From the NCBI RefSeq assembly GCF_002797895.1, contig NZ_PGES01000001.1, positions 4,712,001-4,776,000 of the forward strand: a DNA stretch of 64,000 bases, given 5' to 3'. A program made the translations under genes and the position numbers. Below, in pieces: positions 1 through 64,000 of this stretch; within the stretch, counting starts at the first letter, position 1; each line of letters opens with the position of its first letter. The stretch comes from Janthinobacterium sp. 67 (lineage in GTDB: Bacteria; Pseudomonadota; Gammaproteobacteria; Burkholderiales; Burkholderiaceae_D). The notes below the pieces were generated by a model, which saw only the letters and a program-made list of their open reading frames with translations, was not told the origin of the DNA and did not search any database.

Positions 1-355
1 GTCCGACGGCGCGCCGCTCACGGACGGCGCCGGCACCAATTACTTCGGTTCGATCCCGAAATGGCGCGGCGTCACGTCGGCCACCTGGGAGCAGGGCAAG
101 TGGTCGTCCACGCTCACCTGGAATTACGTGGGCAGCTATGCGCAAAACACGCACCTCGATGAATCCGTGGCCGCCTTCAGCACCTTCGACGTGACCACCA
201 GCTGGCAGGTGACGCCAGCGGCGAACGTCACCTTCATCGTGCAAAACCTGGCCAACAAGCGCGCGCCGTGGGATTACTCGGCATCAGGCTTCGACTATAC
301 GCAAGCGGACCCGCGCGGCCGCTTCGCGTCGTTAAAACTGAACTACAAGTTCTAG
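1..355 (+). CDS. TonB-dependent receptor, C-terminal fragment
   Basis: Only the last part of the gene is in the window; the reading frame is open from base 2 and stops with TAG at 353-355. The translation alternates aromatic and polar residues in the manner of outer-membrane beta-strands and ends in LKLNYKF, with a terminal phenylalanine as used for insertion by the BAM complex. A segment near the end (VTPAANVTFIVQNLANKRAPWDY) resembles the last strands of TonB-dependent receptors. The ligand cannot be told from this fragment. It converges on the response regulator, and the two stop codons overlap within one CTAG. Confidence 0.75.
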   Translation, partial: SDGAPLTDGAGTNYFGSIPKWRGVTSATWEQGKWSSTLTWNYVGSYAQNTHLDESVAAFSTFDVTTSWQVTPAANVTFIVQNLANKRAPWDYSASGFDYTQADPRGRFASLKLNYKF

Positions 356-1155
356 TGACCGTTTGACACCTGCCGCCCCGTCTGCTCGTGCAGGCGCTGG
401 CGGTAGGCGCTGGGCGTGACGCCCATGCGTTCGCGAAAGGCCGTGGCGAAGTTGCCCGCGTTGTGAAAACCGATCAGCAGGGCGATATCCTGCACGTCGA
501 TGTCGGTCTGCTGCAGCAATTCCACGCCGCGGGCGATGCGCGCTTCGCGGATGAAGGCGAAGACCGTCATGCCAGTCTGCTCGCGGAACATCAGGGTCAG
601 CTTTTCGCGGTAGGTGCCCACGCTGCGGGCGATGTCGGACAAGTTGGGCAAGCTGCCCAGGTTGTCGAGGATCAGCTGCTTGACGGCATTGACGAAGACG
701 AGGTCCGGATGATGCTGCCGCTCGCTGATCGGCGCCGCTGCCGGCAGGGTACTGTTGCTTCTACGCATCAATCCCAGGTGGATATGGATGCGCGCGGCCA
801 GTTCTTCCGGCAGGAAGGGCTTGGAAATGTAGTCGACGCCGCCCACCTGCAAGCCCATGATGCGCTCCTTGGCGGCATCGGCGCCGCTGAGAAAGATCAC
901 GGGTATCGGTTCCGTCTCGGGATTGGCCTTGAGCAAACGACACGCCGTGTAGCCATCCATTTCGGGCATGCGCACGTCGAGCAGGATCAGGTCGGGATGC
1001 GTGGCCAATGCCAGCTGGTAGCCCTGGTAGCCATTGAAGGCAATGCTGAAACGGTAGGGCTGCTCGCTGAGCAGCTCCATCAGCATGCGCTGCTCGAACG
1101 CGGAATCGTCCACGATCAGGATATTCTTTTTGATGGTTTCGCTGGTCAATGGCAT
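352..1155 (-). CDS. Response regulator with receiver and AraC-type DNA-binding domains
   Basis: The 267-residue protein has an N-terminal receiver domain (about residues 10-127) with acidic pair D16/D17, phospho-acceptor D60 in LLDVRMPEMDG and conserved K112 in SKPF. A short linker leads to an AraC-type double helix-turn-helix (about 160-255; IARSVGTYREKLTLMFREQTG and VQDIALLIGFHNAGNFATAFRERMGVTPSAYRQ). It should bind DNA when phosphorylated. No partner kinase is adjacent. It is divergent from the chaperone-usher operon with a 349-bp gap, so it may control that operon, but this is inferred from position only. Confidence 0.88.
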   Translation of the reverse strand: MPLTSETIKKNILIVDDSAFEQRMLMELLSEQPYRFSIAFNGYQGYQLALATHPDLILLDVRMPEMDGYTACRLLKANPETEPIPVIFLSGADAAKERIMGLQVGGVDYISKPFLPEELAARIHIHLGLMRRSNSTLPAAAPISERQHHPDLVFVNAVKQLILDNLGSLPNLSDIARSVGTYREKLTLMFREQTGMTVFAFIREARIARGVELLQQTDIDVQDIALLIGFHNAGNFATAFRERMGVTPSAYRQRLHEQTGRQVSNGH

Positions 1156-1504
1156 GGCATGGATGACTTAACCAAATAGCAAGTTGTAGCTTATTATGCC
1201 TCGCTTTTTCTTTTTTTTCTGCTTTTCTCTTGTTTCAAAAGATGTTTCTCCGCCAGAAGAAGCGCGGATTTCCCAGATCGCCAATAATTCAATCATGCAT
1301 TGATTTTAAGCAATGTCGCTTGCCAAAAAATCTGTTTTGCACATGCTGCAAACAATGCCGGAGTCCCCGGGTTCCTGACTCTCGGCACCAGTATGTTGTC
1401 GTCCTGGTTTGCGTGCCCAAGAAAACGCCGGCAATACCGTGACTATCCTCGATGCCCCTCATATTGGTGGGCTCATTAATGATGTTCCATCATCAGGAGG
1501 TATC
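1156..1504. promoter_or_regulatory. Divergent intergenic region before the fimbrial operon
   Basis: This 349-bp gap separates the response regulator (minus strand) from the fimbrial operon (plus strand). It begins with a T-rich stretch (1203-1240) and has lower GC than the flanking genes. I see no convincing protein-coding frame and no consensus sigma-70 pair. It ends with a strong ribosome-binding site, AGGAGG at 1496-1501, placed just upstream of the subunit ATG at 1505, and a small GATG/CATC hairpin lies immediately before that site. Promoters for both flanking units are expected here. Confidence 0.4.
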
Positions 1505-2035
1505 ATGTTGCGAGTTATTTCCCCCCGCCTTATCGTTGCCGCCAGCGTGGCCGTGGCCGCCGCAGCCCTCCTGCCTCGCGATGCGGACGCCGCCGTGTAT
1601 CTGAATGGCAGCGCCACCATCAACTTTGACGTCACCCTGAAAATCATCGCCAATTGCACCATCGGCGCGGCCAATCTCGACTTTGGTCAAAGTCAGGGTG
1701 TACTGGCTACTGCCGTTAACGTCAATACGACCGTGAACGTCACCTGCACCAATACCACGTTGTACAACGTGGGCTTGACGGCCGGCACGGGCGCGGGCTC
1801 GAGCGGCACCACGCGCTATATGAGCGGCACGGGCGGCAATACGGGGACGGTGCAGTTCAACCTGTACCAGACGGCTGGCAGCACCTTGTGGGGCGATACG
1901 CAGGGCACGAATACCGTCGGCGGCACCGGCAATGGCTCATCGCAGCCGATCACCGTGTACGGCAATATTCCGCCGCAGGCGACACCGGCGCCCGATACCT
2001 ACAAGTCGACCATCACGGCCACCGTTTACTTTTAA
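1505..2035 (+). CDS. Spore-coat-U-type fimbrial subunit
   Basis: The 176-residue secreted protein has a Sec signal peptide (MLRVISPRLIVAASVAVAAA, cleavage after about A29) and one SCPU domain with the usual cysteines (IIANCTIGAANLDFG and VNVTCTNTT) and the C-terminal beta-strand TYKSTITATVYF. In archaic chaperone-usher (CsuA/B-like) systems such proteins are the pilus shaft subunit, completed by donor-strand exchange. Start ATG 1505 is chosen because AGGAGG precedes it and the signal peptide begins there. It is the first gene of a four-gene operon with chaperone, usher and tip protein. Specific role as main shaft subunit is inferred. Confidence 0.87.
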   Translation: MLRVISPRLIVAASVAVAAAALLPRDADAAVYLNGSATINFDVTLKIIANCTIGAANLDFGQSQGVLATAVNVNTTVNVTCTNTTLYNVGLTAGTGAGSSGTTRYMSGTGGNTGTVQFNLYQTAGSTLWGDTQGTNTVGGTGNGSSQPITVYGNIPPQATPAPDTYKSTITATVYF

Positions 2036-2047
2036 GCCAGGCGCTGC

Positions 2048-2776
2048 GTGAAGGCCGCCGCCGCCTCCCTGATGAAAAGCGTGCTGGCGCTGCTGGCCTG
2101 TTGCGCCGCGGGCGCACATGGCGCCAATCTGCAGATTTCGCCGGTGACGCTCAATTTGCGCGCCGCACAGAATGCAGCGGGCATCAACCTGCAAAACCTC
2201 GGCGACCAGCCCATCTACGGGCAGGTGCGGGTGTTCGCCTGGGAACAGCGCGATGGCGAGGAAACCCTGGCGCCCACGCAGGAACTGGTGGCCAGTCCGC
2301 CCATCGTCGAAATCGCCGCCAACAGCCGGCAAACCATCCGCCTCGTGCGTGCCCAGGCTGGCCCCGTCGCGCAGGAAAAGACGTATCGCGTGCTCATCGA
2401 TGAAGTCAGCCGCGAGGATGATGGCGGGCGCAGCGGCGTCGATATCCGCCTGCGCTACTCGGTGCCCGTGTTCGTGCTGCCGGCCGGTGCGCCGGGCAAG
2501 GAAATACTCGACTGGCAAGTCTTTCGTGAGCGGGGCGAGTGGATGTTGCGCGTCAAGAACAGCGGCAATTTCCATGCGCAGATCGGCGCGATGACGTTGA
2601 CGAACCAGGCGGGCAAGGAATTTGTCATCAGCAAGGGCCTGTTTGGCTATGTCCTGGCGGCACGCATGCGCGTATGGCGCCTGCCCGTCGCCAGGGAGGC
2701 CGAACTGGATGGACCGTTGAGTATTGCGGTGAACGTGAATGCAAAGGCGCTCGTTGCCACGAATTCGACACCTTGA
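2048..2776 (+). CDS. Periplasmic fimbrial chaperone (PapD/CsuC-like)
   Basis: The protein has a signal peptide (LMKSVLALLACCAAGAHG) followed by an immunoglobulin-like chaperone fold. Typical features are LQISPVTLNLRAAQNAAGINL at the mature N-terminus, the SRQTIRLVRAQ strand, and KTYRVLIDEV before a second domain. Such chaperones hold subunits in the periplasm and deliver them to the usher. Start GTG 2048 gives 242 residues; ATG 2072 is an equally plausible start and gives a cleaner signal peptide. The gene lies 12 bp after the subunit gene, and its 3' end overlaps the usher start by 38 bp, which suggests coupled translation. Confidence 0.85.
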   Translation: MKAAAASLMKSVLALLACCAAGAHGANLQISPVTLNLRAAQNAAGINLQNLGDQPIYGQVRVFAWEQRDGEETLAPTQELVASPPIVEIAANSRQTIRLVRAQAGPVAQEKTYRVLIDEVSREDDGGRSGVDIRLRYSVPVFVLPAGAPGKEILDWQVFRERGEWMLRVKNSGNFHAQIGAMTLTNQAGKEFVISKGLFGYVLAARMRVWRLPVAREAELDGPLSIAVNVNAKALVATNSTP

Positions 2777-5141
2777 ACCGGGCCGCCATGGCGCGCAGGC
2801 ATCCTTGCTGTTGCTGCTGCTGGCCATGGTACCGGTGGCCAGGGCCGATGGATCGACCGGCGAGACGGGCGCCGATCCGGGACCGGCCAGCTTGCCCAGC
2901 GACCCGATGGCGCCGAATGAACTGTATCTGGAGGTGATTGTGAATGCTGAATCAACCGGGCTGATCTTGCGCTTTACCCAGGTGGGCAAAGGCTTGCGCA
3001 GCAGTGTCGCGAACTTGCAGCAGCTGGGGCTGGACCCGGCGCGCCTGTCCGCACCCGGTCAGACCGAGGTGGCGCTCGATGCGATTCCCGGACTCAGCTA
3101 TGAATATGATGCGGCGCGCCAGAGCGTGTCGCTGCAGGTGGCGGACGACTTGCGCTCGCCGTACCGCATCGATGCGCGCCTGGCCCCGCAGACGCCGCCG
3201 TCGCGCGTCACGCCCGGCGCCGTCCTCAATTACGAAGCCTATGCGGAATTGGGCCGGACGCGGCGCGCCGCCATCTTCAACGACTTGCGCTATTTCAATG
3301 ACAGCGGCGTGTTCAGCAATACCGGCACCGTGAACCTGGGCTCGGACCAGCGCAAGTACATGCGCTTTGACACCTTCTGGAGCCACGCCTATCCCGACAC
3401 CCTGCAAACGTGGCAAGTGGGCGACCTGATTTCCTCGTCGCTGAGCTGGAGCCGCGCCGTGCGCGTGGGCGGCGTGCAGTGGCGCAAGAATTTCCAGCTG
3501 CGTCCCGACTTGCTGACCTTTCCCGTCGCCTCCGTCGATGGCACGGCGCTCGTGCCCTCGTCGCTGAGCCTGTACGTCAATGGCGTGCAGCAATATGCTG
3601 CCAGCGTGCCCAGCGGTCCGTTCGTGCTGAACCAGGTGGCCGGCATCAATGGCGCAGGGCAAGCCACCCTCATCACGCGCGACGCCCTGGGACGCAGCGT
3701 GACGACCGTGCTGCCCCTGTACGTCGATACGCGCATGCTCGCTGGCGGCTTGAGCGATTATTCGGTCGAGGCGGGCGCCGTGCGGCGCGACTATGGCCGC
3801 CGTCTGTTCGGCTATGCGCGGCAGTTCGTGGCCAGCGCTTCCGTCCGCCATGGCGTCAGCGACAGCCTCACCATCGAGGGCCATGCGGAACTGGCCGCCG
3901 GCCTGTACCAGGCGGGGGCGGGCGCGCTGGTGCGGCTGGGCCAGGCGGGCGTGCTCAGCGGTTCGCTGTCGGCCAGCGCGGGGCACAGCCGTGGCGCGCA
4001 GCTGGGCGCCGGCTATCAGTACGTGGGCCCGCGCTTCAGCGTCGATGCGCAAAGCGTGCGCGCCAGCGCCGGGTTTGGCGACCTGGCCTCGCGCGACGGC
4101 AGTCCCGTGGTGCGCGCGGCGGACCGCGTCACCGTCAGCCTGCCTTTGCCGGCAGGAAGCAGCATCAGCAGCAGCTACATCAGCTACCGCACACCGGGCG
4201 CGCCGTCCTCGAAGCTGGCCACCCTGGGCTATTCAGCCACCCTGTTTCACGGCCTGTTCCTGAACGCCAGCCTGTTCCAGGACTTGCGGCAACGCGAGAA
4301 GCGGGGGTTTTATATCGGCCTGAGCATGGCCTTCGACAACAACCTGGCCGTCAGCACGAGCGTCAGCCGGCAAAACGGCGAGAGCGGCCGCAGCGTCAGC
4401 GCGCAGCGTGCGGCGGACTTTGGCGGCGGCTTCGGCTGGAATTTGCAGGCCGGCACCGTGGGCGGCAATACCTACCGGCAGGCGCAAGTGGAATACCTGG
4501 GCAATGACGGCCGCGTGAGCGCGCGCACGCAAAGCGGTGGCATGGGCAATGCCTCGTCGCTGGGCGCGTCCGGCGCACTGGTGCTGATGGATGGCCATGT
4601 CGAGACGACGCGCCAGGTGGGCAACGGTTTTGCGCTCGTGTCCACGGGCGGCGTGAGTGATATTCCTGTGCTGCATGAAAACCGCCGGATCGGCGTGACG
4701 GGCAGGAACGGCTATCTGCTGGTGCCGAATTTGAATCCCTATGGCAATAACCAGATCAGCATCTCCACGGATGAACTCGACGTCGACGCGCGCGTGCCCG
4801 TGACCAATATGACGGTCGTGCCGCAACAGCTGGCTGGCGTGCTGGCGGCCTTTCCCGTCGAACGCTACAGCGCCGCCACCGTCATCGTGCAAGGCGCCGA
4901 CGGCAAGCCGCTGGCCACGGGCTTGCCCGTGCTGCATGTGCAAAGCGGCAAGCAGACGGTCGTGGGCTTTGACGGCATCATTTTCGTCGACGACCTGCGC
5001 GAGCAGAATCAGTTGCAAGTGGGCGAGGGCGACAGCGCGTGCACGGTCGGCTTTGCGTACGTGCGTCCTGCCGCGGGCGGCTTGCCCGTGATCGGCCCGC
5101 TGCGCTGCGTTGTCACTGCCTCCGCCGGAGGAGGCCGCTGA
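2739..5141 (+). CDS. Outer-membrane fimbrial usher (FimD/PapC/CsuD-like)
   Basis: At 800 residues this matches the usher family. After a leucine-rich signal sequence (about 20-37) come the N-terminal domain beginning NELYLEVIVNAESTGLILRF, a long beta-barrel with YTVNG-like segments such as SLSLYVNGVQQYAASVPSGPF and DYSVEAGAVRRDYG, and C-terminal plug/CTD regions (RIGVTGRNGYLLVPNLNPYG). It forms the pore that secretes and assembles subunits. Start ATG 2739 is the only reasonable start in frame ahead of the signal sequence. Its TGA (5139-5141) overlaps the ATG of the next gene by one base. The short length fits archaic ushers. Confidence 0.92.
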   Translation: MQRRSLPRIRHLEPGRHGAQASLLLLLLAMVPVARADGSTGETGADPGPASLPSDPMAPNELYLEVIVNAESTGLILRFTQVGKGLRSSVANLQQLGLDPARLSAPGQTEVALDAIPGLSYEYDAARQSVSLQVADDLRSPYRIDARLAPQTPPSRVTPGAVLNYEAYAELGRTRRAAIFNDLRYFNDSGVFSNTGTVNLGSDQRKYMRFDTFWSHAYPDTLQTWQVGDLISSSLSWSRAVRVGGVQWRKNFQLRPDLLTFPVASVDGTALVPSSLSLYVNGVQQYAASVPSGPFVLNQVAGINGAGQATLITRDALGRSVTTVLPLYVDTRMLAGGLSDYSVEAGAVRRDYGRRLFGYARQFVASASVRHGVSDSLTIEGHAELAAGLYQAGAGALVRLGQAGVLSGSLSASAGHSRGAQLGAGYQYVGPRFSVDAQSVRASAGFGDLASRDGSPVVRAADRVTVSLPLPAGSSISSSYISYRTPGAPSSKLATLGYSATLFHGLFLNASLFQDLRQREKRGFYIGLSMAFDNNLAVSTSVSRQNGESGRSVSAQRAADFGGGFGWNLQAGTVGGNTYRQAQVEYLGNDGRVSARTQSGGMGNASSLGASGALVLMDGHVETTRQVGNGFALVSTGGVSDIPVLHENRRIGVTGRNGYLLVPNLNPYGNNQISISTDELDVDARVPVTNMTVVPQQLAGVLAAFPVERYSAATVIVQGADGKPLATGLPVLHVQSGKQTVVGFDGIIFVDDLREQNQLQVGEGDSACTVGFAYVRPAAGGLPVIGPLRCVVTASAGGGR

Positions 5142-6148
5142 TGCGCCGCCTGCTGTTATGGCTGACCCTGCTGCTGGGCTGCGCCTGGGGCAGCGTGGCG
5201 CAGGCTGCCGATACCTGCACGGTCAGCATGACGAATATCGATTTCGGTTCCGTCAGCCCGATTTCCGGCACCGATTACGTGGCGCAGGCCACGGGCACCT
5301 TCAGTTGCCTGTTTTCATCGCTGAACCTGGGACAGTTGCTCACGCCCAATGCGCAAGTGTGCATTTCGCTGGGGCTGGGCACGAATTCCACGTCGGCCCT
5401 GCCGCGCAAGCTGGGCAATGGCAGCAACCGCATGGATTACAACGTGTACGTGGACAACTCGTATGCGACGGCGAAGATATGGGGAGGTGCCGGCGTGGCG
5501 GGCGCACCGTCGACCTTTGGCATGACCCTGTCAGCCGGCTTGCTGGCCCCGCCCGGCACGTATTCCACCACCTTTACCGTGTACGCCAAGATTCCTGCCG
5601 GCGCGGCCCTGGCCGCCGTGCCCACGGTCGCCAACGCCAATACCGTCTATACGTCGAGTTTTGCGGGCGCGGGCACCTACACCTACACCACGTATGGCCT
5701 CGTCAACCTGCAAGGGTGCACGGCCACCAGCGGCAGTTTCGGCTTCACGGTCAATGCCACGGCCATCAACGATTGCACCATCGCGGCCACGCCGATGGCG
5801 TTCGCGAACGCCTCCATTCTGACGGGCAACTTGCGCAGCACCAGCACCTTGTCCGTGCGCTGCGTGAATAACAACGCCTACCAGATTGCCCTGAACGGCG
5901 GCAGCGTGGCGGCCAATGTGGCCAACCGGCAAATGAAAAATCTCTTAACGACGGACAAGGTCAGCTACCTGCTGTCGTCCACCCTCGATGGCCCGCTCTG
6001 GGGCGATGGCACGGCGGGCACGAGCATGGTGACGGGCACGGGGACGGGCTCCAGCGTGCCGCTGACGATATACGGCCGCGTGCCGGCGCAGGTGTCGCCG
6101 CGTCCCGGCGACTACAAGGACACAGTGACGGCAACGATTTATTTTTAG
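5141..6148 (+). CDS. Two-domain spore-coat-U protein, probable pilus tip adhesin (CsuE-like)
   Basis: The protein has 335 residues: a signal peptide (MRRLLLWLTLLLGCAWGSVA) and then two tandem SCPU domains. The first begins at DTCTVSMTNIDFGSVSP; the second begins near INDCTIAATPMAFANASI and ends in DYKDTVTATIYF. In archaic chaperone-usher systems the two-domain member caps the pilus and makes contact with surfaces. Its ATG overlaps the usher stop codon (TGATG), so the two are translationally coupled, and a GGAGGAGG ribosome-binding site lies in the usher 3' end at 5127-5134. The role at the tip is inferred from the CsuE parallel. Confidence 0.85.
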   Translation: MRRLLLWLTLLLGCAWGSVAQAADTCTVSMTNIDFGSVSPISGTDYVAQATGTFSCLFSSLNLGQLLTPNAQVCISLGLGTNSTSALPRKLGNGSNRMDYNVYVDNSYATAKIWGGAGVAGAPSTFGMTLSAGLLAPPGTYSTTFTVYAKIPAGAALAAVPTVANANTVYTSSFAGAGTYTYTTYGLVNLQGCTATSGSFGFTVNATAINDCTIAATPMAFANASILTGNLRSTSTLSVRCVNNNAYQIALNGGSVAANVANRQMKNLLTTDKVSYLLSSTLDGPLWGDGTAGTSMVTGTGTGSSVPLTIYGRVPAQVSPRPGDYKDTVTATIYF

Positions 6149-6381
6149 AACGTGACGGTGACGAGGCCGGCGCCCGATGGCGTCGCCTGCTGGTGCAGCA
6201 GGTAGGGCGTGTTGTGCTGGCAGCGTACCTGGGTGCTGTTGCGTTGCGAGACGACAGTGCACGCTTCCTGCACGACGAAGGTAGCCTGCAGCGTCGCGGA
6301 AGCGGTGGTACCGGCGGTGGTGGTCTGGCAGAGGGACAGGGCGAGCAGGGCAGGCAGTACGGCAAGCTTCAAAGGGGTCAT
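6145..6381 (-). CDS. Small secreted spore-coat-U-like protein (hypothetical)
   Basis: This 78-residue frame has a signal peptide (MTPLKLAVLPALLALSLC) and a short mature part containing a cysteine pair (EACTVV and VRCQHNTPYLL) and a final GLVTVTF strand. Both features recall half of an SCPU domain. It lies on the strand opposite the fimbrial operon and overlaps its last 4 bp. No good ribosome-binding site is seen, although the coding pattern is persuasive. It could be a minor subunit, a truncated relic, or an unrelated small secreted protein. Confidence 0.55.
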   Translation of the reverse strand: MTPLKLAVLPALLALSLCQTTTAGTTASATLQATFVVQEACTVVSQRNSTQVRCQHNTPYLLHQQATPSGAGLVTVTF

Positions 6382-6633
6382 CGTGAACGCATCGAGTGAA
6401 AAACGGGCGTGGACAGCAGCGCCGCAAGGCGTGGCTGGTACCGTTTTCGCACCGGGATTGGGGGAGCAGAACCAGCCATGATTGTACTTGAACAAGGAAA
6501 GTGTGAGTTTTCGTGTATTTTCAGCCCGTCGCAAGGGCAAGCACCTCACTTTCAAAATGATAGTAACTAAGTTTCCGTGTTGCAACTGAAATTTTTTTCG
6601 ATTGTTGTGTTGGATCAATGTGAGGAGATGGCC

Positions 6634-7191
6634 ATGAAACATACCAACTTTAATAATTTGCCTTGCCCGATTGCGCGCAGCCTGGGCAAGGTGGGCGAAT
6701 GGTGGAGCATCCTCATCCTGCGCGAAGCGTTTTATGGCAAGACGCGCTTCGACGAATTTGAAAAAAGCCTCAAGATCGCGCCCACCATCCTGACGCGCCG
6801 CCTGGCCGACCTGGTGGAGGGCGGCTTGATGACGCGCCGCCTGTATTGCGCCAAGCCGCCCCGCTACGACTATGTGCTGACCAAGTCCGGGCGCGCCTTC
6901 AAGCCCGTCCTGCTGGCGTTTATCGCCTGGGGCAATGAAAACTTCGCGCCGGAAGGCGCCAGCCTCGTCATCGCCAGCCGCGACACGGGCCTGGCCGCCG
7001 ATCCTGTGCTGGTCGACGCGACGACGGGCTTGCCCATCAATGACGAGTATTACGCGTTCGCGCCAGGGCCTGCCGCCAGCGACAGCATGCGCAGCATCAT
7101 CCTCGATGCGGAAAAAAGCAGCGGCATTGCGCCCAAGCCGAAGGCGCCGGCGGCCAACCGTGGCTGGGTGGCGGAAGGGCATCTGGCCTGA
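6634..7191 (+). CDS. HxlR-family winged helix-turn-helix transcriptional regulator
   Basis: The N-terminal 110 residues carry the HxlR pattern: CPIARSLGKVGEWWSILILREAFYG, FDEFEKSLKIAPTILTRRLADLVEGGLMTRR, and PPRYDYVLTKSGRAFKPVLLAFIAWG. The family binds DNA as dimers, often as redox or xenobiotic sensors; C11 or so in the LPCPIAR segment is the usual regulatory cysteine position. At 185 residues it is longer than the usual 110-130, with a C-terminal extension of unknown function. Start ATG 6634 is chosen because GAGGAG lies 6 bases upstream. The 250-bp region upstream is AT-rich and probably holds its own operator. Confidence 0.88.
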   Translation: MKHTNFNNLPCPIARSLGKVGEWWSILILREAFYGKTRFDEFEKSLKIAPTILTRRLADLVEGGLMTRRLYCAKPPRYDYVLTKSGRAFKPVLLAFIAWGNENFAPEGASLVIASRDTGLAADPVLVDATTGLPINDEYYAFAPGPAASDSMRSIILDAEKSSGIAPKPKAPAANRGWVAEGHLA

Positions 7192-7348
7192 GGACGCGCT
7201 GGCGGAGGTGCGCAGAGTTTGGCGCAAAGCAAGACGGACTGCACGGCATGGCCTTACCGTCGCACTATGCAATGCAAGTGCGGCGCAGGCCCGGTTGTGC
7301 AGGGCATGGCGCCATCCGTGACCCGATGTCCGTTGAAGGAGTATTCCG

Positions 7349-7786
7349 ATGAGCACACTGCAACAACATGCCTGCCGCGCCGCCACCGTGCTGGCGCTGG
7401 CCGCCCTGCTGGGCGCCTGTAGCCATGGCCCGCATCACCCGGGCGGCCATGACGTCACCTTGACGGGCGCGCAGGAAGTGCCGGCCAACACCAGCACGGC
7501 CAGCGGCAGCAGCTCCATCCGCGTCGACCGCGACCGCAGCGTCAGCGGCGGCGTGCGCTATACGGGCATGGTGGCCACCGTCGCGCATATCCATGAAGCG
7601 CCGGCGGGCGCCAACGGCCCCGTCATCGTGCCGCTTGTGAAAACGGCCGAAGGCATGTTTGCCGTGCCGCCGAACACCATGCTCACGCCGCCCCAGTACG
7701 CGAGCTACCAGGCCGGCAACCTGTACGTGAACGTGCACAGCGCCGCCTACCCGGCCGGCGAGATCCGCGCCCAGCTCAAGCCCTAG
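7349..7786 (+). CDS. CHRD-domain lipoprotein
   Basis: The protein has 145 residues. A lipoprotein signal ends in LLGAC (C near residue 24), and a single CHRD domain follows (LTGAQEVPANTSTASGSSSI, YTGMVATVAHIHEAPAGANG, NLYVNVHSAAYPAGEIRAQL). CHRD domains occur in chordin and in bacterial secreted proteins; the HIH and NVHSAAYPAGEIRAQL motifs are standard, but the biochemical role is unknown. AAGGAG at 7335-7340 supports the ATG. A strong intrinsic terminator follows, so it appears to be a single-gene unit. Confidence 0.88.
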   Translation: MSTLQQHACRAATVLALAALLGACSHGPHHPGGHDVTLTGAQEVPANTSTASGSSSIRVDRDRSVSGGVRYTGMVATVAHIHEAPAGANGPVIVPLVKTAEGMFAVPPNTMLTPPQYASYQAGNLYVNVHSAAYPAGEIRAQLKP

Positions 7787-7814
7787 CCGACGGCGCTTTT
7801 CAGAAACCTCCTTG

Positions 7815-7837
7815 GGCCGCGCGAGCGGCCTTTTTTT
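7815..7837 (+). terminator. Rho-independent terminator after the CHRD lipoprotein
   Basis: A GGCCGC...GCGGCC stem with a short GCGA loop (7815-7830) is followed by seven T residues (7831-7837). It lies about 30 bp after the stop codon and is a textbook intrinsic terminator. Confidence 0.88.
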
Positions 7838-7880
7838 GCGCCAGGCGGCCAGCCGGTAACGCGCGCTACAATGGCGTTTC

Positions 7881-8834
7881 ATGCTGACCATCCTCGCCAT
7901 CACCTTTCCCTTCTTCGCCCTGGTGCTGTGCGGCTACCTGGCCGTGCGGCGCACGCTGCTGCCGCTGGCCGCCATCGGCGGCTTGAACAGTTTTGTCCTG
8001 TACTTCGCGCTTCCCTGCATGCTGTACCGCTTCGGCGCCGCCACGCCCATCGCGCAGCTGCTTAATGCCAGCGTGTTCGGCGTGTATCTGCTGTGCGCCC
8101 TGATCATGGTCGGCGTCACCACGGCCATGACCCTGAGCCACCGCATCGACTGGAACAACGCCGCCTTCGGTGCGCTGGTGGCGGCCTTCCCGAACACGGG
8201 CTTCATGGGCGTGCCCCTGCTATTGACCTTGCTCGGGCCCCGTTCTTCCGGCCCCGTCATCGTCACCATCGTCGTCGACATGTTGATTACCAGCTCGCTG
8301 TGCATCGCGCTGTCGCGTATCGGCAGCGGCGGCGCGCACGGCAGCCGCGCCGCCATCGTCAACGCCATGAAAGGCATGGCCGGCAACCCGATGCCGTGGG
8401 CGATCGTGCTGGGCGCGCTGTCGTCGTGGCTGGAGCTGGCCTTGCCCAAGCCGTTGATGCAGACGGTGGGCTTGCTGGCCGACGCCGCCTCGCCGGTTGC
8501 CCTGTTTACCATCGGCGCCGTGCTGGCCCGTTCGCAAATGAGTACGGCCGACCCGGCGCCGCCGGGAGAATATGTGCCCGTGGCGCTGAAAAAACTGCTG
8601 CTGCATCCGCTGCTGGTGTGGGGCACCGGCCACGCGGCCATCGCGCTGGGCGTGCCGCTCGATCCGTTCGCGCTGACCTGCATGGTGCTGGTGGCTTGCC
8701 TGCCCAGCGCCAGCAACGTCTCGCTGCTGTCGGAACGCTTCGGCGCGAACACGGCGCGCATCGCCCGCATTATTTTAGTCTCGACGGCGCTGTCTTTTTT
8801 GACGTTTTCGGCGGCCGTCAGCTGGCTGGCGTGA
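7881..8834 (+). CDS. AEC-family (auxin efflux carrier-like) transporter
   Basis: The 317-residue, strongly hydrophobic protein has about ten transmembrane segments and the AEC/MdcF family features: an N-terminal FALVLCGYLAVRRTLLPLAAIGGLNSFVLYFALPCMLY, and a second half with LTCMVLVACLPSASNVSLLSERFG, which contains the family's conserved P-S-A-x-N. Members move dicarboxylates or related anions; the substrate here is unknown. There is no ribosome-binding site. A TACAAT -10-like hexamer (7867-7872) ends only 8 bases before the ATG, so the mRNA may be leaderless. Its 3' end overlaps the PaiB-like gene on the other strand by 17 bp. Confidence 0.87.
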   Translation: MLTILAITFPFFALVLCGYLAVRRTLLPLAAIGGLNSFVLYFALPCMLYRFGAATPIAQLLNASVFGVYLLCALIMVGVTTAMTLSHRIDWNNAAFGALVAAFPNTGFMGVPLLLTLLGPRSSGPVIVTIVVDMLITSSLCIALSRIGSGGAHGSRAAIVNAMKGMAGNPMPWAIVLGALSSWLELALPKPLMQTVGLLADAASPVALFTIGAVLARSQMSTADPAPPGEYVPVALKKLLLHPLLVWGTGHAAIALGVPLDPFALTCMVLVACLPSASNVSLLSERFGANTARIARIILVSTALSFLTFSAAVSWLA

Positions 8835-9465
8835 CGTTGGCGGCGATCAGCGCGCCGAGCGCCTGCGCCGCTCCCGGCTGCGTGTCCAGCGCCAGGCCGT
8901 GCGCCATGGTGGCCTGGTCCTGCATGCTGCGGTTCTGTCCCAGCTTCCATTTGCCCGTGATGCGCGTGAGGGGAATCTCGATGCCGACGATGGCTTTGAG
9001 CATCTTGTCGATATAGTCGGCCGGGGCATCGCTCACCTGCCACGGCGCGGCGAGCCCCGCCTCATGGCGCGCCGTCAGCCGCGTTACCAGTCCCAGCAGC
9101 CACGCCGCGTCGTCGATGGCGCGCAGGGGGCCGTGGGCGTGCACCACCGCGTAATTAAAGGTCGGCACTTCCTTGCCGCTGCGCTGCTTTTCCGCATACC
9201 AGGCGGGCGTGATGTAGGCGTGCGGGCCCTGGAAGATCACCATGCAGTCGGTACCTGCGGCGCGCCACAGCGGGTTGGCGCGCGCCACGTGGGCGCGCAG
9301 GGTGCCGAACGGAGCGTCAGACGTGGGCGCGGCGATCTCGAACGGCAGGTGGTCGGCGCACAAGCCATCGGCACCGTGGCGCACCAGCGCCCCCAGCGGA
9401 TGCGCGGCCATCAAGCCACGCAGCACGTCGAGGCGTTCTTCGCGAAAGCTGGCAGGCGAGTACAT
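8818..9465 (-). CDS. FMN-binding negative transcriptional regulator (PaiB-like)
   Basis: The 215-residue protein matches the PaiB/FMN-binding split-barrel family: YSPASFREERLDVLRGLMAAHPLGALV at the start, GLCADHLPFEI, HVARANPLWR, CMVIFQGPHAYITPAWYAEK and PTFNYAVVHAHGPLRAI. Bacillus PaiB was described as a repressor of sporulation and protease genes, but many homologues are probably flavin- or heme-binding enzymes. Its ATG follows directly on the stop of the OsmC gene (TAAATG), so the pair is one operon. In many genomes PaiB-like genes sit next to MocR regulators, as here. Confidence 0.87.
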   Translation of the reverse strand: MYSPASFREERLDVLRGLMAAHPLGALVRHGADGLCADHLPFEIAAPTSDAPFGTLRAHVARANPLWRAAGTDCMVIFQGPHAYITPAWYAEKQRSGKEVPTFNYAVVHAHGPLRAIDDAAWLLGLVTRLTARHEAGLAAPWQVSDAPADYIDKMLKAIVGIEIPLTRITGKWKLGQNRSMQDQATMAHGLALDTQPGAAQALGALIAANVTPAS

Positions 9466-9927
9466 TTATTCGGCTCCTTCCACGACCACGTCGGCCGTCA
9501 GCGAATTGGCGATGTAGCAGCGCTCGTGCGCGTCGTGGTGCAGGGCCGCCAGCGCCTCGGGCGATGGCGGCGTTCCCGCAAAGACGATGCGCGGACGCAG
9601 CACGATGCGCGTCATGGCCAGGCGGCCTGCCGCATTTTTTCCCAGGTCGCCGACGGCGGCGTCGCGGTAGCCGTCGATGACGTAGCCGCGCTGCGCTGCC
9701 AGCGACAGGAAGAACAGCATGTGGCAGCTCGACGTGGCCGCCACCAGCGCTTCTTCCGGATCGATGTTTGCTTCCACCGACATGGGCAGCGGCACGGACA
9801 GGGGCGACGACGAGGCGGCTACGGTCAGGCCGCCGTCGAACTGCCATTCATGGCCACGGCTGTAGCGCTGGCCGGCAAAATCCTGGCCGTCGCGCTGCCA
9901 GGCCACGGTGGCGAAAAACTGATGCAT
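9466..9927 (-). CDS. OsmC-family peroxiredoxin-like protein
   Basis: The 153-residue protein has the OsmC/Ohr fold: an N-terminal ATVAWQRDGQDFAGQRYSRGH, the first reactive cysteine in EEALVAATSSCHMLFFLSLAA, and the second in HHDAHERCYIANSL. Family members reduce organic or fatty-acid hydroperoxides with a cysteine pair. Start ATG at 9927 is chosen because GGAG lies 5 bases upstream; a longer version from 9960 is possible but has no ribosome-binding site. It is the first gene of a two-gene operon with the PaiB-like gene and is divergent from a MocR regulator. Confidence 0.87.
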   Translation of the reverse strand: MHQFFATVAWQRDGQDFAGQRYSRGHEWQFDGGLTVAASSSPLSVPLPMSVEANIDPEEALVAATSSCHMLFFLSLAAQRGYVIDGYRDAAVGDLGKNAAGRLAMTRIVLRPRIVFAGTPPSPEALAALHHDAHERCYIANSLTADVVVEGAE

Positions 9928-10035
9928 GGATGCTCCGCAAGAGTAAAGGGGATGCGCCATCTTAGCGCCAGTTTTGGCTATTTAAAATATCCAATAAGTG
10001 CTATCTTGAAGCTACCAATTCAAGAGCCCTCCACC
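9928..10035. promoter_or_regulatory. Divergent control region between osmC-like gene and MocR regulator
   Basis: This 108-bp AT-rich gap contains an imperfect palindrome GGCTATTTAAAATATCC at 9976-9992 (14 of 17 positions symmetric). TTGGCTA (9974-9980) and its inverted relative AGCTACCAA (about 10011-10019) lie nearby. MocR proteins usually bind repeats in exactly such divergent gaps, so these are candidate operator sequences. No footprint can be inferred from sequence alone. Confidence 0.35.
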
Positions 10036-11517
10036 ATGCCAGCTTCCCATTTGCACCAGATCATCGCCGCCTTGCCGCTGCAGCGCGACGCCAGCGAGCC
10101 GCTGTTTCGCCAGCTGTATGCGGTCATCAAGGCGGCCATCCTCGACGGCCGCATAAGTCCCGGCATGCAGCTACCGCCCACGCGCGATTTTTGCCGCCTG
10201 CTGGACGTGTCGCGCCAGACGGTGCTCAATGCGTATGCGTTGTTGACGGCGGAAGGTTATCTCGATGGCGCCGTGGGGCGCGGCACCTTCGTCAGCCGCG
10301 ACGTTCCGCTGCCGGCGCCTGTCCCTGCCGCGGCGCCCGGCCTGCTGCGCCCCCTGTCGGCGCGCGGCCAGGGCGTGGTGGCGGCCATGCGCCAGGTGGC
10401 GGTGCACCGTGGCCCGCTGCGCGCCTTCCGCGTCGGCATGCCGCGCATCGACCATTTTCCGTTCGACGTATGGAACCGCCTGGAAGCGCGGCGCTGGCGC
10501 CGGCCCGACCACCATTTCGGCTACAGCGACCCGGCCGGCTATCTGCCGCTGCGCGAGCTGCTGTGCGTGTATCTGAAGGCGTCGCGCGGAGTCCAGTGCA
10601 CGCCGCAGCAAATTGTGATTACCTCCGGTTCGCAGCAGGCGCTGTTCTTGCTGTCGACCATTTTGCTGGCGCAGGGCGATGCGGCCTGGATGGAGTCGCC
10701 CGGCTACCGGGGCGCCAGTGGTCCCTTGCGCGCGGCCGGCGCGCGGGTCTTTCCCGTCCCCGTCGATGCGCAGGGGCTGGATGTGGCGTATGGCGTGGCG
10801 CACTGTCCGCAGGCGAAGCTGGCGTACGTGACGCCATCGCACCAGATGCCGCTGGGCGTGAGCATGAGCTTGCCCCGCCGGCTGGCCTTGCTGGCCTGGG
10901 CCGCGCACAATAAAGCGTGGCTGGTGGAAGACGATTACGACAGCGAATACCGCTACACGGGTGCGCCGCTCGCTTCCCTGCAAAGTCTGGACCGGGCCGG
11001 CTGCGTGGTCTACGTCGGCACCCTGTCGAAGGTGCTGTTTCCCGGGCTGCGCTTGGGCTATATGGTGGCGCCGCCCGCGCTGGCCGACGCGCTGATGCAG
11101 GCCAAGGCCGTGATGGACCGGCACACGGCCATTGTGCCGCAGATGGCGCTGGCCGACTTCATCGCCGAGGGCCACTTTGGCCGCCATATCCGCCGCACGC
11201 GCGACAGCAATGCCGAACGGCGCGACCTGCTGGTGCGCGGCATCGCGCGCGAACTGGACGACCAGCTGGCGTGCGGTCCGACCGACAGCGGCCTGGAACT
11301 GTGCGCGTATTTTCGCGCCGGCCACGATGAAGAAACGGTCTCGCGCACGGGGCTGGCACGGGGTATCGAACTGCGTCCGCTGGGCCACTATGCCGATCCG
11401 GCGGCCGGGCCCGAGTGCGCCACGCCGCCCGGGCTGCTGCTGGGCTTTGCGGCCATCCCCCCGGACGAGATGGCGCACGGCTTGCAGGAACTGGGGCGCA
11501 TCCTGCGCGGCCGATAA
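10036..11517 (+). CDS. MocR-type GntR/aminotransferase transcriptional regulator (PdxR-like)
   Basis: The protein has 493 residues. A GntR winged helix occupies about 10-80 (EPLFRQLYAVIKAAILDGRI, LPPTRDFCRLLDVSRQTVLNAY, GYLDGAVGRGTFV). A fold-type-I aminotransferase domain follows, with ITSGSQQALFLLSTILLAQGD, VEDDYDSEYR and the PLP lysine K332 in GTLSKVLFPGLRLGYM. Such proteins sense PLP or an amino-compound and control a neighbouring promoter. Start ATG 10036 is chosen because the GntR domain begins there; the long open frame upstream lies opposite the minus-strand genes and is not coding. Best guess for its targets is the divergent OsmC/PaiB-like pair. Confidence 0.9.
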   Translation: MPASHLHQIIAALPLQRDASEPLFRQLYAVIKAAILDGRISPGMQLPPTRDFCRLLDVSRQTVLNAYALLTAEGYLDGAVGRGTFVSRDVPLPAPVPAAAPGLLRPLSARGQGVVAAMRQVAVHRGPLRAFRVGMPRIDHFPFDVWNRLEARRWRRPDHHFGYSDPAGYLPLRELLCVYLKASRGVQCTPQQIVITSGSQQALFLLSTILLAQGDAAWMESPGYRGASGPLRAAGARVFPVPVDAQGLDVAYGVAHCPQAKLAYVTPSHQMPLGVSMSLPRRLALLAWAAHNKAWLVEDDYDSEYRYTGAPLASLQSLDRAGCVVYVGTLSKVLFPGLRLGYMVAPPALADALMQAKAVMDRHTAIVPQMALADFIAEGHFGRHIRRTRDSNAERRDLLVRGIARELDDQLACGPTDSGLELCAYFRAGHDEETVSRTGLARGIELRPLGHYADPAAGPECATPPGLLLGFAAIPPDEMAHGLQELGRILRGR

Positions 11518-11555
11518 ACTATACTGGCACTTGCCTGCACACGAAGAACACGACC

Positions 11556-12119
11556 ATGAATATTACCCGCTGCGCCTGGGCCAACCCGGCCAATCCCCGC
11601 TATCTCGACTACCACGACACGGAGTGGGGCGTGCCCTGCCACGACGAGCGCCGGCTGTTCGAAATGCTGAACCTGGAAGGCGCGCAGGCTGGCCTGAGCT
11701 GGGAAACCATCCTCAACAAACGCGACACCTACCGCGCCGCGTTCGATGACTGGGACGCGGAAAAGATCGCCGCGTATGGCCCGGACAAGGTGGCGCAGCT
11801 GCTGGCGGACCCGGGCATCGTGCGCAACCGCCTGAAGGTGGCGGCCGCCATCACGAATGCGCAAGCCTATCTGCGCCTGCGCGCGCAAGGGCAGACCCTC
11901 GACAGCTTCCTGTGGGCCTACGTCGATGGCCAGCCCATCGTCAACAGCTGGCAGCCGGGCGAGTTTCCCGCCAAGACGGCCCTGTCCGACAAATTGTCGA
12001 AAGACTTGCTCAAGCTGGGCTTCAAGTTCGTCGGTTCGACCATCATCTACGCCTACATGCAGGGCATCGGCATGGTCAACGATCATGCGCCCGCCTGCTT
12101 TTGCCGCGCGGGGCGCTGA
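11556..12119 (+). CDS. tag: DNA-3-methyladenine glycosylase I
   Basis: The 187-residue protein shows the TAG signature RCAWANPANPRYLDYHDTEWG at the N-terminus, EMLNLEGAQAGLSWETIL in the substrate pocket, and a C-terminal HAPACFCR that completes the structural zinc site with C6 and the early histidine. It excises 3-methyladenine from alkylated DNA in base-excision repair. A TATACT -10-like hexamer lies at 11520-11525, about 30 bp before the ATG. Its TGA overlaps the ATG of mnmC (TGATG), so a repair enzyme and a tRNA-modifying enzyme are translated together. Confidence 0.95.
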   Translation: MNITRCAWANPANPRYLDYHDTEWGVPCHDERRLFEMLNLEGAQAGLSWETILNKRDTYRAAFDDWDAEKIAAYGPDKVAQLLADPGIVRNRLKVAAAITNAQAYLRLRAQGQTLDSFLWAYVDGQPIVNSWQPGEFPAKTALSDKLSKDLLKLGFKFVGSTIIYAYMQGIGMVNDHAPACFCRAGR

Positions 12120-13750
12120 TGCGCCGCGCGCTCGTCGTGCTCGACACGGATTTTGACGGCGCCCGCCTGCATGCCGCCTGCGTGGCGCATGGCGGGCGTG
12201 GCCTGCATTACATCGCGCTGGCACCGCGTCCCGTCGATGCGCGTCACTTGCCCGAAGAGTGGCGCGCGCAGTGGCCCCTTTGCGTGCCGGGCCTGCACCG
12301 CATGGTCTCGCACGATGGTCTCGTCACGCTCGACGTGCTGATCGGCGAGCCCGATGCCTGCCTGGCGCAATTGTCGGCGCGCGTCGATGCAGTCCACCTG
12401 GCCTGGGTGCCGGCGGCCACGCCGGTGCTGGCCCGTCTGATGATGGACGGCGCCCGCCTGCAGGCCGTGCACCTGGACGAAGCGCAGCGCGCGGCACTGC
12501 AAAAGAACGGCTTTGTTTTTGACGAGAGCCGGCTGCGCGCCGTGTTTTATGCGCGGCGGGCGGAGCACACGGCCGTCACCGCGCCCGAGAGGCGCGCCAT
12601 CGTCATCGGCGCGGGCGTGGCCGGTGCGGCCGCCTGCGAACGGCTGGCCGCGCGCGGCTGGAAAGTGACCCTGGTTGAACGCCACACGCAGCCGGCCAGC
12701 GAGGCGTCGGGCAACCTGGCCGGCATCTTCATGCCGCAGCTGTCGAAGGACGACAACATCGCCACGCGCCTCGTGCGCGCCGCCTACCTGTACGCGCTGC
12801 GCTACTGGCAAGACCTGGGCGGTATCGGCAATGCTTTTGACGGCGCACAATGCGGCGTGTTGCAGCTGGCGCGCGATGCCGAACACGCGTTCGTGCAGCG
12901 GCAGATCGCCGCCAGTGGCCTGTATCCGCGCCAATTTGCCCATTGGCTGGAAGCGCCGGAAGCTGCCGCCATGCTGGGCGCGCCGGCGCCCGATGGCGCC
13001 TGGTGGTTCGAACAGGGCGGCTGGGCGCGCCCGTCCTCCGTCTGCGCGGCCATGCTGGACGCCTGCGGCAGTTTGCTCACGCGGCGCTTTTCCAGCAGCG
13101 CCCTGCGCCTGGAGCGTGGCGATCAGGAATGGCTGGTGCGCGATGCGGACGGCACCCTGGTCGCGGCCGCGCCCACGGTGATTCTGGCCGCCGGCACGGG
13201 CGCCGTGCGGTTCGAGCAGGCGGCGGGCTTGCCGCTGGACGCCGTGCGTGGCCAGGTCACGCACCTGGCCGAGGGCAGCTTGCCCTCCTTGCCCTTCGTC
13301 GTCTGCCGCGAAGCCTACATGACGCCGGCGCACGAGGGCGTCGTGTGCGTGGGCGCCAGCTACGATGCGGACGCGGACGCCAGCTTGCGCCCATCGAGCC
13401 AGGAAGACAATATCGCGAAGATCGCCGACATCCTCGGCATGGCCCCGTTCGACGCGCCGCTGGCGGGCCGCACGGGCTTTCGCTGCGTGGCGCCGGACCG
13501 CCTGCCGCTGGCCGGCGCCTTGCCCGACCCCGGCGCGCCGGGCCGCTGCGAACGCCTGCGCGACGTGCCGCGCTGGCCCGGCCTGCATGGCTTGCTCGGA
13601 TACGCCTCGCGCGGCCTGATCTGGGCGCCGCTGGCGGCCGAACTGCTGGCTTGCCAGCTGGAGGGGGAGCCGCTGCCGCTGGAACGTCAGTTGGCAGAGG
13701 CGCTTGATCCTGCGCGTTTTCTACTTCGCGAACGCCGCCGCGTTTCCTGA
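12119..13750 (+). CDS. mnmC: FAD-dependent cmnm5(s2)U34 tRNA oxidoreductase MnmC with degenerate methyltransferase half
   Basis: The C-terminal part (from about residue 159) is a complete DAO-type oxidase: FAD motif IVIGAGVAGAAACERLAARG, then ERHTQPASEASGNLAGIFMPQLSKDDN and the closing YASRGLIWAPLAAELLA. It removes the carboxymethyl group of cmnm5U in tRNA. The N-terminal 158 residues align in order with the MnmC methyltransferase half but are shorter than the usual roughly 240. The expected glycine-rich SAM loop reads VVLDTDFDGARL, and the DGFAP catalytic motif reads DAVHLAWVPA. Methylation of nm5U by this protein is therefore doubtful. The start overlaps the tag stop codon. Confidence 0.88.
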   Translation: MRRALVVLDTDFDGARLHAACVAHGGRGLHYIALAPRPVDARHLPEEWRAQWPLCVPGLHRMVSHDGLVTLDVLIGEPDACLAQLSARVDAVHLAWVPAATPVLARLMMDGARLQAVHLDEAQRAALQKNGFVFDESRLRAVFYARRAEHTAVTAPERRAIVIGAGVAGAAACERLAARGWKVTLVERHTQPASEASGNLAGIFMPQLSKDDNIATRLVRAAYLYALRYWQDLGGIGNAFDGAQCGVLQLARDAEHAFVQRQIAASGLYPRQFAHWLEAPEAAAMLGAPAPDGAWWFEQGGWARPSSVCAAMLDACGSLLTRRFSSSALRLERGDQEWLVRDADGTLVAAAPTVILAAGTGAVRFEQAAGLPLDAVRGQVTHLAEGSLPSLPFVVCREAYMTPAHEGVVCVGASYDADADASLRPSSQEDNIAKIADILGMAPFDAPLAGRTGFRCVAPDRLPLAGALPDPGAPGRCERLRDVPRWPGLHGLLGYASRGLIWAPLAAELLACQLEGEPLPLERQLAEALDPARFLLRERRRVS

Positions 13751-13769
13751 TGACACCCAAAGGCAAATT

Positions 13770-13800
13770 CCGGGGTCGGACCCTCAGGGTCCGACCCCGG
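13770..13800. repeat. Perfect 15-bp inverted repeat (GGGGTCGGACCC family)
   Basis: Arms CCGGGGTCGGACCCT (13770-13784) and AGGGTCCGACCCCGG (13786-13800) are perfect reverse complements around a single C. It lies 20 bp after the mnmC stop. As RNA it would form a very stable hairpin, but no T-run follows it. A related GGGGTCAGACCC core occurs at 24178, so it looks like a member of a dispersed palindromic family rather than a private operator. Confidence 0.85.
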
Positions 13801-13969
13801 CGTCTGCTCTTGGGTTAACAATCAAGAGATGGCGCCAACGCGCGTGAACGTTTGACCCCATATACGTTTTTCAGCTTTCCAAACTCTTTTTAATTTGTTT
13901 TCCGAACAACATAAGTTCGCTACAGTGGACTCGTGCTGGTTTTTGACGATGGAATAAAGAGGTGGAAAG
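13801..13969 (+). promoter_or_regulatory. Upstream region of the sulfur/encapsulin cluster
   Basis: This stretch is AT-rich between mnmC and the rhodanese gene. It contains a small inverted repeat, CGAAC-N7-GTTCG, at 13903-13919, and a purine-rich AAAGAGGTGGAAAG stretch just before the ATG at 13970 that supplies the ribosome-binding site. The inverted repeat is a plausible operator for the XRE regulator three genes downstream, but the same motif is not found before the encapsulin gene, so this is speculative. Confidence 0.35.
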
Positions 13970-14467
13970 ATGGCTGCTGCAGAACTGATTTTCGATCCCC
14001 GCGCCGCGCACGGCGAGGCGGCTTTTGACGAAGTGCTCAATCTCGCGCGCACCCAGGCGCAGGCACAGGGCTTGCCGTATGCGGGCATCGTCAGCGCGCA
14101 GGATGCGTGGCAGCTGGTGCAGGCCGGCAAAGCCGTGCTGGTCGACGTGCGCACGAATGAAGAGCGCACTTTCGTCGGCTACGTGCCCGCCTCGCTGCAC
14201 GTGGCGTGGGCCACCGGCACGGCCATGAACCGCAATCCCCGCTTTGTGCGCGAACTGGAAGCGAAGGTGGGCGGCAAGGATGCCGTCGTGGTGCTGCTGT
14301 GCCGCAGCGGCAAGCGCTCGGCCGCGGCTGCCGAAGCGGCGGCCAAGGCCGGTTTCACGCACGTCTTCAATATCGCGCAAGGCTTCGAGGGTGACCTCGA
14401 CGAGCAGCAGCAGCGCGGCCACAGCGGTGGCTGGCGCTGGCATGCGCTGCCCTGGCTGCAAGATTAA
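13970..14467 (+). CDS. Rhodanese-like sulfurtransferase
   Basis: The 165-residue protein has one rhodanese domain (about 40-155): ILVDVRTNEERTF-type element (VLVDVRTNEERTFVGYVPAS), substrate loop VVVLLCRSGKRSA with active cysteine C111, and a C-terminal NIAQGFEGDLDEQQQRG. Rhodaneses carry persulfide sulfur from donors such as desulfurases to acceptors. It is the first gene of a compact run (18 bp to serine acetyltransferase) leading to the encapsulin genes. This makes it a natural acceptor or carrier for sulfur released by the encapsulated desulfurase; that partnership is inferred from gene order. Confidence 0.9.
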   Translation: MAAAELIFDPRAAHGEAAFDEVLNLARTQAQAQGLPYAGIVSAQDAWQLVQAGKAVLVDVRTNEERTFVGYVPASLHVAWATGTAMNRNPRFVRELEAKVGGKDAVVVLLCRSGKRSAAAAEAAAKAGFTHVFNIAQGFEGDLDEQQQRGHSGGWRWHALPWLQD

Positions 14468-14485
14468 TTCTCTTCCGGGACCACC

Positions 14486-15478
14486 ATGAACCAGCGAGCC
14501 ATTCCCCCTGCCTCCCTTGCCGCGCAGCCGCAATGGGAGCTGCACCAGATCGTCGATGAATTGCGCGCCGTGCGCGAGCAGTGGCGCGAAGGACTGGCCA
14601 GCAACCAGGAGTGCGGCGCGCGCGAATTCCCGTCGCGCCAGCATTTGCACGACATCATCAAAGCCCTGTGTGCGGCCCTGTTCCCCATGCGCCTGGGCCC
14701 CCTCGACCTGCAGCAGGAGAGCGAGGATTTCTTCGTCGGCCACACGCTCGACACGACCCTGACGGGCTTGCACGAACAGGTGCGGCGCGAACTCAGTTAC
14801 CACGCGCGCCAGCACGGCTTGCAGCAGACGGTGCCCATCGAACAGCAGGCGCTGGCCATCGTGCAGCGCTTCGCCCGCGCGCTGCCGCGCATCCGCGCCC
14901 AGCTCGACACGGACGTGGCGGCCGCCTTCCATGGCGACCCGGCCGCGCACAGCGTCGATGAAGTGCTGCTGTGCTATCCGGGCATCCTGGCCGTCATCCA
15001 TTACCGCTTGGCGCACACCCTGTATGCACTGGGCGCGCCGCTGGTGGCGCGCATCATCGCCGAAGTGGCCCATTCGCAGACGGGCATCGACATCCACCCG
15101 GGCGCCATCATCGGCAGCAGTTTTTTCATCGACCATGGCACGGGCGTGGTGATCGGCGAGACGGCCATCATCGGCGAAAGGGTGCGCATTTACCAGGCCG
15201 TCACGCTGGGCGCCAAGCGCTTTCCCGCCGGCTTTGACGGCGTGCTGAAAAAGGGCCTGGCGCGCCACCCCATCGTGCAGGACGACGTGGTCATTTATGC
15301 GGGCGCGACGATTCTCGGGCGCGTGACCATCGGCCAGGGTTCCGTCATCGGCGGCAATGTCTGGCTGACCCGCAGCGTGGCGCCCGGCAGCCATGTCACG
15401 CAAGCGCACAACCAGCAGGAAGCACAGGAGTTGCCGGAGTCGCCGGCGCCACAGCCCGCTTTTGCCCACCACCCATGA
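14486..15478 (+). CDS. cysE: Serine O-acetyltransferase (EpsC-type)
   Basis: The 330-residue protein has an alpha-helical N-terminal half (about 1-185) and a left-handed beta-helix built of hexapeptide repeats (about 190-310; IDIHPGAIIGSSFFIDHGTG, VVIGETAIIGERVRIYQAVTLGA, IYAGATILGRVTIGQGSVIGGNVW). The catalytic histidines are in DIHPGA and DHGTG. It makes O-acetylserine, the direct precursor of cysteine. The long N-terminal part places it with the EpsC/SAT group often found beside cysteine desulfurase or encapsulin 2A genes. It lies 18 bp after the rhodanese gene and 7 bp before the XRE regulator, in one operon. Confidence 0.92.
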   Translation: MNQRAIPPASLAAQPQWELHQIVDELRAVREQWREGLASNQECGAREFPSRQHLHDIIKALCAALFPMRLGPLDLQQESEDFFVGHTLDTTLTGLHEQVRRELSYHARQHGLQQTVPIEQQALAIVQRFARALPRIRAQLDTDVAAAFHGDPAAHSVDEVLLCYPGILAVIHYRLAHTLYALGAPLVARIIAEVAHSQTGIDIHPGAIIGSSFFIDHGTGVVIGETAIIGERVRIYQAVTLGAKRFPAGFDGVLKKGLARHPIVQDDVVIYAGATILGRVTIGQGSVIGGNVWLTRSVAPGSHVTQAHNQQEAQELPESPAPQPAFAHHP

Positions 15479-15485
15479 GGACAGC

Positions 15486-15710
15486 ATGTTGATCAAACAG
15501 TTTGGACTGGCCGTGCGCCAGTTGCGCGAAGGGCATGGCTGGTCGCAGGAGCGGCTGGCCGAAGCGGCCGACTTGAACCGCTCGTTCATCGGCGAAATCG
15601 AACGGGGCGCCGCCACGCCGTCGCTGCTGACGGTGGAAAAACTGGCCGTCGCGCTGGGCATCGGCCTGGCCGGATTGATGGCCCGCTGCGAACCGGAGCT
15701 GGTGGATTAG
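15486..15710 (+). CDS. XRE-family helix-turn-helix regulator
   Basis: This 74-residue protein is almost only a Cro/C1-type helix-turn-helix: FGLAVRQLREGHGWSQERLAEAADLNRSFIGEIERGAATPSLLTVEKLAVALGI. No sensor domain is present. GAGG just upstream supports ATG 15486; a longer open frame reaching back into cysE is not needed. It lies between the serine acetyltransferase gene and the encapsulin gene and is the obvious candidate to control the encapsulin promoter 30-80 bp downstream. Confidence 0.88.
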   Translation: MLIKQFGLAVRQLREGHGWSQERLAEAADLNRSFIGEIERGAATPSLLTVEKLAVALGIGLAGLMARCEPELVD

Positions 15711-15735
15711 CGCCAGCACTGATGGCGATAGCATG

Positions 15736-15764
15736 TTGAGTAAAAGAGAGGGGCGCTCGATACT
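15736..15764 (+). promoter_or_regulatory. Candidate sigma-70 promoter of the encapsulin gene
   Basis: TTGAGT (15736-15741) and GATACT (15759-15764) are 17 bp apart; each matches the consensus at four of six positions. The gap between the XRE gene and the encapsulin ATG is 103 bp, large for this otherwise tight cluster, which fits an internal promoter. CAGGAG at 15803-15808 is the ribosome-binding site for the ATG at 15814. Confidence 0.4.
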
Positions 15765-15813
15765 TTATTCGTTTTTCAGATAAGCATATTCACTTTTCTC
15801 ATCAGGAGTAGTC

Positions 15814-16743
15814 ATGACAGTAGCAACAGAGAGCCAGTTCGCGCTGGGCGATAACGCCGCGCGCCAGCTGGCCAATGCAAGCAAGAGCGTCCCCCAGTTA
15901 TCCACGATCACGCCGCGCTGGCTCGTGCACCTGCTGCAATGGCTGCCCGTGGAAGCGGGTATCTACCGCCTCAACCGCGTAAAAAATCCGAAGGACGTGC
16001 GCGTGGCCTGCTCGCAGCGCGACGAGTCGGAACTGCCGCAAACCTTCGTCGACTACGACGAGCAGCCGCGCGAATATTTTCTCAACGCCGTCAGCACGGT
16101 GCTCGACGTGCACACGCGCGTGTCGGACCTGTACAGCAGCCCGCACGACCAGATCAAGGAGCAGCTGCGCCTGACCATCGAGACGATCAAGGAGCGCCAG
16201 GAAAGCGAGTTGATCAACAATCCCGATTACGGCCTGCTGGCCAGCGTGCACGATGACCAGCGCATCTTTACCCTGACGGGCGCGCCTACGCCGGACGACC
16301 TCGACGAACTGCTGACGAAAGTGTGGAAGGAGCCGGGCTTTTTCCTCGCCCATCCGCTGGCCATTGCCGCCTTTGGCCGCGAATGCACGCGCCGTGGCGT
16401 GCCGCCGCCGACGGTCAGCCTGTTCGGTTCTCAGTTCCTCACGTGGCGCGGCGTGCCGCTGGTGCCGTCCGACAAACTGCCGATCGAAGACGGCAAGACG
16501 AAGATCATTCTGCTGCGCGCGGGCGAGCAGCGCCAGGGCGTGATCGGCCTGTTCCAGCCTGGCCTGGCGGGCGAGCAAAGCCCCGGCCTGTCCGTGCGCT
16601 TCATGGGCATCAACCGCCACGCGATTTCGTCCTATCTGATTTCGCTGTATTGCTCGCTGGCCGTGCTGACCGACGATGCGCTGGCCGTACTGGAAGACGT
16701 GGAGATCGGTAAATACCATGACTACCCAGACACCTACAAGTGA
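15814..16743 (+). CDS. Family 2A encapsulin nanocompartment shell protein (SrpI-like)
   Basis: The 309-residue protein has the HK97-type encapsulin family 2 pattern: an N-arm with ALGDNAARQLANASKSVPQLSTITPRWL, E-loop region VKNPKDVRVACSQRDESELP, DVHTRVSDLYSSPHDQIKEQLRLTIE, and a C-terminal RFMGINRHAISSYLISLYCSLAVLTDDALAVLEDVEIG. No cyclic-nucleotide-binding domain is inserted, which separates family 2A from 2B. Such shells assemble into roughly 25-nm compartments that enclose a cysteine desulfurase. The last 26 bp overlap the start of that desulfurase gene, coupling shell and cargo translation. Confidence 0.93.
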   Translation: MTVATESQFALGDNAARQLANASKSVPQLSTITPRWLVHLLQWLPVEAGIYRLNRVKNPKDVRVACSQRDESELPQTFVDYDEQPREYFLNAVSTVLDVHTRVSDLYSSPHDQIKEQLRLTIETIKERQESELINNPDYGLLASVHDDQRIFTLTGAPTPDDLDELLTKVWKEPGFFLAHPLAIAAFGRECTRRGVPPPTVSLFGSQFLTWRGVPLVPSDKLPIEDGKTKIILLRAGEQRQGVIGLFQPGLAGEQSPGLSVRFMGINRHAISSYLISLYCSLAVLTDDALAVLEDVEIGKYHDYPDTYK

Positions 16744-18502
16744 TGGCGCGGCGGGCTTGCCTGCCGTCCCGTTCTTGCCCGACGAAGCGACCTTGAACCG
16801 CCTGGCGGGCGAGTTTTTTGCGCGTCTGCCCGGGTTAGATAAATCGCCCAGCCTCGGCGGTTCCGGCAGCGTGCTCGATGCGGCGCCCCGCTATGCGAAC
16901 CGCCCGCCGCCGCAGCCCGGCCCTTCCTTCGCCGCCATCGCTCCCGGCGTGGCGACGGCGCAAGTGCCGCCCGTGACGGCGCCGCCGGAGGCACCGATTG
17001 CGCCGGCGCCGGCTTCCGTGCCGACGCCGCGTGCATCAAGCATTGGTGTGCCGTCACCTTATTATTTTGTCGGCGGCGCGCATGGCTATCCGGCGTCGGA
17101 CGGCAAGCTCGATGGCCTGGCGCAGCAGGGGCTGGGGCAGGCGGCGCCCGATGATCTGCGAGGGCTGTTTGCCACGCCGCAGCGTTCGCCCGCGCGCCAG
17201 CTGCCCGTATCGCCGGCCAACAGCCAGCCCGCGTTCTATTTCCAGACCGAGCTGCCAGCGCGGCAGCAAGGGCAAACGCCGGCGCCATTCGACGTGCACG
17301 CCGTGCGGCGCGACTTTCCCGTGCTGGCCGAACGGGTCAACGGCAAGCCGCTGGCCTGGTTCGACAATGCGGCCACCACGCACAAGCCGCAATCGGTGAT
17401 CGACCGCGTGTCGTATTTCTATGCGCACGAGAATTCGAACATCCACCGCGCGGCGCACGCATTGGCGGCGCGCGCCAGCGATGCCTATGAAGCGGCGCGC
17501 GCCAAGGTGGCCAATTTCCTCGGCGCCGCCTCGGCCAATGAAATCATTTTCGTGCGTGGCGCCACGGAAGGCATCAACCTGATCGCCAACACGTTCGGGC
17601 GCAAGTACATCGGCAGCGGCGACGAGATCATCGTCTCGCAGCTCGAGCACCACGCCAATATCGTGCCGTGGCAGCAGCTGGCGGCGGAGAAGGGCGCGAC
17701 CTTGCGCGTGATTCCCGTCGACGACAGCGGGCAGATCATCCTCGATGAATTCCGCAAGCTGCTCAACGGGCGCACGAAACTGGTGTCCGTGACGCAGGTG
17801 TCGAATGCATTGGGTACCGTGACGCCCGTGGCGCAGATCATCGCGCTGGCGCATGCGGCCGGCGTGCGCGTGCTGGTCGACGGCGCGCAAGCCGTGTCGC
17901 ATCTGCGCGTGGACGTGCAGGCGCTCGGTGCCGATTTCTATGTCTTCTCGGGCCACAAGGTATTTGGCCCGACGGGCATCGGCGCCGTGTATGGCAAGGC
18001 CGACTTGCTCGAGCAACTGCCGCCATGGCAGGGCGGCGGCAACATGATCGCCGACGTCACGTTCGAGCGCACCGTCTACCAGGGCGTGCCGAACCGTTTC
18101 GAGGCGGGCACGGGCAATATCGCCGATGCCGTGGGGCTCGGTGCGGCCATCGATTACGTGCAGCGCATCGGCCTGGAAAACATCGCCGCCTACGAGCACG
18201 CGCTGCTCGAATATGCGACGCACCAGCTGCAGGCGATTCCCGGCGTGCGCCTGATCGGCACGGCGGTTGAAAAGGCGAGCGTGGCGTCGTTCGTGCTGGC
18301 CGGTTACGAGCCGGCGGAAGTGGGGCGCGCCCTGAACGACGAGGGCATCGCTGTGCGCTCGGGCCACCATTGCGCCCAGCCGATCCTGCGCCGTTTCGGC
18401 GTGGAAGCGACCGTGCGTCCCTCGTTCGCCTTCTACAACACGTACGAGGAAATCGACCGCATGATCGTCGTGGTCAAGCGCCTGGCGGGCGCGCGCCGCT
18501 GA
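16718..18502 (+). CDS. Encapsulin cargo cysteine desulfurase (SufS-type, with long disordered N-terminal domain)
   Basis: The 594-residue protein has two parts. Residues 1-190 are rich in Pro, Ala, Gly and Gln and contain short conserved islands LPDEATLNRLAGEFF (20-34), SPYYFVGGAHGYP (113-125) and PAFYFQ (171-176); this is the cargo-loading region known from family 2A systems. Residues 191-594 are a SufS/CsdA-type PLP enzyme with PLP lysine K414 (FSGHKVFGP) and catalytic C552 (RSGHHCAQP). The 138-residue spacing equals that between K226 and C364 of E. coli SufS. It converts cysteine to alanine and persulfide. Start ATG 16718 overlaps the shell gene. Confidence 0.93.
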   Translation: MTTQTPTSDGAAGLPAVPFLPDEATLNRLAGEFFARLPGLDKSPSLGGSGSVLDAAPRYANRPPPQPGPSFAAIAPGVATAQVPPVTAPPEAPIAPAPASVPTPRASSIGVPSPYYFVGGAHGYPASDGKLDGLAQQGLGQAAPDDLRGLFATPQRSPARQLPVSPANSQPAFYFQTELPARQQGQTPAPFDVHAVRRDFPVLAERVNGKPLAWFDNAATTHKPQSVIDRVSYFYAHENSNIHRAAHALAARASDAYEAARAKVANFLGAASANEIIFVRGATEGINLIANTFGRKYIGSGDEIIVSQLEHHANIVPWQQLAAEKGATLRVIPVDDSGQIILDEFRKLLNGRTKLVSVTQVSNALGTVTPVAQIIALAHAAGVRVLVDGAQAVSHLRVDVQALGADFYVFSGHKVFGPTGIGAVYGKADLLEQLPPWQGGGNMIADVTFERTVYQGVPNRFEAGTGNIADAVGLGAAIDYVQRIGLENIAAYEHALLEYATHQLQAIPGVRLIGTAVEKASVASFVLAGYEPAEVGRALNDEGIAVRSGHHCAQPILRRFGVEATVRPSFAFYNTYEEIDRMIVVVKRLAGARR

Positions 18503-18523
18503 CCGTGCCAGTTTGTCAGCCTG

Positions 18524-18553
18524 ATGCCGCCCCTGCGCCAGCGGGGGCGGCAT
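18524..18553 (+). terminator. Terminator-like hairpin after the encapsulin operon
   Basis: ATGCCGCCCCTGC and GCGGGGGCGGCAT form a 13-bp stem (one G-T pair) around a four-base loop, 20 bp after the desulfurase stop. The following bases (TGTTGCATCATG) are only partly T-rich, so termination may be incomplete or Rho-assisted. It separates the encapsulin genes from the histidine kinase. Confidence 0.55.
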
Positions 18554-18609
18554 TGTTGCATCATGTCACGGACTTTGCGCGCGGCTGGCTGGCGTCCGCA
18601 GGCTGGCGG

Positions 18610-18615
18610 TATAAT
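18610..18615 (+). promoter_or_regulatory. -10 element upstream of the histidine kinase
   Basis: A perfect TATAAT lies 45 bp before the GTG start of the kinase and downstream of the hairpin at 18524. No good -35 hexamer is found 16-18 bp upstream, so activator help or an extended element may be needed. It supports separate transcription of the kinase/regulator pair. Confidence 0.4.
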
Positions 18616-18659
18616 TTATCCTTGGCAATACTCAAGCTGCGGCCCCAAGGAGATATCGC

Positions 18660-19379
18660 GTGGAAGATCAACACAGCTCGCCCGAGCTTTTCCTGTTCCT
18701 GGCGTCGACCGTGCACGACATGAAAAACTCGATCAGCGTGGTCAGCGGTACTTTGGAGTCGCTGCTGGCGGCCGAGCAGGCGAAAACAGCTCCTCAGGCC
18801 GATCCCGCCTATCTGCAGATGGCGCAGATGCTGTACCAGACCAAGCGCCTCAACGATAACCTGATCCAGCTGCTGGCCCTGTACAAGGAAGTGGGCAAGC
18901 CCGGCTACCCCTTTGACGTGCAGCCGCAGCTGGTCAGCCAGGTGATCGACCAGGTGGTGGACCAGGAAAAGATCCTGCTGGCCTCGAAAGGCATCCGGCT
19001 CGAGACGGCTTGTGCGCCGGAACTGATCTGGACCCTCGATGAAGACCTGGTCATCGGCGTGCTTGCGCATGCGATCAACAACGCCATCCGCTACACGAAG
19101 GACACGATACGCCTGTCCGTGCGCGAGCACGGCGGCATGCTCGAGCTGCGCGTGGAAGACAATGGCGACGGCTACACGCAGGCCTTGCTCGACGCGGGCA
19201 GCGCGGCCATGGACGGCATGGCGGCGGGCGTGAACTTTTCCACCAACAGCACGGGACTGGGCCTGTATTTTTCCAGCGAAGTGGCAAAGATGCACAAGCA
19301 CCGGGGCAGCAGCGGCAGCATCGCCCTGGAAAACGGCGGCGCCCTGGGCGGCGGCTGTTTCATCCTGCGCCTGCCCTGA
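18660..19379 (+). CDS. Soluble sensor histidine kinase
   Basis: The 239-residue protein has no transmembrane segment. A dimerisation/phosphoacceptor helix carries H19 in ASTVHDMKNSISVVSG. The HATPase domain has N-box LAHAINNAIRYT, G1 DNGDGY and G2 TGLGLYFS followed by a C-terminal GGCFILRLP. Start GTG 18660 is supported by AAGGAG 8 bases upstream. It lacks an input domain, so it probably receives its signal through another protein. It lies 11 bp before a response regulator, its likely partner. Confidence 0.88.
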   Translation: MEDQHSSPELFLFLASTVHDMKNSISVVSGTLESLLAAEQAKTAPQADPAYLQMAQMLYQTKRLNDNLIQLLALYKEVGKPGYPFDVQPQLVSQVIDQVVDQEKILLASKGIRLETACAPELIWTLDEDLVIGVLAHAINNAIRYTKDTIRLSVREHGGMLELRVEDNGDGYTQALLDAGSAAMDGMAAGVNFSTNSTGLGLYFSSEVAKMHKHRGSSGSIALENGGALGGGCFILRLP

Positions 19380-19390
19380 ACGAGGATGCC

Positions 19391-21121
19391 ATGACGACAG
19401 ACAGCCACGCCACCGCCGCCGAAGCGGGCAGCACCGACTGGGCCGACAAGCATTATCTGCTGGTCGACGATTTCATCGGCATCCGCATCCTGCTGCGCGA
19501 ATCGCTGCGCAACCTGGGCGCGCGCCATATCGACCAGGCGGCCAGCGGCGGCGAAGCCATGAAGCTGCTGGCCAAGACGCGCTACGACGTGGTGCTGTGC
19601 GATTACAACCTGGGCGAAGGCAAGAATGGCCAGCAAGTGCTGGAAGAGACGCGCGTGCGCAACCTGACGGCGCCGTCCAGCGTATGGCTGATGGTGTCGG
19701 CCGAGAAAAGCGTGGAATCCGTGATGGGCGCGGCCGAGCACCAGCCCGACGCCTACCTGATCAAGCCGATCACGGAAGGCGTGCTGCTGACGCGCCTGAA
19801 CCGCGTGTGGCACAAGAAGCAGGTGTTCCGCGAAATCGACCAGGCCTGCATGGAAAAAGACTACTTGCGTGCGGCCAAATTGTGCGACGCGCAGATCGAG
19901 CTCAACAAGCTGCACGAGCTGGAACTGCTGCGCATGAAAGCCACTTTGCTGCTGAAAAGCGGCGAGCCGGAAAAGGCCCGCGCCGTGTACGAAAAAGTGC
20001 TGGCCGACCGCGATTACAGCTGGGCGAGGGCGGGCCTGGGCAAGATCCGCATGAATAACGGCGAACACGAGGCGGCGCGGCAGATCTTCCAGGGCGTGAT
20101 CGTCGAAAACAAGTACTACATCGACGCCTACGACCAGATGGCCGTCGCCTACCAGCTGATGGGCCAGCACGAGGAAGCGTGCGGCGTGCTGGAAAAGGCG
20201 GCGCGCCTGTCGCCCAATTCCGTGCCGCGCCAGCGCAACCTGGGATTGGCGGCCCTGAAGGTCGGCAATGTCAGCATGGCGGAAAAAGCGTTTCGCAAGT
20301 GTATTTCCATCGGCGAGTTTTCCGTCATGAAGACGCCGGACGCTTACCTGGGCCTGGCGCGCGTGTGCGGCCTCAAAAAGGATGCCAAGGAGGCGCTGCA
20401 ATGGCTGCTGCTGGCGCAGCGCGAATTCTCGCCCGAGCAGATCGGGCTGCGCGCGAAGATCACGGAAGGCATGGTGCACCACGAAACGGGCGACTACCGG
20501 CGTGCGCGCAAGTGCGGCGACGAACTCGAAGCCATGCTGCTTGACGACCCGGCGCGGCCCGAGAAAAGCATTTGCATGGAACTGGCGACCCTGCTGTTCG
20601 CAGTCGGCGTCAAGGATGCGCCGGCCGGCCTGCTGTGCTACGTGGTCAAGAACAACCACGACAACCAGGTGGTGCAGGACGAAGTGCAAAAGATATTCGA
20701 CAAGGCGAAGATGGGCGACGAGGGCACCAGCCTGATCATCGCTTCGCGCAAGGAAGCGTCGGACCTGATGAACAAAGGCGTGCTGCTGTGGAAGACGGAC
20801 AAGCTCAACGAAGCGGTGGCCTGGATGCGCACGGCGCGCGAAAAGCTGCCGAACAACCTGCGCATCCTGTTCAACTCCGCGCAAATCATCGTGTCCTTCC
20901 TGGAACAGCGGGGCTACCAGGCGGAATTGGCGGCCGAGGCCATGGAAGTGTTGTTGTATGTGGACAAAATTGCACCGGGGCAGCAGCGCTTCGCGCAATT
21001 GATGGAGCAGCTGGTGCAACTGACGCCGCCGCCCGGGCCGGAAGAGGCCGTCGAGACGCCGGAAAAAACGCCGCCGGCAGCGGAAAAAGGGGGAAAAGCC
21101 GTGCGTGAGCGTGCCGGATGA
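19391..21121 (+). CDS. Response regulator with C-terminal TPR repeats
   Basis: The 576-residue protein begins with a receiver domain (about 20-140; acidic pair D26/D27, phospho-acceptor D71 in VVLCDYNLGEGKNG, K125 in YLIKPI). About 350 residues of TPR-like helical repeats follow (ALGKIRMNNGEHEAARQIF-type, AYDQMAVAYQLMGQHEEACGVLEKAARLSPNS, NLGLAALKVGNVSMAEKAFRKC). There is no DNA-binding or enzymatic output domain, so it probably acts by protein contacts. The C-terminal tail is Pro/Glu/Lys-rich. It is cotranscribed with the soluble kinase 11 bp upstream. Similar REC-TPR proteins occur in motility and stress signalling, but its target is unknown. Confidence 0.87.
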   Translation: MTTDSHATAAEAGSTDWADKHYLLVDDFIGIRILLRESLRNLGARHIDQAASGGEAMKLLAKTRYDVVLCDYNLGEGKNGQQVLEETRVRNLTAPSSVWLMVSAEKSVESVMGAAEHQPDAYLIKPITEGVLLTRLNRVWHKKQVFREIDQACMEKDYLRAAKLCDAQIELNKLHELELLRMKATLLLKSGEPEKARAVYEKVLADRDYSWARAGLGKIRMNNGEHEAARQIFQGVIVENKYYIDAYDQMAVAYQLMGQHEEACGVLEKAARLSPNSVPRQRNLGLAALKVGNVSMAEKAFRKCISIGEFSVMKTPDAYLGLARVCGLKKDAKEALQWLLLAQREFSPEQIGLRAKITEGMVHHETGDYRRARKCGDELEAMLLDDPARPEKSICMELATLLFAVGVKDAPAGLLCYVVKNNHDNQVVQDEVQKIFDKAKMGDEGTSLIIASRKEASDLMNKGVLLWKTDKLNEAVAWMRTAREKLPNNLRILFNSAQIIVSFLEQRGYQAELAAEAMEVLLYVDKIAPGQQRFAQLMEQLVQLTPPPGPEEAVETPEKTPPAAEKGGKAVRERAG

Positions 21122-21185
21122 TAAACTAGGGGCCAGCGTGGGTTCGCCTGCGCTTGAGTTGCTCTACAACAATAAGGAAGAAACT

Positions 21186-21401
21186 ATGCGTGATGTGGTC
21201 AATGAAGTATACAAAAAGATGAAAGTCGGCGCCGTTGCCTGGGTACGCCCGGTGGCCGCCAAGGGAGACACGCTGGAAACATTCCAGTCTTCGTACGAGC
21301 ACGCCAAGGCGCTGGCCGACGAAGGCCTGATCACGATCGGTGACGTAAAACGCCAGGCCGACAACATGATCGAGGCGATCCGCATTCATCGTATCGCCTG
21401 A
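21186..21401 (+). CDS. Small hypothetical protein (71 aa)
   Basis: This short frame starts at ATG 21186, after an AAGGAAG purine stretch. It encodes a soluble, charged, probably helical protein (MRDVVNEVYKKMKVGAVAWV, then AKALADEGLITIGDVKRQADNMIEAIRI). No family is recognised. A TAAACTAGGG element just after the REC-TPR stop may be its own promoter -10. The gap of 64 bp would also allow cotranscription with the two-component genes. It converges with phaM, with 21 bp between the stops. Confidence 0.6.
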   Translation: MRDVVNEVYKKMKVGAVAWVRPVAAKGDTLETFQSSYEHAKALADEGLITIGDVKRQADNMIEAIRIHRIA

Positions 21402-21422
21402 TCATATCGTTGACTTGCAGTG

Positions 21423-22130
21423 CTAGGCCTTGCCTGGCGCTTTGGCCTTGGGGGCCGCGCGTTTCGCGGGCGCCTTGCGCAGCGGGGCCTTGGCTGCCGT
21501 GCCTGCCTCCGCCGGCTTGGCGGATTTGCCGGCAGCCGGCTTGGCGCTGGCGCCACCGCCGAAACTGGCGGCCGCCGCATCGGGCGACATGGCCGTCGAC
21601 ACGGCTTGCTTGAACTGATCTTGTAACAAATTCCACCAGGCACTTGGATTGGCCAGCTGGGCTGCGGCCTGGCTGCCGGCATCGCTTGGCGTCGCCGCGG
21701 CCGGTTCCGGCGCGGGCGCAGGCGCCGGTTTCGGTGCAGGCGCTGGCGCCGCAGCTGCGGGTGCCGCTTGCTGGAAAAACGCGGAAGCGTAGGGCACGGA
21801 TTCAAACACGGATTTCTCGCTGGCGCCGGGCTGGGTGATGGCTGCCGCCAGCGAGGCGCCCATCGATTTCAGGGTGGCGATGGTGCCGCGCTGCACTTCC
21901 AGCGCCTGGATACTGCCGCGCAGCATGCTGGTATTGAGGTTCAGCCACGCTTCGACGGCTTTCAAGTCATTGATTTTCTTGTCCAGCTCTTCCACCGACA
22001 TGGTGGGCGCCGTGATGCCGGGCACGCCCATGCCGGGCACGCTCATGCTGCCCCACAGGTTCTTGACGAAGTCGAGGGTGTCGGTCACAACTGCTGCGCC
22101 CGGCATTTGGGGCATTTGCGGGTTTGCCAT
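21423..22130 (-). CDS. phaM: PhaM-type polyhydroxyalkanoate granule regulatory protein
   Basis: The 235-residue protein carries the PhaM N-terminal domain (TDTLDFVKNLWGSMSVPGMG, TMSVEELDKKINDLKAVEAWLNLNTSMLRGSIQALEVQRGTIATLK), a central Ala/Pro-rich linker, and a histone-H1-like basic tail of Lys-Pro-Ala repeats (KAPLRKAPAKRAAPKAKAPG). In Ralstonia eutropha PhaM activates PHA synthase PhaC and tethers granules to the nucleoid through such a tail. AGGAGATTT just upstream supports ATG 22130. No phaC or phasin gene is in the window, so it stands alone here. Confidence 0.85.
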   Translation of the reverse strand: MANPQMPQMPGAAVVTDTLDFVKNLWGSMSVPGMGVPGITAPTMSVEELDKKINDLKAVEAWLNLNTSMLRGSIQALEVQRGTIATLKSMGASLAAAITQPGASEKSVFESVPYASAFFQQAAPAAAAPAPAPKPAPAPAPEPAAATPSDAGSQAAAQLANPSAWWNLLQDQFKQAVSTAMSPDAAAASFGGGASAKPAAGKSAKPAEAGTAAKAPLRKAPAKRAAPKAKAPGKA

Positions 22131-22279
22131 GCGAAATCTCCTGGTAGGTGGATGTGCCTAGCGTAGCAGATATCAGCTTGCAACTGACGCAAAGCCGCCA
22201 ACATTTTCTTACATAAAACAGCAAGAGTTGAGTACGGGCAAGAAGCAGGAAGTGGGGGGAAGGCGGTACACTACGGCCT

Positions 22280-23398
22280 ATGATGCCTGACTCCTTCTTT
22301 TCGCCACCGCGCCGCCGCACCGTCATTTTTGTCGCGGTCATTGGCGCACTGCATTACGTGGCATTGGAATGGCTCACCTCGCGCGCCAGCATGGTGCCGC
22401 TGCGGCAGGATCATGCGCAGGTGGTCAGCATGGCGCTGATCGCCGAGCCGCCCAAACCCGTGCTGGTGGCGCCGCCGCCGCCACCACCGAAGCTGCGGCC
22501 CCTGCCCGAACCCCGCTTGCCGCCACCGCCGCCGCCGACGGACCTGCCGTCGAGCGACACGGCCCAGTTCACGGCGCCCGCCAGCGACGCGCCGGAAGGG
22601 CCGGTAACGCCGGCGGCCCCGGCGGCCAGCGCGCCAGCCATCACGGCGCCCGCCCCGGCCGTGACGGAGGCGGCGGCGCCGCCCAGCCCGCCGCCGCCGC
22701 CCGTCGAGCAGGCACGGCGCTACAAGACGAATGCGCCTGCCTCGGCCCAGTTCGACCTGCACGTGGACCGGCGCGACGCCGACGGCACCAAGTGGCAGGG
22801 CGTGGCTTCCATGGCGTGGGACAACCGCGGCGACACCTACCAGCTGAAACTGGAAGTGGGCTTGAGCATGCTGATCACGCGCATCAACCTGCTGGTGCTG
22901 ACCAGCGAAGGTGTGATCGATGGCAGCGGCATCGTGCCCGTCACGGCGACGGAAAAGCGCAAGGGCCGCGCGCAAACGGCCACGCATTTCAACCGCGACG
23001 CCAAGGCCATCACGTTTTCGGCCACGACGGCCACGGTGCCATGGCAGGAGGGGGCGCAGGACAAGGCGACGGTGCCGTTCCAGCTGGCCGCCATCGGCCG
23101 CGCCGACGTCAACCAGCTGGCGGGCAATATCGACATCCTCGTCGGCGAGGAAAAGGAAGCGACCGTGTTCCGTTTCCAGCTGGTGGGCGAGGAAGAACTG
23201 GAGACCAAAATGGGCCGCCTGGTGACCTGGCATTTGCGCCGGCCGCCGAAGCCCGGCACGTATTCGTCGCAGCTCGATATCTGGCTGGCGCCGTCCATGC
23301 AATGGTATCCGGTACAAATACGCAATACAGAAGCGAACGGGGCGCTGACCACGCAAACCGTGACCCAAATTCGCGTCAATGACGCTACAGGAAAATAA
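22280..23398 (+). CDS. Membrane-anchored DUF3108 protein with TonB-like proline-rich linker
   Basis: The 372-residue protein has an N-terminal transmembrane anchor (about 14-32), then a roughly 110-residue linker dominated by Pro and Ala (runs such as APPPPPPKLRPLPEPRLPPP) that resembles the TonB periplasm-spanning region, and a C-terminal DUF3108 domain (about 150-365; FDLHVDRRDADGTKWQGVAS, GTYSSQLDIWLAPSMQWYPV). DUF3108 proteins are periplasmic with unknown role. The stop is followed directly by the ATG of a second DUF3108 gene. A TACACT -10-like hexamer ends 8 bases before the ATG. Confidence 0.83.
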   Translation: MMPDSFFSPPRRRTVIFVAVIGALHYVALEWLTSRASMVPLRQDHAQVVSMALIAEPPKPVLVAPPPPPPKLRPLPEPRLPPPPPPTDLPSSDTAQFTAPASDAPEGPVTPAAPAASAPAITAPAPAVTEAAAPPSPPPPPVEQARRYKTNAPASAQFDLHVDRRDADGTKWQGVASMAWDNRGDTYQLKLEVGLSMLITRINLLVLTSEGVIDGSGIVPVTATEKRKGRAQTATHFNRDAKAITFSATTATVPWQEGAQDKATVPFQLAAIGRADVNQLAGNIDILVGEEKEATVFRFQLVGEEELETKMGRLVTWHLRRPPKPGTYSSQLDIWLAPSMQWYPVQIRNTEANGALTTQTVTQIRVNDATGK

Positions 23399-24160
23399 AT
23401 GATGACTCTGACTACTTTGAAACATTTGCTGGCCGCCGGCATGCTGGCGGCCACCTTCGCTCCCGCCATGGCGGACGCGCCCGTGGGCCATCCCGTGATC
23501 AAGCGGCCGTACAAACTGGCGCCGTCGGCCGATCTCGTCTATTCGATCAAGGCGAAACAGCGCGGCATTGCGCTGTCCGGCGAATCGGTCAGCAACTGGC
23601 GCGTGGGCGACGGCAAGTATTCGCTGCTGGCCGAAACCAAGGCTGCCCTGTTCGGCAAGATCCTCGAGCAGCGCAGCGAAGGCACGGTCGACGACTACGG
23701 CCTGGCGCCAGCGCAGTTCGTGGAAAAGCGCTTCCGCAAGGAAGCGGCCACGACCACCTTCAAGCGCGACAGCAAGACCATCGTCTTCAGCGAAGGCGAC
23801 GACAGCTATCCGCTGAAAGGCGGCGAGCAGGACCGTAACAGCACCGTCTGGCAACTGGTCAGCATAGCGCGCGCCACGCCCGAGAAATTCACGCCCGGCT
23901 CGGAATGGAGCTTCTTCGTTGCCGGCCGCCACGACGCCGAGCCGTGGACCTTCAAGGTCGTCAAGCAGGAAACCGTCGCCACCGGCCAGGGTCTGGTCGA
24001 AGCCGTGCACCTGGTCAAGGCGCCGCCGCCGGACAAGAAGGGCCAGCAAGTGGACCTGTGGCTGGCGCCGTCGCTGGAATGGTATCCGGTGAAGGTGACG
24101 TTCGCCGATGAAGACGGTGATTACGTGGAGCAAACCTTGCAAAAGGTCGTGCAGAAGTAA
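23399..24160 (+). CDS. Secreted DUF3108 protein
   Basis: The 253-residue protein has a Sec signal peptide (TLTTLKHLLAAGMLAATFAP, cleavage after MADA) and a single DUF3108 domain: LVYSIKAKQRGIALSGESVSNW, QRSEGTVDDYGLAPAQFVEKRF and KKGQQVDLWLAPSLEWYPVKVTFADEDGDYVEQTLQKV. It aligns in pattern with the C-terminal half of the upstream protein (both have the LWLAPS-x-WYPV motif), so the pair arose by duplication. Function is unknown. The ATG abuts the stop of the upstream gene, so expression is coupled. Confidence 0.85.
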   Translation: MMTLTTLKHLLAAGMLAATFAPAMADAPVGHPVIKRPYKLAPSADLVYSIKAKQRGIALSGESVSNWRVGDGKYSLLAETKAALFGKILEQRSEGTVDDYGLAPAQFVEKRFRKEAATTTFKRDSKTIVFSEGDDSYPLKGGEQDRNSTVWQLVSIARATPEKFTPGSEWSFFVAGRHDAEPWTFKVVKQETVATGQGLVEAVHLVKAPPPDKKGQQVDLWLAPSLEWYPVKVTFADEDGDYVEQTLQKVVQK

Positions 24161-24177
24161 GTGCTTGCTGTTGTTGT

Positions 24178-24240
24178 GGGGTCAGACCCGCCGGGGGGAG
24201 GTGCCCAATGGGCGCATCCCGATTCCAAAGGAACTGACCC
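24178..24240. repeat. Degenerate GGGGTCAGACCC-type palindromic element
   Basis: GGGGTCAGACCC (24178-24189) and an inverted CTGACCC (24233-24239) bracket a GC-rich spacer in the gap between the DUF3108 gene and the condensin-like operon. The core differs at one base from the GGGGTCGGACCC core at 13771. This suggests a dispersed repeat family. No other feature is seen in the 24161-24417 gap apart from weak promoter-like AT-rich stretches near 24340. Confidence 0.5.
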
Positions 24241-24417
24241 TTGTCCGCCCGTTTTCGCCATCAGGAGTCTTGATAAGCAGGCGCCAGCGTTGCGCCGTGT
24301 CCGCACCTCCCCCTCCCACGCGCTAAATTGCATGTCAGAACTGATATACTGACGCCCCCGCCCCGCAGCGCTGCGTTAGCCCGCTGCGCCGCCCGCTGAA
24401 CACTCATCCGGAAAAGA

Positions 24418-25800
24418 ATGATTGATATAATGGCAAGTGCAGCCGTGGCTACGGATGCAAATCAGACAGAGCAAGAGCATCACGATTCCTTGCAGGCGCA
24501 TTTTCAGCCCAATATTTCGGCCGATGAAATAGAGCAAGTTTTTCACTTGAAGCGGGCGCAGCCTCTGCTGCAAGTGTTTACGGCCCTGTTCCACGGCGGT
24601 TTCGACGGCGTGCTGGTGCGTCTGCTCGTGTTGCGCGAACTCGCGTCCGATGCGGCCACGTCCGCCTATACGCGCGCCGATATCAACACGAAACTCGCCT
24701 ACTTGTTGCCGGAAAGCCTGGAAACGGTCTTGCTGCGCCTGCGCTCGAACCAGTTGCTGGCCTGGGATGCGCAGCAGGGCGTGTACCGCGTCACGCCCAT
24801 GGCGCGCAACGTGCTGTCGGCCATCGACAGCTTGCTGGGCCTGGGCCAGACGGAAGACGAAGCGGAAATGGGTTTTCTGTTGTCGCAGGTAGCGGGCGCG
24901 CAAGCCGTCGGCGGCGTATCGGTCGAGCAATTGCAGCACTTGCTGGGCCGCCTGGTGGACTTGACGGAGGAATTTTCCGACGCGATTGCCTCCGGTTCCG
25001 AATTCCGGCTGCGCACGGCGCAGGCGAAGTGGAACATGGCCTGCGACTGGGTGGAAAAGGGGTCCGAGATTCTCGTGGCGATTACTTCCGATGAAAACGC
25101 GGACAGCGCCACGCACAAGGCGGCGCAGGCGATCGGCCGCGCGCAAAGTAAATTGCTCAACATGCAAGGCATGTTTTCGCGCGCCCTGAACCAGATCGAG
25201 CGCCAGCGCGTGCACCTGGGCCAGTCGGGCCTGTCGACTACGGACATCAAGCGCTGGCTCTTGCTGCATGAAGACCTGGCCAGCCTGGCCGAAGGCGCCA
25301 TCGACCAGCCCGTCGTGCCGCTGTTCTCCACGCCGGCCGAAATGATCGACGTGGCCGAAACGGAACTGCTGTCCGAACGGGCGGCAGGCGTGACCAATAC
25401 GGGCCTGCCCAGCGGAGAGGATGCGCCCACCACCATCAGCGACGGACCCGCCATGCAGCTTGAACTCGATGACCTGTTGGACCGCCTGTCGAACTTCGCC
25501 AGCCTGGGCAATTTCCCCAGCATAGTCGAGGAAGGGCCGAAGTCCGTGCCCGTGCAGGATTCCTTGCTGCCGGCCAGCTTTGCCGTGGCGTCGTACCGCG
25601 CCTCGATGCTGCCGCTCTTGGGCGACGTCTCCGAAGCGAGCTTGCAAGGCTCGACGGCCGAACTGGCCCGCTTGCCGATTACCTTTACACCGACCGACGA
25701 GATGGTCCAACTAACCGACCCCCACGTGGCGGCCATGTCGATCGCCTCGCTTTCACTGAATGTTTCACTTGATTTAGATGGCGCCACCTTTGATGAATGA
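24418..25800 (+). CDS. Kleisin-like subunit of an SMC module (MksF/JetA-like)
   Basis: The 460-residue protein has no signal peptide. Its N-terminal part (about 35-140) looks like a winged helix (LLVLRELASDAATSAYTRADINTKLAYLL, LLRLRSNQLLAWDAQQGVYRVTPMA), followed by long helices (EEFSDAIASGSEFRLRTAQAKWNMACDWV, RALNQIERQRVHL) and a variable acidic C-terminus. This arrangement, and its place first before an MksE-like and an SMC gene, is that of MksF/MukF/JetA kleisins. The assignment rests mostly on context. ATG 24418 or ATG 24430 could be the start. The 3' end overlaps the next gene by 8 bp. Confidence 0.65.
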   Translation: MIDIMASAAVATDANQTEQEHHDSLQAHFQPNISADEIEQVFHLKRAQPLLQVFTALFHGGFDGVLVRLLVLRELASDAATSAYTRADINTKLAYLLPESLETVLLRLRSNQLLAWDAQQGVYRVTPMARNVLSAIDSLLGLGQTEDEAEMGFLLSQVAGAQAVGGVSVEQLQHLLGRLVDLTEEFSDAIASGSEFRLRTAQAKWNMACDWVEKGSEILVAITSDENADSATHKAAQAIGRAQSKLLNMQGMFSRALNQIERQRVHLGQSGLSTTDIKRWLLLHEDLASLAEGAIDQPVVPLFSTPAEMIDVAETELLSERAAGVTNTGLPSGEDAPTTISDGPAMQLELDDLLDRLSNFASLGNFPSIVEEGPKSVPVQDSLLPASFAVASYRASMLPLLGDVSEASLQGSTAELARLPITFTPTDEMVQLTDPHVAAMSIASLSLNVSLDLDGATFDE

Positions 25801-26539
25801 CGATTCCCAAATCCTGATTGCGCGCCTGCTCACGCATCAAACCCTGCGCCGCGACGACAAGCTCGTCAAGCGCGTGCTGTCCGACGAGCTGTTCCGCGCC
25901 GAGATCGATGCGCGATTGCTGGCCTGCGGCTTGAAGCTGCTCGACAACGTGTATGCCGACCACGTGACTTTGGCCCTGACGCGCACCATCGAGCCGAAGA
26001 TTTTCGGCGCGCGCGACGTGTGGCAAAACAATAATTTCGGCCTGGCGCGCGATGGCGTGGCCTTGCTGGTGGTGCTGTGGGCGCAGATCATCCTGCCCAA
26101 GCGCGAACGCCAGGAAACGCACCAGCACGCGGACGACGACCAGAACGACATGTTCGGCACGGAAAAGCCGCTGCCGCGCGCGGAAGACGCGTCGATCGGC
26201 ATTTCCTACAAGGCGCTGCTGTCGGACTTCGGCGACAAGCTGGGCAAGAAGACGCGCATGGACATGAACCTGGGCACCCTGGCCAAGCTGGGCTTCATCG
26301 AGCGGCGCGGCGATTTCATCCTGGAAGGCCCGCTGCTGGACCTGATGATGGATACCGACGTGCTCAAGGAACGCATCATCAACGGCGCCCTGGCCGACGT
26401 GTTCAAGCGGGCGCCGGCGCGCCTGGTGGCCGTCAGCGATGATCCACTGCTTGACGCCGACCTGGCAGACGACTTGTCCGCCGATATCGGCGACCTGCCT
26501 GACGCTGGCGACGAGCCCGCGTCCGACCTTCCTCACTGA
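25793..26539 (+). CDS. KITE-like subunit of an SMC module (MksE/JetB-like)
   Basis: The 248-residue soluble protein contains two helix-turn-helix-like regions (LLTHQTLRRDDKLVKRVLSD; ISYKALLSDFGDKLGKKTRMDMNLGTLAKLGFIERRGD) and a very acidic tail (DDPLLDADLADDLSADIGDL). The size, tandem winged-helix look and middle position in the operon match MksE/JetB (DUF4194-like) proteins, which bind the kleisin and regulate the SMC ATPase. The ATG overlaps the stop of the kleisin gene (ATGAATGA); ATG 25778 is an alternative start. The SMC gene follows after 8 bp. Confidence 0.65.
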   Translation: MNDDSQILIARLLTHQTLRRDDKLVKRVLSDELFRAEIDARLLACGLKLLDNVYADHVTLALTRTIEPKIFGARDVWQNNNFGLARDGVALLVVLWAQIILPKRERQETHQHADDDQNDMFGTEKPLPRAEDASIGISYKALLSDFGDKLGKKTRMDMNLGTLAKLGFIERRGDFILEGPLLDLMMDTDVLKERIINGALADVFKRAPARLVAVSDDPLLDADLADDLSADIGDLPDAGDEPASDLPH

Positions 26540-26547
26540 AAGCGCCC

Positions 26548-29379
26548 ATGTTTCATATCAAATCACTTGAACTGGTGCACTGGGATTACTGGCAGCGCAT
26601 CAAGAACATCCCGCTCGACGCGAAGATCATCACCATCGCGGGGCAGAACGGTTCCGGCAAGACCACCTTGCTCGACGCCTTGCGCACCCTGTTCGGCCTC
26701 GACTGCTCGATGGGCCGCACGTACAAGCACTATGCGCGCCATTCGGGCCAGCAGACGGCCTGGTTGCGCGCCGTGGTCGACAACAAGAACGTGGGCAAGC
26801 AGCTGTCGAACCGCCCGTTCCGCAGTTCCGGCTTCTTCAGCGACGATGAAGTGACCCTGTTTTGCCAGATCCAGAAAAATGGCGGCGACTGGAAGCGCCA
26901 GTATCTGATGCGTCCGGGCAATGTGCAGATCGAAGACATCACGGATGCCAACGACTGGCTCGGTGTGGAAAACTACCGCAAGCGCCTGGCCAATGCGGGC
27001 TTGTCGCCAGCCATGTCGAAAGTGCTGGCGCTGGAGCAGGGCGAGACGGACAAATTGTGCGAATATGCGCCGCGCCAGCTGCTCGACCTCGTGTTCCAGG
27101 TGTTTGGCGACAAGGAAGTGCTGGACGCCTACGACGAAGCCAAGCGCCACCAGCGCGACACGGAAGTGGAACTGAAACGCTTCGAGACGGAACTCGAGGC
27201 GTCGAAGACCAACCTGGAAGGCTTGCGCCTGCGCGTGGCCAATTACCACCAGTGGGAAGGCTTGCACAAGGAACGCCGCAACCTGCTGGAAGAAGTGCTG
27301 CCCAGCCTGCAGTACCACGAGGCGCGCGAAAAAGCCGCCATCGCCAGCCGGCAATTGCGCGATGCGCGCAAACCGATGGCGCAGGCGGACCAGCAACTGA
27401 CGGATAAACGCAACGCGCTGGCGGCACAGGCAAAGGCCCTGTCCGACGCGCAGATGAACGAAACCCTGCTGGAGCAGGAATCGATCGGCCTGCAGAGCCG
27501 CCTTTCCCTGATCAATGCCAAGCTGAAACCGCTGGACAGCCTGCTGGAACAGAAGGAGCGTCTGCACAAGCTGGCGGCCGATTCGGGCAGCGACATCGCC
27601 GAAGTGGCGGCCCAGCTGGAACAGAAGGAAGCGGAACTGCTGCGCCAGCGCCAGCAGCGCGATGCCTTGTCGGCCCGTATCGCGGGCGAGCAGGCGACGA
27701 TTGCCGCGCTGCAAGGCAAGACGGCCATGCCGGAGCCGGACAATGTGCGCGGCATGCGCCGTGCATTGCGCGACGCAGGCATTCCCCACGCGATGCTGTC
27801 GGACATCGTCGAAGTGACGGACAGCCGCTGGCAGGGCGCCGTCGAAGGCGTGCTGGGCGGTTACGCCTCGGTCGTCCTGCTCGACAAGGCCAAGGATGCG
27901 GCCGCCGCCTACCGCCTGGCCGAGAAGGAGCGCTACCGCCACTTCATCGTGCCCGACCTCGTCACGGCGCCCGTGGCGAAAGACGAGAGCTTGCTGGCCG
28001 TGGTGAAGTTTTCTGCGCCCGTGCCCAGCTGGCTGATCGAGCAGCTGTCGCGCATTGCGCGCGTCGATTCCGTCGAAGCGGGCTTTAAATTGGGCAATCA
28101 CGAAGAGTGGATCACGCCCGAGGCCTACCACCGTGAACGCCGCGGCGGACGCTCGCTGTTCGTCGAAGCATCGCGCTACCGCTTCGGCCAGGCTGGCCGC
28201 AGCGGCCGCCTGGAAGCGCTGCTGCGCTCCTTGCCGGGCCTGGAAGGCCAGGAAGACACCTTGACCCTGGCGATCTCGAAGCTGGCGGCGGAAGTGGGTG
28301 CTTTAAAAGCGCGCATCGCCGGCGTCGACGCGGCCAAGGAACTCAGTGCACGCCAGGAAGAATTCGCCGAAGCGCTGCGCAATTCGAAGCCGCTCAAGGA
28401 AGAGCGCCTGGAAGTGGGCGGCCGTCTGGGCGAGCTGCAAAACCTGACGAAGAACGCCACCGTGGCGCGCACGCGTGCCGATACGGTGTGGCAAAACGCG
28501 CGCCTGGCCTTGTCGGAAGCGGAAGCCGGTTCGCGCCTCGGCTACAAGAAGCAGATTGAACAGCGCGCCGAGCATGCGCGCGCCTTGCTGGCTCTGCGCC
28601 ATGCGTGGCGCCACCTGCCGAAAAGCTGGCGCCGTCCCGCGCGCCGCGCGGCGCTCGTGGCCGAGCACCAGAATGCGCACCAGGTCGATCTGCGCGTGGC
28701 CAGCCTGCAAAACAGCCTGGCGCGCGACGACTGGGAACTGGACGCGACCGTCATCGACCAGCACCACCGCCTGTCGGAGCAGCTGCACGGCCGCCAGTCG
28801 GAAACGGACGAGCGCCGCTACCAGAACAACCGCGCCATCGAAGCGACGGGCAATGCCCGCGGCGCCTACATGGAGCGCTTGCGCTACACCATCAAGACCT
28901 ACAGCAAGAACATCAAGGAACTGGGCGAATTGGCCGGCATCGAAGTCCATGCCGACCCCGTGCGCCTGGAAAACGACGACGTGCAGCTGTCGCAGGCGGG
29001 CTTGCACGTGCGCTTCAAGTTCGACGGCAAGGGCGTCATCGGCATGAACGATGGCGAAGCGTCGGGCGGCCAGCAGGTGATGAAGTCGCTGGTGCTGCTG
29101 ATCGGCTTGCTGAAATCGGAAGACGGTTCCGGCGGCTTCGTCTTCATCGACGAACCGTTTGCCCACCTCGATATCCGCAACATTCAACTGGTTGGCGAAT
29201 TCCTGAAAAACACGGAAGCGCAATACCTGATGACGACGCCGTTGACGCACAACACGGACGTCTACGATCCGTCGGAACTCACTTTGATCACCAGCAAGAA
29301 GAAAAAGGATACCCAATGGGCGCAACCGATTTTCGTGCTGCAGCGCCGGGTCGATCCCGTATCGGGCAAGGCGGCATGA
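26548..29379 (+). CDS. SMC-like condensin ATPase (MksB/JetC-like)
   Basis: The 943-residue protein has Walker A G32QNGSGKTT40 (IITIAGQNGSGKTTLLDALRTLF), a first coiled coil (about 185-390), a hinge-like globular part (about 395-550), a second coiled coil (about 555-790) and a C-terminal head with SGGQ (839-842) and Walker B FVFIDEPFAHLD (D868, E869). It therefore folds as one V-shaped SMC arm. It should dimerise and, with the two upstream proteins, act on DNA as a condensin or anti-plasmid complex. A Trp/Arg-rich patch at about 685-703 interrupts the second coil. Its last bases overlap the DUF4424 gene. Confidence 0.85.
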   Translation: MFHIKSLELVHWDYWQRIKNIPLDAKIITIAGQNGSGKTTLLDALRTLFGLDCSMGRTYKHYARHSGQQTAWLRAVVDNKNVGKQLSNRPFRSSGFFSDDEVTLFCQIQKNGGDWKRQYLMRPGNVQIEDITDANDWLGVENYRKRLANAGLSPAMSKVLALEQGETDKLCEYAPRQLLDLVFQVFGDKEVLDAYDEAKRHQRDTEVELKRFETELEASKTNLEGLRLRVANYHQWEGLHKERRNLLEEVLPSLQYHEAREKAAIASRQLRDARKPMAQADQQLTDKRNALAAQAKALSDAQMNETLLEQESIGLQSRLSLINAKLKPLDSLLEQKERLHKLAADSGSDIAEVAAQLEQKEAELLRQRQQRDALSARIAGEQATIAALQGKTAMPEPDNVRGMRRALRDAGIPHAMLSDIVEVTDSRWQGAVEGVLGGYASVVLLDKAKDAAAAYRLAEKERYRHFIVPDLVTAPVAKDESLLAVVKFSAPVPSWLIEQLSRIARVDSVEAGFKLGNHEEWITPEAYHRERRGGRSLFVEASRYRFGQAGRSGRLEALLRSLPGLEGQEDTLTLAISKLAAEVGALKARIAGVDAAKELSARQEEFAEALRNSKPLKEERLEVGGRLGELQNLTKNATVARTRADTVWQNARLALSEAEAGSRLGYKKQIEQRAEHARALLALRHAWRHLPKSWRRPARRAALVAEHQNAHQVDLRVASLQNSLARDDWELDATVIDQHHRLSEQLHGRQSETDERRYQNNRAIEATGNARGAYMERLRYTIKTYSKNIKELGELAGIEVHADPVRLENDDVQLSQAGLHVRFKFDGKGVIGMNDGEASGGQQVMKSLVLLIGLLKSEDGSGGFVFIDEPFAHLDIRNIQLVGEFLKNTEAQYLMTTPLTHNTDVYDPSELTLITSKKKKDTQWAQPIFVLQRRVDPVSGKAA

Positions 29380-30383
29380 TGATCGCGCGCAAGCTCCTTC
29401 TGGCCGCGGCCCTGTCGCTGTCGTTGGCAGGCACGGCCGTGGCCAACGACGGCATCGGTTCCGTCAGCGCGGGCGGCATCCTGTTCGGCAAGACGGATGC
29501 CGTGGCCATGAAAAAGGAAGTGCTCAGCGTGAGCACGGACTTGATCAAGGTCGAGTATGAATTCCTCAACGAGTCGGCCAGGGATGTGGAAGAGACGATC
29601 TTCTTCCCCTTGCCCGAATACTCGGCCGGCTACCATGGCTCGCCCACATATTACGGCCAGCCGCAGCAGTTTACCGTCGACGTCGATGGCCGGCGCAAGG
29701 ACTATAAAACCACCTTCGTCGCCAAGCTCGATAGCGCCGACGTGACGGCCCGCTTGCGCCAGCTGGGCTTGTCCGACGCGCAAATTGCGTATTTCCCTTC
29801 GCACACGCCGTTCGACAAGAAGGTGGCGCCGCTGACGGCCGCGCAAAGCAAGATCATGATACGCGAAGGCTTGCTGGCCCAGCTGTACGACGAGGAATGG
29901 GTGCCGGCCTGGACCGTCAAAGTCATCTACCTGTGGCAGCAGAAATTCCCCGCCGGCAAAGTCGTGCGCGTGCGCCATCAATATGCGCCATTCGTCGCGG
30001 CCGGCCCGGGTGCGTCCTACCTGGGCGATGGCAATACATTTGAAAAGAAATACTGCGGCGACAAGGCCTTCTACAAGACGTGGAACCGCCTGGCGGCCCA
30101 GCAGGGCGAAAGCGGCTTCGTCAATGCCGTGTGGGTGTCGTACATTTTGACGACCGGTAACACCTGGAAGAATGGCATCGAAGACTTTACCTTGAACCTG
30201 ATCAAGGGCAAGCCGGACGAACTGGTCAGCCTGTGCTTCCCCGGCACGTTCACCAAGATCAACCCCACCACCTTGCAAGTCAAGCTGCGCAACTTCCATC
30301 CGAAGCAGGACTTGGACGTGTACTTCGGCAATGTCGAAGGCATGGTGAGCAACGACGGTGTGGCGCCGCAGATACGGCCATAG
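29376..30383 (+). CDS. Secreted DUF4424 family protein
   Basis: The 335-residue protein has a signal peptide (MMIARKLLLAAALSLSLAGT, cleavage after AVA) and a DUF4424 region: NDGIGSVSAGGILFGKTDAVAMKKEVLSVSTDLIKVEYEFLN, ETIFFPLPEY, and a two-cysteine C-terminal part (KKYCGDKAFYKTW; LVSLCFPG). The family is secreted and of unknown role. Its ATG overlaps the SMC stop codon (ATGATGA), so it is translated from the same message; whether it serves the SMC complex, which is cytoplasmic, is doubtful. Confidence 0.82.
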   Translation: MMIARKLLLAAALSLSLAGTAVANDGIGSVSAGGILFGKTDAVAMKKEVLSVSTDLIKVEYEFLNESARDVEETIFFPLPEYSAGYHGSPTYYGQPQQFTVDVDGRRKDYKTTFVAKLDSADVTARLRQLGLSDAQIAYFPSHTPFDKKVAPLTAAQSKIMIREGLLAQLYDEEWVPAWTVKVIYLWQQKFPAGKVVRVRHQYAPFVAAGPGASYLGDGNTFEKKYCGDKAFYKTWNRLAAQQGESGFVNAVWVSYILTTGNTWKNGIEDFTLNLIKGKPDELVSLCFPGTFTKINPTTLQVKLRNFHPKQDLDVYFGNVEGMVSNDGVAPQIRP

Positions 30384-30456
30384 GAACGAGCACGCAGGAC
30401 GCGCTGGCCGCGCGTCACCATCATTGCTTAGGTGATATTGCTGTAAGAGCAATTAA

Positions 30457-30497
30457 ATACACTATGGATACAAATTGCCTATAATTGCCAATTATCC
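30457..30497 (+). promoter_or_regulatory. Promoter with palindrome upstream of the 269-aa hypothetical gene
   Basis: TATAAT at 30480-30485 is a perfect -10, with a poor -35 (ATACAC at 30457-30462, spacer 17). It sits inside an inverted repeat whose arms are GGATACAAATTG (30466-30477) and CAATTATCC (30489-30497). AATTGCC is also repeated directly on either side of the -10. An operator overlapping the promoter is likely; the regulator is unknown. Confidence 0.4.
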
Positions 30498-30517
30498 AAT
30501 AGTGTTCTGCCGATTCC

Positions 30518-31327
30518 ATGTCCCTGTCCATTTCCATGCCGCTGCGCCGCCTCGGCCGTTTGTTCTGCCTTTCCTCCTCCCTCGTGGCGCCCGCCGCCTT
30601 CGCCGATAGCTACAGCGATTTCCAGCAAGCCAGCGGCCAGCTGGAAGCGCTGATGGCCAAGGCGACGCCGCAAGGCGGCTTGCCGCGCTTGGGCGATCCT
30701 GCCGTGGCGCAGCTGTTTGCCCATATCGCCGACGGCCCGCGCCTGTTCCAGGCGCCTGTCGCGGCGCTGCAGGACGTCAACCAGAGCGTGGCCGTGTGCG
30801 AGCAGGCCATGCGGCTGGGAAAAACATACTATGCGTTTGGCCTCGAACGGCCCTTGCCCATGTCCGGCACCGAATTGCAGCTGGCGCGCAGGGAACAAAT
30901 GACGCAGAACTTGGCCAGCTACGGCGATGAAATGAGCACCTTGTTTGCTTTCAGCATGCATTGCCATGGCCATTTGATTGGGCTGATGGAGCAGGAATTC
31001 AGCGCCCGGCCGGCCGATGCGGTGAGCGGACCCGAGCGTCTGCGCGCGCGGGCGTTCAGCAAGAATACGGCCATTGTTTACACTGGCGTGTTGCAGTTCA
31101 TGCAGGTGCCGCTGTGGAGCATGGCGCAAAAGAAAAGGATGCTGGAAGCGGCCGCGCAGCACGCCACGGCGAATGCAAATCTGATGGCGCCGCCCTTGCG
31201 CGAGCGCCTGCTGAGCAGTCTGGCCGGTGCGGACAAGGACCTCGATCCTGCCCTGGCGCCGGCCTTGGCGACGATACGCCAGGCGCTGTCGGTGACGACG
31301 TGTACGGGCCTGTGCCAGTACTACTGA
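30518..31327 (+). CDS. Secreted hypothetical protein (269 aa)
   Basis: The protein has an N-terminal signal peptide (about 1-29, ending AAFADS). The mature part is mostly helical, with few recognisable motifs: YSDFQQASGQLEALMAKATP, FAFSMHCHGHLIGLMEQEFSARP and a C-terminal cysteine pair TTCTGLCQYY. No family is recognised. ATG 30518 is used; ATG 30530 is also possible and no ribosome-binding site decides between them. It has its own promoter-like sequence and converges on the minus-strand membrane protein, with the stops 2 bp apart. Confidence 0.65.
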   Translation: MSLSISMPLRRLGRLFCLSSSLVAPAAFADSYSDFQQASGQLEALMAKATPQGGLPRLGDPAVAQLFAHIADGPRLFQAPVAALQDVNQSVAVCEQAMRLGKTYYAFGLERPLPMSGTELQLARREQMTQNLASYGDEMSTLFAFSMHCHGHLIGLMEQEFSARPADAVSGPERLRARAFSKNTAIVYTGVLQFMQVPLWSMAQKKRMLEAAAQHATANANLMAPPLRERLLSSLAGADKDLDPALAPALATIRQALSVTTCTGLCQYY

Positions 31328-31328
31328 T

Positions 31329-31847
31329 TTACTCTGCTGCCTGCAGCGGCTTGTTGCGCTGGCGCCAGCGCAGCAGGCCCCACGCATACACGGCGTAGTA
31401 GCCGATGACGAGGCCGTAGGCGGCCATGGTCAGCGGGCTCTGGCCGAACGGGGGCGGCGGCACGGGCACGTCCAGGCGCGTGTTCATATAGATTTGCATG
31501 CCGCGGTACAGCAGGCGGGCGATGAACAGCATCGTGATGGTTAAGCCCAGGTAGCGGTGCTGGGTAAAGAAGAAATCCTTGCCGACCTGCTCGAAGCGCG
31601 TCAGCTTCAATCCCAGCACGCCGAGCCAGCCGCCGGCCAGTGCACCCGCGCCCAGGCTGGACAGGGGCAGGAGCTCGAATTTCGTCGTCGTCGCCAGGAA
31701 CAGCAGCAGCGCGGGAAACGCGATGGCCACCAGCCAGTGGCGCCACAGCTGCGACTTCTGGCGCGCCACCAGTTTCTTCAGGCGCGAATAAATGCGCCAG
31801 ACCAGCAGCGGGACCAGGAACAGCAGGGCGAGGGTAGTGGTTTCCAT
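31329..31847 (-). CDS. Integral membrane protein (CcdC/DUF1453-like)
   Basis: This 172-residue protein has about four transmembrane segments: TTLALLFLVPLLVWRIYSRL, LVAIAFPALLLFLATTTKF, SSLGAGALAGGWLGVLGLKL and a C-terminal TMAAYGLVIGYYAVYAWGLL. The order of segments and the basic RRLKKLVARQ-type loop after the first recall CcdC-like DUF1453 proteins, but the match is by eye only. METTT (ATG at 31847) is preferred over a longer form because it places the first membrane helix at the N-terminus. No operon partner is on its strand. Confidence 0.65.
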   Translation of the reverse strand: METTTLALLFLVPLLVWRIYSRLKKLVARQKSQLWRHWLVAIAFPALLLFLATTTKFELLPLSSLGAGALAGGWLGVLGLKLTRFEQVGKDFFFTQHRYLGLTITMLFIARLLYRGMQIYMNTRLDVPVPPPPFGQSPLTMAAYGLVIGYYAVYAWGLLRWRQRNKPLQAAE

Positions 31848-32036
31848 GTAGACATTCGGGTGCGGGTAAAACAGCGATTGTAAGCCAGATGGGGATGGGC
31901 GGCGATGCTTGTCAAACGGTAAAAGTTGCTTGTTGACATTTACATGGCATGAACGCACTATGCCCTGTCACACAGCGCCGCCATGAGCGGTGCGGTGCGC
32001 CCGCTTGTTGTCGCCACCTTCATACACTGGAGTTTC

Positions 32037-34532
32037 ATGTCTACTCGTTTGCCTTTGCTGCCCATCACTGTCGGCCTGATGGCCTCGTCTTCCCTGGCCA
32101 TGGCGCAAGATGGCGCGTATCAAGCCCCGCCCGCGCCCCTGCAAGCCATCGTCGATGCGCCGCGCGCGCCAACCCTGAGCCTGAGCCCGAAACGCAACCT
32201 GGCCGCCGTGCTGCCCACGCCATCCCTGCCCAGCATCAGCGAAGTGGCGCAGCCGGAACTGAAGCTGGCGGGCTTGCGCATCAACCCGCGCACGTATTCG
32301 GCCAGCCGTTTCAGTTTTCACACGGGACTGGGTTTGCTCGACATCGATACGCAGAAGGAAATCAAGGTCAGCGGCCTGCCCGCATCGCCCCGCATCGCCG
32401 ACCTGGCCTGGTCGCCGGACCAGCGCTACCTGGCGTTTACGCACATCGCCTTCGCCGATCCCGCCAGGGGCGTGAAGGAATCGGGCGTGGAACTGTGGCT
32501 GCTCGACGTGCAGACCAAAGCGGCGCGCAAGCTGGGCAATCAATCCTTGTCGACCGTGTATGGCCGCGGCTTTTCCTGGCTGCCAGACAGCAAGACCTTG
32601 CTGGTGCAACTGAAACCGGCCAAGCTGGGCGCGGCACCCGTGGCCAGCGGCATCCCGACGGGCCCGTCCATCCAGGACAGCGTGCCGGGCGGCGGCGTCA
32701 AGCAATTGCGCACCTATCCCGACCTGCTGAAAAACGAACAGGATGCGCAGCTGTTCGAACACTACATCACCGTGCAGCTGGCCTTGCTGGACGTGGCGGG
32801 CAAGCAGCGCCTCGTCGGCCAGCCGGGCCAGTTCTCGCGCGTATCGGCCTCGCCCGATGGCAAGCACCTGCTGACGACCAGCATCGTGCGTCCATATTCG
32901 TACATCGTGCCGGCGCACGACTTTGCCCACAAGATCGACGTGCGCGACCTGAATGGCAAGGTGGTGCATGCGGTGGCGGCCTTGCCGCTGGAGGAAGGGC
33001 TGCCGCCAGGCAATGATGCCGTCTCGGCCGGCGTGCGTTCCGTCAGCTGGCGCGTTGACGCGCCCGCGACGTTGGTGTGGGCCGAGGCGCAGGATGGCGG
33101 CGATCCGGCCAAGGCGGCGGAGATCCGCGACATCGTCTACACGCAGGCGGCGCCGTTTAGCAGCAAGCCGGCCGTGCTGGCCAAGCTCGGTTCGCGCTAT
33201 GCCGGCATCGCATGGGGCCGTGGCGACCTGGCCCTGCTCGGCGAAGCGTGGTACAAGACGCGCGCCGTCAAGCAGTGGAAGATTTCACCGGATCAACCTT
33301 CCGCGCCGGCCGACCTCGTGTATGCGGGATCGTTCGAAGACCGCTACAACGACCCGGGCCAGCCCGTCATGCGCGCGGACGCTGCCGGCTTGCCGCGCCT
33401 GCTGATCGCCGCGGACGGTTCCATCCTGCTCGACGGCCAGGGCGCCTCGAAGGACGGCGACCGTCCCTTCATCGACCGCCTGAACCTGGCGACGAAACAG
33501 AAGGAGCGCCTGTTCCAGAGCGCCGCGCCGTATTATGAAAACGTGGTGGCCGTGCTGGACGAGGATGGCAGCCGCTTGCTGTCCACGCGCGAATCGCCGA
33601 CCGAGCAGCCGAACTACTATGTGCGCAACCTGAAGCAGCAGGGCGCGGCGCAACTGACGGCCCTCACGCATTTCCCCCATCCGCTGCCGCAATTGAAGGA
33701 CGTGCAGAAAGAGCTGATCCGCTACAAGCGCGCGGACGGCGTGGACTTGACGGCGACATTGATGCTGCCGCCGAACTACGACGTGAAACGCGACGGTCCG
33801 CTGCCGACCCTGATGTGGGCGTACCCGCAGGAGTTCAAGACGGCCAGCGCCGCCAGCCAGACCAAGGGCTCGCCGTACAAATTCAATGCCGTCAGCTACT
33901 GGGGGCCGGCCGCCTTCCTGTCCATGGGTTATGCCGTGCTCGACAATCCATCGTTCCCCATCGTCGGCAATGGCGAGCAGGAACCGAACGACACCTATCT
34001 GCCGCAGCTGGTGGCCGATGCCGAGGCGGCCGTCGATGAAGTGGTGCGCCGTGGCGTGAGCGACCGCAACCGCATCGCCATCGGCGGCCACTCGTATGGC
34101 GCTTTCATGACGGGCAATCTGCTGGCGCACACGCGTCTGTTCCGTGCCGGCATCGCCCGCAGCGGCGCCTACAACCGCACCTTGACGCCGTTCGGCTTCC
34201 AGGCGGAGGAGCGCTCGTTCTGGCAGGCGCCGGCCGTCTACCAGGCCATGTCGCCGTTTAATTACGCGGACAAGATCAAGGATGCGCTGCTGATGATCCA
34301 TGGCGAGCAGGACAACAACTCGGGTACCTTCCCCATCCAGAGCGAGCGCATGTTCCAGGCCGTCAAGGGACTGGGCGGCACGGCGCGCCTGGTGATGCTG
34401 CCGAACGAGAGCCACGGCTATCGCGCGCGTGAATCGATCATGCAGATGCTGTATGAAAGCAACAACTGGCTGGAGAAATATGTGAAGAACGCGGCGCCGC
34501 CCGCCGCCGACGCCAAGCCGGCAAGCAAATAA
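32037..34532 (+). CDS. S9-family serine peptidase, glutamyl-endopeptidase-like
   Basis: The 831-residue precursor has a signal peptide (MSTRLPLLPITVGLMASSSLAMA) and a beta-propeller N-terminal region to about 560, then an alpha/beta-hydrolase domain. The triad is S686 (GGHSYGAFM), D759 (HGEQDNNSG) and H793 (NESHGYRARES). The segments LTHFPHPLPQL, MWAYPQEFK and ARSGAYNRTLTPFGFQAEER match the glutamyl endopeptidase (S9D) branch rather than prolyl oligopeptidase or DPP-IV. It probably degrades exogenous peptides in the periplasm or outside. GGAG 5 bases upstream supports ATG 32037. Confidence 0.9.
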   Translation: MSTRLPLLPITVGLMASSSLAMAQDGAYQAPPAPLQAIVDAPRAPTLSLSPKRNLAAVLPTPSLPSISEVAQPELKLAGLRINPRTYSASRFSFHTGLGLLDIDTQKEIKVSGLPASPRIADLAWSPDQRYLAFTHIAFADPARGVKESGVELWLLDVQTKAARKLGNQSLSTVYGRGFSWLPDSKTLLVQLKPAKLGAAPVASGIPTGPSIQDSVPGGGVKQLRTYPDLLKNEQDAQLFEHYITVQLALLDVAGKQRLVGQPGQFSRVSASPDGKHLLTTSIVRPYSYIVPAHDFAHKIDVRDLNGKVVHAVAALPLEEGLPPGNDAVSAGVRSVSWRVDAPATLVWAEAQDGGDPAKAAEIRDIVYTQAAPFSSKPAVLAKLGSRYAGIAWGRGDLALLGEAWYKTRAVKQWKISPDQPSAPADLVYAGSFEDRYNDPGQPVMRADAAGLPRLLIAADGSILLDGQGASKDGDRPFIDRLNLATKQKERLFQSAAPYYENVVAVLDEDGSRLLSTRESPTEQPNYYVRNLKQQGAAQLTALTHFPHPLPQLKDVQKELIRYKRADGVDLTATLMLPPNYDVKRDGPLPTLMWAYPQEFKTASAASQTKGSPYKFNAVSYWGPAAFLSMGYAVLDNPSFPIVGNGEQEPNDTYLPQLVADAEAAVDEVVRRGVSDRNRIAIGGHSYGAFMTGNLLAHTRLFRAGIARSGAYNRTLTPFGFQAEERSFWQAPAVYQAMSPFNYADKIKDALLMIHGEQDNNSGTFPIQSERMFQAVKGLGGTARLVMLPNESHGYRARESIMQMLYESNNWLEKYVKNAAPPAADAKPASK

Positions 34533-34588
34533 GAGCAGCGGCGCGCATCTCGTGGTATGGTCTTCCTTTGCCCGCAGGGAGGCCAGCC

Positions 34589-34741
34589 ATGCAAGTCATC
34601 CATGCCCACCGCGCGCCCGACCCGGCGCCCGTCGATGAACCCATGCCGGCGCCGGAGCCGCAAGAAGCGCCCGGGCGCCACCCGGGGCCCGTGCACCCGG
34701 TGCCGCAGGACGACCCCGTGCCGCACCCGCATCCCAGTTAA
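34589..34741 (+). CDS. Proline-rich small protein (50 aa)
   Basis: A 50-codon frame starts at ATG 34589, with a strong GGGAGG site six bases upstream. The product begins MQVIHAHRAPDPAPVDEPMP and is dominated by Pro, His and Glu/Asp, ending PHPHPS. It has no signal peptide or membrane segment and no known family. The ribosome-binding site and the stop placed 24 bp before the next gene argue that it is real; codon composition alone cannot prove it. Confidence 0.5.
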   Translation: MQVIHAHRAPDPAPVDEPMPAPEPQEAPGRHPGPVHPVPQDDPVPHPHPS

Positions 34742-34765
34742 TCTCGTCAAGAAAGGCTGTTTTAG

Positions 34766-35005
34766 ATGGCAATTGTCAAGGAAGTCTACACACGCAAGGT
34801 CAGCGGAGAATCGTTCGACTATGAACTCGACTACACCCAGGGCGCGGACGTGGCCTGGATTGCGCGCGTGTACCACGACGGCGTGCTGAAAGGCTCGCCG
34901 CACGGCGCGCTGACGGCCAACGTGCTGTCCGGCCCCGCGCTGGAACAGTATCTGCGCGCCTACGTCGAAGGCATGATCGAGCGGGGGCTCGACGTGGCCG
35001 AGTAA
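34766..35005 (+). CDS. Small hypothetical protein (79 aa)
   Basis: This is a compact soluble protein (MAIVKEVYTRKVSGESFDYE, WIARVYHDGVLKGSPHGALT, YLRAYVEGMIERGLDVAE) with alternating strands and a final helix. No family is recognised. It is followed 21 bp later by a strong intrinsic terminator, which closes a unit that may include the proline-rich small protein just upstream. The ribosome-binding site is weak (AAGAAAGG further upstream). Confidence 0.7.
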   Translation: MAIVKEVYTRKVSGESFDYELDYTQGADVAWIARVYHDGVLKGSPHGALTANVLSGPALEQYLRAYVEGMIERGLDVAE

Positions 35006-35026
35006 GCTGTTTGCAGCAGTCAAACA

Positions 35027-35052
35027 AAAGGGCGCCGTGGCGCCCTTTGTTG
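35027..35052. terminator. Bidirectional intrinsic terminator
   Basis: AAAGGGCGCC (35027-35036) and GGCGCCCTTT (35039-35048) form a 10-bp stem with a two-base loop. TTTGTTGTTT follows on the plus strand and AAACAAAAA precedes, so it can also end transcripts coming from tamB on the minus strand. Confidence 0.85.
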
Positions 35053-35066
35053 TTTCTGGTGGTGGT

Positions 35067-35159
35067 GTCGGATTACGCGGCTGCGCCGCTAATCCGACCT
35101 ACGCGCATGCACATGGAGCGTAGGTCGGATTAGCGGGGCAACGCCCCGCGTAATCCGAC
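35067..35159. repeat. Paired GTCGGATTA palindromic elements, head to head
   Basis: The first hairpin is at 35067-35098 (GTCGGATTACGCGGC ... GCCGCTAATCCGAC). A second, inverted copy is at 35120-35159 (GTAGGTCGGATTAGCGGGG ... CCCCGCGTAATCCGAC). They are separated by CTACGCGCATGCACATGGAGC. The arrangement is that of two REP-like units facing each other, between a terminator and the tamB 3' end. The same family occurs at 48856-49170 and 58947-59112. Confidence 0.85.
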
Positions 35160-35178
35160 AACAGTGTTGGCCGCCAAT

Positions 35179-38100
35179 CTAATCAAACGCCCACGTGTAC
35201 AGCACGTCCAAGGCATTGTTCGTGCCCGTCTGGAATTGCAGGGTGATGCGGCGGTTCAGCTTATAACGCAGCTTGACCAGGCTCGTCGCCGTGCTCGTGC
35301 CTTGCTCGAACGTCAGGTAGGCGCGCGAGGATAGCCGTTTGCCGACGGTGACGACCGTGCTTTCCAGCCCCTTCGCCTGCGACAGTCCCACTTCGTCCAG
35401 GCCCAGCGAATTGGCCAGCTTGCCTTGCAAGCCGCCGCCGGAGCCGCCGAAGAGGGCGCCGGCCGCCGTCGTCAAGAGGGCCATTTCATCGCCGGCCGCC
35501 GTTTCCGCGCCGTGGCCGAGGATCAGCCAGGCCAGCTTGTCGCTGTCCGACACGCTCGGCGTGGACACGAGCTTGGCCGTGGGCGCCTGCGCCGTGCCGC
35601 GCACTTCCACGCCCGCCTCCACGTTCGTTTCCGACAAGGCTTCGCCTTCGGGACGCTTGCGCACGGCCAGGATATTCAGGGACGGATTGTCGTAGGCGCC
35701 CGTGAAGGCGATCAAGCCCCGTTCGATCGACAGCTTCTGCCCGTAGGCCGCGTACTGGCCGCTGGTGACCTTGATGCTGCCCGTCACGCGCGGCGCGGCG
35801 CGGTTGATGACCCTGGCGCGCACATTGCCCGCCAGGTCCGCGTCGATGCCCATGCCGCGCAGGTGGAAGGCGTTGCCCAGGTCGAACTCGAGGTCGATAT
35901 TCAGGGGTAGTGCAGGCGCGTCCTTGCCGCCCTTGACTTCCTTGCCCAGCACCACGACGTCGCTGCTTTGCGTCGGCGTGTCTTGCGGCGCCAGTTCGAT
36001 CAGCGCGCGGTTGGCCTTGAACTTGCCCTCGAAGCTGAAGCGCTTGTCGTTGCGCACGAGGGTGCTGTTACCCGACAGGATCAAGGTGCGGTCGGGGCGC
36101 GACAGCGCTTGCAGGCGGTCGGCCATCAATTTCAGTTCCAGGCTCGCCTCGCCATTCGCAAAGCGTACCCAGCCATCGGCCTGCACCTTGCCATCGCCGC
36201 CGTCAAAGCTCAGGCGCTGCAGTTGCAATTGGTCGCCGGCCAGCTTGGCTTGCAGTACGCCGTTGCGCAATTTCAAGCCCTGGTCGGCCCAGTTCACGAG
36301 CAGCTTGCTGCCGTTGATGTCGCCATTCAATTGCGGCGCGCCGATGGTGCCGCTGCCAGCCAGCGCGATTTTCAGGGCGCCGCCCAGTTCCAGGCCCGGC
36401 TGGCCCGTCAGCGGCGCCAGCCACGCCAGTGTATCGATATTGGTGGTGCCCGTCAGCGAGAGGGCGCTGTCGTTGCTGATGCGCCCGCCCAGCATTTGCA
36501 CGGTGGCATTGATGTCGCTCTGGCCCGCGCGCGCACCGTCGAGTTTCACGGCCAGGCGCAATTGCTGGTTGGCCACGTCGATGCGTGCATCGAGGGTGCG
36601 CAAGCCCAGCGCCAGCGGCTGTTCCACGCCGACCGTCACGTCGCCTTTTTCTCGGTAGATGTGCAGCATGCCGGCCAAAGACGGGTCTTTCTGTTTGGCC
36701 GTCGGCACCTGCATGTCGAGCGACCATTGCGCGCCCAGGGTCAGGTCGCTGCGCGCATTGGCTTGCAGCGCGGGGACCACTTGCGCCAGATACGTCAGCG
36801 CCACGCCGGCCGCCTGGCCGGAACTGGTCCAGCGGGGACCGTTCTTGACGAGGCTTTGCATGGTGATGCTGCCCGCCGGCAGCTTGATGACGGTATTGCC
36901 CACACTGATCTGCTCGGGCTGGCCCAGGCCCGCCACGCCGCTGCCGGCAGGACCGGCCACTTTCACGGGCACGGGCGCTTGCAGCACGAGCGCATAGCGG
37001 CCCTTGTTTTGCAGGCTGTCGATGGTGCCCGTCCAGCTGGCGCCGCTCTGGCTGCCGCGCACTTGCACGGTGGCGTCGAAATCGTCATTGCGCGCCGCCA
37101 GGCTCACCGTATGGCTGCCGCGCGTGCCCGTCGTGCCCAGGCGGGCGCTGGCCAGTTTGAAGGTGGGCGTGCTGTAGCCCGTGATCTCCAGGCTGCTGAC
37201 CATGGGGTCGAGCGTGCCCTGGCCGGCGCCCACGCTGGCGCTGCCTTTGACGGCTTTCAATTGCTGGTCGCCAAAGAAGGTCAAGTCCTTGCCATCCAGG
37301 GTCAGCTGCGCGGCGGGCGCGTCCATCTTGCCCGAGACGGAACCGGCCGCATGCAGCACGCCGGCAAAGCGGGGGCCCAGGGTCGACAGTTGCGGCGCAT
37401 CGAGTTTCCACGTCAGCTGGTCCGTGGCGCCACCGAGCGCGCCCTTTGCCAGCAGGCTGTTCGGCCCCAGGCGCAATTCCGTATCCACGCTGTCGATGCG
37501 TTTCGCGTTGGCCGACAGCTTGGCGTAGCCGGCCAGCGGCGCGTTTTGCAAGGTCGATTCGCTCAGGGCAAGGTTCAGGGCCACTTGCCAGTCGCTCGTC
37601 AGGCGACCGCTGCCGTTGAAATCCGCATTGACGTTGCCGTTGGGCAGCGATGCGCCAAACGCGGCCGGGTTGATCTTTTGCAGGGACCCCGTCATTTTCA
37701 ATTCCGCTTGCTGCTTCGGCCCCGTCAAGCCCACTTCGCCGCTGGCGTGGATGGCGCTGTCCGGCGCGGGACGCTTGCCGCTGGTGAGGCCTAATCCTTT
37801 TGCATCGGCAACAAAGCTCGTGCGCGGCTGCTGCATGGTGCCTTGCACCACGCCGCTGGCCAGTACCGTGCCCAGCAAGTCGCCTTGCAAGGCGGAAAGT
37901 TGCCTTGCATCGACGTTCCAGTTCAGCTTTTCGCCGGCGCCGCCGAAGTTGCCCTTGGCCGTCACGTTGTTCTTGCCCAGCGCCAGCTGCACGTCGATGC
38001 CGCTGAAATGGGCCGCATCGGCCGTCAGCTTGCCCTTGCCGGACAAGGGCTGGTCGAGCAGCTTGCTGGGGCGCACGGTGAAGTCCGCATTCGCCAGCCA

Positions 38101-39603
38101 CTGGGGTGCCACGTGGCCATACGCGCGCACGTCGAGATTCAGGTCGGCCACGGGGAAGGCGCCGAAGTCGGCGGGATTGAGACGGCTGGTGCTGGCCACG
38201 GCCTTGAACGGTTGCTCGTCCTTCAGGCTGATCTGGCCCGTCGCATTGACGCTGCTTTTGCCCGCTTGCAAGGTCGCCTTGCGCAATTGCACGAGCGAGT
38301 CGGCCAGGGTCGCTTCCACGTCCAGGCGCAGCTTGGCTTCGCCGAGCTTGGCGCGCAGCGTTTGCGTCTTGCCGTCGCTGTCGAGCACGATGTCGCCGAC
38401 GATCTTGGTACTGTTGATGCTGCTGTATATGTGCTGCAAGTCGATCTTGTCGGTATGCAAGGTCAGTTGCGCATTGCCGATGGGCGCGTCGGCCGCGTCA
38501 CGGTTGAGCTTGCCGCTACCCGTGAATTTGCCCGCATTGCCGAAATCGATGATGGCCGATTCGAGCGTCGTGGCCGTCAGGGTGCCGCCCAGGCGCGCCT
38601 CGAACTGGCGCAGCGGCAGCTTTTGCTGGTCGATGGGACCCGGTGTGGCGTGGTTGAGGATGGCCAGCTTGCCCGACACGGTTTGCGCGTTGGGACGCGT
38701 GTCGATGGCGGCGTCGAGTTCCAGGCTCAGGTCCGCCTGCGGCAAGGTGGCGTCGAACTTGCCCGGATTGATGTTGCGACCTTGGATGCTGGCTGAGCGC
38801 AGGATGATGACGGGATCAAACGGCGCCAGAGCCAGCCGGGCATCGGCCGTGGCCGCGCCCGCGCTGCCCTTGGCCGTCACGTTCAGCACGTTCAAGTCGC
38901 CGCCCAGCTGCAAGGCGAGGGCTGCGGGCTTTTCGCCGGCGGCGGCGGTGAGCTGCGTCAAGCCGGCCTTGCCCGACAGTTTGAATGGCTGCGTGGCGGC
39001 TATCGTCGCGCTGGCCGTCGCCTGGCCGAACGGCGTCACGCCCGACGCGTCTTCCAGCTGCCATTGCGACTTGTCGCCCGACAAGGTGAAATGGATTTTT
39101 TCAAACACCGTGTTGCCGCTCGGGCTCACCAGGGTCACCTTGTCCAGGCGTGCGTCGGCAATGCCGATCTTGAACGGCGGGGCCAGGCTGGCGGGCATGG
39201 TCGACGGTTCCTCGGACGGCGCCGTGCTTTCCACGGACAGGCTGGCCACGTGCAGTTCGCTGATGGCGATGCCTTCCGAGAAGAACTGGAACGGCGACCA
39301 GTTGATGTCGATATTGTCGGCCGTGATGTGCTGCGTCTTGCTGCGGTAGCTGACGTGGCCCAGGTGCATGCGCTTGTACAGCGAGCCGGACACGCCCGAC
39401 ACTTCGATTTCGCCGCCGCTGGCGCTGGCCACTTTTTGCACCAGCATCTGCAAGGTCGATTCGCGGCCCAGGAACCAGAAGGCGCCGCCCAGCAGCACGG
39501 CCAGGCTGGCGACGGCGATCAGGAGGTAGCGTAACCAGCGGCGCGGTTTTTTCGCCGGCGGTGGCGGTGCGGCGTCGTGGGACTCGGTAATAATATCGGA
39601 CAT
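35179..39603 (-). CDS. tamB: Translocation and assembly module inner-membrane component TamB
   Basis: The 1474-residue protein has one N-terminal transmembrane anchor (about 22-45, LRYLLIAVASLAVLLGGAFW), then a very long region of repetitive beta-strands (KLSGKAGLTQL, GTLTATTLESAII, NATGQISLKDEQ and similar), and a C-terminal DUF490 domain ending FQTGTNNALDVLYTWAFD. TamB spans the periplasm as a hydrophobic groove. With TamA it inserts some outer-membrane proteins and is also implicated in phospholipid transport. The ATG overlaps the TGA of tamA by one base. Length is typical or slightly above that of the family. Confidence 0.94.
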   Translation of the reverse strand: MSDIITESHDAAPPPPAKKPRRWLRYLLIAVASLAVLLGGAFWFLGRESTLQMLVQKVASASGGEIEVSGVSGSLYKRMHLGHVSYRSKTQHITADNIDINWSPFQFFSEGIAISELHVASLSVESTAPSEEPSTMPASLAPPFKIGIADARLDKVTLVSPSGNTVFEKIHFTLSGDKSQWQLEDASGVTPFGQATASATIAATQPFKLSGKAGLTQLTAAAGEKPAALALQLGGDLNVLNVTAKGSAGAATADARLALAPFDPVIILRSASIQGRNINPGKFDATLPQADLSLELDAAIDTRPNAQTVSGKLAILNHATPGPIDQQKLPLRQFEARLGGTLTATTLESAIIDFGNAGKFTGSGKLNRDAADAPIGNAQLTLHTDKIDLQHIYSSINSTKIVGDIVLDSDGKTQTLRAKLGEAKLRLDVEATLADSLVQLRKATLQAGKSSVNATGQISLKDEQPFKAVASTSRLNPADFGAFPVADLNLDVRAYGHVAPQWLANADFTVRPSKLLDQPLSGKGKLTADAAHFSGIDVQLALGKNNVTAKGNFGGAGEKLNWNVDARQLSALQGDLLGTVLASGVVQGTMQQPRTSFVADAKGLGLTSGKRPAPDSAIHASGEVGLTGPKQQAELKMTGSLQKINPAAFGASLPNGNVNADFNGSGRLTSDWQVALNLALSESTLQNAPLAGYAKLSANAKRIDSVDTELRLGPNSLLAKGALGGATDQLTWKLDAPQLSTLGPRFAGVLHAAGSVSGKMDAPAAQLTLDGKDLTFFGDQQLKAVKGSASVGAGQGTLDPMVSSLEITGYSTPTFKLASARLGTTGTRGSHTVSLAARNDDFDATVQVRGSQSGASWTGTIDSLQNKGRYALVLQAPVPVKVAGPAGSGVAGLGQPEQISVGNTVIKLPAGSITMQSLVKNGPRWTSSGQAAGVALTYLAQVVPALQANARSDLTLGAQWSLDMQVPTAKQKDPSLAGMLHIYREKGDVTVGVEQPLALGLRTLDARIDVANQQLRLAVKLDGARAGQSDINATVQMLGGRISNDSALSLTGTTNIDTLAWLAPLTGQPGLELGGALKIALAGSGTIGAPQLNGDINGSKLLVNWADQGLKLRNGVLQAKLAGDQLQLQRLSFDGGDGKVQADGWVRFANGEASLELKLMADRLQALSRPDRTLILSGNSTLVRNDKRFSFEGKFKANRALIELAPQDTPTQSSDVVVLGKEVKGGKDAPALPLNIDLEFDLGNAFHLRGMGIDADLAGNVRARVINRAAPRVTGSIKVTSGQYAAYGQKLSIERGLIAFTGAYDNPSLNILAVRKRPEGEALSETNVEAGVEVRGTAQAPTAKLVSTPSVSDSDKLAWLILGHGAETAAGDEMALLTTAAGALFGGSGGGLQGKLANSLGLDEVGLSQAKGLESTVVTVGKRLSSRAYLTFEQGTSTATSLVKLRYKLNRRITLQFQTGTNNALDVLYTWAFD

Positions 39604-41585
39604 CAGAAAGTGAATCCCAGAGAGAAGTGCAAACGGTAGGCGTGGACGGCGTGGCCATACGCCACGTCGACATTGATGGGGCCGACGGGACTCTTGTAGC
39701 GCCCGCCCAGGCCATAGCCCGATTTCGGCGTCATGGCCGCTTTCACGGTGTCGGCCGCGTTACCGGCGTCATAGAAGGCGGCGACGGCCCACTTCGGCTT
39801 GAACCAGTACTGGTATTCGGCGCTGCCGGTGAGCATGTAGCGCCCGCCGACGGTGGCTTCGCCTTCCTTCACGCCCAGTTCCTGGTAGGCATAGCCGCGC
39901 ACGGACTGGTCGCCACCCGCGCGGAACAGGTAGACGGCCGGCACGCCGCGCTTTTCCTTCGAGCCCAGCGCGCCCATTTCGCCGCGCACGATCAGCTCGC
40001 CTTTTTCACCGAGCGGACGGTAATACACGGCCTTGCCGGCCACGCGCACGAAGCGTTCGTCCGTCAGCAGGGGCAGCAGGGCGCCGCCCACCTGGGCATT
40101 GATGACGTAGCCCTTGGTGGGGAACAGCAGGCTGTCAAGGCTGCGCTTGGTGATGGCATAGGTCAGCGGCAAGCTCTTGCTGCGCGTCTGTTCCAGGCCC
40201 ACGACGGTCTTGTTTTCGCTGAGGAACTCGAACGTCAGGCTGCGCTCGAGGTTGGTGCCGCCCCAGTTGCGCTTGGCCGAAATCGTGGTGACGGCCGTGA
40301 TTTCGTTGGAAATATCGCTGCGCTCGAACGAGGCGCCCGCGCTGTCGTTGTAGCCGCGCTCGGTCGTTGGAAAGTAGAAATTGGCGTGCGCCGCCTGTTT
40401 CTTCGTTTCCATCGTGAGGGCGCTCTTGAAGCGCGTGCCCCACACGTTCAGGTTGTCATAGTTGAGCTGGGCGCGGTTACCCGTATTCGTACTGAAACCG
40501 AGACCGGCACTGACGTTCTGCTGCTTGTTTTCCGTCACGCGCACGACCAGCGGCAGCTGCGGCGCGGGGCCGCGGTTGGCGGGCTTGGCCTCGGGCGCGG
40601 CGCCGGCGGCCTCGGCTTGCTGGTTTTCCTGGCCCGCTTCGATCTGTTCGTTGAGGATGCTGCTCATGTCGGCGCTCACTTCCACGCTGGCAAAGTAGCC
40701 CGTGTCCTGCAGGCGCGCCTGGAACGATTGCAGCGCCGATTCGCTGTAATAGTCGCCGGGACGTATCTTGTCGAGGTTGCGGATGATGCTGGCGTCGTAG
40801 CGTTTCAAGCCTTCGATGCGCAGCTCGCCGAAGCGCAGTTCGGGGCCGCTGTCGAGCACCACCAGCAGGGAGACCTTGTGCGTTTCCGGGTCGACCACGG
40901 CTTGCGTGTCGACCAGCTGGGCGCGCGGGTAGCGCGTCTGCACCACTTCGCGCAGCAGCGCGCGCTTGGCCGCTTCCCAGTCGGACTGGCGAAACACGCT
41001 GCCCGTCTTCAGAGCCCAACTGCGCTTCAGCGCTTCGGTATCGTAAGGCTCGCTGGCGGCCAGCGGCGGCGTGGGATCGAAGCCGCGCAATTCCAGCTCG
41101 ACCTTGTCGATGGTCGCGGGCGGGCCCGGGTCGACGTCGACGATGACGACGGGTTTGGCGCCCGTCGTATCGACGCGCACCGTGACGACGGGCGTGTAGT
41201 AGCCGGCCGTGGCGATGAGGTTTTTGGCCTCCTCGGGCGTAGCGCGCACGAGGCGCCGCAATTGCTCGCGGTCCATGCGCGGGTTGCCGCGGAAGCGTTC
41301 CAGGTCCAGGTTTTTTTCAAGCAACTCATCGAGGTCGCCGGGTGCGTTGACCTTGACCTCGTACTGCAGCGGGGCGGGCGCCGCTTCGGTGGTGCTGGCG
41401 CTCTCTGGAGCAGCATCTTGCGTGGCCTCCTGTGCGGCGGCATGGGCGGCAGGAAATAGCAAGATGGCACCGCCGGCGGCCGCCAGTGTCAGTTGCCCCA
41501 TTACTTTTGCCACTACTTGTGCCAAAATTCGTGGTCGTATCGCCTTGCCGGCAGCCGTATGCCGTATGGGTCGTGCAGAAAACAT
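39603..41585 (-). CDS. tamA: Translocation and assembly module outer-membrane component TamA
   Basis: The 660-residue precursor has an atypically long N-terminus with the signal segment LTLAAAGGAILLFPAAHAAA, three POTRA-like modules (about 75-340; ELLEKNLDLERFRG, IDKVELELRGFDP, FGELRIEGLKRYDASIIRNL) and a 16-strand Omp85 barrel that includes the lid-lock motif DQSVRGYAYQELG and a terminal FSLGFTF. It is the Omp85 partner of TamB, with which it overlaps. ATG 41585 is chosen because CTGGAG lies just upstream. A divergent 136-bp gap separates it from queC. Confidence 0.93.
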   Translation of the reverse strand: MFSARPIRHTAAGKAIRPRILAQVVAKVMGQLTLAAAGGAILLFPAAHAAAQEATQDAAPESASTTEAAPAPLQYEVKVNAPGDLDELLEKNLDLERFRGNPRMDREQLRRLVRATPEEAKNLIATAGYYTPVVTVRVDTTGAKPVVIVDVDPGPPATIDKVELELRGFDPTPPLAASEPYDTEALKRSWALKTGSVFRQSDWEAAKRALLREVVQTRYPRAQLVDTQAVVDPETHKVSLLVVLDSGPELRFGELRIEGLKRYDASIIRNLDKIRPGDYYSESALQSFQARLQDTGYFASVEVSADMSSILNEQIEAGQENQQAEAAGAAPEAKPANRGPAPQLPLVVRVTENKQQNVSAGLGFSTNTGNRAQLNYDNLNVWGTRFKSALTMETKKQAAHANFYFPTTERGYNDSAGASFERSDISNEITAVTTISAKRNWGGTNLERSLTFEFLSENKTVVGLEQTRSKSLPLTYAITKRSLDSLLFPTKGYVINAQVGGALLPLLTDERFVRVAGKAVYYRPLGEKGELIVRGEMGALGSKEKRGVPAVYLFRAGGDQSVRGYAYQELGVKEGEATVGGRYMLTGSAEYQYWFKPKWAVAAFYDAGNAADTVKAAMTPKSGYGLGGRYKSPVGPINVDVAYGHAVHAYRLHFSLGFTF

Positions 41586-41721
41586 GGTGCTCCAGATAAG
41601 TAAATGCTGACTGCATGTTACCGGAATAGGTAAACTGATGGCGGACGAATAAGTATTTTTTGCACAGGGAATCATGTTTCCCCGCGCGCTTGGACAGAAT
41701 AAAACTGAAAAGAAAGAAATT

Positions 41722-42447
41722 ATGTTAGCAACGGACTCCGCACTGGTGCTCTTTAGCGGTGGACAAGATTCCACCACCTGCCTGGCCTGGGCCCTCAAGC
41801 ACTATAGCCGCGTCGAAACCATCGGCTTTGACTATGGCCAGCGCCACGCGATCGAACTGACCGTGCGTCCCGGCGTACTGGAACAGATGCGCCAGCAGTC
41901 GCCCGAGTGGGACAGCCGCCTGGGCCAGGACCACATGATCGACCTGTCGCTCATTTCCGCCATTTCCGATACGGCCATGACGCAGAACGTCGAGATCGTC
42001 ATGCAGGAAAACGGCTTGCCGAACACCTTCGTGCCTGGACGTAATTTGCTGTTCATGACGGTGGCCGCCACCGTGGCCTACCGCCGCGGTTTGACGGTGC
42101 TGGTGGGCGGCATGTGCGAGACGGATTTCTCAGGCTACCCGGATTGCCGCGACGACACGATGAAGGCGCTGCAAGTGGCGCTGAACCTGGGCATGGACAC
42201 GCGCTTGAAACTGGAAACGCCGCTGATGTGGCTGGACAAGGCGCAAAGCTGGGACCTGGCGGAAGACCTGGGCGGCCAGCCGCTGGTCGACCTGATCCGC
42301 AGCGGCACGCATACCTGCTACCTGGGCGAGCGGGGCCAGCTGCACGACTGGGGCTATGGCTGCGGCACTTGCCCCGCCTGCGCCCTGCGCGCGAATGGCT
42401 ACCAGCAATACGCTGCGAGAAAAGCGGCAAAGCTGGCTGTCAAGTAA
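41722..42447 (+). CDS. queC: 7-cyano-7-deazaguanine synthase
   Basis: The 241-residue protein has the PP-loop [14 protein letters not shown] at the start, the conserved [12 protein letters not shown] and [30 protein letters not shown], and a C-terminal zinc site [10 protein letters not shown]...[11 protein letters not shown] with four cysteines. QueC turns 7-carboxy-7-deazaguanine into preQ0 in queuosine synthesis. ATG 41722 gives the usual family length; ATG 41674 would add 16 residues without support. Other que genes are not in the window. In the 136 bp shared with tamA, TTACC-N6-GGTAA (41618-41633) is a weak inverted repeat. Confidence 0.95.
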
Positions 42448-42492
42448 GCAGGTTGCGCCGTTTCTTCAAGCGGCGCGGCGGGGAGGCCAGCC

Positions 42493-43443
42493 ATGCTGTG
42501 GTTTTTGCCACAGGAGCGTCTTGCCATGAAATCCCTCTTTGCCGCGCTCTACGGCCCCGTGTTCTGGGCCGGCTTCATCGGCGCCGCCGCTTGCCTGATC
42601 GCGGCGTGCGACCATTCTCTGTGGGTCTTGCCGCCCTTGCTGCTGCTGGCCCTGCTCACTTCCTTTCTTGCCGAACGTTATCTGCCGTACGACGGCGCGT
42701 GGAACGACGGTCACGGCGACGGCTGGCGCGACAGCCTGCATGCGCTCGTCAATGAAGCCCTGTACCTGCTGGGACTGGCTGCTTTTCCCCTGCTGGCCGG
42801 ACACCTGGCGCTGGGCGCATTCTGGCCAGCCCAATTACCGTTCTGGGCGCAGCTGCTGCTGGCCATCCTCATCGCCGATTGCGGCATCACCCTCGTGCAT
42901 TACCTGAGCCACCGCTATTACTTTCTGTGGAAACTGCATGCCGTGCACCACAGCGTGCGGCGCATGTACGGTTTCAACGGCTGGATGAAACATCCGCTGC
43001 ATCTGCTGCTGGAAGCGACGGGCGGCATGCTGCCCTTGCTGCTGCTCGGCGTACCGGAGAAGGTCATGGCCGTGCTGGCGTTTGCCGTGGCGATCCAGCT
43101 GTTGCTGCAGCACGCGAATGTCGACATGCGCATGGGGCCGCTGCGCCACGTGTTTGCCTGGGCGCCCTTGCACCGCTTTCATCACATGAAGTACGGCACG
43201 GCCGGCGACGTGAATTTCGGCCTGTTCTTTACGTGCTGGGACCGCTTGCTGGGCACGGCGTTTGAGGCGCCCGGCTACCGCATGCGGGGCGAAGACCTGG
43301 GCATCGGCAGCCGTCCCGATTATCCCGTCGCTTATGGACCGCAGCTGCTGGAACCGTTCCGCGCGGAAGAGGGCGTGCGCGCGCCCGAGCTGCCGGCCGG
43401 CTTGCGGCAGGCGCTCAACCGTGCCATCAATCGAGCAGCTTGA
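42493..43443 (+). CDS. Sterol desaturase/fatty acid hydroxylase family membrane protein
   Basis: The 316-residue protein has about five membrane segments and the three histidine clusters of the di-iron desaturase/hydroxylase superfamily: HYLSHRYYFLWKLHAVHHS, HPLH, and APLHRFHHMKYG. It probably hydroxylates or desaturates a lipid; the substrate is unknown. GGGGAGG six bases before ATG 42493 supports that start, although ATG 42526 has AGGAG upstream as well. The 3' end overlaps the convergent AraC regulator by 17 bp. Confidence 0.88.
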   Translation: MLWFLPQERLAMKSLFAALYGPVFWAGFIGAAACLIAACDHSLWVLPPLLLLALLTSFLAERYLPYDGAWNDGHGDGWRDSLHALVNEALYLLGLAAFPLLAGHLALGAFWPAQLPFWAQLLLAILIADCGITLVHYLSHRYYFLWKLHAVHHSVRRMYGFNGWMKHPLHLLLEATGGMLPLLLLGVPEKVMAVLAFAVAIQLLLQHANVDMRMGPLRHVFAWAPLHRFHHMKYGTAGDVNFGLFFTCWDRLLGTAFEAPGYRMRGEDLGIGSRPDYPVAYGPQLLEPFRAEEGVRAPELPAGLRQALNRAINRAA

Positions 43444-44146
43444 CGTCGAGCTGGCGCAAGCTGCGGTCGGCGCGCACGCCGAACAGGCTGCGCATGGTGC
43501 GCGAAAAATGCGCGGCATCGGCAAAGCCGGCGCCGTGAGCCGCCTGCGTCAGGGTACTGCCGAGCAAGATGAAACGGATGGCCAGGCGCAAGCGGCGCCA
43601 CAGCACCAGGCGTCGCACGGGCAAGCCCAGCTGGGCACTGAACAGGCGTTCCAGCTGGCTCAGCGACAAATGCGCGGCCTCGGCCACGGCCGCCGCGCTG
43701 ACCTTGCCCGACAGCAGCGCATCGACCTTGTCCAGCGCCCGCCGCAAGCGGGCATCGGGCAGGTGTACGCGCGGCTGCGCCTGCAGCGCGGCGGCCAGGC
43801 TATCGAGGCTGGGTACGCCTGCGCTGGCGGCCGCCGCCAGCAGGGCCGCGCCGCCCAGGCGCTGCGGCTCCGCATAGATGGTCAGCATGGGCGCCGGCGC
43901 GGCCACGATGGCGTGCGGACGCAGGCTGTCGACCAGCAGATGCCGCACCGTGTGGACGATGCCGTCGAGTTTGGCCGTGAAGGGCGCGCCCGTGCTCAGC
44001 ATCAGCTGGTGCGCATAATGGGCGTGACTGTCCGTGGCGCCCGCTGCGCCATGCAAGATGGCAAAGTCCGGCGCCAGCCATAGTGTTCCCTGCCAGCTAT
44101 CGTGCTGCAAACGCGGCTCCCTGATGATGGATTGCGGGGCGATCAT
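43427..44146 (-). CDS. AraC-family transcriptional regulator
   Basis: The 239-residue protein has an N-terminal cupin-like part (LWLAPDFAILHGAAGATDSHAHYAHQLMLS) and a C-terminal AraC double helix-turn-helix (about 140-235; VAEAAHLSLSQLERLFSAQLGLPVRRLVLWRRLRLAIRF, LTQAAHGAGFADAAHFSRTMRSLFGV). Inducer is unknown. It converges with the desaturase gene and has a 224-bp upstream gap toward the diguanylate cyclase. There is no adjacent target on its strand. Confidence 0.9.
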   Translation of the reverse strand: MIAPQSIIREPRLQHDSWQGTLWLAPDFAILHGAAGATDSHAHYAHQLMLSTGAPFTAKLDGIVHTVRHLLVDSLRPHAIVAAPAPMLTIYAEPQRLGGAALLAAAASAGVPSLDSLAAALQAQPRVHLPDARLRRALDKVDALLSGKVSAAAVAEAAHLSLSQLERLFSAQLGLPVRRLVLWRRLRLAIRFILLGSTLTQAAHGAGFADAAHFSRTMRSLFGVRADRSLRQLDVKLLD

Positions 44147-44370
44147 ACCAGCGTCGGACGATGGTTTTCATGGCATCGAATTTTCCTGGAGTACACGTCG
44201 TTGCACTCACGAAATATATGCTTTTTTTAATGCAATATTCAGCATTGCAAGGGCGCCTGCTGTAACGTACTATCATTCACATCGACTACCGATGGTAATC
44301 GTACAGCCCGCTGCCAGCCATATTGCTGGGCGTGTAGCGGTTGGATGTCAGTTCTGTCTGTCAGCCTGTC

Positions 44371-47300
44371 ATGCCTACAAGCGCGTCTTCGTCGTGGTTT
44401 GCCCGGCCAGTGTCGCACTGGGTGGGACCGCGCGTGCTGGCCGCGCTGGTGCTGGCGCTGTGCCTGGGATTGACGTATGGCGCCTGGCGCAATGCCCACG
44501 ACGCCAGCGAACAGCAGGTGCGGGCCGATTTCGATTTCCGCGTGCGCGAACTGGTGGGCAACATCGCCGGCCGCATGCAGACCTACATCCAAGTGCTGCA
44601 CGGGGTGCAGGGACTGTATGCCAGTTCGCAGGAAGTCACGCGCCGCGAATTCCACGCCTATCTGGCGGTGCAGCAGGTGGACCGCCACTTTCCCGGCATC
44701 CACGGCATCGGCTACCTGCCGCTGGTACCCGGCGCGGCCCTGGCGCGGCACGAGGCCAGCGTGCGCGCGGACGGTTATCCCGGCTATGCCGTGCGTCCGG
44801 CCGGCCAGCGCGCCTGGCACGCGCCCATTACCTATCTGGAGCCTTTAAGCGAGAGCAACCTGCTGGCCTTCGGCTATGACATCTGGTCCGAACCCGTGCG
44901 TCGCGCCGCGCTCGAGCAGGCGCGCGACACGGGGCAAGCCGCCATGACGGGCAAGATCCACCTCGTGCAAGATGGCGGCAGCGCCCAGGCGCATGGCTTC
45001 CTCGTCTTGCTGCCCGTGTATGACAACGGCTTGCTGCATGGTACCGTGGCGCAGCGGCGCGCCGCCCTGCGCGCCTGGGTGTTTGCGCCGTTCCGCATGG
45101 GCGACCTGATGGCGGGCGTGGGCGGCGAGAGCGCGTACCAGCTGGACCTGGAAATCTATGATGGCGCGCAAATGGCCGAGGCGGCCCTGATGTACGACAG
45201 CTTGCCTGGCGGCATGTCGTCCGCCGCGTCGGACAGCCTGGTGTCGCTGCAAGTGATCACCATCGCCGGCCGCCCCTGGACCTTGCGCGTGCGCGCCATG
45301 CCGGGCTTCGATGGCGAACTGCTGGCGCGGCCGCGCCTGGTGGCCTGGACGGGCTTGCTGGCCAGCATCGTGCTGGCGCTGGCGGCCTGGCTGCTGGCGG
45401 CGGGCCGTGCCCGCGCCCAGGCGGCGCTGGCGCGCTCGAGCGAGCTGACCGGCCAGCTCGAGCAGGGGCAAGCGAGCGTGCTGGCGATGGCCGAGGCGGC
45501 GCAGCGCAGCCAGGCCATGCTGCGCAGCATCCTCGATTCGACCATCGACGGTATTCTGGTCGACAACGTCGATGGCCGCATCTTCACGTCGAACCGGCGC
45601 TTCCGCGACCTGTGGCAAGTGCCTGACGCGCTCGACTGGCAAGCCGATGGCGCGGCGCTCGTGCGCCATGTGGAAAGCCAGCTGGAGCAGGCGGCGCCTT
45701 TCCTCGGGGCACGCGCCCACGCGCCGCACGGCCACCGCGAGCGGCGCGACGTGCTGCACCTGCGCGATGGGCGGGTGGTCGAGCAATACGTGCGCAGCAT
45801 GCAGCTGGGTAATGAACAGGCGCGCTTGTGGACCTTCCGCGATATCAGCGAGCGCAGCCAGATGGAGCGGCGCGAACACACGCGGCGGCAAGTGCTGGAA
45901 ATGCTGGCCACGGGCGCGCCGCTGGAACGGGTGCTGGAAAGCGTGGTGCTGAGCGTGCAGGCCGACCATCCCGCCATGCTGTGCAGCATCTTGCTGCTCG
46001 ATGAAAGCCGCCACCGCCTGGTGCTGGGCGCGGCGCCCAGCCTGCCCGCGTTTTTCAACCTGTCCAGCCATGGCCATGACCTCGACACCTTGCAGGGCGT
46101 GCACGGCATCGCCGCGCAAGCCGTGCGCGACGGCCAGCGCGTGATCGTGGGCGACCTGCATGCCGGTGCGCAGGAAACGATGGAGCTGGCATACCGGGCC
46201 CAGCTGCAATCGTGCTGGGCCGAGCCCGTGCGTGGTGGCTCGGGCAAGCTGCTGGGCGTGCTGATGGCGTATCACCGCCAGCCGACCTTGCCGGGCGCGG
46301 CGCATCTGGCGCGGCTGAGCGAGGCGGCCCACCTGGCCGGCATGGCCATCGAACAGGCGCAGGTGGCGCTGGCCCTGCGCGCCGGCGAAGCGCGTTTCCG
46401 CAGCCTGTACGACCATGCGCCTGTGGCCCTGTGGGAACAGGACTGGTCGGCCGTGCGCGCCGCGCTCGATGCCCTTGAGCAAGCGGGCGTGCGCGACTTG
46501 GGCGCCCACTTCCAAGCCAATCCGGACGCGCTGCAGAAGCTGGCCGGGCTGGTGCGCATCATCGATGCGAATGGCGCCGCGCTGGCGCAGGTGCGCGCCA
46601 ACGAGGATGACCAGCGCCGCGGCGCCTTGAGCCTGGCGCAGAATTTCGACGACAGCGCCTTGCCCCGTTTCGGCGATGCGCTGCTGGCGCTGGCGGGCGG
46701 CGCCCACCTGTTCGAGTGCGAAAGCAGCTTCGTGCGTCTCGATGGCGCGGCGCGGCAAAATGAATTGAGCCTGCTGGTGATGCCCGGCCATGCGGACAGC
46801 CTCGATTTCGTCATGGTGTCTTCGCTCGATATTACCGAGCGCAAGCGCATGAACGCGGAACTGCTGCAACTGGCCACCACGGATTTCCTGACCGGCTTGC
46901 CGAACCGGCGCCACTTCATGGCGTCGCTGGAAAACGAGCATGCCCGCTTGCAGCGCGAACTGGCCAGCTCCGCCAGCGTGCTGATGCTCGACATCGATCA
47001 CTTCAAGCGCGTCAACGACGAGTATGGCCACGCCGTGGGCGATGCCGTGCTGCGCCACCTGGGCGCGCTGATGTGCCAGGCGCTGCGCAAGGTCGACGTG
47101 CCGGGGCGCGTGGGCGGCGAGGAATTCGCCATCTTGCTGCCGGGGACGGATCTGAGCGCCGCCGCCGTGTTTGCCGAGCGCTTGCGCCGGCGCGTGGCGG
47201 AAAGCTCGCTGACCACCGATGGCGGCACGGTGATCACCATCACGGTAAGCATCGGCATGGCCGCCATGGCGGGCACCGATGCCGATTGCGACGCCGTGCT

Positions 47301-47409
47301 GGCGCGCGCCGACGAGGCGCTGTACCGGGCCAAGCGGGGCGGGCGCAACCGCATCGAACAGAATGATGGCGGCGGCGACGGCGTGCTCAGCAAGTTCATG
47401 GCCCAGTGA
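44371..47409 (+). CDS. Membrane CHASE-PAS-GAF-GGDEF diguanylate cyclase
   Basis: The 1012-residue protein has transmembrane helix 1 (about 20-38), a periplasmic CHASE domain (about 65-230; FDFRVRELVGNIAGRMQTYIQVL, FPGIHGIGYLPLV), helix 2 (about 322-345), a PAS domain (about 380-500), a GAF domain (about 510-660), a second PAS-like part, and a GGDEF domain (about 835-1000) with DFLTGLPNRRHF and an intact active site RVGGEEFAILLPG near residue 914. It should make c-di-GMP in response to an outside ligand. No EAL domain is present. ATG 44371 is chosen; the preceding TTG-initiated extension is unlikely. Confidence 0.92.
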   Translation: MPTSASSSWFARPVSHWVGPRVLAALVLALCLGLTYGAWRNAHDASEQQVRADFDFRVRELVGNIAGRMQTYIQVLHGVQGLYASSQEVTRREFHAYLAVQQVDRHFPGIHGIGYLPLVPGAALARHEASVRADGYPGYAVRPAGQRAWHAPITYLEPLSESNLLAFGYDIWSEPVRRAALEQARDTGQAAMTGKIHLVQDGGSAQAHGFLVLLPVYDNGLLHGTVAQRRAALRAWVFAPFRMGDLMAGVGGESAYQLDLEIYDGAQMAEAALMYDSLPGGMSSAASDSLVSLQVITIAGRPWTLRVRAMPGFDGELLARPRLVAWTGLLASIVLALAAWLLAAGRARAQAALARSSELTGQLEQGQASVLAMAEAAQRSQAMLRSILDSTIDGILVDNVDGRIFTSNRRFRDLWQVPDALDWQADGAALVRHVESQLEQAAPFLGARAHAPHGHRERRDVLHLRDGRVVEQYVRSMQLGNEQARLWTFRDISERSQMERREHTRRQVLEMLATGAPLERVLESVVLSVQADHPAMLCSILLLDESRHRLVLGAAPSLPAFFNLSSHGHDLDTLQGVHGIAAQAVRDGQRVIVGDLHAGAQETMELAYRAQLQSCWAEPVRGGSGKLLGVLMAYHRQPTLPGAAHLARLSEAAHLAGMAIEQAQVALALRAGEARFRSLYDHAPVALWEQDWSAVRAALDALEQAGVRDLGAHFQANPDALQKLAGLVRIIDANGAALAQVRANEDDQRRGALSLAQNFDDSALPRFGDALLALAGGAHLFECESSFVRLDGAARQNELSLLVMPGHADSLDFVMVSSLDITERKRMNAELLQLATTDFLTGLPNRRHFMASLENEHARLQRELASSASVLMLDIDHFKRVNDEYGHAVGDAVLRHLGALMCQALRKVDVPGRVGGEEFAILLPGTDLSAAAVFAERLRRRVAESSLTTDGGTVITITVSIGMAAMAGTDADCDAVLARADEALYRAKRGGRNRIEQNDGGGDGVLSKFMAQ

Positions 47410-47784
47410 TTACAGGCTGTGCTGACGCGCTTGCGTCTGCTTGCGGTTGCGGCTGACGATCAGCCAGATGATGGCCACGGGTATCAGCAGCGGCAGCAGC
47501 ACGGGCGTGCTCAGCGCGAGCGCCAGCACGACGCACAGGGCCACCACCGCAATCAGCACGACACCCACGCCGGCCAGCACCACGCCCGCCACGACGGCGG
47601 CGCACACGACGGCAATGGCCGCGACCAGCAAGCCGCCGCCGGCAAACACGAGACCGAACAGCCACTCGAGCGGACCGTCGACATCGTCGCCGTTGAACTG
47701 CATGTGCATGTCGCTGCCGGCTATCTTGTCGAGGAACAGGCAGGCCAGCATGACGATGAGGACGAAGGTGAGCAGTTTTTTCAT
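47410..47784 (-). CDS. Small membrane protein (124 aa)
   Basis: The protein has an N-terminal signal-like helix (MKKLLTFVLIVMLACLF), a short polar part with DMHMQFNGDDVDGPLEWLFG, then two or three long hydrophobic segments (VFAGGGLLVAAIAVVCAAVV, VLAGVGVVLIAVVALCVVLA, LLPLLIPVAIIWLIVS) and a basic tail. No family is recognised. It converges with the diguanylate cyclase gene; the stop codons abut exactly. Confidence 0.7.
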   Translation of the reverse strand: MKKLLTFVLIVMLACLFLDKIAGSDMHMQFNGDDVDGPLEWLFGLVFAGGGLLVAAIAVVCAAVVAGVVLAGVGVVLIAVVALCVVLALALSTPVLLPLLIPVAIIWLIVSRNRKQTQARQHSL

Positions 47785-47989
47785 GGTAAGCCTCGCAGTG
47801 TGGGGATCGGGTGTTGCATGGTCACACTGTAGGGGCGCGCCCGGCTTGCCGCCAGCGGCGTGCGACAGGCCGTCATTTTTGCGGTATGGAAGGCGCCGGG
47901 GGCCACGCTGATGGATAACAAGATTTCTTTTCTTGTAATGTGCGCAAGCCGTCCTATACTGAATACCTCACTCTCGCAAGGAGGGCAAC

Positions 47990-48226
47990 ATGCTTTTGTT
48001 TGCAGATACCGGGGATCAATCGCTATCCTCTCTCGACCATCAAATCACGCGCCAGCGTAGCGCCACGCAGTCCTGCGCCGAGCCCGTCGGTGCGCCATCG
48101 GCGATACCGCCGATCATCATCAACCCCTTCAATTACCATGCGCCGCTGCCGGCCATCGACCCGCGCTGGGTACCGCCCGGTCCGCCGCTGACCTGGCCCA
48201 ACCGGCCTGCCATGTCCATGTGCTGA
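47990..48226 (+). CDS. Small hypothetical protein (78 aa)
   Basis: ATG 47990 is preceded by AAGGAGGG with good spacing, one of the strongest ribosome-binding sites in the window. The product is hydrophilic and Pro-rich in its second half (IPPIIINPFNYHAPLPAIDP, WVPPGPPLTWPNRP). It has no signal peptide and no known family. Confidence 0.6.
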   Translation: MLLFADTGDQSLSSLDHQITRQRSATQSCAEPVGAPSAIPPIIINPFNYHAPLPAIDPRWVPPGPPLTWPNRPAMSMC

Positions 48227-48348
48227 CGGCTGCCTTGGCGGCAGGCCGGCTGGTACCGTATGACGTGCCGTTTCGCTGTCGGCGATGCGGCACGGGCGGG
48301 CGTTTTCGACTATCATGCTAGCCCCGACCTTCCATCACGAGCACCGCC

Positions 48349-48858
48349 ATGAGTACCGATTTCCCCGACTTTTCCGACGAAGCAGCCGAGCAGGACAATG
48401 ACGCCCCGATCCAGGAGCCGCGCCTGTGGGTAGGCAATGGCTGGACGGCGAGGGTGATCAAGAACGAGGAAGATGAAGGCTGGGCCGTGGCCATGATCAA
48501 GGATGGCGAACCGGAGCCGGCGCTGGTGGGTCCGTGGACCATGGGCCGCGACAAGAAAAACCCGAAGCCGCTCGACGTCAACGCCTTCAACACGCTGGTC
48601 AAGACGGCCTCGGAAGTGCTGCGCCGCCATGAGCAGCAGCTGCATGCGCAATTGCACAAGAACCTGTTCGTTGCCACCGACGAGGGGCAGATCAAGGTGA
48701 TGTTCGACATCGTCCCCGACGAAGACCACCCGTACGCGGAACTGAGCGCCTACGACGCCGACGGCGAACAGATCGCCAAGGTGCGCACCTCGGCCGCGTT
48801 CAAGTTCAATGCGACGTCCGCCGCGAACTGGATCGAGGGCGGCTACCGCCGCCCGTAA
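48349..48858 (+). CDS. Hypothetical acidic protein (169 aa)
   Basis: The soluble acidic protein (MSTDFPDFSDEAAEQDNDAP; WVGNGWTARVIKNEEDEGWA; MGRDKKNPKPLDVNAFNTLV) has regular coding composition and no recognised domain. Homologues are likely in related bacteria, but this cannot be shown from sequence here. A -10-like TATCAT lies near 48311. The stop TAA falls in CGTAATCCGG, which is the edge of the downstream palindromic repeat cluster. Confidence 0.7.
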   Translation: MSTDFPDFSDEAAEQDNDAPIQEPRLWVGNGWTARVIKNEEDEGWAVAMIKDGEPEPALVGPWTMGRDKKNPKPLDVNAFNTLVKTASEVLRRHEQQLHAQLHKNLFVATDEGQIKVMFDIVPDEDHPYAELSAYDADGEQIAKVRTSAAFKFNATSAANWIEGGYRRP

Positions 48859-49170
48859 TCCGGCGCCACCAGAGCCAACAATGTGTCGGATTACGCGCTT
48901 GCGCGCTAATCCGACCTACCTCTTGCGGCATACGCCAGCCGGTACAGCAGCGGCAGGGCGTAATCCGACGCCTCCGGTACCAACAATGTGTCGGATTAAG
49001 AGTGCCCTGTGGCCACGCTCATCCGACCTGCCTCTTGCGGCATACGCCAGCCGGTACAGCAGCGGCAGGGCGTAGGTCGGATTAGGCCTGAAAGGCCGTA
49101 ATCCGACGCCACCAGCGCCAACAATGTGTCGGATTAAGAGTGCCCTTCGGCCACGCTCATCCGACCTGCC
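48856..49170. repeat. Tandem REP-like cluster with copies of an RND pump 3' end
   Basis: Three units start with CAACAATGTGTCGGATTA at 48877, 48981 and 49119. Each carries a GTCGGATTA...ATCCGACCT hairpin. The first two are followed by an identical stretch, CTCTTGCGGCATACGCCAGC and on to GGCAGGGCGTA (48920-48962 and 49033-49074), that closely resembles the true 3' coding end of czcA at about 49175-49215. An extra GTAGGTCGGATTAGG...GTAATCCGACG hairpin lies at 49072-49107. The third unit runs into czcA and provides its last codons and stop. Confidence 0.8.
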
Positions 49171-52100
49171 TCCTCTTCTTTCCTGCGATACGCGAGCCGG
49201 TATAACAGCGGCAGCACCAGCAAGGTCAACGCCGTCGACGACAGGATGCCGCCGATCACCACGGTGGCCAGCGGACGCTGCACTTCGGCGCCCGTGCCCG
49301 TGGCGATCGCCATCGGCACGAAACCGAGCGAGGCCACCAGCGCCGTCATCAGGACGGGCCGCAAGCGCGTGATCGCGCCTTCGCGTATCGCATCGTGCAA
49401 GGGCATGCCCTGTTCGCGCAGTTGGCGGATGTAGGCGATCATCACGAGGCCGTTCAGCACGGCCACGCCGGACAGGGCGATGAAGCCGACCGCCGCCGAG
49501 ATCGACATGGGGATGTCGCGCAGCCACAGGGCGACGATGCCGCCCGTCAAGGCGAACGGGATGCCGCTGAACACCAATACGCCATCCTTCACGTTGCCGA
49601 ACATGGCGAACAGCAAGACGAAGACGAGGGCCAAGGCTACGGGCACTACCAGTTCCAGGCGTTTCGTGGCCGATTGCAGCTGCTCGAACTGGCCGCCCCA
49701 GCTGGTCCAGTAGCCGGCGGGAATGGCCACTTGCGCTTGCAGCTGTTGCGTTGCTTCCGCAACAAACGAGCCGATATCGCGCCCGCGCACGTTGGCGCTG
49801 ATGACGATGCGGCGCTTGCCGTCTTCGCGGCTGATCTGGTTCGGTCCCGGCGCCACTTGCAGGCTGGCCACTTCACCGAGCGGGATGAAGCGCGCGCGGC
49901 CTTCCGCCGCCGCACCCAGGGGCAGGGCGATGGGCAGGCGTTTCAGTTGCTCGAGGTCGCTGCGCAGGCTGTCGGGCAGGCGCACGACGATGTCGAAGCG
50001 GCGGTCGCCCTGGAACAGGGTGCCGGCCTCTTGCCCGCCGATGGCCGTGGCGATCGCCGACTGCACGTCGGCGATGTTGAGGCCGTAGCGGGCCGTCTGC
50101 TCGCGGTCGATCTGCACCGTCAGCATCGGTAAACCCGTCGTCTGCTCGACCTTCACTTCCGTCGCACCGGGAATCTTGCCCAGCACGCCGGCGATCTTCG
50201 CCGCCGTACTGTCGAGGACAAGCATGTCATCGCCGAACAGTTTCACGGCCACGTCGCTGCGCACGCCGGAAATCAGTTCATTGAAGCGCAGCTGGATCGG
50301 CTGGGAAAACTCGTAGTTGTTGCCCGGTAAACTGGTGGCCGTCGCTTCGATTTCCGCCAGCAAGCGCTCGCGCGATTTTCCCGGTTCCGGCCATGCATTG
50401 CGGGGCTTGAGCATGATGTAGCCATCGGAAATATTCGGCGGCATGGGGTCGGACGCGATCTCGGCCGTCCCCGTGCGGGCGAACACGCGCGCGATTTCCT
50501 GGTGGTTTGCCATGAGCTTGCTTTCCAGCTGCTGCTGCATGGCCAGCGACTGGCTCAAGCTGGTGCCGGGAATGCGCAGGGCCTGGATGGCGATGTCGCC
50601 CTCGTTCAGGCTGGGCACGAATTCGCTGCCCATGCGCGTTGCCAGCAAGCCCGACAGCACGACAGCCACGGCCGCACCCGTCAACACGACGGGCGTGTTG
50701 CGCATGACCTTGTCCAGCAGCGGCGCATACCAGCGCTTGGCGGCGCGCATGATGGTATTTTCCTTTTCCGCCACCTTGTCGCCGATGAACAGCGCCACGG
50801 CGGCCGGGATGAAGGTGATCGACAGCAGCATGGCGCCCAGCAAGGCAATGACGACCGTCAAGGCCATCGGCGTAAACATCCGTCCTTCCACGCCCGTCAG
50901 CGCAAAGATGGGCAGGTACACGACCATGATGATCAACTGGCCGTACAACAGGGGGCGGCGTGCTTCTTGCGATGCGGCAAACACTTCGTGTAAGCGTTCC
51001 TGCAAGGTGAGCGGCCGTCCCAGTTTCTGCTGCGCATGGGCCAGGCGGCGTACGCAGTTTTCCACGATCACGACGGCGCCATCGATGATGATGCCGAAGT
51101 CCAGCGCCCCCAGACTCATCAGGTTGGCGCTGACATGGTATTGCACCATGCCCGTAAACGTGAACAGCATGGCCAGCGGAATCACCATGGCCGTGATGAC
51201 GGCCGCGCGGATATTGCCGAGGAAGAGGAACAGGATGGCGATCACCAACACCGCGCCTTCGAGCAGGTTTTTCTTTACCGTATTGATGGCCTTGTCGACG
51301 AGTACCGTGCGGTCATACACGGTGACGGCGTGCACGCCTTTGGGCAGGCTGCGGTTGATCTCCACCATCTTTTTATCGACGGCCTGCGAGACGGCGCGGC
51401 TGTTCTGCCCGATCAGCATGAAGACCGTGCCGAGCACCACTTCGCGGCCGTTTTCCGTGGCCGCGCCCGTGCGCAGCTCGCGCCCCAGCACGACGTCGGC
51501 CACGTCGCGGATGCGGATCGCCACGCCCTGCACGTTGGCGACGACGATGTTGCCGATGTCGCTTTTCGACGCCACCTGGCCCGGCGCGCGTATCAGCAAT
51601 TGCTCGCCCTGCTTTTCGATGTAGCCGGCGCCCACGTTGCTGTTGTTGCGCTCGAGCGCCGTCACCACGTCTTGCAGGCTGATGCCGTAGGCGGCCAGTT
51701 TTTCCGGATACGGCGCCACCTGGTATTGCTTGGCGTAGCCGCCGATGGCATTGATTTCCGTCACGCCCGTGACGTTGCGCAACTGCGGCTTGATGATCCA
51801 GTCCTGGATTTCGCGCAAGTCCGTCGGCGTGTACGGCGTGCCGTCCGGCTTTTTCGCCCCAGGTTCCGTTTCCACCGTCCACAGGTAGATTTCGCCGAGG
51901 CCCGTGGAAACCGGGCCCATCTTCGGCGTGACGCCGGCAGGCAGGCTTTCCTTGGCTTCCTGCAAGCGCTCGTTGATCATCTGGCGCGCGAAATAAATGT
52001 CCGTGCCATCCTTGAAGATCACGGTCACTTGCGACAGGCCATAGCGCGACAGCGAGCGCGTCTGTTCCAGATTCGGCAAGCCGGCCATTGCCGTCTCGAT

Positions 52101-52304
52101 GGGGAAGGTGACGCGCTGCTCGGTTTCCAGCGGCGAATAGCCGGCGGACTGGGTATTGATTTGCACCTGCACATTGGTGATGTCGGGCACGGCATCGATG
52201 GGCAGCTTTTGATAGCTGTAGATGCCCAGGCCCGCCATGGCGGCGACGGCCAGCATCACCAGCCAGCGCTGGTCGATGGCGAAGCGGATCAAGCGTTCAA
52301 ACAT
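49134..52304 (-). CDS. czcA: Heavy-metal efflux RND pump, CzcA type
   Basis: The 1056-residue protein has twelve transmembrane segments with two large periplasmic loops. Helix 4 reads LGALDFGIIIDGAVVIVEN, the two-aspartate signature of the HME1 class (Co, Zn, Cd) rather than the CusA class. The N-terminus is MFERLIRFAIDQRWLVMLAV. It uses proton import to drive metal out through a tripartite complex with CzcB and CzcC. AAGGAAACC precedes the ATG. The final residues (RMSVAEGHS) and stop are encoded by a GTCGGATTA-type palindromic repeat. Confidence 0.94.
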   Translation of the reverse strand: MFERLIRFAIDQRWLVMLAVAAMAGLGIYSYQKLPIDAVPDITNVQVQINTQSAGYSPLETEQRVTFPIETAMAGLPNLEQTRSLSRYGLSQVTVIFKDGTDIYFARQMINERLQEAKESLPAGVTPKMGPVSTGLGEIYLWTVETEPGAKKPDGTPYTPTDLREIQDWIIKPQLRNVTGVTEINAIGGYAKQYQVAPYPEKLAAYGISLQDVVTALERNNSNVGAGYIEKQGEQLLIRAPGQVASKSDIGNIVVANVQGVAIRIRDVADVVLGRELRTGAATENGREVVLGTVFMLIGQNSRAVSQAVDKKMVEINRSLPKGVHAVTVYDRTVLVDKAINTVKKNLLEGAVLVIAILFLFLGNIRAAVITAMVIPLAMLFTFTGMVQYHVSANLMSLGALDFGIIIDGAVVIVENCVRRLAHAQQKLGRPLTLQERLHEVFAASQEARRPLLYGQLIIMVVYLPIFALTGVEGRMFTPMALTVVIALLGAMLLSITFIPAAVALFIGDKVAEKENTIMRAAKRWYAPLLDKVMRNTPVVLTGAAVAVVLSGLLATRMGSEFVPSLNEGDIAIQALRIPGTSLSQSLAMQQQLESKLMANHQEIARVFARTGTAEIASDPMPPNISDGYIMLKPRNAWPEPGKSRERLLAEIEATATSLPGNNYEFSQPIQLRFNELISGVRSDVAVKLFGDDMLVLDSTAAKIAGVLGKIPGATEVKVEQTTGLPMLTVQIDREQTARYGLNIADVQSAIATAIGGQEAGTLFQGDRRFDIVVRLPDSLRSDLEQLKRLPIALPLGAAAEGRARFIPLGEVASLQVAPGPNQISREDGKRRIVISANVRGRDIGSFVAEATQQLQAQVAIPAGYWTSWGGQFEQLQSATKRLELVVPVALALVFVLLFAMFGNVKDGVLVFSGIPFALTGGIVALWLRDIPMSISAAVGFIALSGVAVLNGLVMIAYIRQLREQGMPLHDAIREGAITRLRPVLMTALVASLGFVPMAIATGTGAEVQRPLATVVIGGILSSTALTLLVLPLLYRLAYRRKEEEAGRMSVAEGHS

Positions 52305-52329
52305 GATGGTTTCCTTAGCTTTGACGTGA

Positions 52330-53535
52330 TCAGTGTTCGTGGCCGGCGGAGTCCTTGCCCAGCTCGGACTTCAGGACAAAACTGCCTTGCGCCGCATACG
52401 GCGTGCCGGCGGCCAGGCCCTGCTTGATGTGCGTCAATGTGCCATCGCTGCGGCCCGGCACCACGGGCGTGGCCTGGTAGCCATCTTTCACCTGCACGAA
52501 GACGACGGGCTTGTCTTCCACCGTCTGGATGGCCGTGCTGTGCACGGTGACGGGCGCGTCCGCTTCGCCGGACACCACTTCCACCGTGACGAACAGGCCC
52601 GGGCGCCAGGCCATGTCGGGGTTTAACAAGCTGATGCGCGCCTTGGCCGTGCGCGTCTGCTCGCCCAGCAGCGCGCCCACGTAGGTGATCGTGCCTTGCG
52701 CGCTGGCGTCGAAAGCGCTGGCTTTCACTTCCGCCTTGCCATTCACGCGCACGGTGGCCAGGTCCTTGGCCGGCACGGCGATTTCCGCCCACACCGTCGA
52801 CAGGTCGGAAATGACGAAGATGTTCGCGTCTTCCTTGACGGCTTCGCCCAGGGTGATGTGTTTTTCCAGCACCATGCCGTCGAACGGCGCGCGGATCTCA
52901 TAGCGGTTCAGCGGACCTTTGCTGGTACTCGTGGCGCCCAGTGCGCTGAGCTTTTGCTGCGCATTCTGCACGGCGATTTCCGCTTCGCGCCACGCCTGCT
53001 GGGCCTGCAGATAATCCTGTTCGGCCGAAATTTTCTCGCGCCACAGTTTTTCCTCGCGCTCATACGTGGAGCGGGCCAGCGACAGGCGCCGCTGCGCGGA
53101 AAGCAATGCGCTGCGCTGTTCCGACAATTCCGTGCTGGCGATGACGGCCAGCACCTGTCCCTTTTTCACCAACTGGCCCAGGTCCGCCTGCACCGTTTCG
53201 ACCACACCGGCCAGGCGCGGCACGACATGGGCCGTGCGGTCTTCATTGAACCGGATTTCACCGGGCAGGGCGACCGTCGTCTTGATGCGGCCAGGCGCAG
53301 CCGTGGCGATGACGACGCCGGCTGCCTTGCTTTGCGCCGCGGTCAATTCCAGCTTGCCTTCCACTTCTTCGTGGCCGTGTTCGCCTTTCTTTTCCGCATG
53401 TGCTTCCGCCTTGGCGGCAGGGACCGAAGGGGCGCTGGACTTGCCGGTGCCGAGGATGAGGATTGCCAGCACGATGCCGGCGGCCGCGATGGAAGCGATG
53501 GCGATTGTCTGTTTTTTGTCGAGTGTGATATTCAT
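52330..53535 (-). CDS. czcB: Periplasmic adaptor of the RND metal pump, CzcB type
   Basis: The 401-residue membrane-fusion protein has an N-terminal anchor (about 10-30, IAIASIAAAGIVLAILILGT), a His/Glu-rich segment (EAHAEKKGEHGHEEVEGK) typical of metal-pump adaptors, a lipoyl/hairpin part (VVPRLAGVVETVQADLGQLVKKGQVLAVI; EQRSALLSAQRRLSLARSTY) and beta-barrel domains. The C-terminal end is GKDSAGHEH, another possible metal site. It bridges CzcA and CzcC. AAGGAAT precedes the ATG. It lies 25 bp before czcA and 10 bp after czcC. Confidence 0.93.
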   Translation of the reverse strand: MNITLDKKQTIAIASIAAAGIVLAILILGTGKSSAPSVPAAKAEAHAEKKGEHGHEEVEGKLELTAAQSKAAGVVIATAAPGRIKTTVALPGEIRFNEDRTAHVVPRLAGVVETVQADLGQLVKKGQVLAVIASTELSEQRSALLSAQRRLSLARSTYEREEKLWREKISAEQDYLQAQQAWREAEIAVQNAQQKLSALGATSTSKGPLNRYEIRAPFDGMVLEKHITLGEAVKEDANIFVISDLSTVWAEIAVPAKDLATVRVNGKAEVKASAFDASAQGTITYVGALLGEQTRTAKARISLLNPDMAWRPGLFVTVEVVSGEADAPVTVHSTAIQTVEDKPVVFVQVKDGYQATPVVPGRSDGTLTHIKQGLAAGTPYAAQGSFVLKSELGKDSAGHEH

Positions 53536-53545
53536 GTTGGATTCC

Positions 53546-54778
53546 TTACAGGGAGGCGGGGGCGCCCAGCAGGCGCTCGATGTCGGCGGCGGCGTGCTGC
53601 GCTTCCGTCAGCGCGCGCAGGTATTGGTTTTTGGCTTGCAGCAAGGTGCGCTGGGCATCGAGCACGTCGAGGAAGGCGAACTTGCCGAACTCGAAGCCCT
53701 TGCTGGCCGCGTCGTAGGCGCTCTGCGCGCCGGGCAAAATATCCTGGCGCAAGCTTTCCACGTCGAGCCGGGCCGTGGCCAGGCGTTCGGTGGCGGCGGC
53801 CACGTCCGTTTGCACGGCGATGCGCGCGGCGGCCAGCTCGTCGCTGGCCTTGTCGCTGCGGCGCAGAGCGTCGAGTTTGTTGCCCGCATTGCGGTCGAAC
53901 AGGGGCAGCGGCAGGGCCAGGCCGATGATGGCCTGGTTGCGGCCCAGCTCTTCCGAACGCTTCATGCCGATGCTGACGGTGACGTCGGGCGTGGCGCGCC
54001 GCTGTTCCACGTCCAGCATGGCTTGCCGCTGGGCCAGCGCGCTTTGCGCCTGGCGCACGGCCGGCGCCTGGGCCACGCGCGCGGCCAGTTCGCTGGCCGG
54101 GGGTAGCTCCGGCAAGGTTTCCAGGCGTCCCTCGGCGACACTGAAGCGTGGCGTGGCGTTGCCCCACAGGGCGGCCAGGCGCTTGCGCGCGCTGGCCAGG
54201 GTGCTGCGGGCCAGGTTCAGCTCCAGCCGCACGCTCGCTTCGGCGACCCTGGCGCGGGTTTCCTCGACGGGCGAAGCCTTGCCGGCCGTCACTCTACGGG
54301 CCGTGATGTCGCTGGCGCGCGCGGCCAGGGCTTGCGCGCTGTCGGCCAGGCGCAAGCCTTCCTGCGCGGCCAGCACGTCGACAAAGGCACTCGTGACGGC
54401 GGCGCGCGTGTCGGCTTGCTGCATTGACAGGCCCGCCTGCGCCAGGTCTGCGCCGCGCTGGGCGACGGCGGCGCGCGCCCCCCGTTTGCCGCCCAGTTCG
54501 ATGAGCTGGTTCAGTTGCACGGTGGTGCTGCGCGTGGCGCGCCGCGTGTCTTCCAGCACGGTTTGCAGTTCCGGATTGGGCAGGGCGCGCGCCTGTTGCA
54601 GGGCGCCGCCTTGCGCCGCCAGTTCGTGGCGGGCGGCGGACAGGTTGGCGTTGCCGCCTTCTGCCAGGGCCAGCGCGGCGGGCAGGGTCAGGGGCGCGGC
54701 GGCTTCCAGGCTGGATTGCGCGTGGGCGAAGTTGCCGGACAACAGGCCAGCGGAAAGCAAGAAAATGAATCGGTGCAT
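53546..54778 (-). CDS. czcC: Outer-membrane channel of the metal pump, CzcC/TolC family
   Basis: The 410-residue precursor has a signal peptide (MHRFIFLLSAGLLSGNFAHA) and two OEP repeats of long helices and strands (LTLPAALALAEGGNANLSAA; LPNPELQTVLEDTRRATRST; RSEELGRNQAIIGLALPLPL). It forms the outer-membrane exit duct for CzcAB. GGAG six bases upstream favours ATG 54778 over ATG 54796. The 91-bp gap to czcI contains a 10-bp inverted repeat. Confidence 0.92.
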   Translation of the reverse strand: MHRFIFLLSAGLLSGNFAHAQSSLEAAAPLTLPAALALAEGGNANLSAARHELAAQGGALQQARALPNPELQTVLEDTRRATRSTTVQLNQLIELGGKRGARAAVAQRGADLAQAGLSMQQADTRAAVTSAFVDVLAAQEGLRLADSAQALAARASDITARRVTAGKASPVEETRARVAEASVRLELNLARSTLASARKRLAALWGNATPRFSVAEGRLETLPELPPASELAARVAQAPAVRQAQSALAQRQAMLDVEQRRATPDVTVSIGMKRSEELGRNQAIIGLALPLPLFDRNAGNKLDALRRSDKASDELAAARIAVQTDVAAATERLATARLDVESLRQDILPGAQSAYDAASKGFEFGKFAFLDVLDAQRTLLQAKNQYLRALTEAQHAAADIERLLGAPASL

Positions 54779-54807
54779 CGAATTCTCCAAAAACATGGAA
54801 AAAAATT

Positions 54808-54867
54808 CGACGGGACGCGCAGGCTCTCGCCTGGCTTACTGCGAAAAGTGATTGAAACGTCCCGTCG
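54808..54867. repeat. 10-bp inverted repeat between czcI and czcC
   Basis: CGACGGGACG (54808-54817) and CGTCCCGTCG (54858-54867) are perfect inverted arms 40 bp apart. In the minus-strand message they form a stem-loop beginning just after the czcI stop and ending 29 bases before the czcC ATG. It could be an intraoperonic processing, attenuation or mRNA-stability element; there is no T-run to suggest full termination. Confidence 0.6.
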
Positions 54868-54869
54868 GC

Positions 54870-55238
54870 CTAGATGGCCGACGACCAGTCAGGGCGCTTG
54901 GGAGCGTCCGGGATGTGGGAAGCGTAAAAGAAGGGGGAGGTGTCCGCGTTCACGGAGGCCGTGTCGCCGACGGGCAGGCTGGAGCCGGCCGGCAGCCACG
55001 CGTGGCCGATGCCGTGGCAGACGTTGCAATCGCTGTGCGGCTGGCCTTTTTTCTGCTGGTCCGCCACTTTTTTGTCGCCGGCAGGCTGCTTGTCCGCATC
55101 CGCCTTGTGCTGGTGGCTGTGGTGGCCCAGGTGCTGCGCCGCCTTGCCTTCCTCGTGCAGGCAATACGCGCTCGCCGCTGCCCAGGACATCTGGAGCGGA
55201 AGCACGAACAGCAGCAAAATGAGGAAGAATCGGCGCAT
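54870..55238 (-). CDS. czcI: Small periplasmic metal-resistance protein, CzcI-like
   Basis: The 122-residue protein has a signal peptide (RRFFLILLLFVLPLQMSWAA) followed by a His- and Cys-containing mature part: SAYCLHEEGKAAQHLGHHSH, QHKADADKQ, and HSDCNVCHGIGHAWLP. This pattern and its position directly ahead of czcCBA match CzcI, a periplasmic regulator of metal inducibility in Cupriavidus. The histidine cluster and CNVCHGIGH suggest metal binding. The upstream gene ends 42 bp earlier on the same strand, so no clear separate promoter is visible. Confidence 0.78.
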   Translation of the reverse strand: MRRFFLILLLFVLPLQMSWAAASAYCLHEEGKAAQHLGHHSHQHKADADKQPAGDKKVADQQKKGQPHSDCNVCHGIGHAWLPAGSSLPVGDTASVNADTSPFFYASHIPDAPKRPDWSSAI

Positions 55239-55280
55239 GGTGACGGCTATTGTACAGAAAGAAAGAAGGCCGTGTCGTGC

Positions 55281-56828
55281 TTAACGCGGCTGGGCGCGCC
55301 ACGCCTTCAGCTGTGCGGCGATGGCCTTGCCCTGGAACAGCTGCGGCTCGGAATGCTCTTCCGTCTCCATGCCGCCTTCGCGGAAATCGGCCGCTTCGCG
55401 CGCCTGCACCAGCACCTTGGCCTTGTCGAAGGCTTCCGCAAAGCCGGCGCTCTTGGGCAAGGCTTCCTTGAAATACGCTTCGCTGAAGTAGGTAAAATCG
55501 TTCTGGTCGTCGCAGCCGAACGAGGTGCGGTCGCTGCGCGCGGCCGTGATGATGAGGGTATTGTCGTCTTTTAATGGCGCAATGAAGCCGCCCGCATAGC
55601 AGGCCGAGATCACGATGACTTTCCAGCGGATGCCGCTGTGCTTGAGCATGGTGGCCAGCTCCTGCGCGGGCAGGCTGTGCAAGTCCATGCCGTTTTGCGC
55701 CAGCGCCAGTTCGTGCTCGGGCGAGCCGTGGCTGGTGAGGAACAGGAACAGGATGTCGTTCTGCGTGTCCATCTTCGCGCCCAGGGCGTCGAGGCTGGCG
55801 GCGATGCTCGTGCGCGTGGCCATCGGCTGCTGCGCCACCGTGTTGCGGCTGTTGACGAGCATCAATGAGCGGCCCGTGGTGCCGTAATCGCGGTCGAACT
55901 GGCGCTGCACGAAGGCCGTTTCGCGGTGGAACACTTCCTGCGCGCCATCGCCGGCCACGCCCAGCAGATACAGATTGATTTTCTTTGCCGCATCGCGCGG
56001 CGCGATGCGGGCCAGGGCGCCGTCGAGCAGGGTGCGCTGGTTGTACAGGGCCAGCTCGATATTGTCGCGCGTGAGCTTGTCCAGGGCCGGGTCGTCCAGC
56101 TGGCCTTCCGTCCAGTTGCCGCTGTCTTCGCGCCGGCCATCGGCCTGCGCCACGGCGTAGCGCAGCACGCCCTTGCCGTCGAACTGGCCATTCTTGAAGC
56201 CGCCCCGGTATTCGTCGCCGTCGGCCGTGCGCAGCACGCCTTCGCCTTCGAATTTCCAGTCTTTCAGCTCGCCTTCGTAGTGGATGCCGTCGCTGGTGGT
56301 GACCCTGGCCTTGCCCTGCACCTGGCCCTGAACGAAGTCGCCTTCGAAGACGGTGCCGTCCGTGTCGGTCAGCTTGCCGGCGCCGTGCGGGCGCCAGTGC
56401 TTGAAATGGCCTTCGAACGTGGCGCCGTCGGCGCCCTGGAAGCGGCCTTGTCCCTCGAAGCTGCCCTTGACGAAGCTGCCCGCATAGATTTCTCCCTTGG
56501 GCGAGGTGTAGCGGCCGATGCCGTTGAAGGCGCCCTGGCGGAAGGCGCCCGTGTATTCGACGCCCGAAGCCTGGCGCAGCTTGCCCTGGCCGGAAAACAC
56601 GCCGCGCGCGAAGCCCCCTTCGTAAAACGCGCCGCTCGCGTATTCGAGCCGGCCCTGGCCGTGCATCTTGCCATCGACGAGAGGGCCGAAATAGCGCCCG
56701 CCATCGGCCGTTTCCGCCGCCGGCGCCTTGGCTGGCGCGGCGCACAGCGGCGGCATGCCCAGCGCGGCAAAGGCCAGCAGGCCGGCGAGGGTGTAGGGGC
56801 GAAGCGAGGCGCGTAGCGTGGCGGTCAT
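55281..56828 (-). CDS. MORN-repeat protein with C-terminal C13 (legumain/caspase-like) peptidase domain
   Basis: The 515-residue precursor has a signal peptide (TLAGLLAFAALGMPPLCAAP) and eight MORN repeats (about 38-210; for example FYEGGFARGVFSGQGKLRQA and EYRGGFKNGQFDGKGVLRYA). The C-terminal cysteine-peptidase domain carries a catalytic dyad H367 (FLFLTSHGSPEHE) and C410 (VIVISACYAGGFI), and a substrate-pocket SDRTSFGCDDQNDF. C13-type enzymes cleave after Asn or Asp. MORN repeats bind lipids or proteins, so a membrane-associated protease is likely. ATG 56828 is used; a longer N-terminus is less likely. czcI lies 42 bp downstream. Confidence 0.85.
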   Translation of the reverse strand: MTATLRASLRPYTLAGLLAFAALGMPPLCAAPAKAPAAETADGGRYFGPLVDGKMHGQGRLEYASGAFYEGGFARGVFSGQGKLRQASGVEYTGAFRQGAFNGIGRYTSPKGEIYAGSFVKGSFEGQGRFQGADGATFEGHFKHWRPHGAGKLTDTDGTVFEGDFVQGQVQGKARVTTSDGIHYEGELKDWKFEGEGVLRTADGDEYRGGFKNGQFDGKGVLRYAVAQADGRREDSGNWTEGQLDDPALDKLTRDNIELALYNQRTLLDGALARIAPRDAAKKINLYLLGVAGDGAQEVFHRETAFVQRQFDRDYGTTGRSLMLVNSRNTVAQQPMATRTSIAASLDALGAKMDTQNDILFLFLTSHGSPEHELALAQNGMDLHSLPAQELATMLKHSGIRWKVIVISACYAGGFIAPLKDDNTLIITAARSDRTSFGCDDQNDFTYFSEAYFKEALPKSAGFAEAFDKAKVLVQAREAADFREGGMETEEHSEPQLFQGKAIAAQLKAWRAQPR

Positions 56829-57013
56829 GAGGACGGTCTGGTCTGTAGGAAGGGGCCTAGTCTGCCACTGTATCGCCAAGGTGGCAAATGCGCGCGTAGT
56901 GTGTGTTGCTCTGCCTCAAGGCAAGATTCTGCGTTTTATGCCGTGCCAAGGCGGGGCTGAACTGATAATATTGATTTTCAGAACATATACTTGCACAAGG
57001 TACATAGCCACCC

Positions 57014-58960
57014 ATGGAAAGCCGTCTCAGCCGCCTGGAAGCCGTTCAAACCGTGTTGCTGGAAATCGGGCAGCGCTCGAGCACCTGCAGCGATATCAGC
57101 GAATTCCTGCAGGCGGTGCATGCGGCGCTGGGGCGCATCATGTATGCGGCGAACTTTTACGTGGCGCTCAGCGACCATGACGACGGCCTCGTGCGCTTTC
57201 CCTACTTTGTCGACGAATTCGACGCCGCGCCCGACCCGGACGTGGGCGTGCGCCTGGCCAGCGCCGCGCAGTCGCCCACGGCATGGGTCATCGTCAACCG
57301 CAAGCAGCTGGTGATGACGGCCGATGACGACGCCATGCGCGCCATCGGCGGCGGCGCCTGGGGCGGCGGCACGGCGGCCGAGCACTGGATAGGCTGCCCG
57401 CTGCTGGACCAGCAGCACCAGGTGCTGGGCGCCATCGTCATCCAGAGCTATGACGCGCAGCACCGCTTCAGCCTGGAAGACCAGGCCCTGTTCGCGCTGA
57501 TCGCCACGCACGTGTCGAGCGCCCTGCAAGGCATGCAAAGCATGGACCGGCTGGAAAAGGCGGTGCAGGAGCGCACGGCCCTGCTGGCGCACGAGGTGGC
57601 CGAGCGGCGCCGCGCGGAAAACCTCCAGCATGCGCTGTATGAAATCGCCAACCTGTCGGCGCAGGCGGCCGACGCGACGACCCTGTACGCGCGCCTGCAC
57701 GCCATCATCAGCGAACTGGTGACGGCCAAGAATTTCCTCATCGCCCTGTACCACCCGGACAACAAGGACATCACGATCCCGTATTTCGTCGACGAGAAGG
57801 ATGCGCAGGCGCCCGTCAAGCGCTTTCATTACGGCATCGGCATGAGCTCGTACGTGCTGGCGCGCCGCAAGGCTTGCCTGCTGGACGCCAGCAGCTATGC
57901 GGCGCTGGTGGCCAGCGGCGAGATGGACGAGCCGCTGGGCAATGTCGGCATCGCCAGCTGGATGGGCGCGCCCATGCTGCTGGGCGAGCGCAAATATGGC
58001 GTGATCATCGTGCAAAGCTACGACGAATCCGTCGTGTATGGCCAGGCGGAACTGGACGTGCTGGCCTTCATGGCCAGCCACGTGGCCGTGGCGATGGCCC
58101 GCATCCAGGCCGACAGCGCCATGCGCCAGGCCAAGGAAGCGCTGGAAGAACAGAACGCGGCCCTGAACAGCGCCCTGAGCGCCTTGCAGGAAGCGCAGTC
58201 GGAACTGGTGCGCCAGGAAAAGCTGGCGTCCCTGGGGCGCCTGGTGGCGGGCGTGGCGCATGAAATCAATACGCCGCTGGGTATCTGCGTGACGGCCACC
58301 AGCCACCTGGTACAGGAATTGAAACTCACGCGCGAAGACCTGGAAGGCGGCCAGCTCGACGAGGACGGCTTGCGGCAATTCTTCGACATCATCGACCAGA
58401 CCCTGCGCATCATGACGACGAACACGCAGCGCGCCGCGGCGCTGGTGCGCAGCTTCAAGCAGGTGGCCGTGGACCAGTCGTCGGACGAATTGCGCAGCTT
58501 TAACTTGCGCAAATACCTCGATGAAATCCTGCTGTCCTTGCAGCCCAAGCTGAAAGGCAAACCGGTGAATGTGGAGATCGATTGCGCGCCCGAGGTGCAG
58601 CTGCGCAGCTATCCGGGCGCCGTCTCGCAGATCGTCACGAACATGGTGGTCAATTCACTGGTGCACGGCTTTGCCGAAGGCGAACCGGGCAAGATCAAGC
58701 TGTCCGCCAGGACGGTGGGCGAGATGCTGGAACTTGACTACAGCGACGACGGCATGGGCATGGACAGCGCCACCCTGGGCCAGCTGTTCGACCCCTTCTT
58801 CACGACGAAGCGGGGCTCGGGCGGCAGCGGACTTGGTGCGCACATCCTGTACAACCTGGTGACGGGACCGCTGGGCGGGACGGTGAAGGTGGTCAGCGCG
58901 CCGGGGATGGGATTGCATTACAAGATACGTTTTCCGCTGGAGCCACGTAGGTCGGATTAG
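57014..58960 (+). CDS. Soluble GAF-GAF sensor histidine kinase
   Basis: The 648-residue protein has no membrane segment. Two GAF domains (about 10-175 and 200-365) share matching motifs (VALSDHDDGLVRFPYFVDEFD / IALYHPDNKDITIPYFVDEKD, WIGCPLLDQQHQVLGAIVIQSYD / WMGAPMLLGERKYGVIIVQSYD). A coiled linker precedes the kinase core with H416 (VAGVAHEINTPLGICVTATS) and an ATPase domain (NMVVNSLVHGF, DDGMGMDSATLGQLFDPFFTTKRGSGGSGLG). The GAF pair suggests a small-molecule or redox input. The last residues (RRSD) and the stop TAG come from a GTCGGATTAG repeat. It converges with an HD-GYP regulator, a possible partner. Confidence 0.91.
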   Translation: MESRLSRLEAVQTVLLEIGQRSSTCSDISEFLQAVHAALGRIMYAANFYVALSDHDDGLVRFPYFVDEFDAAPDPDVGVRLASAAQSPTAWVIVNRKQLVMTADDDAMRAIGGGAWGGGTAAEHWIGCPLLDQQHQVLGAIVIQSYDAQHRFSLEDQALFALIATHVSSALQGMQSMDRLEKAVQERTALLAHEVAERRRAENLQHALYEIANLSAQAADATTLYARLHAIISELVTAKNFLIALYHPDNKDITIPYFVDEKDAQAPVKRFHYGIGMSSYVLARRKACLLDASSYAALVASGEMDEPLGNVGIASWMGAPMLLGERKYGVIIVQSYDESVVYGQAELDVLAFMASHVAVAMARIQADSAMRQAKEALEEQNAALNSALSALQEAQSELVRQEKLASLGRLVAGVAHEINTPLGICVTATSHLVQELKLTREDLEGGQLDEDGLRQFFDIIDQTLRIMTTNTQRAAALVRSFKQVAVDQSSDELRSFNLRKYLDEILLSLQPKLKGKPVNVEIDCAPEVQLRSYPGAVSQIVTNMVVNSLVHGFAEGEPGKIKLSARTVGEMLELDYSDDGMGMDSATLGQLFDPFFTTKRGSGGSGLGAHILYNLVTGPLGGTVKVVSAPGMGLHYKIRFPLEPRRSD

Positions 58961-59112
58961 CGCTTGCGCGTAATCCGACGCCGGCGGCGGTTTCAATGAT
59001 GTGTCCTTGAAAACCTAAAAACGGCGGGCCGGATTGGCCCGGAGTGCCCGTGCTGGGGGCTTGGGCCGAAGCCACGTAGGTCGGATTAGCGGCGCAGCCG
59101 CGTAATCCGACG
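58947..59112. repeat. Two GTAGGTCGGATTAG palindromic elements in direct order
   Basis: The first element, 58947-58980, is GTAGGTCGGATTAGCGC ... GCGCGTAATCCGACG. The second, 59076-59112, is GTAGGTCGGATTAGCGGCG ... CCGCGTAATCCGACG. Each is preceded by the same GAAGCCAC/GGAGCCAC flank, so a unit of roughly 129 bp was duplicated or inserted twice. The first provides the stop codon of the kinase; the HD-GYP gene ends nine bases past the second with a similar CCGGATTAG. Confidence 0.88.
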
Positions 59113-59120
59113 TACGCATG

Positions 59121-60632
59121 CTAATCCGGGAAACGCTGATTCAACGCCAGCGCCTCATCCAGATTCGCAATCAGCAACTCGACATACTGCGGATCGAGGT
59201 GGCTGCCGCTCACTTCGCGCAGGTAGCTGACGACGCGCTCGAGTGGCCAGGCGTCCTTGTAGCAGCGCTTGTGCATGAGGGCGTCGAAAACGTCGGCGAC
59301 GGCGGCGATGCGCGCGTATTTGTGGATGTTTTCTCCCACCAGGCCTTGCGGGTAGCCGCTGCCGTCGTATTTTTCATGGTGCTGGTGGGCGATCACGGCG
59401 GCCGCCTTCAACAGCGGACGCTGCGAGCCGTCGAGGATGGACATGCCCACCGTCGGATGCTGCTTCATGATTTCCCACTCTGCCGCATCGAGCTTGCCCG
59501 GTTTCAACAGCACGGCGTCGGGCGTGGAAATCTTGCCAATGTCGTGCATGGGCGCCGCGTGGCGCAGCACCATCGTTTCCTCTTCCGACATGCCGGACGC
59601 CTGCGCCAGCAGCTGGCACACTTCGGCCATGCGGCGCACGTGGTTGCCGCCTTCGTGCGAGCGCGATTCGACCACGTCGCCCAGGCGCAGGATCAGCTCG
59701 GCCTGGGTATCGGTGATTTCCTGCGTCAGCAGGATGTTGTCGAAGGCGATCGCCACGCCCGAGCAGAATACTTCCAGCAATTGCGCGTCGAGGTCGGAGA
59801 TTTCTTCCACGCCTTTCAAGACCAGCAGCGAGGCCTTGCCGCTGCTGTTGGGGAAATAGCCGACATAGGTGTCGCCGTGCAAGCGCGAGATCTTGTTGCT
59901 CTTCGCGTCGTCCAGCTGCGACAGCAGGGACGGGCTGAGGATGCCGCCATCGGCTTCATGGTCGCCGATCTGCGCGAGGATTTCATAGTCCTGCTCGCCC
60001 GTGATGGCGCTGGCGCCGCGCAGGCGCAGCAGCATGCTCGTTTCCAGGCGCAGCAGGGCGACGACTTGCTGCAGCAGGCCGCTGGCGAAGTCGCGCAGGT
60101 TGCGCTGCTTGAAAATGTGCGCCGAGGCGGCGATGACCCGTTCCAGGCCTTCGCGGTAATGGAGCTGTGCCTGGCGCGCTTCTTCCACCTTCATGATGTC
60201 GCGGTAGGCGCGCAGGGCGGCAAAGGTGGTGGTGAACAGCTTGGTGCGGTCCAGTTCCGTCTTTTCCTTGTAATCGTTGATGTCGTAGTTGACGATCACC
60301 CGCTCTTCCGGCGCCTGGCCCGGCTGGCCCGTGCGCAGCACGATGCGCGTAAACTGGTTGCCCAAGTCTTCGCGCATCCAGCGCGCCACTTCCAGGCCGC
60401 TGTCTTCACGCTCCATCACCACGTCGAGGAAGACCAGCGCGATGCCTTCTTCGCGCGCCAGCACCTGCTTGGCTTCGGCGCCGCTGTAGGCGTGCACGAA
60501 GCTCAGCGCGCGCCCTTCGAGGCGGAAACGGCTCAGCGTCAGTTTGGTGATGTCGTGAATGTCGGGTTCATCGTCGACGAGCAGGACTTTCCAGGGAGGT
60601 AACTTGGGCGATGCTGAAGACAAAAATGACAT
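59121..60632 (-). CDS. Response regulator with DUF3369 and HD-GYP domains
   Basis: The 503-residue protein has a receiver domain (about 13-140; D20/D21, phospho-acceptor D70 in LVFLDVVMERED), a DUF3369 GAF-like region (about 160-320) and an HD-GYP domain (about 325-490). All HD-GYP marks are present: HAAPMHDIGK with H363/D364, HPTVGMSIL, IAHQHHEKYDGSGYPQGL, and ARIAAVADVFDAL. It should hydrolyse c-di-GMP when phosphorylated. Start ATG 60632 gives a typical length; upstream residues look non-coding. The stop lies at the edge of a palindromic repeat. Confidence 0.92.
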   Translation of the reverse strand: MSFLSSASPKLPPWKVLLVDDEPDIHDITKLTLSRFRLEGRALSFVHAYSGAEAKQVLAREEGIALVFLDVVMEREDSGLEVARWMREDLGNQFTRIVLRTGQPGQAPEERVIVNYDINDYKEKTELDRTKLFTTTFAALRAYRDIMKVEEARQAQLHYREGLERVIAASAHIFKQRNLRDFASGLLQQVVALLRLETSMLLRLRGASAITGEQDYEILAQIGDHEADGGILSPSLLSQLDDAKSNKISRLHGDTYVGYFPNSSGKASLLVLKGVEEISDLDAQLLEVFCSGVAIAFDNILLTQEITDTQAELILRLGDVVESRSHEGGNHVRRMAEVCQLLAQASGMSEEETMVLRHAAPMHDIGKISTPDAVLLKPGKLDAAEWEIMKQHPTVGMSILDGSQRPLLKAAAVIAHQHHEKYDGSGYPQGLVGENIHKYARIAAVADVFDALMHKRCYKDAWPLERVVSYLREVSGSHLDPQYVELLIANLDEALALNQRFPD

Positions 60633-61066
60633 AAGGACGAGTTCCGCTAAAAGGCATAACTGACGCAATGCTGAGACGCCCGCGCCAGGAATTCCTGTGC
60701 GCTCATACCGGCGTTGCGCGTTTTTCGGGCGCATTTTGTCGATTGTAGACTGACAGCTAAGTATTAACAATAAGCAAGAACAATTGACTAAAATCATGCA
60801 ACACGCGTGCCAAAAAAGCACTTTAAATGCATGCTGCCGACACTATCTATACTTTATCGCTTAGGCAACTATATTTTCAAGACAATACTTTGTTTTAGTT
60901 AATATTGCCATGGAATCCGCAAAAAAATACGCTGCTCCGCCTTTCCGACGGCCAGCCGAAAAAGTAACAAGGTATGAATTGAGCGTCACAATCGGCTGGA
61001 GCGCGCTATATTGGACAGGCATAAGAAGTGGCGCCATGCCACCCATATCTCCTGAAAGGGTACATC
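60633..61066. other. AT-rich divergent intergenic region, no gene seen
   Basis: This 434-bp gap separates the HD-GYP gene from the DUF3016 gene. It is markedly more AT-rich than the flanks (especially 60740-60930). Short frames occur on both strands, but none has a ribosome-binding site or coding-like composition. Promoters for both flanking genes are expected here, and a small RNA is possible. The DUF3016 gene has AAAGGG seven bases before its ATG. Confidence 0.4.
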
Positions 61067-61570
61067 ATGCAAAAGCAAACGACGCGCGCCTTGATCGCCG
61101 GCCTGGCCTTGCTGGCCAGCAGCGCGGCCTGGGCAGGAACCGAAGTGCATTTCAGCAAGCCGGATCAATTCACGGATGTGCCGTTCGATCCGCACGAGCG
61201 GGAAGACGTGCTCAAGGAGCTGACCCGGCATTTCGAGAAGCTGGGCGCGGCGCTGCCGCCAGGGCGCACCTTGAAAATCGACGTCACGGACGTGGATCTG
61301 GCGGGACGTGAAAATCCTTCCCTGCGTGCGGGCCAGGATATCCGTGTCATGAATGGCCGGGTCGACTGGCCGCGCATGCGCCTGCATTATGTGCTGGAAC
61401 AGGATGGCAAGGTCATCAGCAGCGGCGACGCGGCCCTGTCCGACATGTCGTACCTGAGCCGTATCAATCCTTACTTCAGCACTGAAAAGTTGCGCTATGA
61501 AAAGCTGATGATCGATGACTGGTTTTCCGATACCTTTGGCGTCAAGGTAAAGCGTCATACGCGCAAATAA
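61067..61570 (+). CDS. Secreted DUF3016 protein
   Basis: The 167-residue protein has a signal peptide (RALIAGLALLASSAAWA) and the DUF3016 domain: TEVHFSKPDQFTDVPFDPHE, LTRHFEKLGAALPPGRTLKIDVTDVDLAGREN, IRVMNGRVDWPRMRLHYVLE and LRYEKLMIDDWF. The family is periplasmic or lipid-anchored and of unknown function. ATG 61067 is supported by AAAGGG and the signal peptide. It converges with the solute-binding protein gene over a small hairpin. Confidence 0.88.
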   Translation: MQKQTTRALIAGLALLASSAAWAGTEVHFSKPDQFTDVPFDPHEREDVLKELTRHFEKLGAALPPGRTLKIDVTDVDLAGRENPSLRAGQDIRVMNGRVDWPRMRLHYVLEQDGKVISSGDAALSDMSYLSRINPYFSTEKLRYEKLMIDDWFSDTFGVKVKRHTRK

Positions 61571-61571
61571 G

Positions 61572-61588
61572 CGCCGCTGCGCGGCGTT
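61572..61588. terminator. Short hairpin between convergent genes
   Basis: CGCCGC (61572-61577), loop TGC, and GCGGCG (61581-61586) followed by TT form a small GC-rich hairpin just after the DUF3016 stop and at the stop of the convergent gene. It may act as a weak bidirectional terminator, but lacks a real T-run. Confidence 0.4.
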
Positions 61589-62379
61589 CAGTGCAGGTAA
61601 GCGCCTTCGATGCGCGCCAGCTCGCCGTTCTGCCGCATGGCGAGCAGGGCGGCATTCATCTTCTCGATGAAATCGGCCTTGTAGACGGGTGTGTTGCGCG
61701 CGCTGTAGGCGATGTAGGTGGCTTCGGACGACAGTTCCAGCACTTCGTGTAGTTGAAAGCCGTAGCGGGCCAGTTCGCCTTGCAGCTGGCGCGCCGTATG
61801 GCGTGCCGCGCCGCGGTCGCTGGCGTAGCAATCGATGCGCCGCAGCGCCAGTTTCTTCAGGTTCGCTTCATTGCCCTTGGCCGCCTCCAGGCGCAGCAGT
61901 CCCTGGCGGGCGGGTGCCATCAGCTTTTCCGACAATAAAAACCCTGTGTTGACGCCGATGGTCAGGCCCGCAAAGTCGGCGGGGAAATGCGTGCGCGGCG
62001 TGCGCATGACGGCGTCATGACAGAACAGCACCACCGATTCGCGGTGCAGCATGGCCGAATACGGCTCCACGTACGAGCGTTCCGCCTTGCGCCCCGGTGG
62101 AAACAGGCCGAAAACCTGGCCCTTTTCCAGCGCGTCGAGTCCCCGTTTCCAGGGGCGCGGCTGCAATTCCAGCCGGTAGCCGGGCATCGCGTCGGCCGCC
62201 TGGCGCAGGATGTCGATATACATGCCCTTGAACACGCCGCTTTCCACATAACTGTACGGCGCGTAGTCGTCGTCGCCGTACAGGATGACGGTCTGCGGCG
62301 TGGCCAGGGCGGGCGGCAAGGTGCCCAGCAGCGCCAGGGCCAGGGCCAGGCATCGTCTTGCCGTAATTACTGATTGCAT
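61588..62379 (-). CDS. Periplasmic solute-binding protein, family 3 (extracellular)
   Basis: The 263-residue precursor has a signal peptide (CLALALALLGTLPPALATPQ) and the SBP-bac-3 pattern: ILYGDDDYAPYSYVESGVFKGMYIDILRQAADAMPGYRLELQPRPW, TIGVNTGFLLSEKLM, and LRRIDCYASDRGAARHTARQ. The ligand is probably an amino acid or polar molecule. No ABC permease or ATPase gene is adjacent, so it may serve a remote transporter or act as a sensor-type binding protein. TGGAG just upstream favours ATG 62379 over ATG 62391. Confidence 0.87.
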   Translation of the reverse strand: MQSVITARRCLALALALLGTLPPALATPQTVILYGDDDYAPYSYVESGVFKGMYIDILRQAADAMPGYRLELQPRPWKRGLDALEKGQVFGLFPPGRKAERSYVEPYSAMLHRESVVLFCHDAVMRTPRTHFPADFAGLTIGVNTGFLLSEKLMAPARQGLLRLEAAKGNEANLKKLALRRIDCYASDRGAARHTARQLQGELARYGFQLHEVLELSSEATYIAYSARNTPVYKADFIEKMNAALLAMRQNGELARIEGAYLH

Positions 62380-62434
62380 GCCGCTCCACATTCAATGTCT
62401 TCCTGGCAAGCATACAGCATCGCGGCATGGCGAG

Positions 62435-62878
62435 CTAATCGATCCAGTTCACCTGTGGGAACTTGCTGCCAAATTCTTCCGGCATGGGCACGACCTGGCT
62501 GCGCTTGTAGTTGAAAAAGACAAAGCCGGACTTGGCCATCGCGATCAGGGTGTTGTCGCGCGGACGCGTGATGCGGAAAGTGATGTCGCCGCCATATTTA
62601 TTGAAATCCATCACGCCCACTTCGAACAGCAGCTGGTCGCGCGCATGGGCTTCGGCGCGGTAGGTGGTGGCCAGGTCGGTGACGATGATGCCGGTGCCGT
62701 CCGCTTCGATGTCGCGCACGCCATATTCGAACAGGAAGCGGGCGCGCGCCTCGGAAATCATGGAAATCATGGAATCGTTGCCGAGATGGTTGCCGGCATT
62801 GATGTCCGTCGTGCGTACCGTCAGTTGCGAGGAATAGCAGTACTGGTCTTCGGGAAATTCAAGTTTCAAACGGGCCAT
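62435..62878 (-). CDS. Hot-dog-fold acyl-CoA thioesterase
   Basis: The 147-residue protein has the 4HBT-type pattern: LTVRTTDINAGNHLGNDSMISMISEARARFLFEYG with the conserved NHLGND, and VTDLATTYRAEAHARDQLLFEVGVMDF. It hydrolyses acyl-CoA thioesters of unknown chain length. Start ATG 62878 is chosen by the domain start; the preceding open frame has no support. It ends 55 bp before the start of the solute-binding gene and may share a message with it. Confidence 0.88.
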   Translation of the reverse strand: MARLKLEFPEDQYCYSSQLTVRTTDINAGNHLGNDSMISMISEARARFLFEYGVRDIEADGTGIIVTDLATTYRAEAHARDQLLFEVGVMDFNKYGGDITFRITRPRDNTLIAMAKSGFVFFNYKRSQVVPMPEEFGSKFPQVNWID

Positions 62879-63010
62879 GGTGTTCTCTTGAGCTGGGCGC
62901 AGGGCGCGACGGAAAAAACCAATTCTAGCCGGTTCCCCGCGCCCCGTCGAAAAACACCCTCTGCCGCGTGCGCGGGTCCGCTGCACTGACGCATGTCTGG
63001 TTGCGTACGC

Positions 63011-64000
63011 TTATTGACGGACAATGCGGTACACCTTGCCCGTGCCGCTCAGCATGTACAGCTCGTTTTGCGCATCCTGGCCGAACGACAGGATATTGCC
63101 CACGTTTGCGATGCCCCAGTCTTTCACGGCCGATGCCGTGCCATTGCTGTAGCTGAAGCTTTTCAGCCAGGCGCTGCAGTAGTCGGAGAACAGGTACTGC
63201 CCCGCCAGTTCCGGCATGGCCGTGCCGCGGTACACATAGCCGCCCGTGATCGAGCAGCCGCCGGCCGTATCGTGGCCGTATTCGATGGCCGGCAAGACCA
63301 GTCCCGCCTGGCTGCAACCTGGGCTGTTGTAGCACTGCGTGCCTTCCATGATGTTCCAGCCATAGTTGTTGCCCGCCTGCCCCACGGGGCGCACGTCGAT
63401 TTCTTCCAGGTTGGCCTGGCCCACGTCGGCGATGTACAGCAACTGGGCCGGCACGTCGAAGGCGTAGCGCCACGGGTTGCGCAAGCCGTAGGCCCAGATT
63501 TCAGGGCGGCCGCCCGCCGTGGTAAACGGGTTGCCGGATGGGATGGCGTACGGCTGGGCCACCGTGCTGGCGCTGACGTCCAGGCGCAGCAGCTTTCCTA
63601 ACAGCACATTCGTGTTTTGCGCATTGCGGGGCGGGTCGCCCGCGCCGCCGCCGTCGCCCGTGCCCGCATACAGATAGCCGTCCGGGCCAAAGCTGAGCAG
63701 GCCGCCGTAGTGGTTGCTGAACGTGGGGTGGGGAATCGTGAGGATGGTCAGCGCGGACAGGGGATCGGCCACGTTGGCGTTGCCGGCCGACACTTGGCGG
63801 CGCTCGATGACGATATTGCCGGCCAGGTCGGTGTAATACAGGAAGAAATAGCCATTGCTGGCGTATTGCGGATGGAAGGCCATCGACAGCAAACCCCGTT
63901 CGCCGCTGGTGCTGGTGAGCGTACTGATGTCGAGGAAAGGTGCGGCCAGCAGATTGCCGTTCTGCACCACGCGGATGCGGCCGGCCCGTTCGAGGATGAA
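63011..64000 (-). CDS. PQQ-dependent sugar dehydrogenase family protein, N-terminally truncated by the window
   Basis: The frame stays open to the window edge, so the N-terminus (with any signal peptide) is missing. The visible 330 residues follow the GSDH/sorbosone-dehydrogenase beta-propeller: GERGLLSMAFHPQYASNGYFFLYYTD, NHYGGLLSFGPDGYLYAGTGDGG, LLGKLLRLDVS, PEIWAYGLRNPWRYAFD, ADVGQANLEEID, NYGWNIMEG. This family oxidises sugars or alcohols using PQQ or a related cofactor in the periplasm. Four cysteines (CYNSPGC, GGCSITGGY, DYC) suggest disulfides. No neighbour indicates the substrate. Confidence 0.88.
   Translation of the reverse strand, partial: FILERAGRIRVVQNGNLLAAPFLDISTLTSTSGERGLLSMAFHPQYASNGYFFLYYTDLAGNIVIERRQVSAGNANVADPLSALTILTIPHPTFSNHYGGLLSFGPDGYLYAGTGDGGGAGDPPRNAQNTNVLLGKLLRLDVSASTVAQPYAIPSGNPFTTAGGRPEIWAYGLRNPWRYAFDVPAQLLYIADVGQANLEEIDVRPVGQAGNNYGWNIMEGTQCYNSPGCSQAGLVLPAIEYGHDTAGGCSITGGYVYRGTAMPELAGQYLFSDYCSAWLKSFSYSNGTASAVKDWGIANVGNILSFGQDAQNELYMLSGTGKVYRIVRQ

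Follow-up and report, generated by a model that had tools for sequence, protein, structure and literature searches.

The operon analysed here raises the question of how a bacterium decides to build a sulfur encapsulin, a decision that is poorly known. Within the window (the whole stretch of 64,000 nucleotides analysed from Janthinobacterium sp. 67), five open reading frames run along the + strand and encode a rhodanese, a serine acetyltransferase (SAT), an XRE regulator, a family 2A shell and a SufS-type cargo (Table 1). The sequence-only reading had named these five genes, and all of them matched (PF00581, EpsC, HTH_3, NF041162 and NF041166), as did the 26-bp overlap between the shell and cargo genes. 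Its description of a tight run is accurate except at the XRE-shell junction, where a 103-bp gap (15711-15813) holds a predicted promoter, so that the five genes need not form one transcription unit.

Table 1. Positions of the genes and predicted signals of the operon, numbered from the first letter of the window.
Feature	Position	Strand	Evidence
Predicted rhodanese-SAT-XRE promoter: box TTAATTTGTT (13890-13899), 21 nt, TACAGT (13921-13926)	13890-13926	+	predicted function
Rhodanese (sulfurtransferase), active loop CRSGKRS	13970-14467	+	PF00581 54.9 bits, cut-off 22.2
Serine O-acetyltransferase (SAT), EpsC-like long form	14486-15478	+	EpsC NCBIfam model 155.2 bits, cut-off 150
XRE regulator, 74 aa, one helix-turn-helix domain	15486-15710	+	HTH_3 53.8 bits
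Conserved element CTGATGGCGATAGCATGTTGA, predicted XRE operator	15719-15739	+	conservation across XRE loci
Predicted shell -35, TTGAGT	15736-15741	+	overlaps element 15719-15739
Predicted shell -10, GATACT	15759-15764	+	conserved spacing in relatives
Family 2A encapsulin shell, 309 aa	15814-16743	+	NF041162 encap_f2a 543.1 bits, cut-off 380; PF19307 355.8 bits
Shell end/cargo start overlap, 26 bp	16718-16743	+	ORF coordinates
Cysteine desulfurase cargo, long N-terminal region	16718-18502	+	NF041166 883.6 bits, cut-off 800; sufS 557.2, cut-off 475.1
GC-rich, terminator-like hairpin 3' of cargo, weak T tail	18526-18551	+	fold -33.8 kcal/mol, z -3.57 for 18503-18560

The assignment of a family 2A shell with a desulfurase cargo was right, both NF041162 and NF041166 scoring above their curated cut-offs. 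A sequence search placed the shell close to the solved shells 8t6r (597.3 bits), SrpI 6x8m (510.4 bits) and 6x8t, the last of which is termed a T1 family 2A encapsulin in the available part of PMC8346489. The cyclic-nucleotide-binding domain that marks 2B shells is absent, the Pfam search of the 309 aa returning PF19307 only, and the best stretch of the 2B model spans just its positions 210-449 of 450. The AlphaFold2 model of the shell, built from eight close relatives, reached a pLDDT of 31.7, and the comparison with the HK97 fold rests on sequence. The N-terminal region of the cargo carries LNRLAGEFFA and VPSPYYFVGG, near forms of both motifs described for 2A desulfurases in the accessible text of PMC8049743. 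The SrpI/CyD system of Synechococcus elongatus, as presented there, has the same shell family, cargo family, two cargo motifs and link to cysteine-metabolism genes; it is tied in print, in the portion available, to sulfur starvation and CysR, whereas what is linked to the Janthinobacterium operon is an XRE, along with a conserved promoter element of its own.

By analogy with the literature on its relatives, the shell would enclose the desulfurase, which would draw sulfur from cysteine, and the sulfur would be retained inside. A study in Sci. Adv. (eadk9345) reportedly presents a family 2A desulfurase encapsulin as an elemental-sulfur system. Of the 141 loci that have a cargo gene, 96 carry an in-frame cargo ATG exactly 26 bp before the shell end and 18 more carry one at 14 bp; judged from these start positions, the overlap is no chance of this genome, and it might couple the translation of shell and cargo. 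The hairpin downstream of the cargo was not among the calls of the terminator scan, and the Rfam search gave a single sub-threshold match, inside the shell gene (17.6 bits for a gathering score of 40).

The nearest solved relatives of the rhodanese and of SAT are 8w14 (207.5 bits) and 3f1x (263.1 bits), respectively, and SAT scored 162.9 bits with the cysE model, below the cut-off of 210.65. In the neighbourhood survey, the rhodanese was found near the shell at 115 of the 134 loci with enough flank for counting gene classes. As the available sections of PMC8346489 already rank rhodanese and SAT first in enrichment among the accessory genes of 2A desulfurase operons, this link is not new; in those sections, operons with these same accessory genes are given neither a regulator nor a promoter element. 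The earlier proposal that the module makes cysteine stands in part: the product of SAT is O-acetylserine, and there is no cysteine synthase gene in the operon, such a gene lying within it at 15 of the 134 surveyed loci. SAT would raise the O-acetylserine available to cysteine synthesis, and sulfane sulfur would probably be carried by the rhodanese, either to the compartment or away from it. It is also conceivable, though less likely than not, that the compartment is a sulfur relay and not a store: persulfide sulfur from the desulfurase would cross the shell and be taken up by the co-encoded rhodanese, and this enzyme would feed chosen pathways. The frequency of the rhodanese near the shell and its C-terminal tail, nearly invariant among the representatives examined, point to such a relay, as does the proposal of the rhodanese as sulfur acceptor in the accessible part of PMC8346489; yet the shell has no rhodanese neighbour at 19 of the 134 loci, and storage is reported, in the excerpt available, for a relative.

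A C-terminal Ile tail of SAT is a sign of docking to CysK. We rejected it as a marker here, a GxGI tail occurring in just 4 of the 10 CysK-bearing representatives examined; GxGI tails were seen at loci L098, L100, L165, L186 and L221, and SAT of the window ends in AHHP.

The new part of this operon, the type of which is already known, is the predicted target for XRE. We collected 160 loci, namely the best 80 of 565 matches and 80 others hand-picked from 134 shell-bearing genomes with most Janthinobacterium left out; dropping 16 duplicates left 144 distinct loci, a sample that leans to Burkholderiales. An XRE orthologue of about 74 aa stands upstream of the shell at 79 of them. With up to 4 mismatches, the element (consensus TTGATGGCTATAGCATGTTGA) was found at 75 of these 79 loci versus none of the 65 loci without XRE and 8 of 720 shuffles, which, like those made for the rhodanese-side site and the spacing, kept only single-base composition; one XRE-less locus (L049) has a single, decayed-looking copy at 5 mismatches. 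In counts matched by hand between lists, the XRE orthologue occurs in 62 of 294 family genomes, together with the shell in all but one (61), and, among 30 genomes, the exact element lies at the operon in 13 of the 17 with XRE and shell versus none of the 8 with shell and no XRE. In this genome, the 16-mer pattern of the element has one exact copy, at the predicted operator.

On a tree of shell plus cargo, which gave 9 supported independent pairs, the element goes with XRE in a mean of 8.7 pairs (p 0.004-0.008); the tree of the shell only gave just 4 supported pairs (p 0.125). Both tree tests scored XRE-less rows as lacking the element, consistently with the 0/65 scan at up to 4 mismatches, and, XRE and element being adjacent, joint loss could yield part of their co-occurrence.

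Aligning 42 representatives showed the element as a conserved block beside an unconserved spacer, with the TATA-centred dyad consensus GGCTATAGC; 13 of them, like the window, carry a G in place of its first T. GGCGATAGC is a block of the element region within 15700-15790. The element overlaps the -35 of the predicted shell promoter, its dyad centre lies near -42.5, and the -35/-10 spacing is 17 nt in 64 of 75 sites. Neither hexamer matches the consensus, and a generic promoter scan of this stretch listed neither the shell nor the rhodanese promoter. Control of the CysB/SsuR type through TTATTCGTTTTTCAGATAA, just after the shell -10, was dropped as unproven. This sequence has one exact genome copy, at the operon, and one 2-mismatch copy, and the stretches examined of cysI and related genes, which cover few of the sulfur genes, gave no match to the box ATTCGTT.

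XRE, the structure model of which has a pLDDT of 93.7, has as nearest solved relatives, by sequence and by Foldseek, the controller proteins C.BclI and C.AhdI; ranked by Z, the C proteins come within 1 of ClgR and of another XRE protein, which is a tie. Similarly to C.BclI, C.AhdI and C.Esp1396I, it is a single five-helix domain of about 75 aa, and in most relatives the predicted operator is, as for C proteins, a dyad centred between the A and T of TATA. According to the available parts of PMC4041747 and PMC4824078, C proteins bind TATA-centred dyads and activate via an SQE contact with sigma-70. The operon differs from C-protein systems in having no restriction or methylase gene, one operator per promoter and a shell promoter downstream of the XRE gene. 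We do not class XRE as a C protein, since the five genes include no restriction-modification gene, and propose by analogy that it may work like one. XRE has WSQE, which is nearly invariant among its orthologues; SQE is common among XRE proteins, and this was counted against activation. A literature search found no XRE linked to encapsulins, one paper mentioning the two in unconnected passages; the supplementary neighbour tables of PMC8049743, which might list an HTH family, and eadk9345 lay outside the search.

From the position of the operator and the controller-protein relatives, we infer that XRE switches on shell and cargo. Bound at 15719-15739, XRE would touch RNA polymerase at the overlapping -35 of the separate promoter in the XRE-shell gap. 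Lambda CI at PRM likewise activates from a site close to -42 that reaches the -35, with other sites at repressing positions; XRE differs from it in having no second domain, and the operon in having no phage genes. With slightly better than even confidence, we read the locus as a family 2A operon that belongs to the published sulfur type and carries its own local switch, XRE activating shell and cargo via the predicted operator. Counted against activation are the 4 of 79 XRE loci without the element, a genome (G201) that keeps SAT and XRE and has lost rhodanese, shell, cargo and element, and the window itself, where the rhodanese-side palindrome was not found. An operator at -35 can repress too. 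XRE might sit over the -35 and so keep the shell promoter shut until a signal or partner lifts the block, a possibility to which we give limited weight: the overlap of element and -35 would suit repression, repressors are frequent among XRE proteins, and controller proteins turn to repression as their dose rises (available part of PMC4824078), but the dyad centre lies upstream of the -35, the 74 aa leave no sensor domain, and the off-consensus hexamers resemble those of activator-dependent promoters. Class II activators sit upstream of the -35, as does lambda CI at PRM.

It is improbable that some other factor, or the promoter itself, accounts for the element, with XRE acting elsewhere or being a passenger. 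The adjacency of XRE and element, the sequence-level nature of their link and the genome with XRE and no element would fit such a reading; against it, none of the 65 XRE-less loci has the element at up to 4 mismatches, and two recognition-helix residues, Gly and Arg in all 75 XREs with the element, are Ser and Cys in 3 of the 4 without it. The three Ser/Cys sequences are siblings and may reflect a single event; the fourth (L102) keeps Gly and Arg. A second copy upstream of the rhodanese also tracks XRE, this fuller palindrome occurring at 25 of 78 XRE loci versus 1 of 41 without XRE.

Returning to activation, the rhodanese-side promoter would drive rhodanese, SAT and XRE, and in about one third of the XRE-bearing relatives, the window not being one of them, the XRE site at this promoter would limit XRE output. 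We tentatively propose, with somewhat less than even confidence, that Betaproteobacteria and some relatives domesticated a C-protein-like switch, its class being known from restriction systems and phages, and put it in charge of the encapsulin. The switch would delay shell and desulfurase while it accumulates together with rhodanese and SAT, then turn both on sharply, and in some lineages cap its own synthesis. If so, one small DNA-binding protein would time the assembly of a sulfur compartment, which suggests that a restriction/phage regulator class was co-opted to control a shell of phage origin. The predicted regulator-operator pair, with its single exact genome site, can be tested with a short DNA fragment and the 74-aa protein, and would also offer a handle for inducing the compartment. 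The predicted rhodanese promoter (box, 21-nt spacer and TA...T hexamer) was found at 49 of 119 loci, of which 53 have the box; the region is conserved in the aligned Janthinobacterium upstream regions.

The sequence-only reading had placed genes for a rhodanese, a serine acetyltransferase (SAT), an XRE regulator, a family 2A encapsulin shell and its desulfurase cargo in one run, and we found them consecutively on the plus strand. The identities of the shell and the cargo were upheld by the NCBI models for the 2A shell (543.1 bits for a cut-off of 380) and the 2A desulfurase cargo (883.6 bits for a cut-off of 800), the shell model having a single match in the 6.4-Mb genome of the window (G000, where the window is G000:C1:4712001-4776000). 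In sequence alignments, the solved shell 8t6r matches residues 6-309 of the window shell (597.3 bits) and the solved SrpI (6x8m/6x8t) residues 7-304 (510.4 bits), while the shell of Janthinobacterium sp. FT68W is 100% identical. The two N-terminal motifs described for the SrpI cargo are present in near forms in the window cargo. A cargo start overlapping the shell gene by 26 bp is available in 96 of 141 loci, one overlapping by 14 bp in 18, and neither in 27. The rhodanese C-terminal tail GWRxHxLPWxQD, nearly invariant among the representatives inspected except L098, is a possible docking site. The operon is followed, on the same strand, by genes for a HATPase-domain protein and then a response regulator with TPR repeats.

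According to PMC8346489, no accessory genes are more enriched in 2A desulfurase operons than those for SAT and rhodanese, and a co-regulated rhodanese is proposed there as sulfur acceptor. For the cyanobacterial 2A system, portions of PMC8049743 report cargo loading, a higher cargo activity inside the shell and up-regulation under sulfur starvation, and passages of PMC10960027 and PMC12407261 cite 2A desulfurase systems as sulfur stores. Owing to this published association, the shell, cargo, rhodanese and SAT part of the window operon belongs to an already known type, which may store sulfur in the window's species as well. The suggested neighbourhood survey was run on 160 Burkholderiales-heavy loci (the best 80 of 565 matches and 80 hand-chosen from 134 shell-bearing genomes), of which 144 distinct ones were kept. 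The 134 with enough flank contained cargo in 133 cases, SAT in 120, rhodanese in 115, XRE in 75 and cysteine synthase in 15. Their commonest sets were rhodanese-SAT-XRE-cargo (55), rhodanese-SAT-cargo (39) and rhodanese-CysK-SAT-XRE-cargo (12), followed by SAT-cargo (11) and rhodanese-XRE-cargo (7). The idea of a cysteine-making module is thus supported by the 15 related operons with a cysteine synthase, located between rhodanese and SAT where the frames were read; it holds only in part for the window, which must get that step elsewhere. The operon SAT is not the sole one, as the window's genome encodes two more, one scoring above the cysE cut-off and one below. Five loci (L098, L100, L165, L186, L221) encode a SAT with a GxGI C-terminus, which we take to resemble the CysK-binding end of CysE; four of them also harbor CysK.

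The XRE regulators preceding the shell in 79 of 144 loci form one orthologous family, scoring 89-129 bits against its own profile; in the window's genome the operon XRE reaches 148.8 bits versus 39.1 for the next best XRE. By hand comparison of lists, 62 of 294 same-family genomes possess an orthologue (at least 56 bits), and 61 of these 62 also possess the shell. In L047, L048, L051, L053, L054, L056 and L176 (Zoogloea and others), rhodanese, XRE, shell and cargo are present and no SAT was found near by, so that XRE tracks the presence of the shell, not that of SAT. The L159 locus has two tandem XRE copies before the shell, with an element copy (see below) near each. The solved proteins nearest to XRE by sequence are the controller proteins C.BclI (40.8 bits) and C.AhdI (40.0 bits), which also top the Foldseek search with the confident predicted structure (pLDDT 93.7); by Z, they tie with ClgR and another XRE protein. 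The dyads bound by controller proteins are described in part of PMC4041747 as centred between the A and T of a central TATA. Such proteins touch sigma-70 region 4 via an SQE motif, like lambda CI, and shift from activation to repression with dose, according to sections of PMC4824078. The counterpart of SQE in the XRE family is a nearly invariant WSQE. Because SQE is widespread in the XRE protein class, WSQE supports controller-type activation and does not decide it.

One and the same block, hereafter the element, recurs across genera in the 48 XRE-shell gaps inspected. Its 16-mer core (at most 4 mismatches) occurs in 75 of 79 XRE loci versus 0 of 65 others and 8 of 720 shuffles, which keep single-base composition only. 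In 42 aligned representatives (shell-gene identity below 90%), positions -5 to +15 are conserved as TTGatGGCTATAGCatGTTGA, the stretch beyond is not, and a -10-like GAcAcT lies downstream of both. Of 75 sites, 64 show a TTGAnn-xAxAxT spacing of 17 nt and 6 have an 18-nt one available, and the site starts 77-101 bp upstream of the shell in 70 of 75. Taking the transcript start as seven bases past the -10, the dyad would be centred at about -42.5. In the window's genome the exact pattern occurs once, with three more places one base off; the reversed control pattern has eight places within one mismatch. Three other places in the 64-kb window, at 3 mismatches, are near chance level. In a set of 30 genomes, 13 of the 17 that have both XRE and shell carry the exact pattern at the operon (one has an extra copy), against 0 of 8 shell-bearing XRE-less genomes and 0 of 4 same-genus genomes that lack the shell. 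A partial dyad right after the shell -10, with a related CTTAT..ATAAG likewise placed in several relatives, is possibly the site of a second regulator.

Features of the operon and its surroundings in the window
Feature	Positions	Sequence or arrangement
Repeats before operon	13770-13800	GGGGTCNGACCC, inverted pair, 14-bp stem
Further repeat copy	24178-24189	GGGGTCNGACCC
Predicted rhodanese promoter	13890-13926	box TTAATTTGTT, 21-nt spacer, TACAGT
Five-gene operon	13970-18502	
Rhodanese C-terminal tail	14432-14467	GWRxHxLPWxQD
Element, predicted XRE operator	15719-15739	
Predicted shell -35	15736-15741	
Predicted shell -10	15759-15764	
Partial dyad	15765-15783	TTATTCGTTTTTCAGATAA
HATPase-domain protein, response regulator	18660-21121	

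From these data, we lean slightly towards a sulfur-type encapsulin system with an XRE switch. XRE would be made together with the rhodanese and SAT, would then turn on shell and cargo from their own promoter, and would feed back on the first (rhodanese) promoter in about one third of XRE-bearing relatives. Our preference for this full mechanism is slight because position is the sole ground for making XRE an activator. Gene content, conservation, co-occurrence and positions are observed here; operator binding, the sign of control, transcript starts and sulfur storage in this species are inferences. The co-occurrence of XRE and element could, in part, reflect the joint loss of neighbouring DNA, and their adjacency counts against the switch. 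The shell and cargo tree of 133 rows has 14 changes in the presence of XRE and 16 in that of the element, and on it the element follows XRE in 8.7, on average, of 9 supported independent pairs differing in XRE (p 0.004-0.008); the shell-only tree gives 4 supported pairs, all in agreement, which is not significant (p 0.125). The recognition helix carries Gly and Arg (as in LNRSYxGEIERG) in all 75 XREs with the element, and Ser and Cys (LNRSYISEIECG) in three of the four XRE loci devoid of it; the fourth, L102, keeps Gly and Arg, which argues against the switch. So does G201 (locus L227), a genome of the genus Janthinobacterium that has kept SAT and XRE and lost rhodanese, shell, cargo and promoter element, its one exact pattern lying away from the SAT-XRE remnant.

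Scanning the DNA that precedes the rhodanese with the left part of the element revealed a second site of at least 12 bits in 25 of 78 XRE loci versus 1 of 41 others (L095) and 0.34% of 595 shuffles. At 14 bits or more, XRE loci have 21 rhodanese-side sites, 70 shell sites and 7 elsewhere in 983 kb, and XRE-less loci 1 rhodanese-side site and 10 elsewhere in 744 kb. The rhodanese-side copies are fuller palindromes, near TTGGTGGCTATAGCCACCAA, so that this form points to the full operator, the right half of which gives way to the -35 at the predicted shell promoter. A TTWATTSGTT-like box precedes the rhodanese in 53 of 119 loci, 21 nt from a TA...T hexamer in 49, and the TTWATTSGTT box in 19 of 40 XRE versus 7 of 22 XRE-less representatives and 1 of 1240 shuffles; the box is a candidate site for a further activator. 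In the 14 loci that allowed box, hexamer and operator to be located together, the predicted operator centre falls between +2 and +19 in 10 cases and lies at -87 in the other 4. The window has this promoter shape before its rhodanese, with no operator found there (best score below 0). The GGGGTCNGACCC repeats match the window three times for 0.01 expected, and similar GGGGTCAGACCC runs precede the operon in other Janthinobacterium loci.
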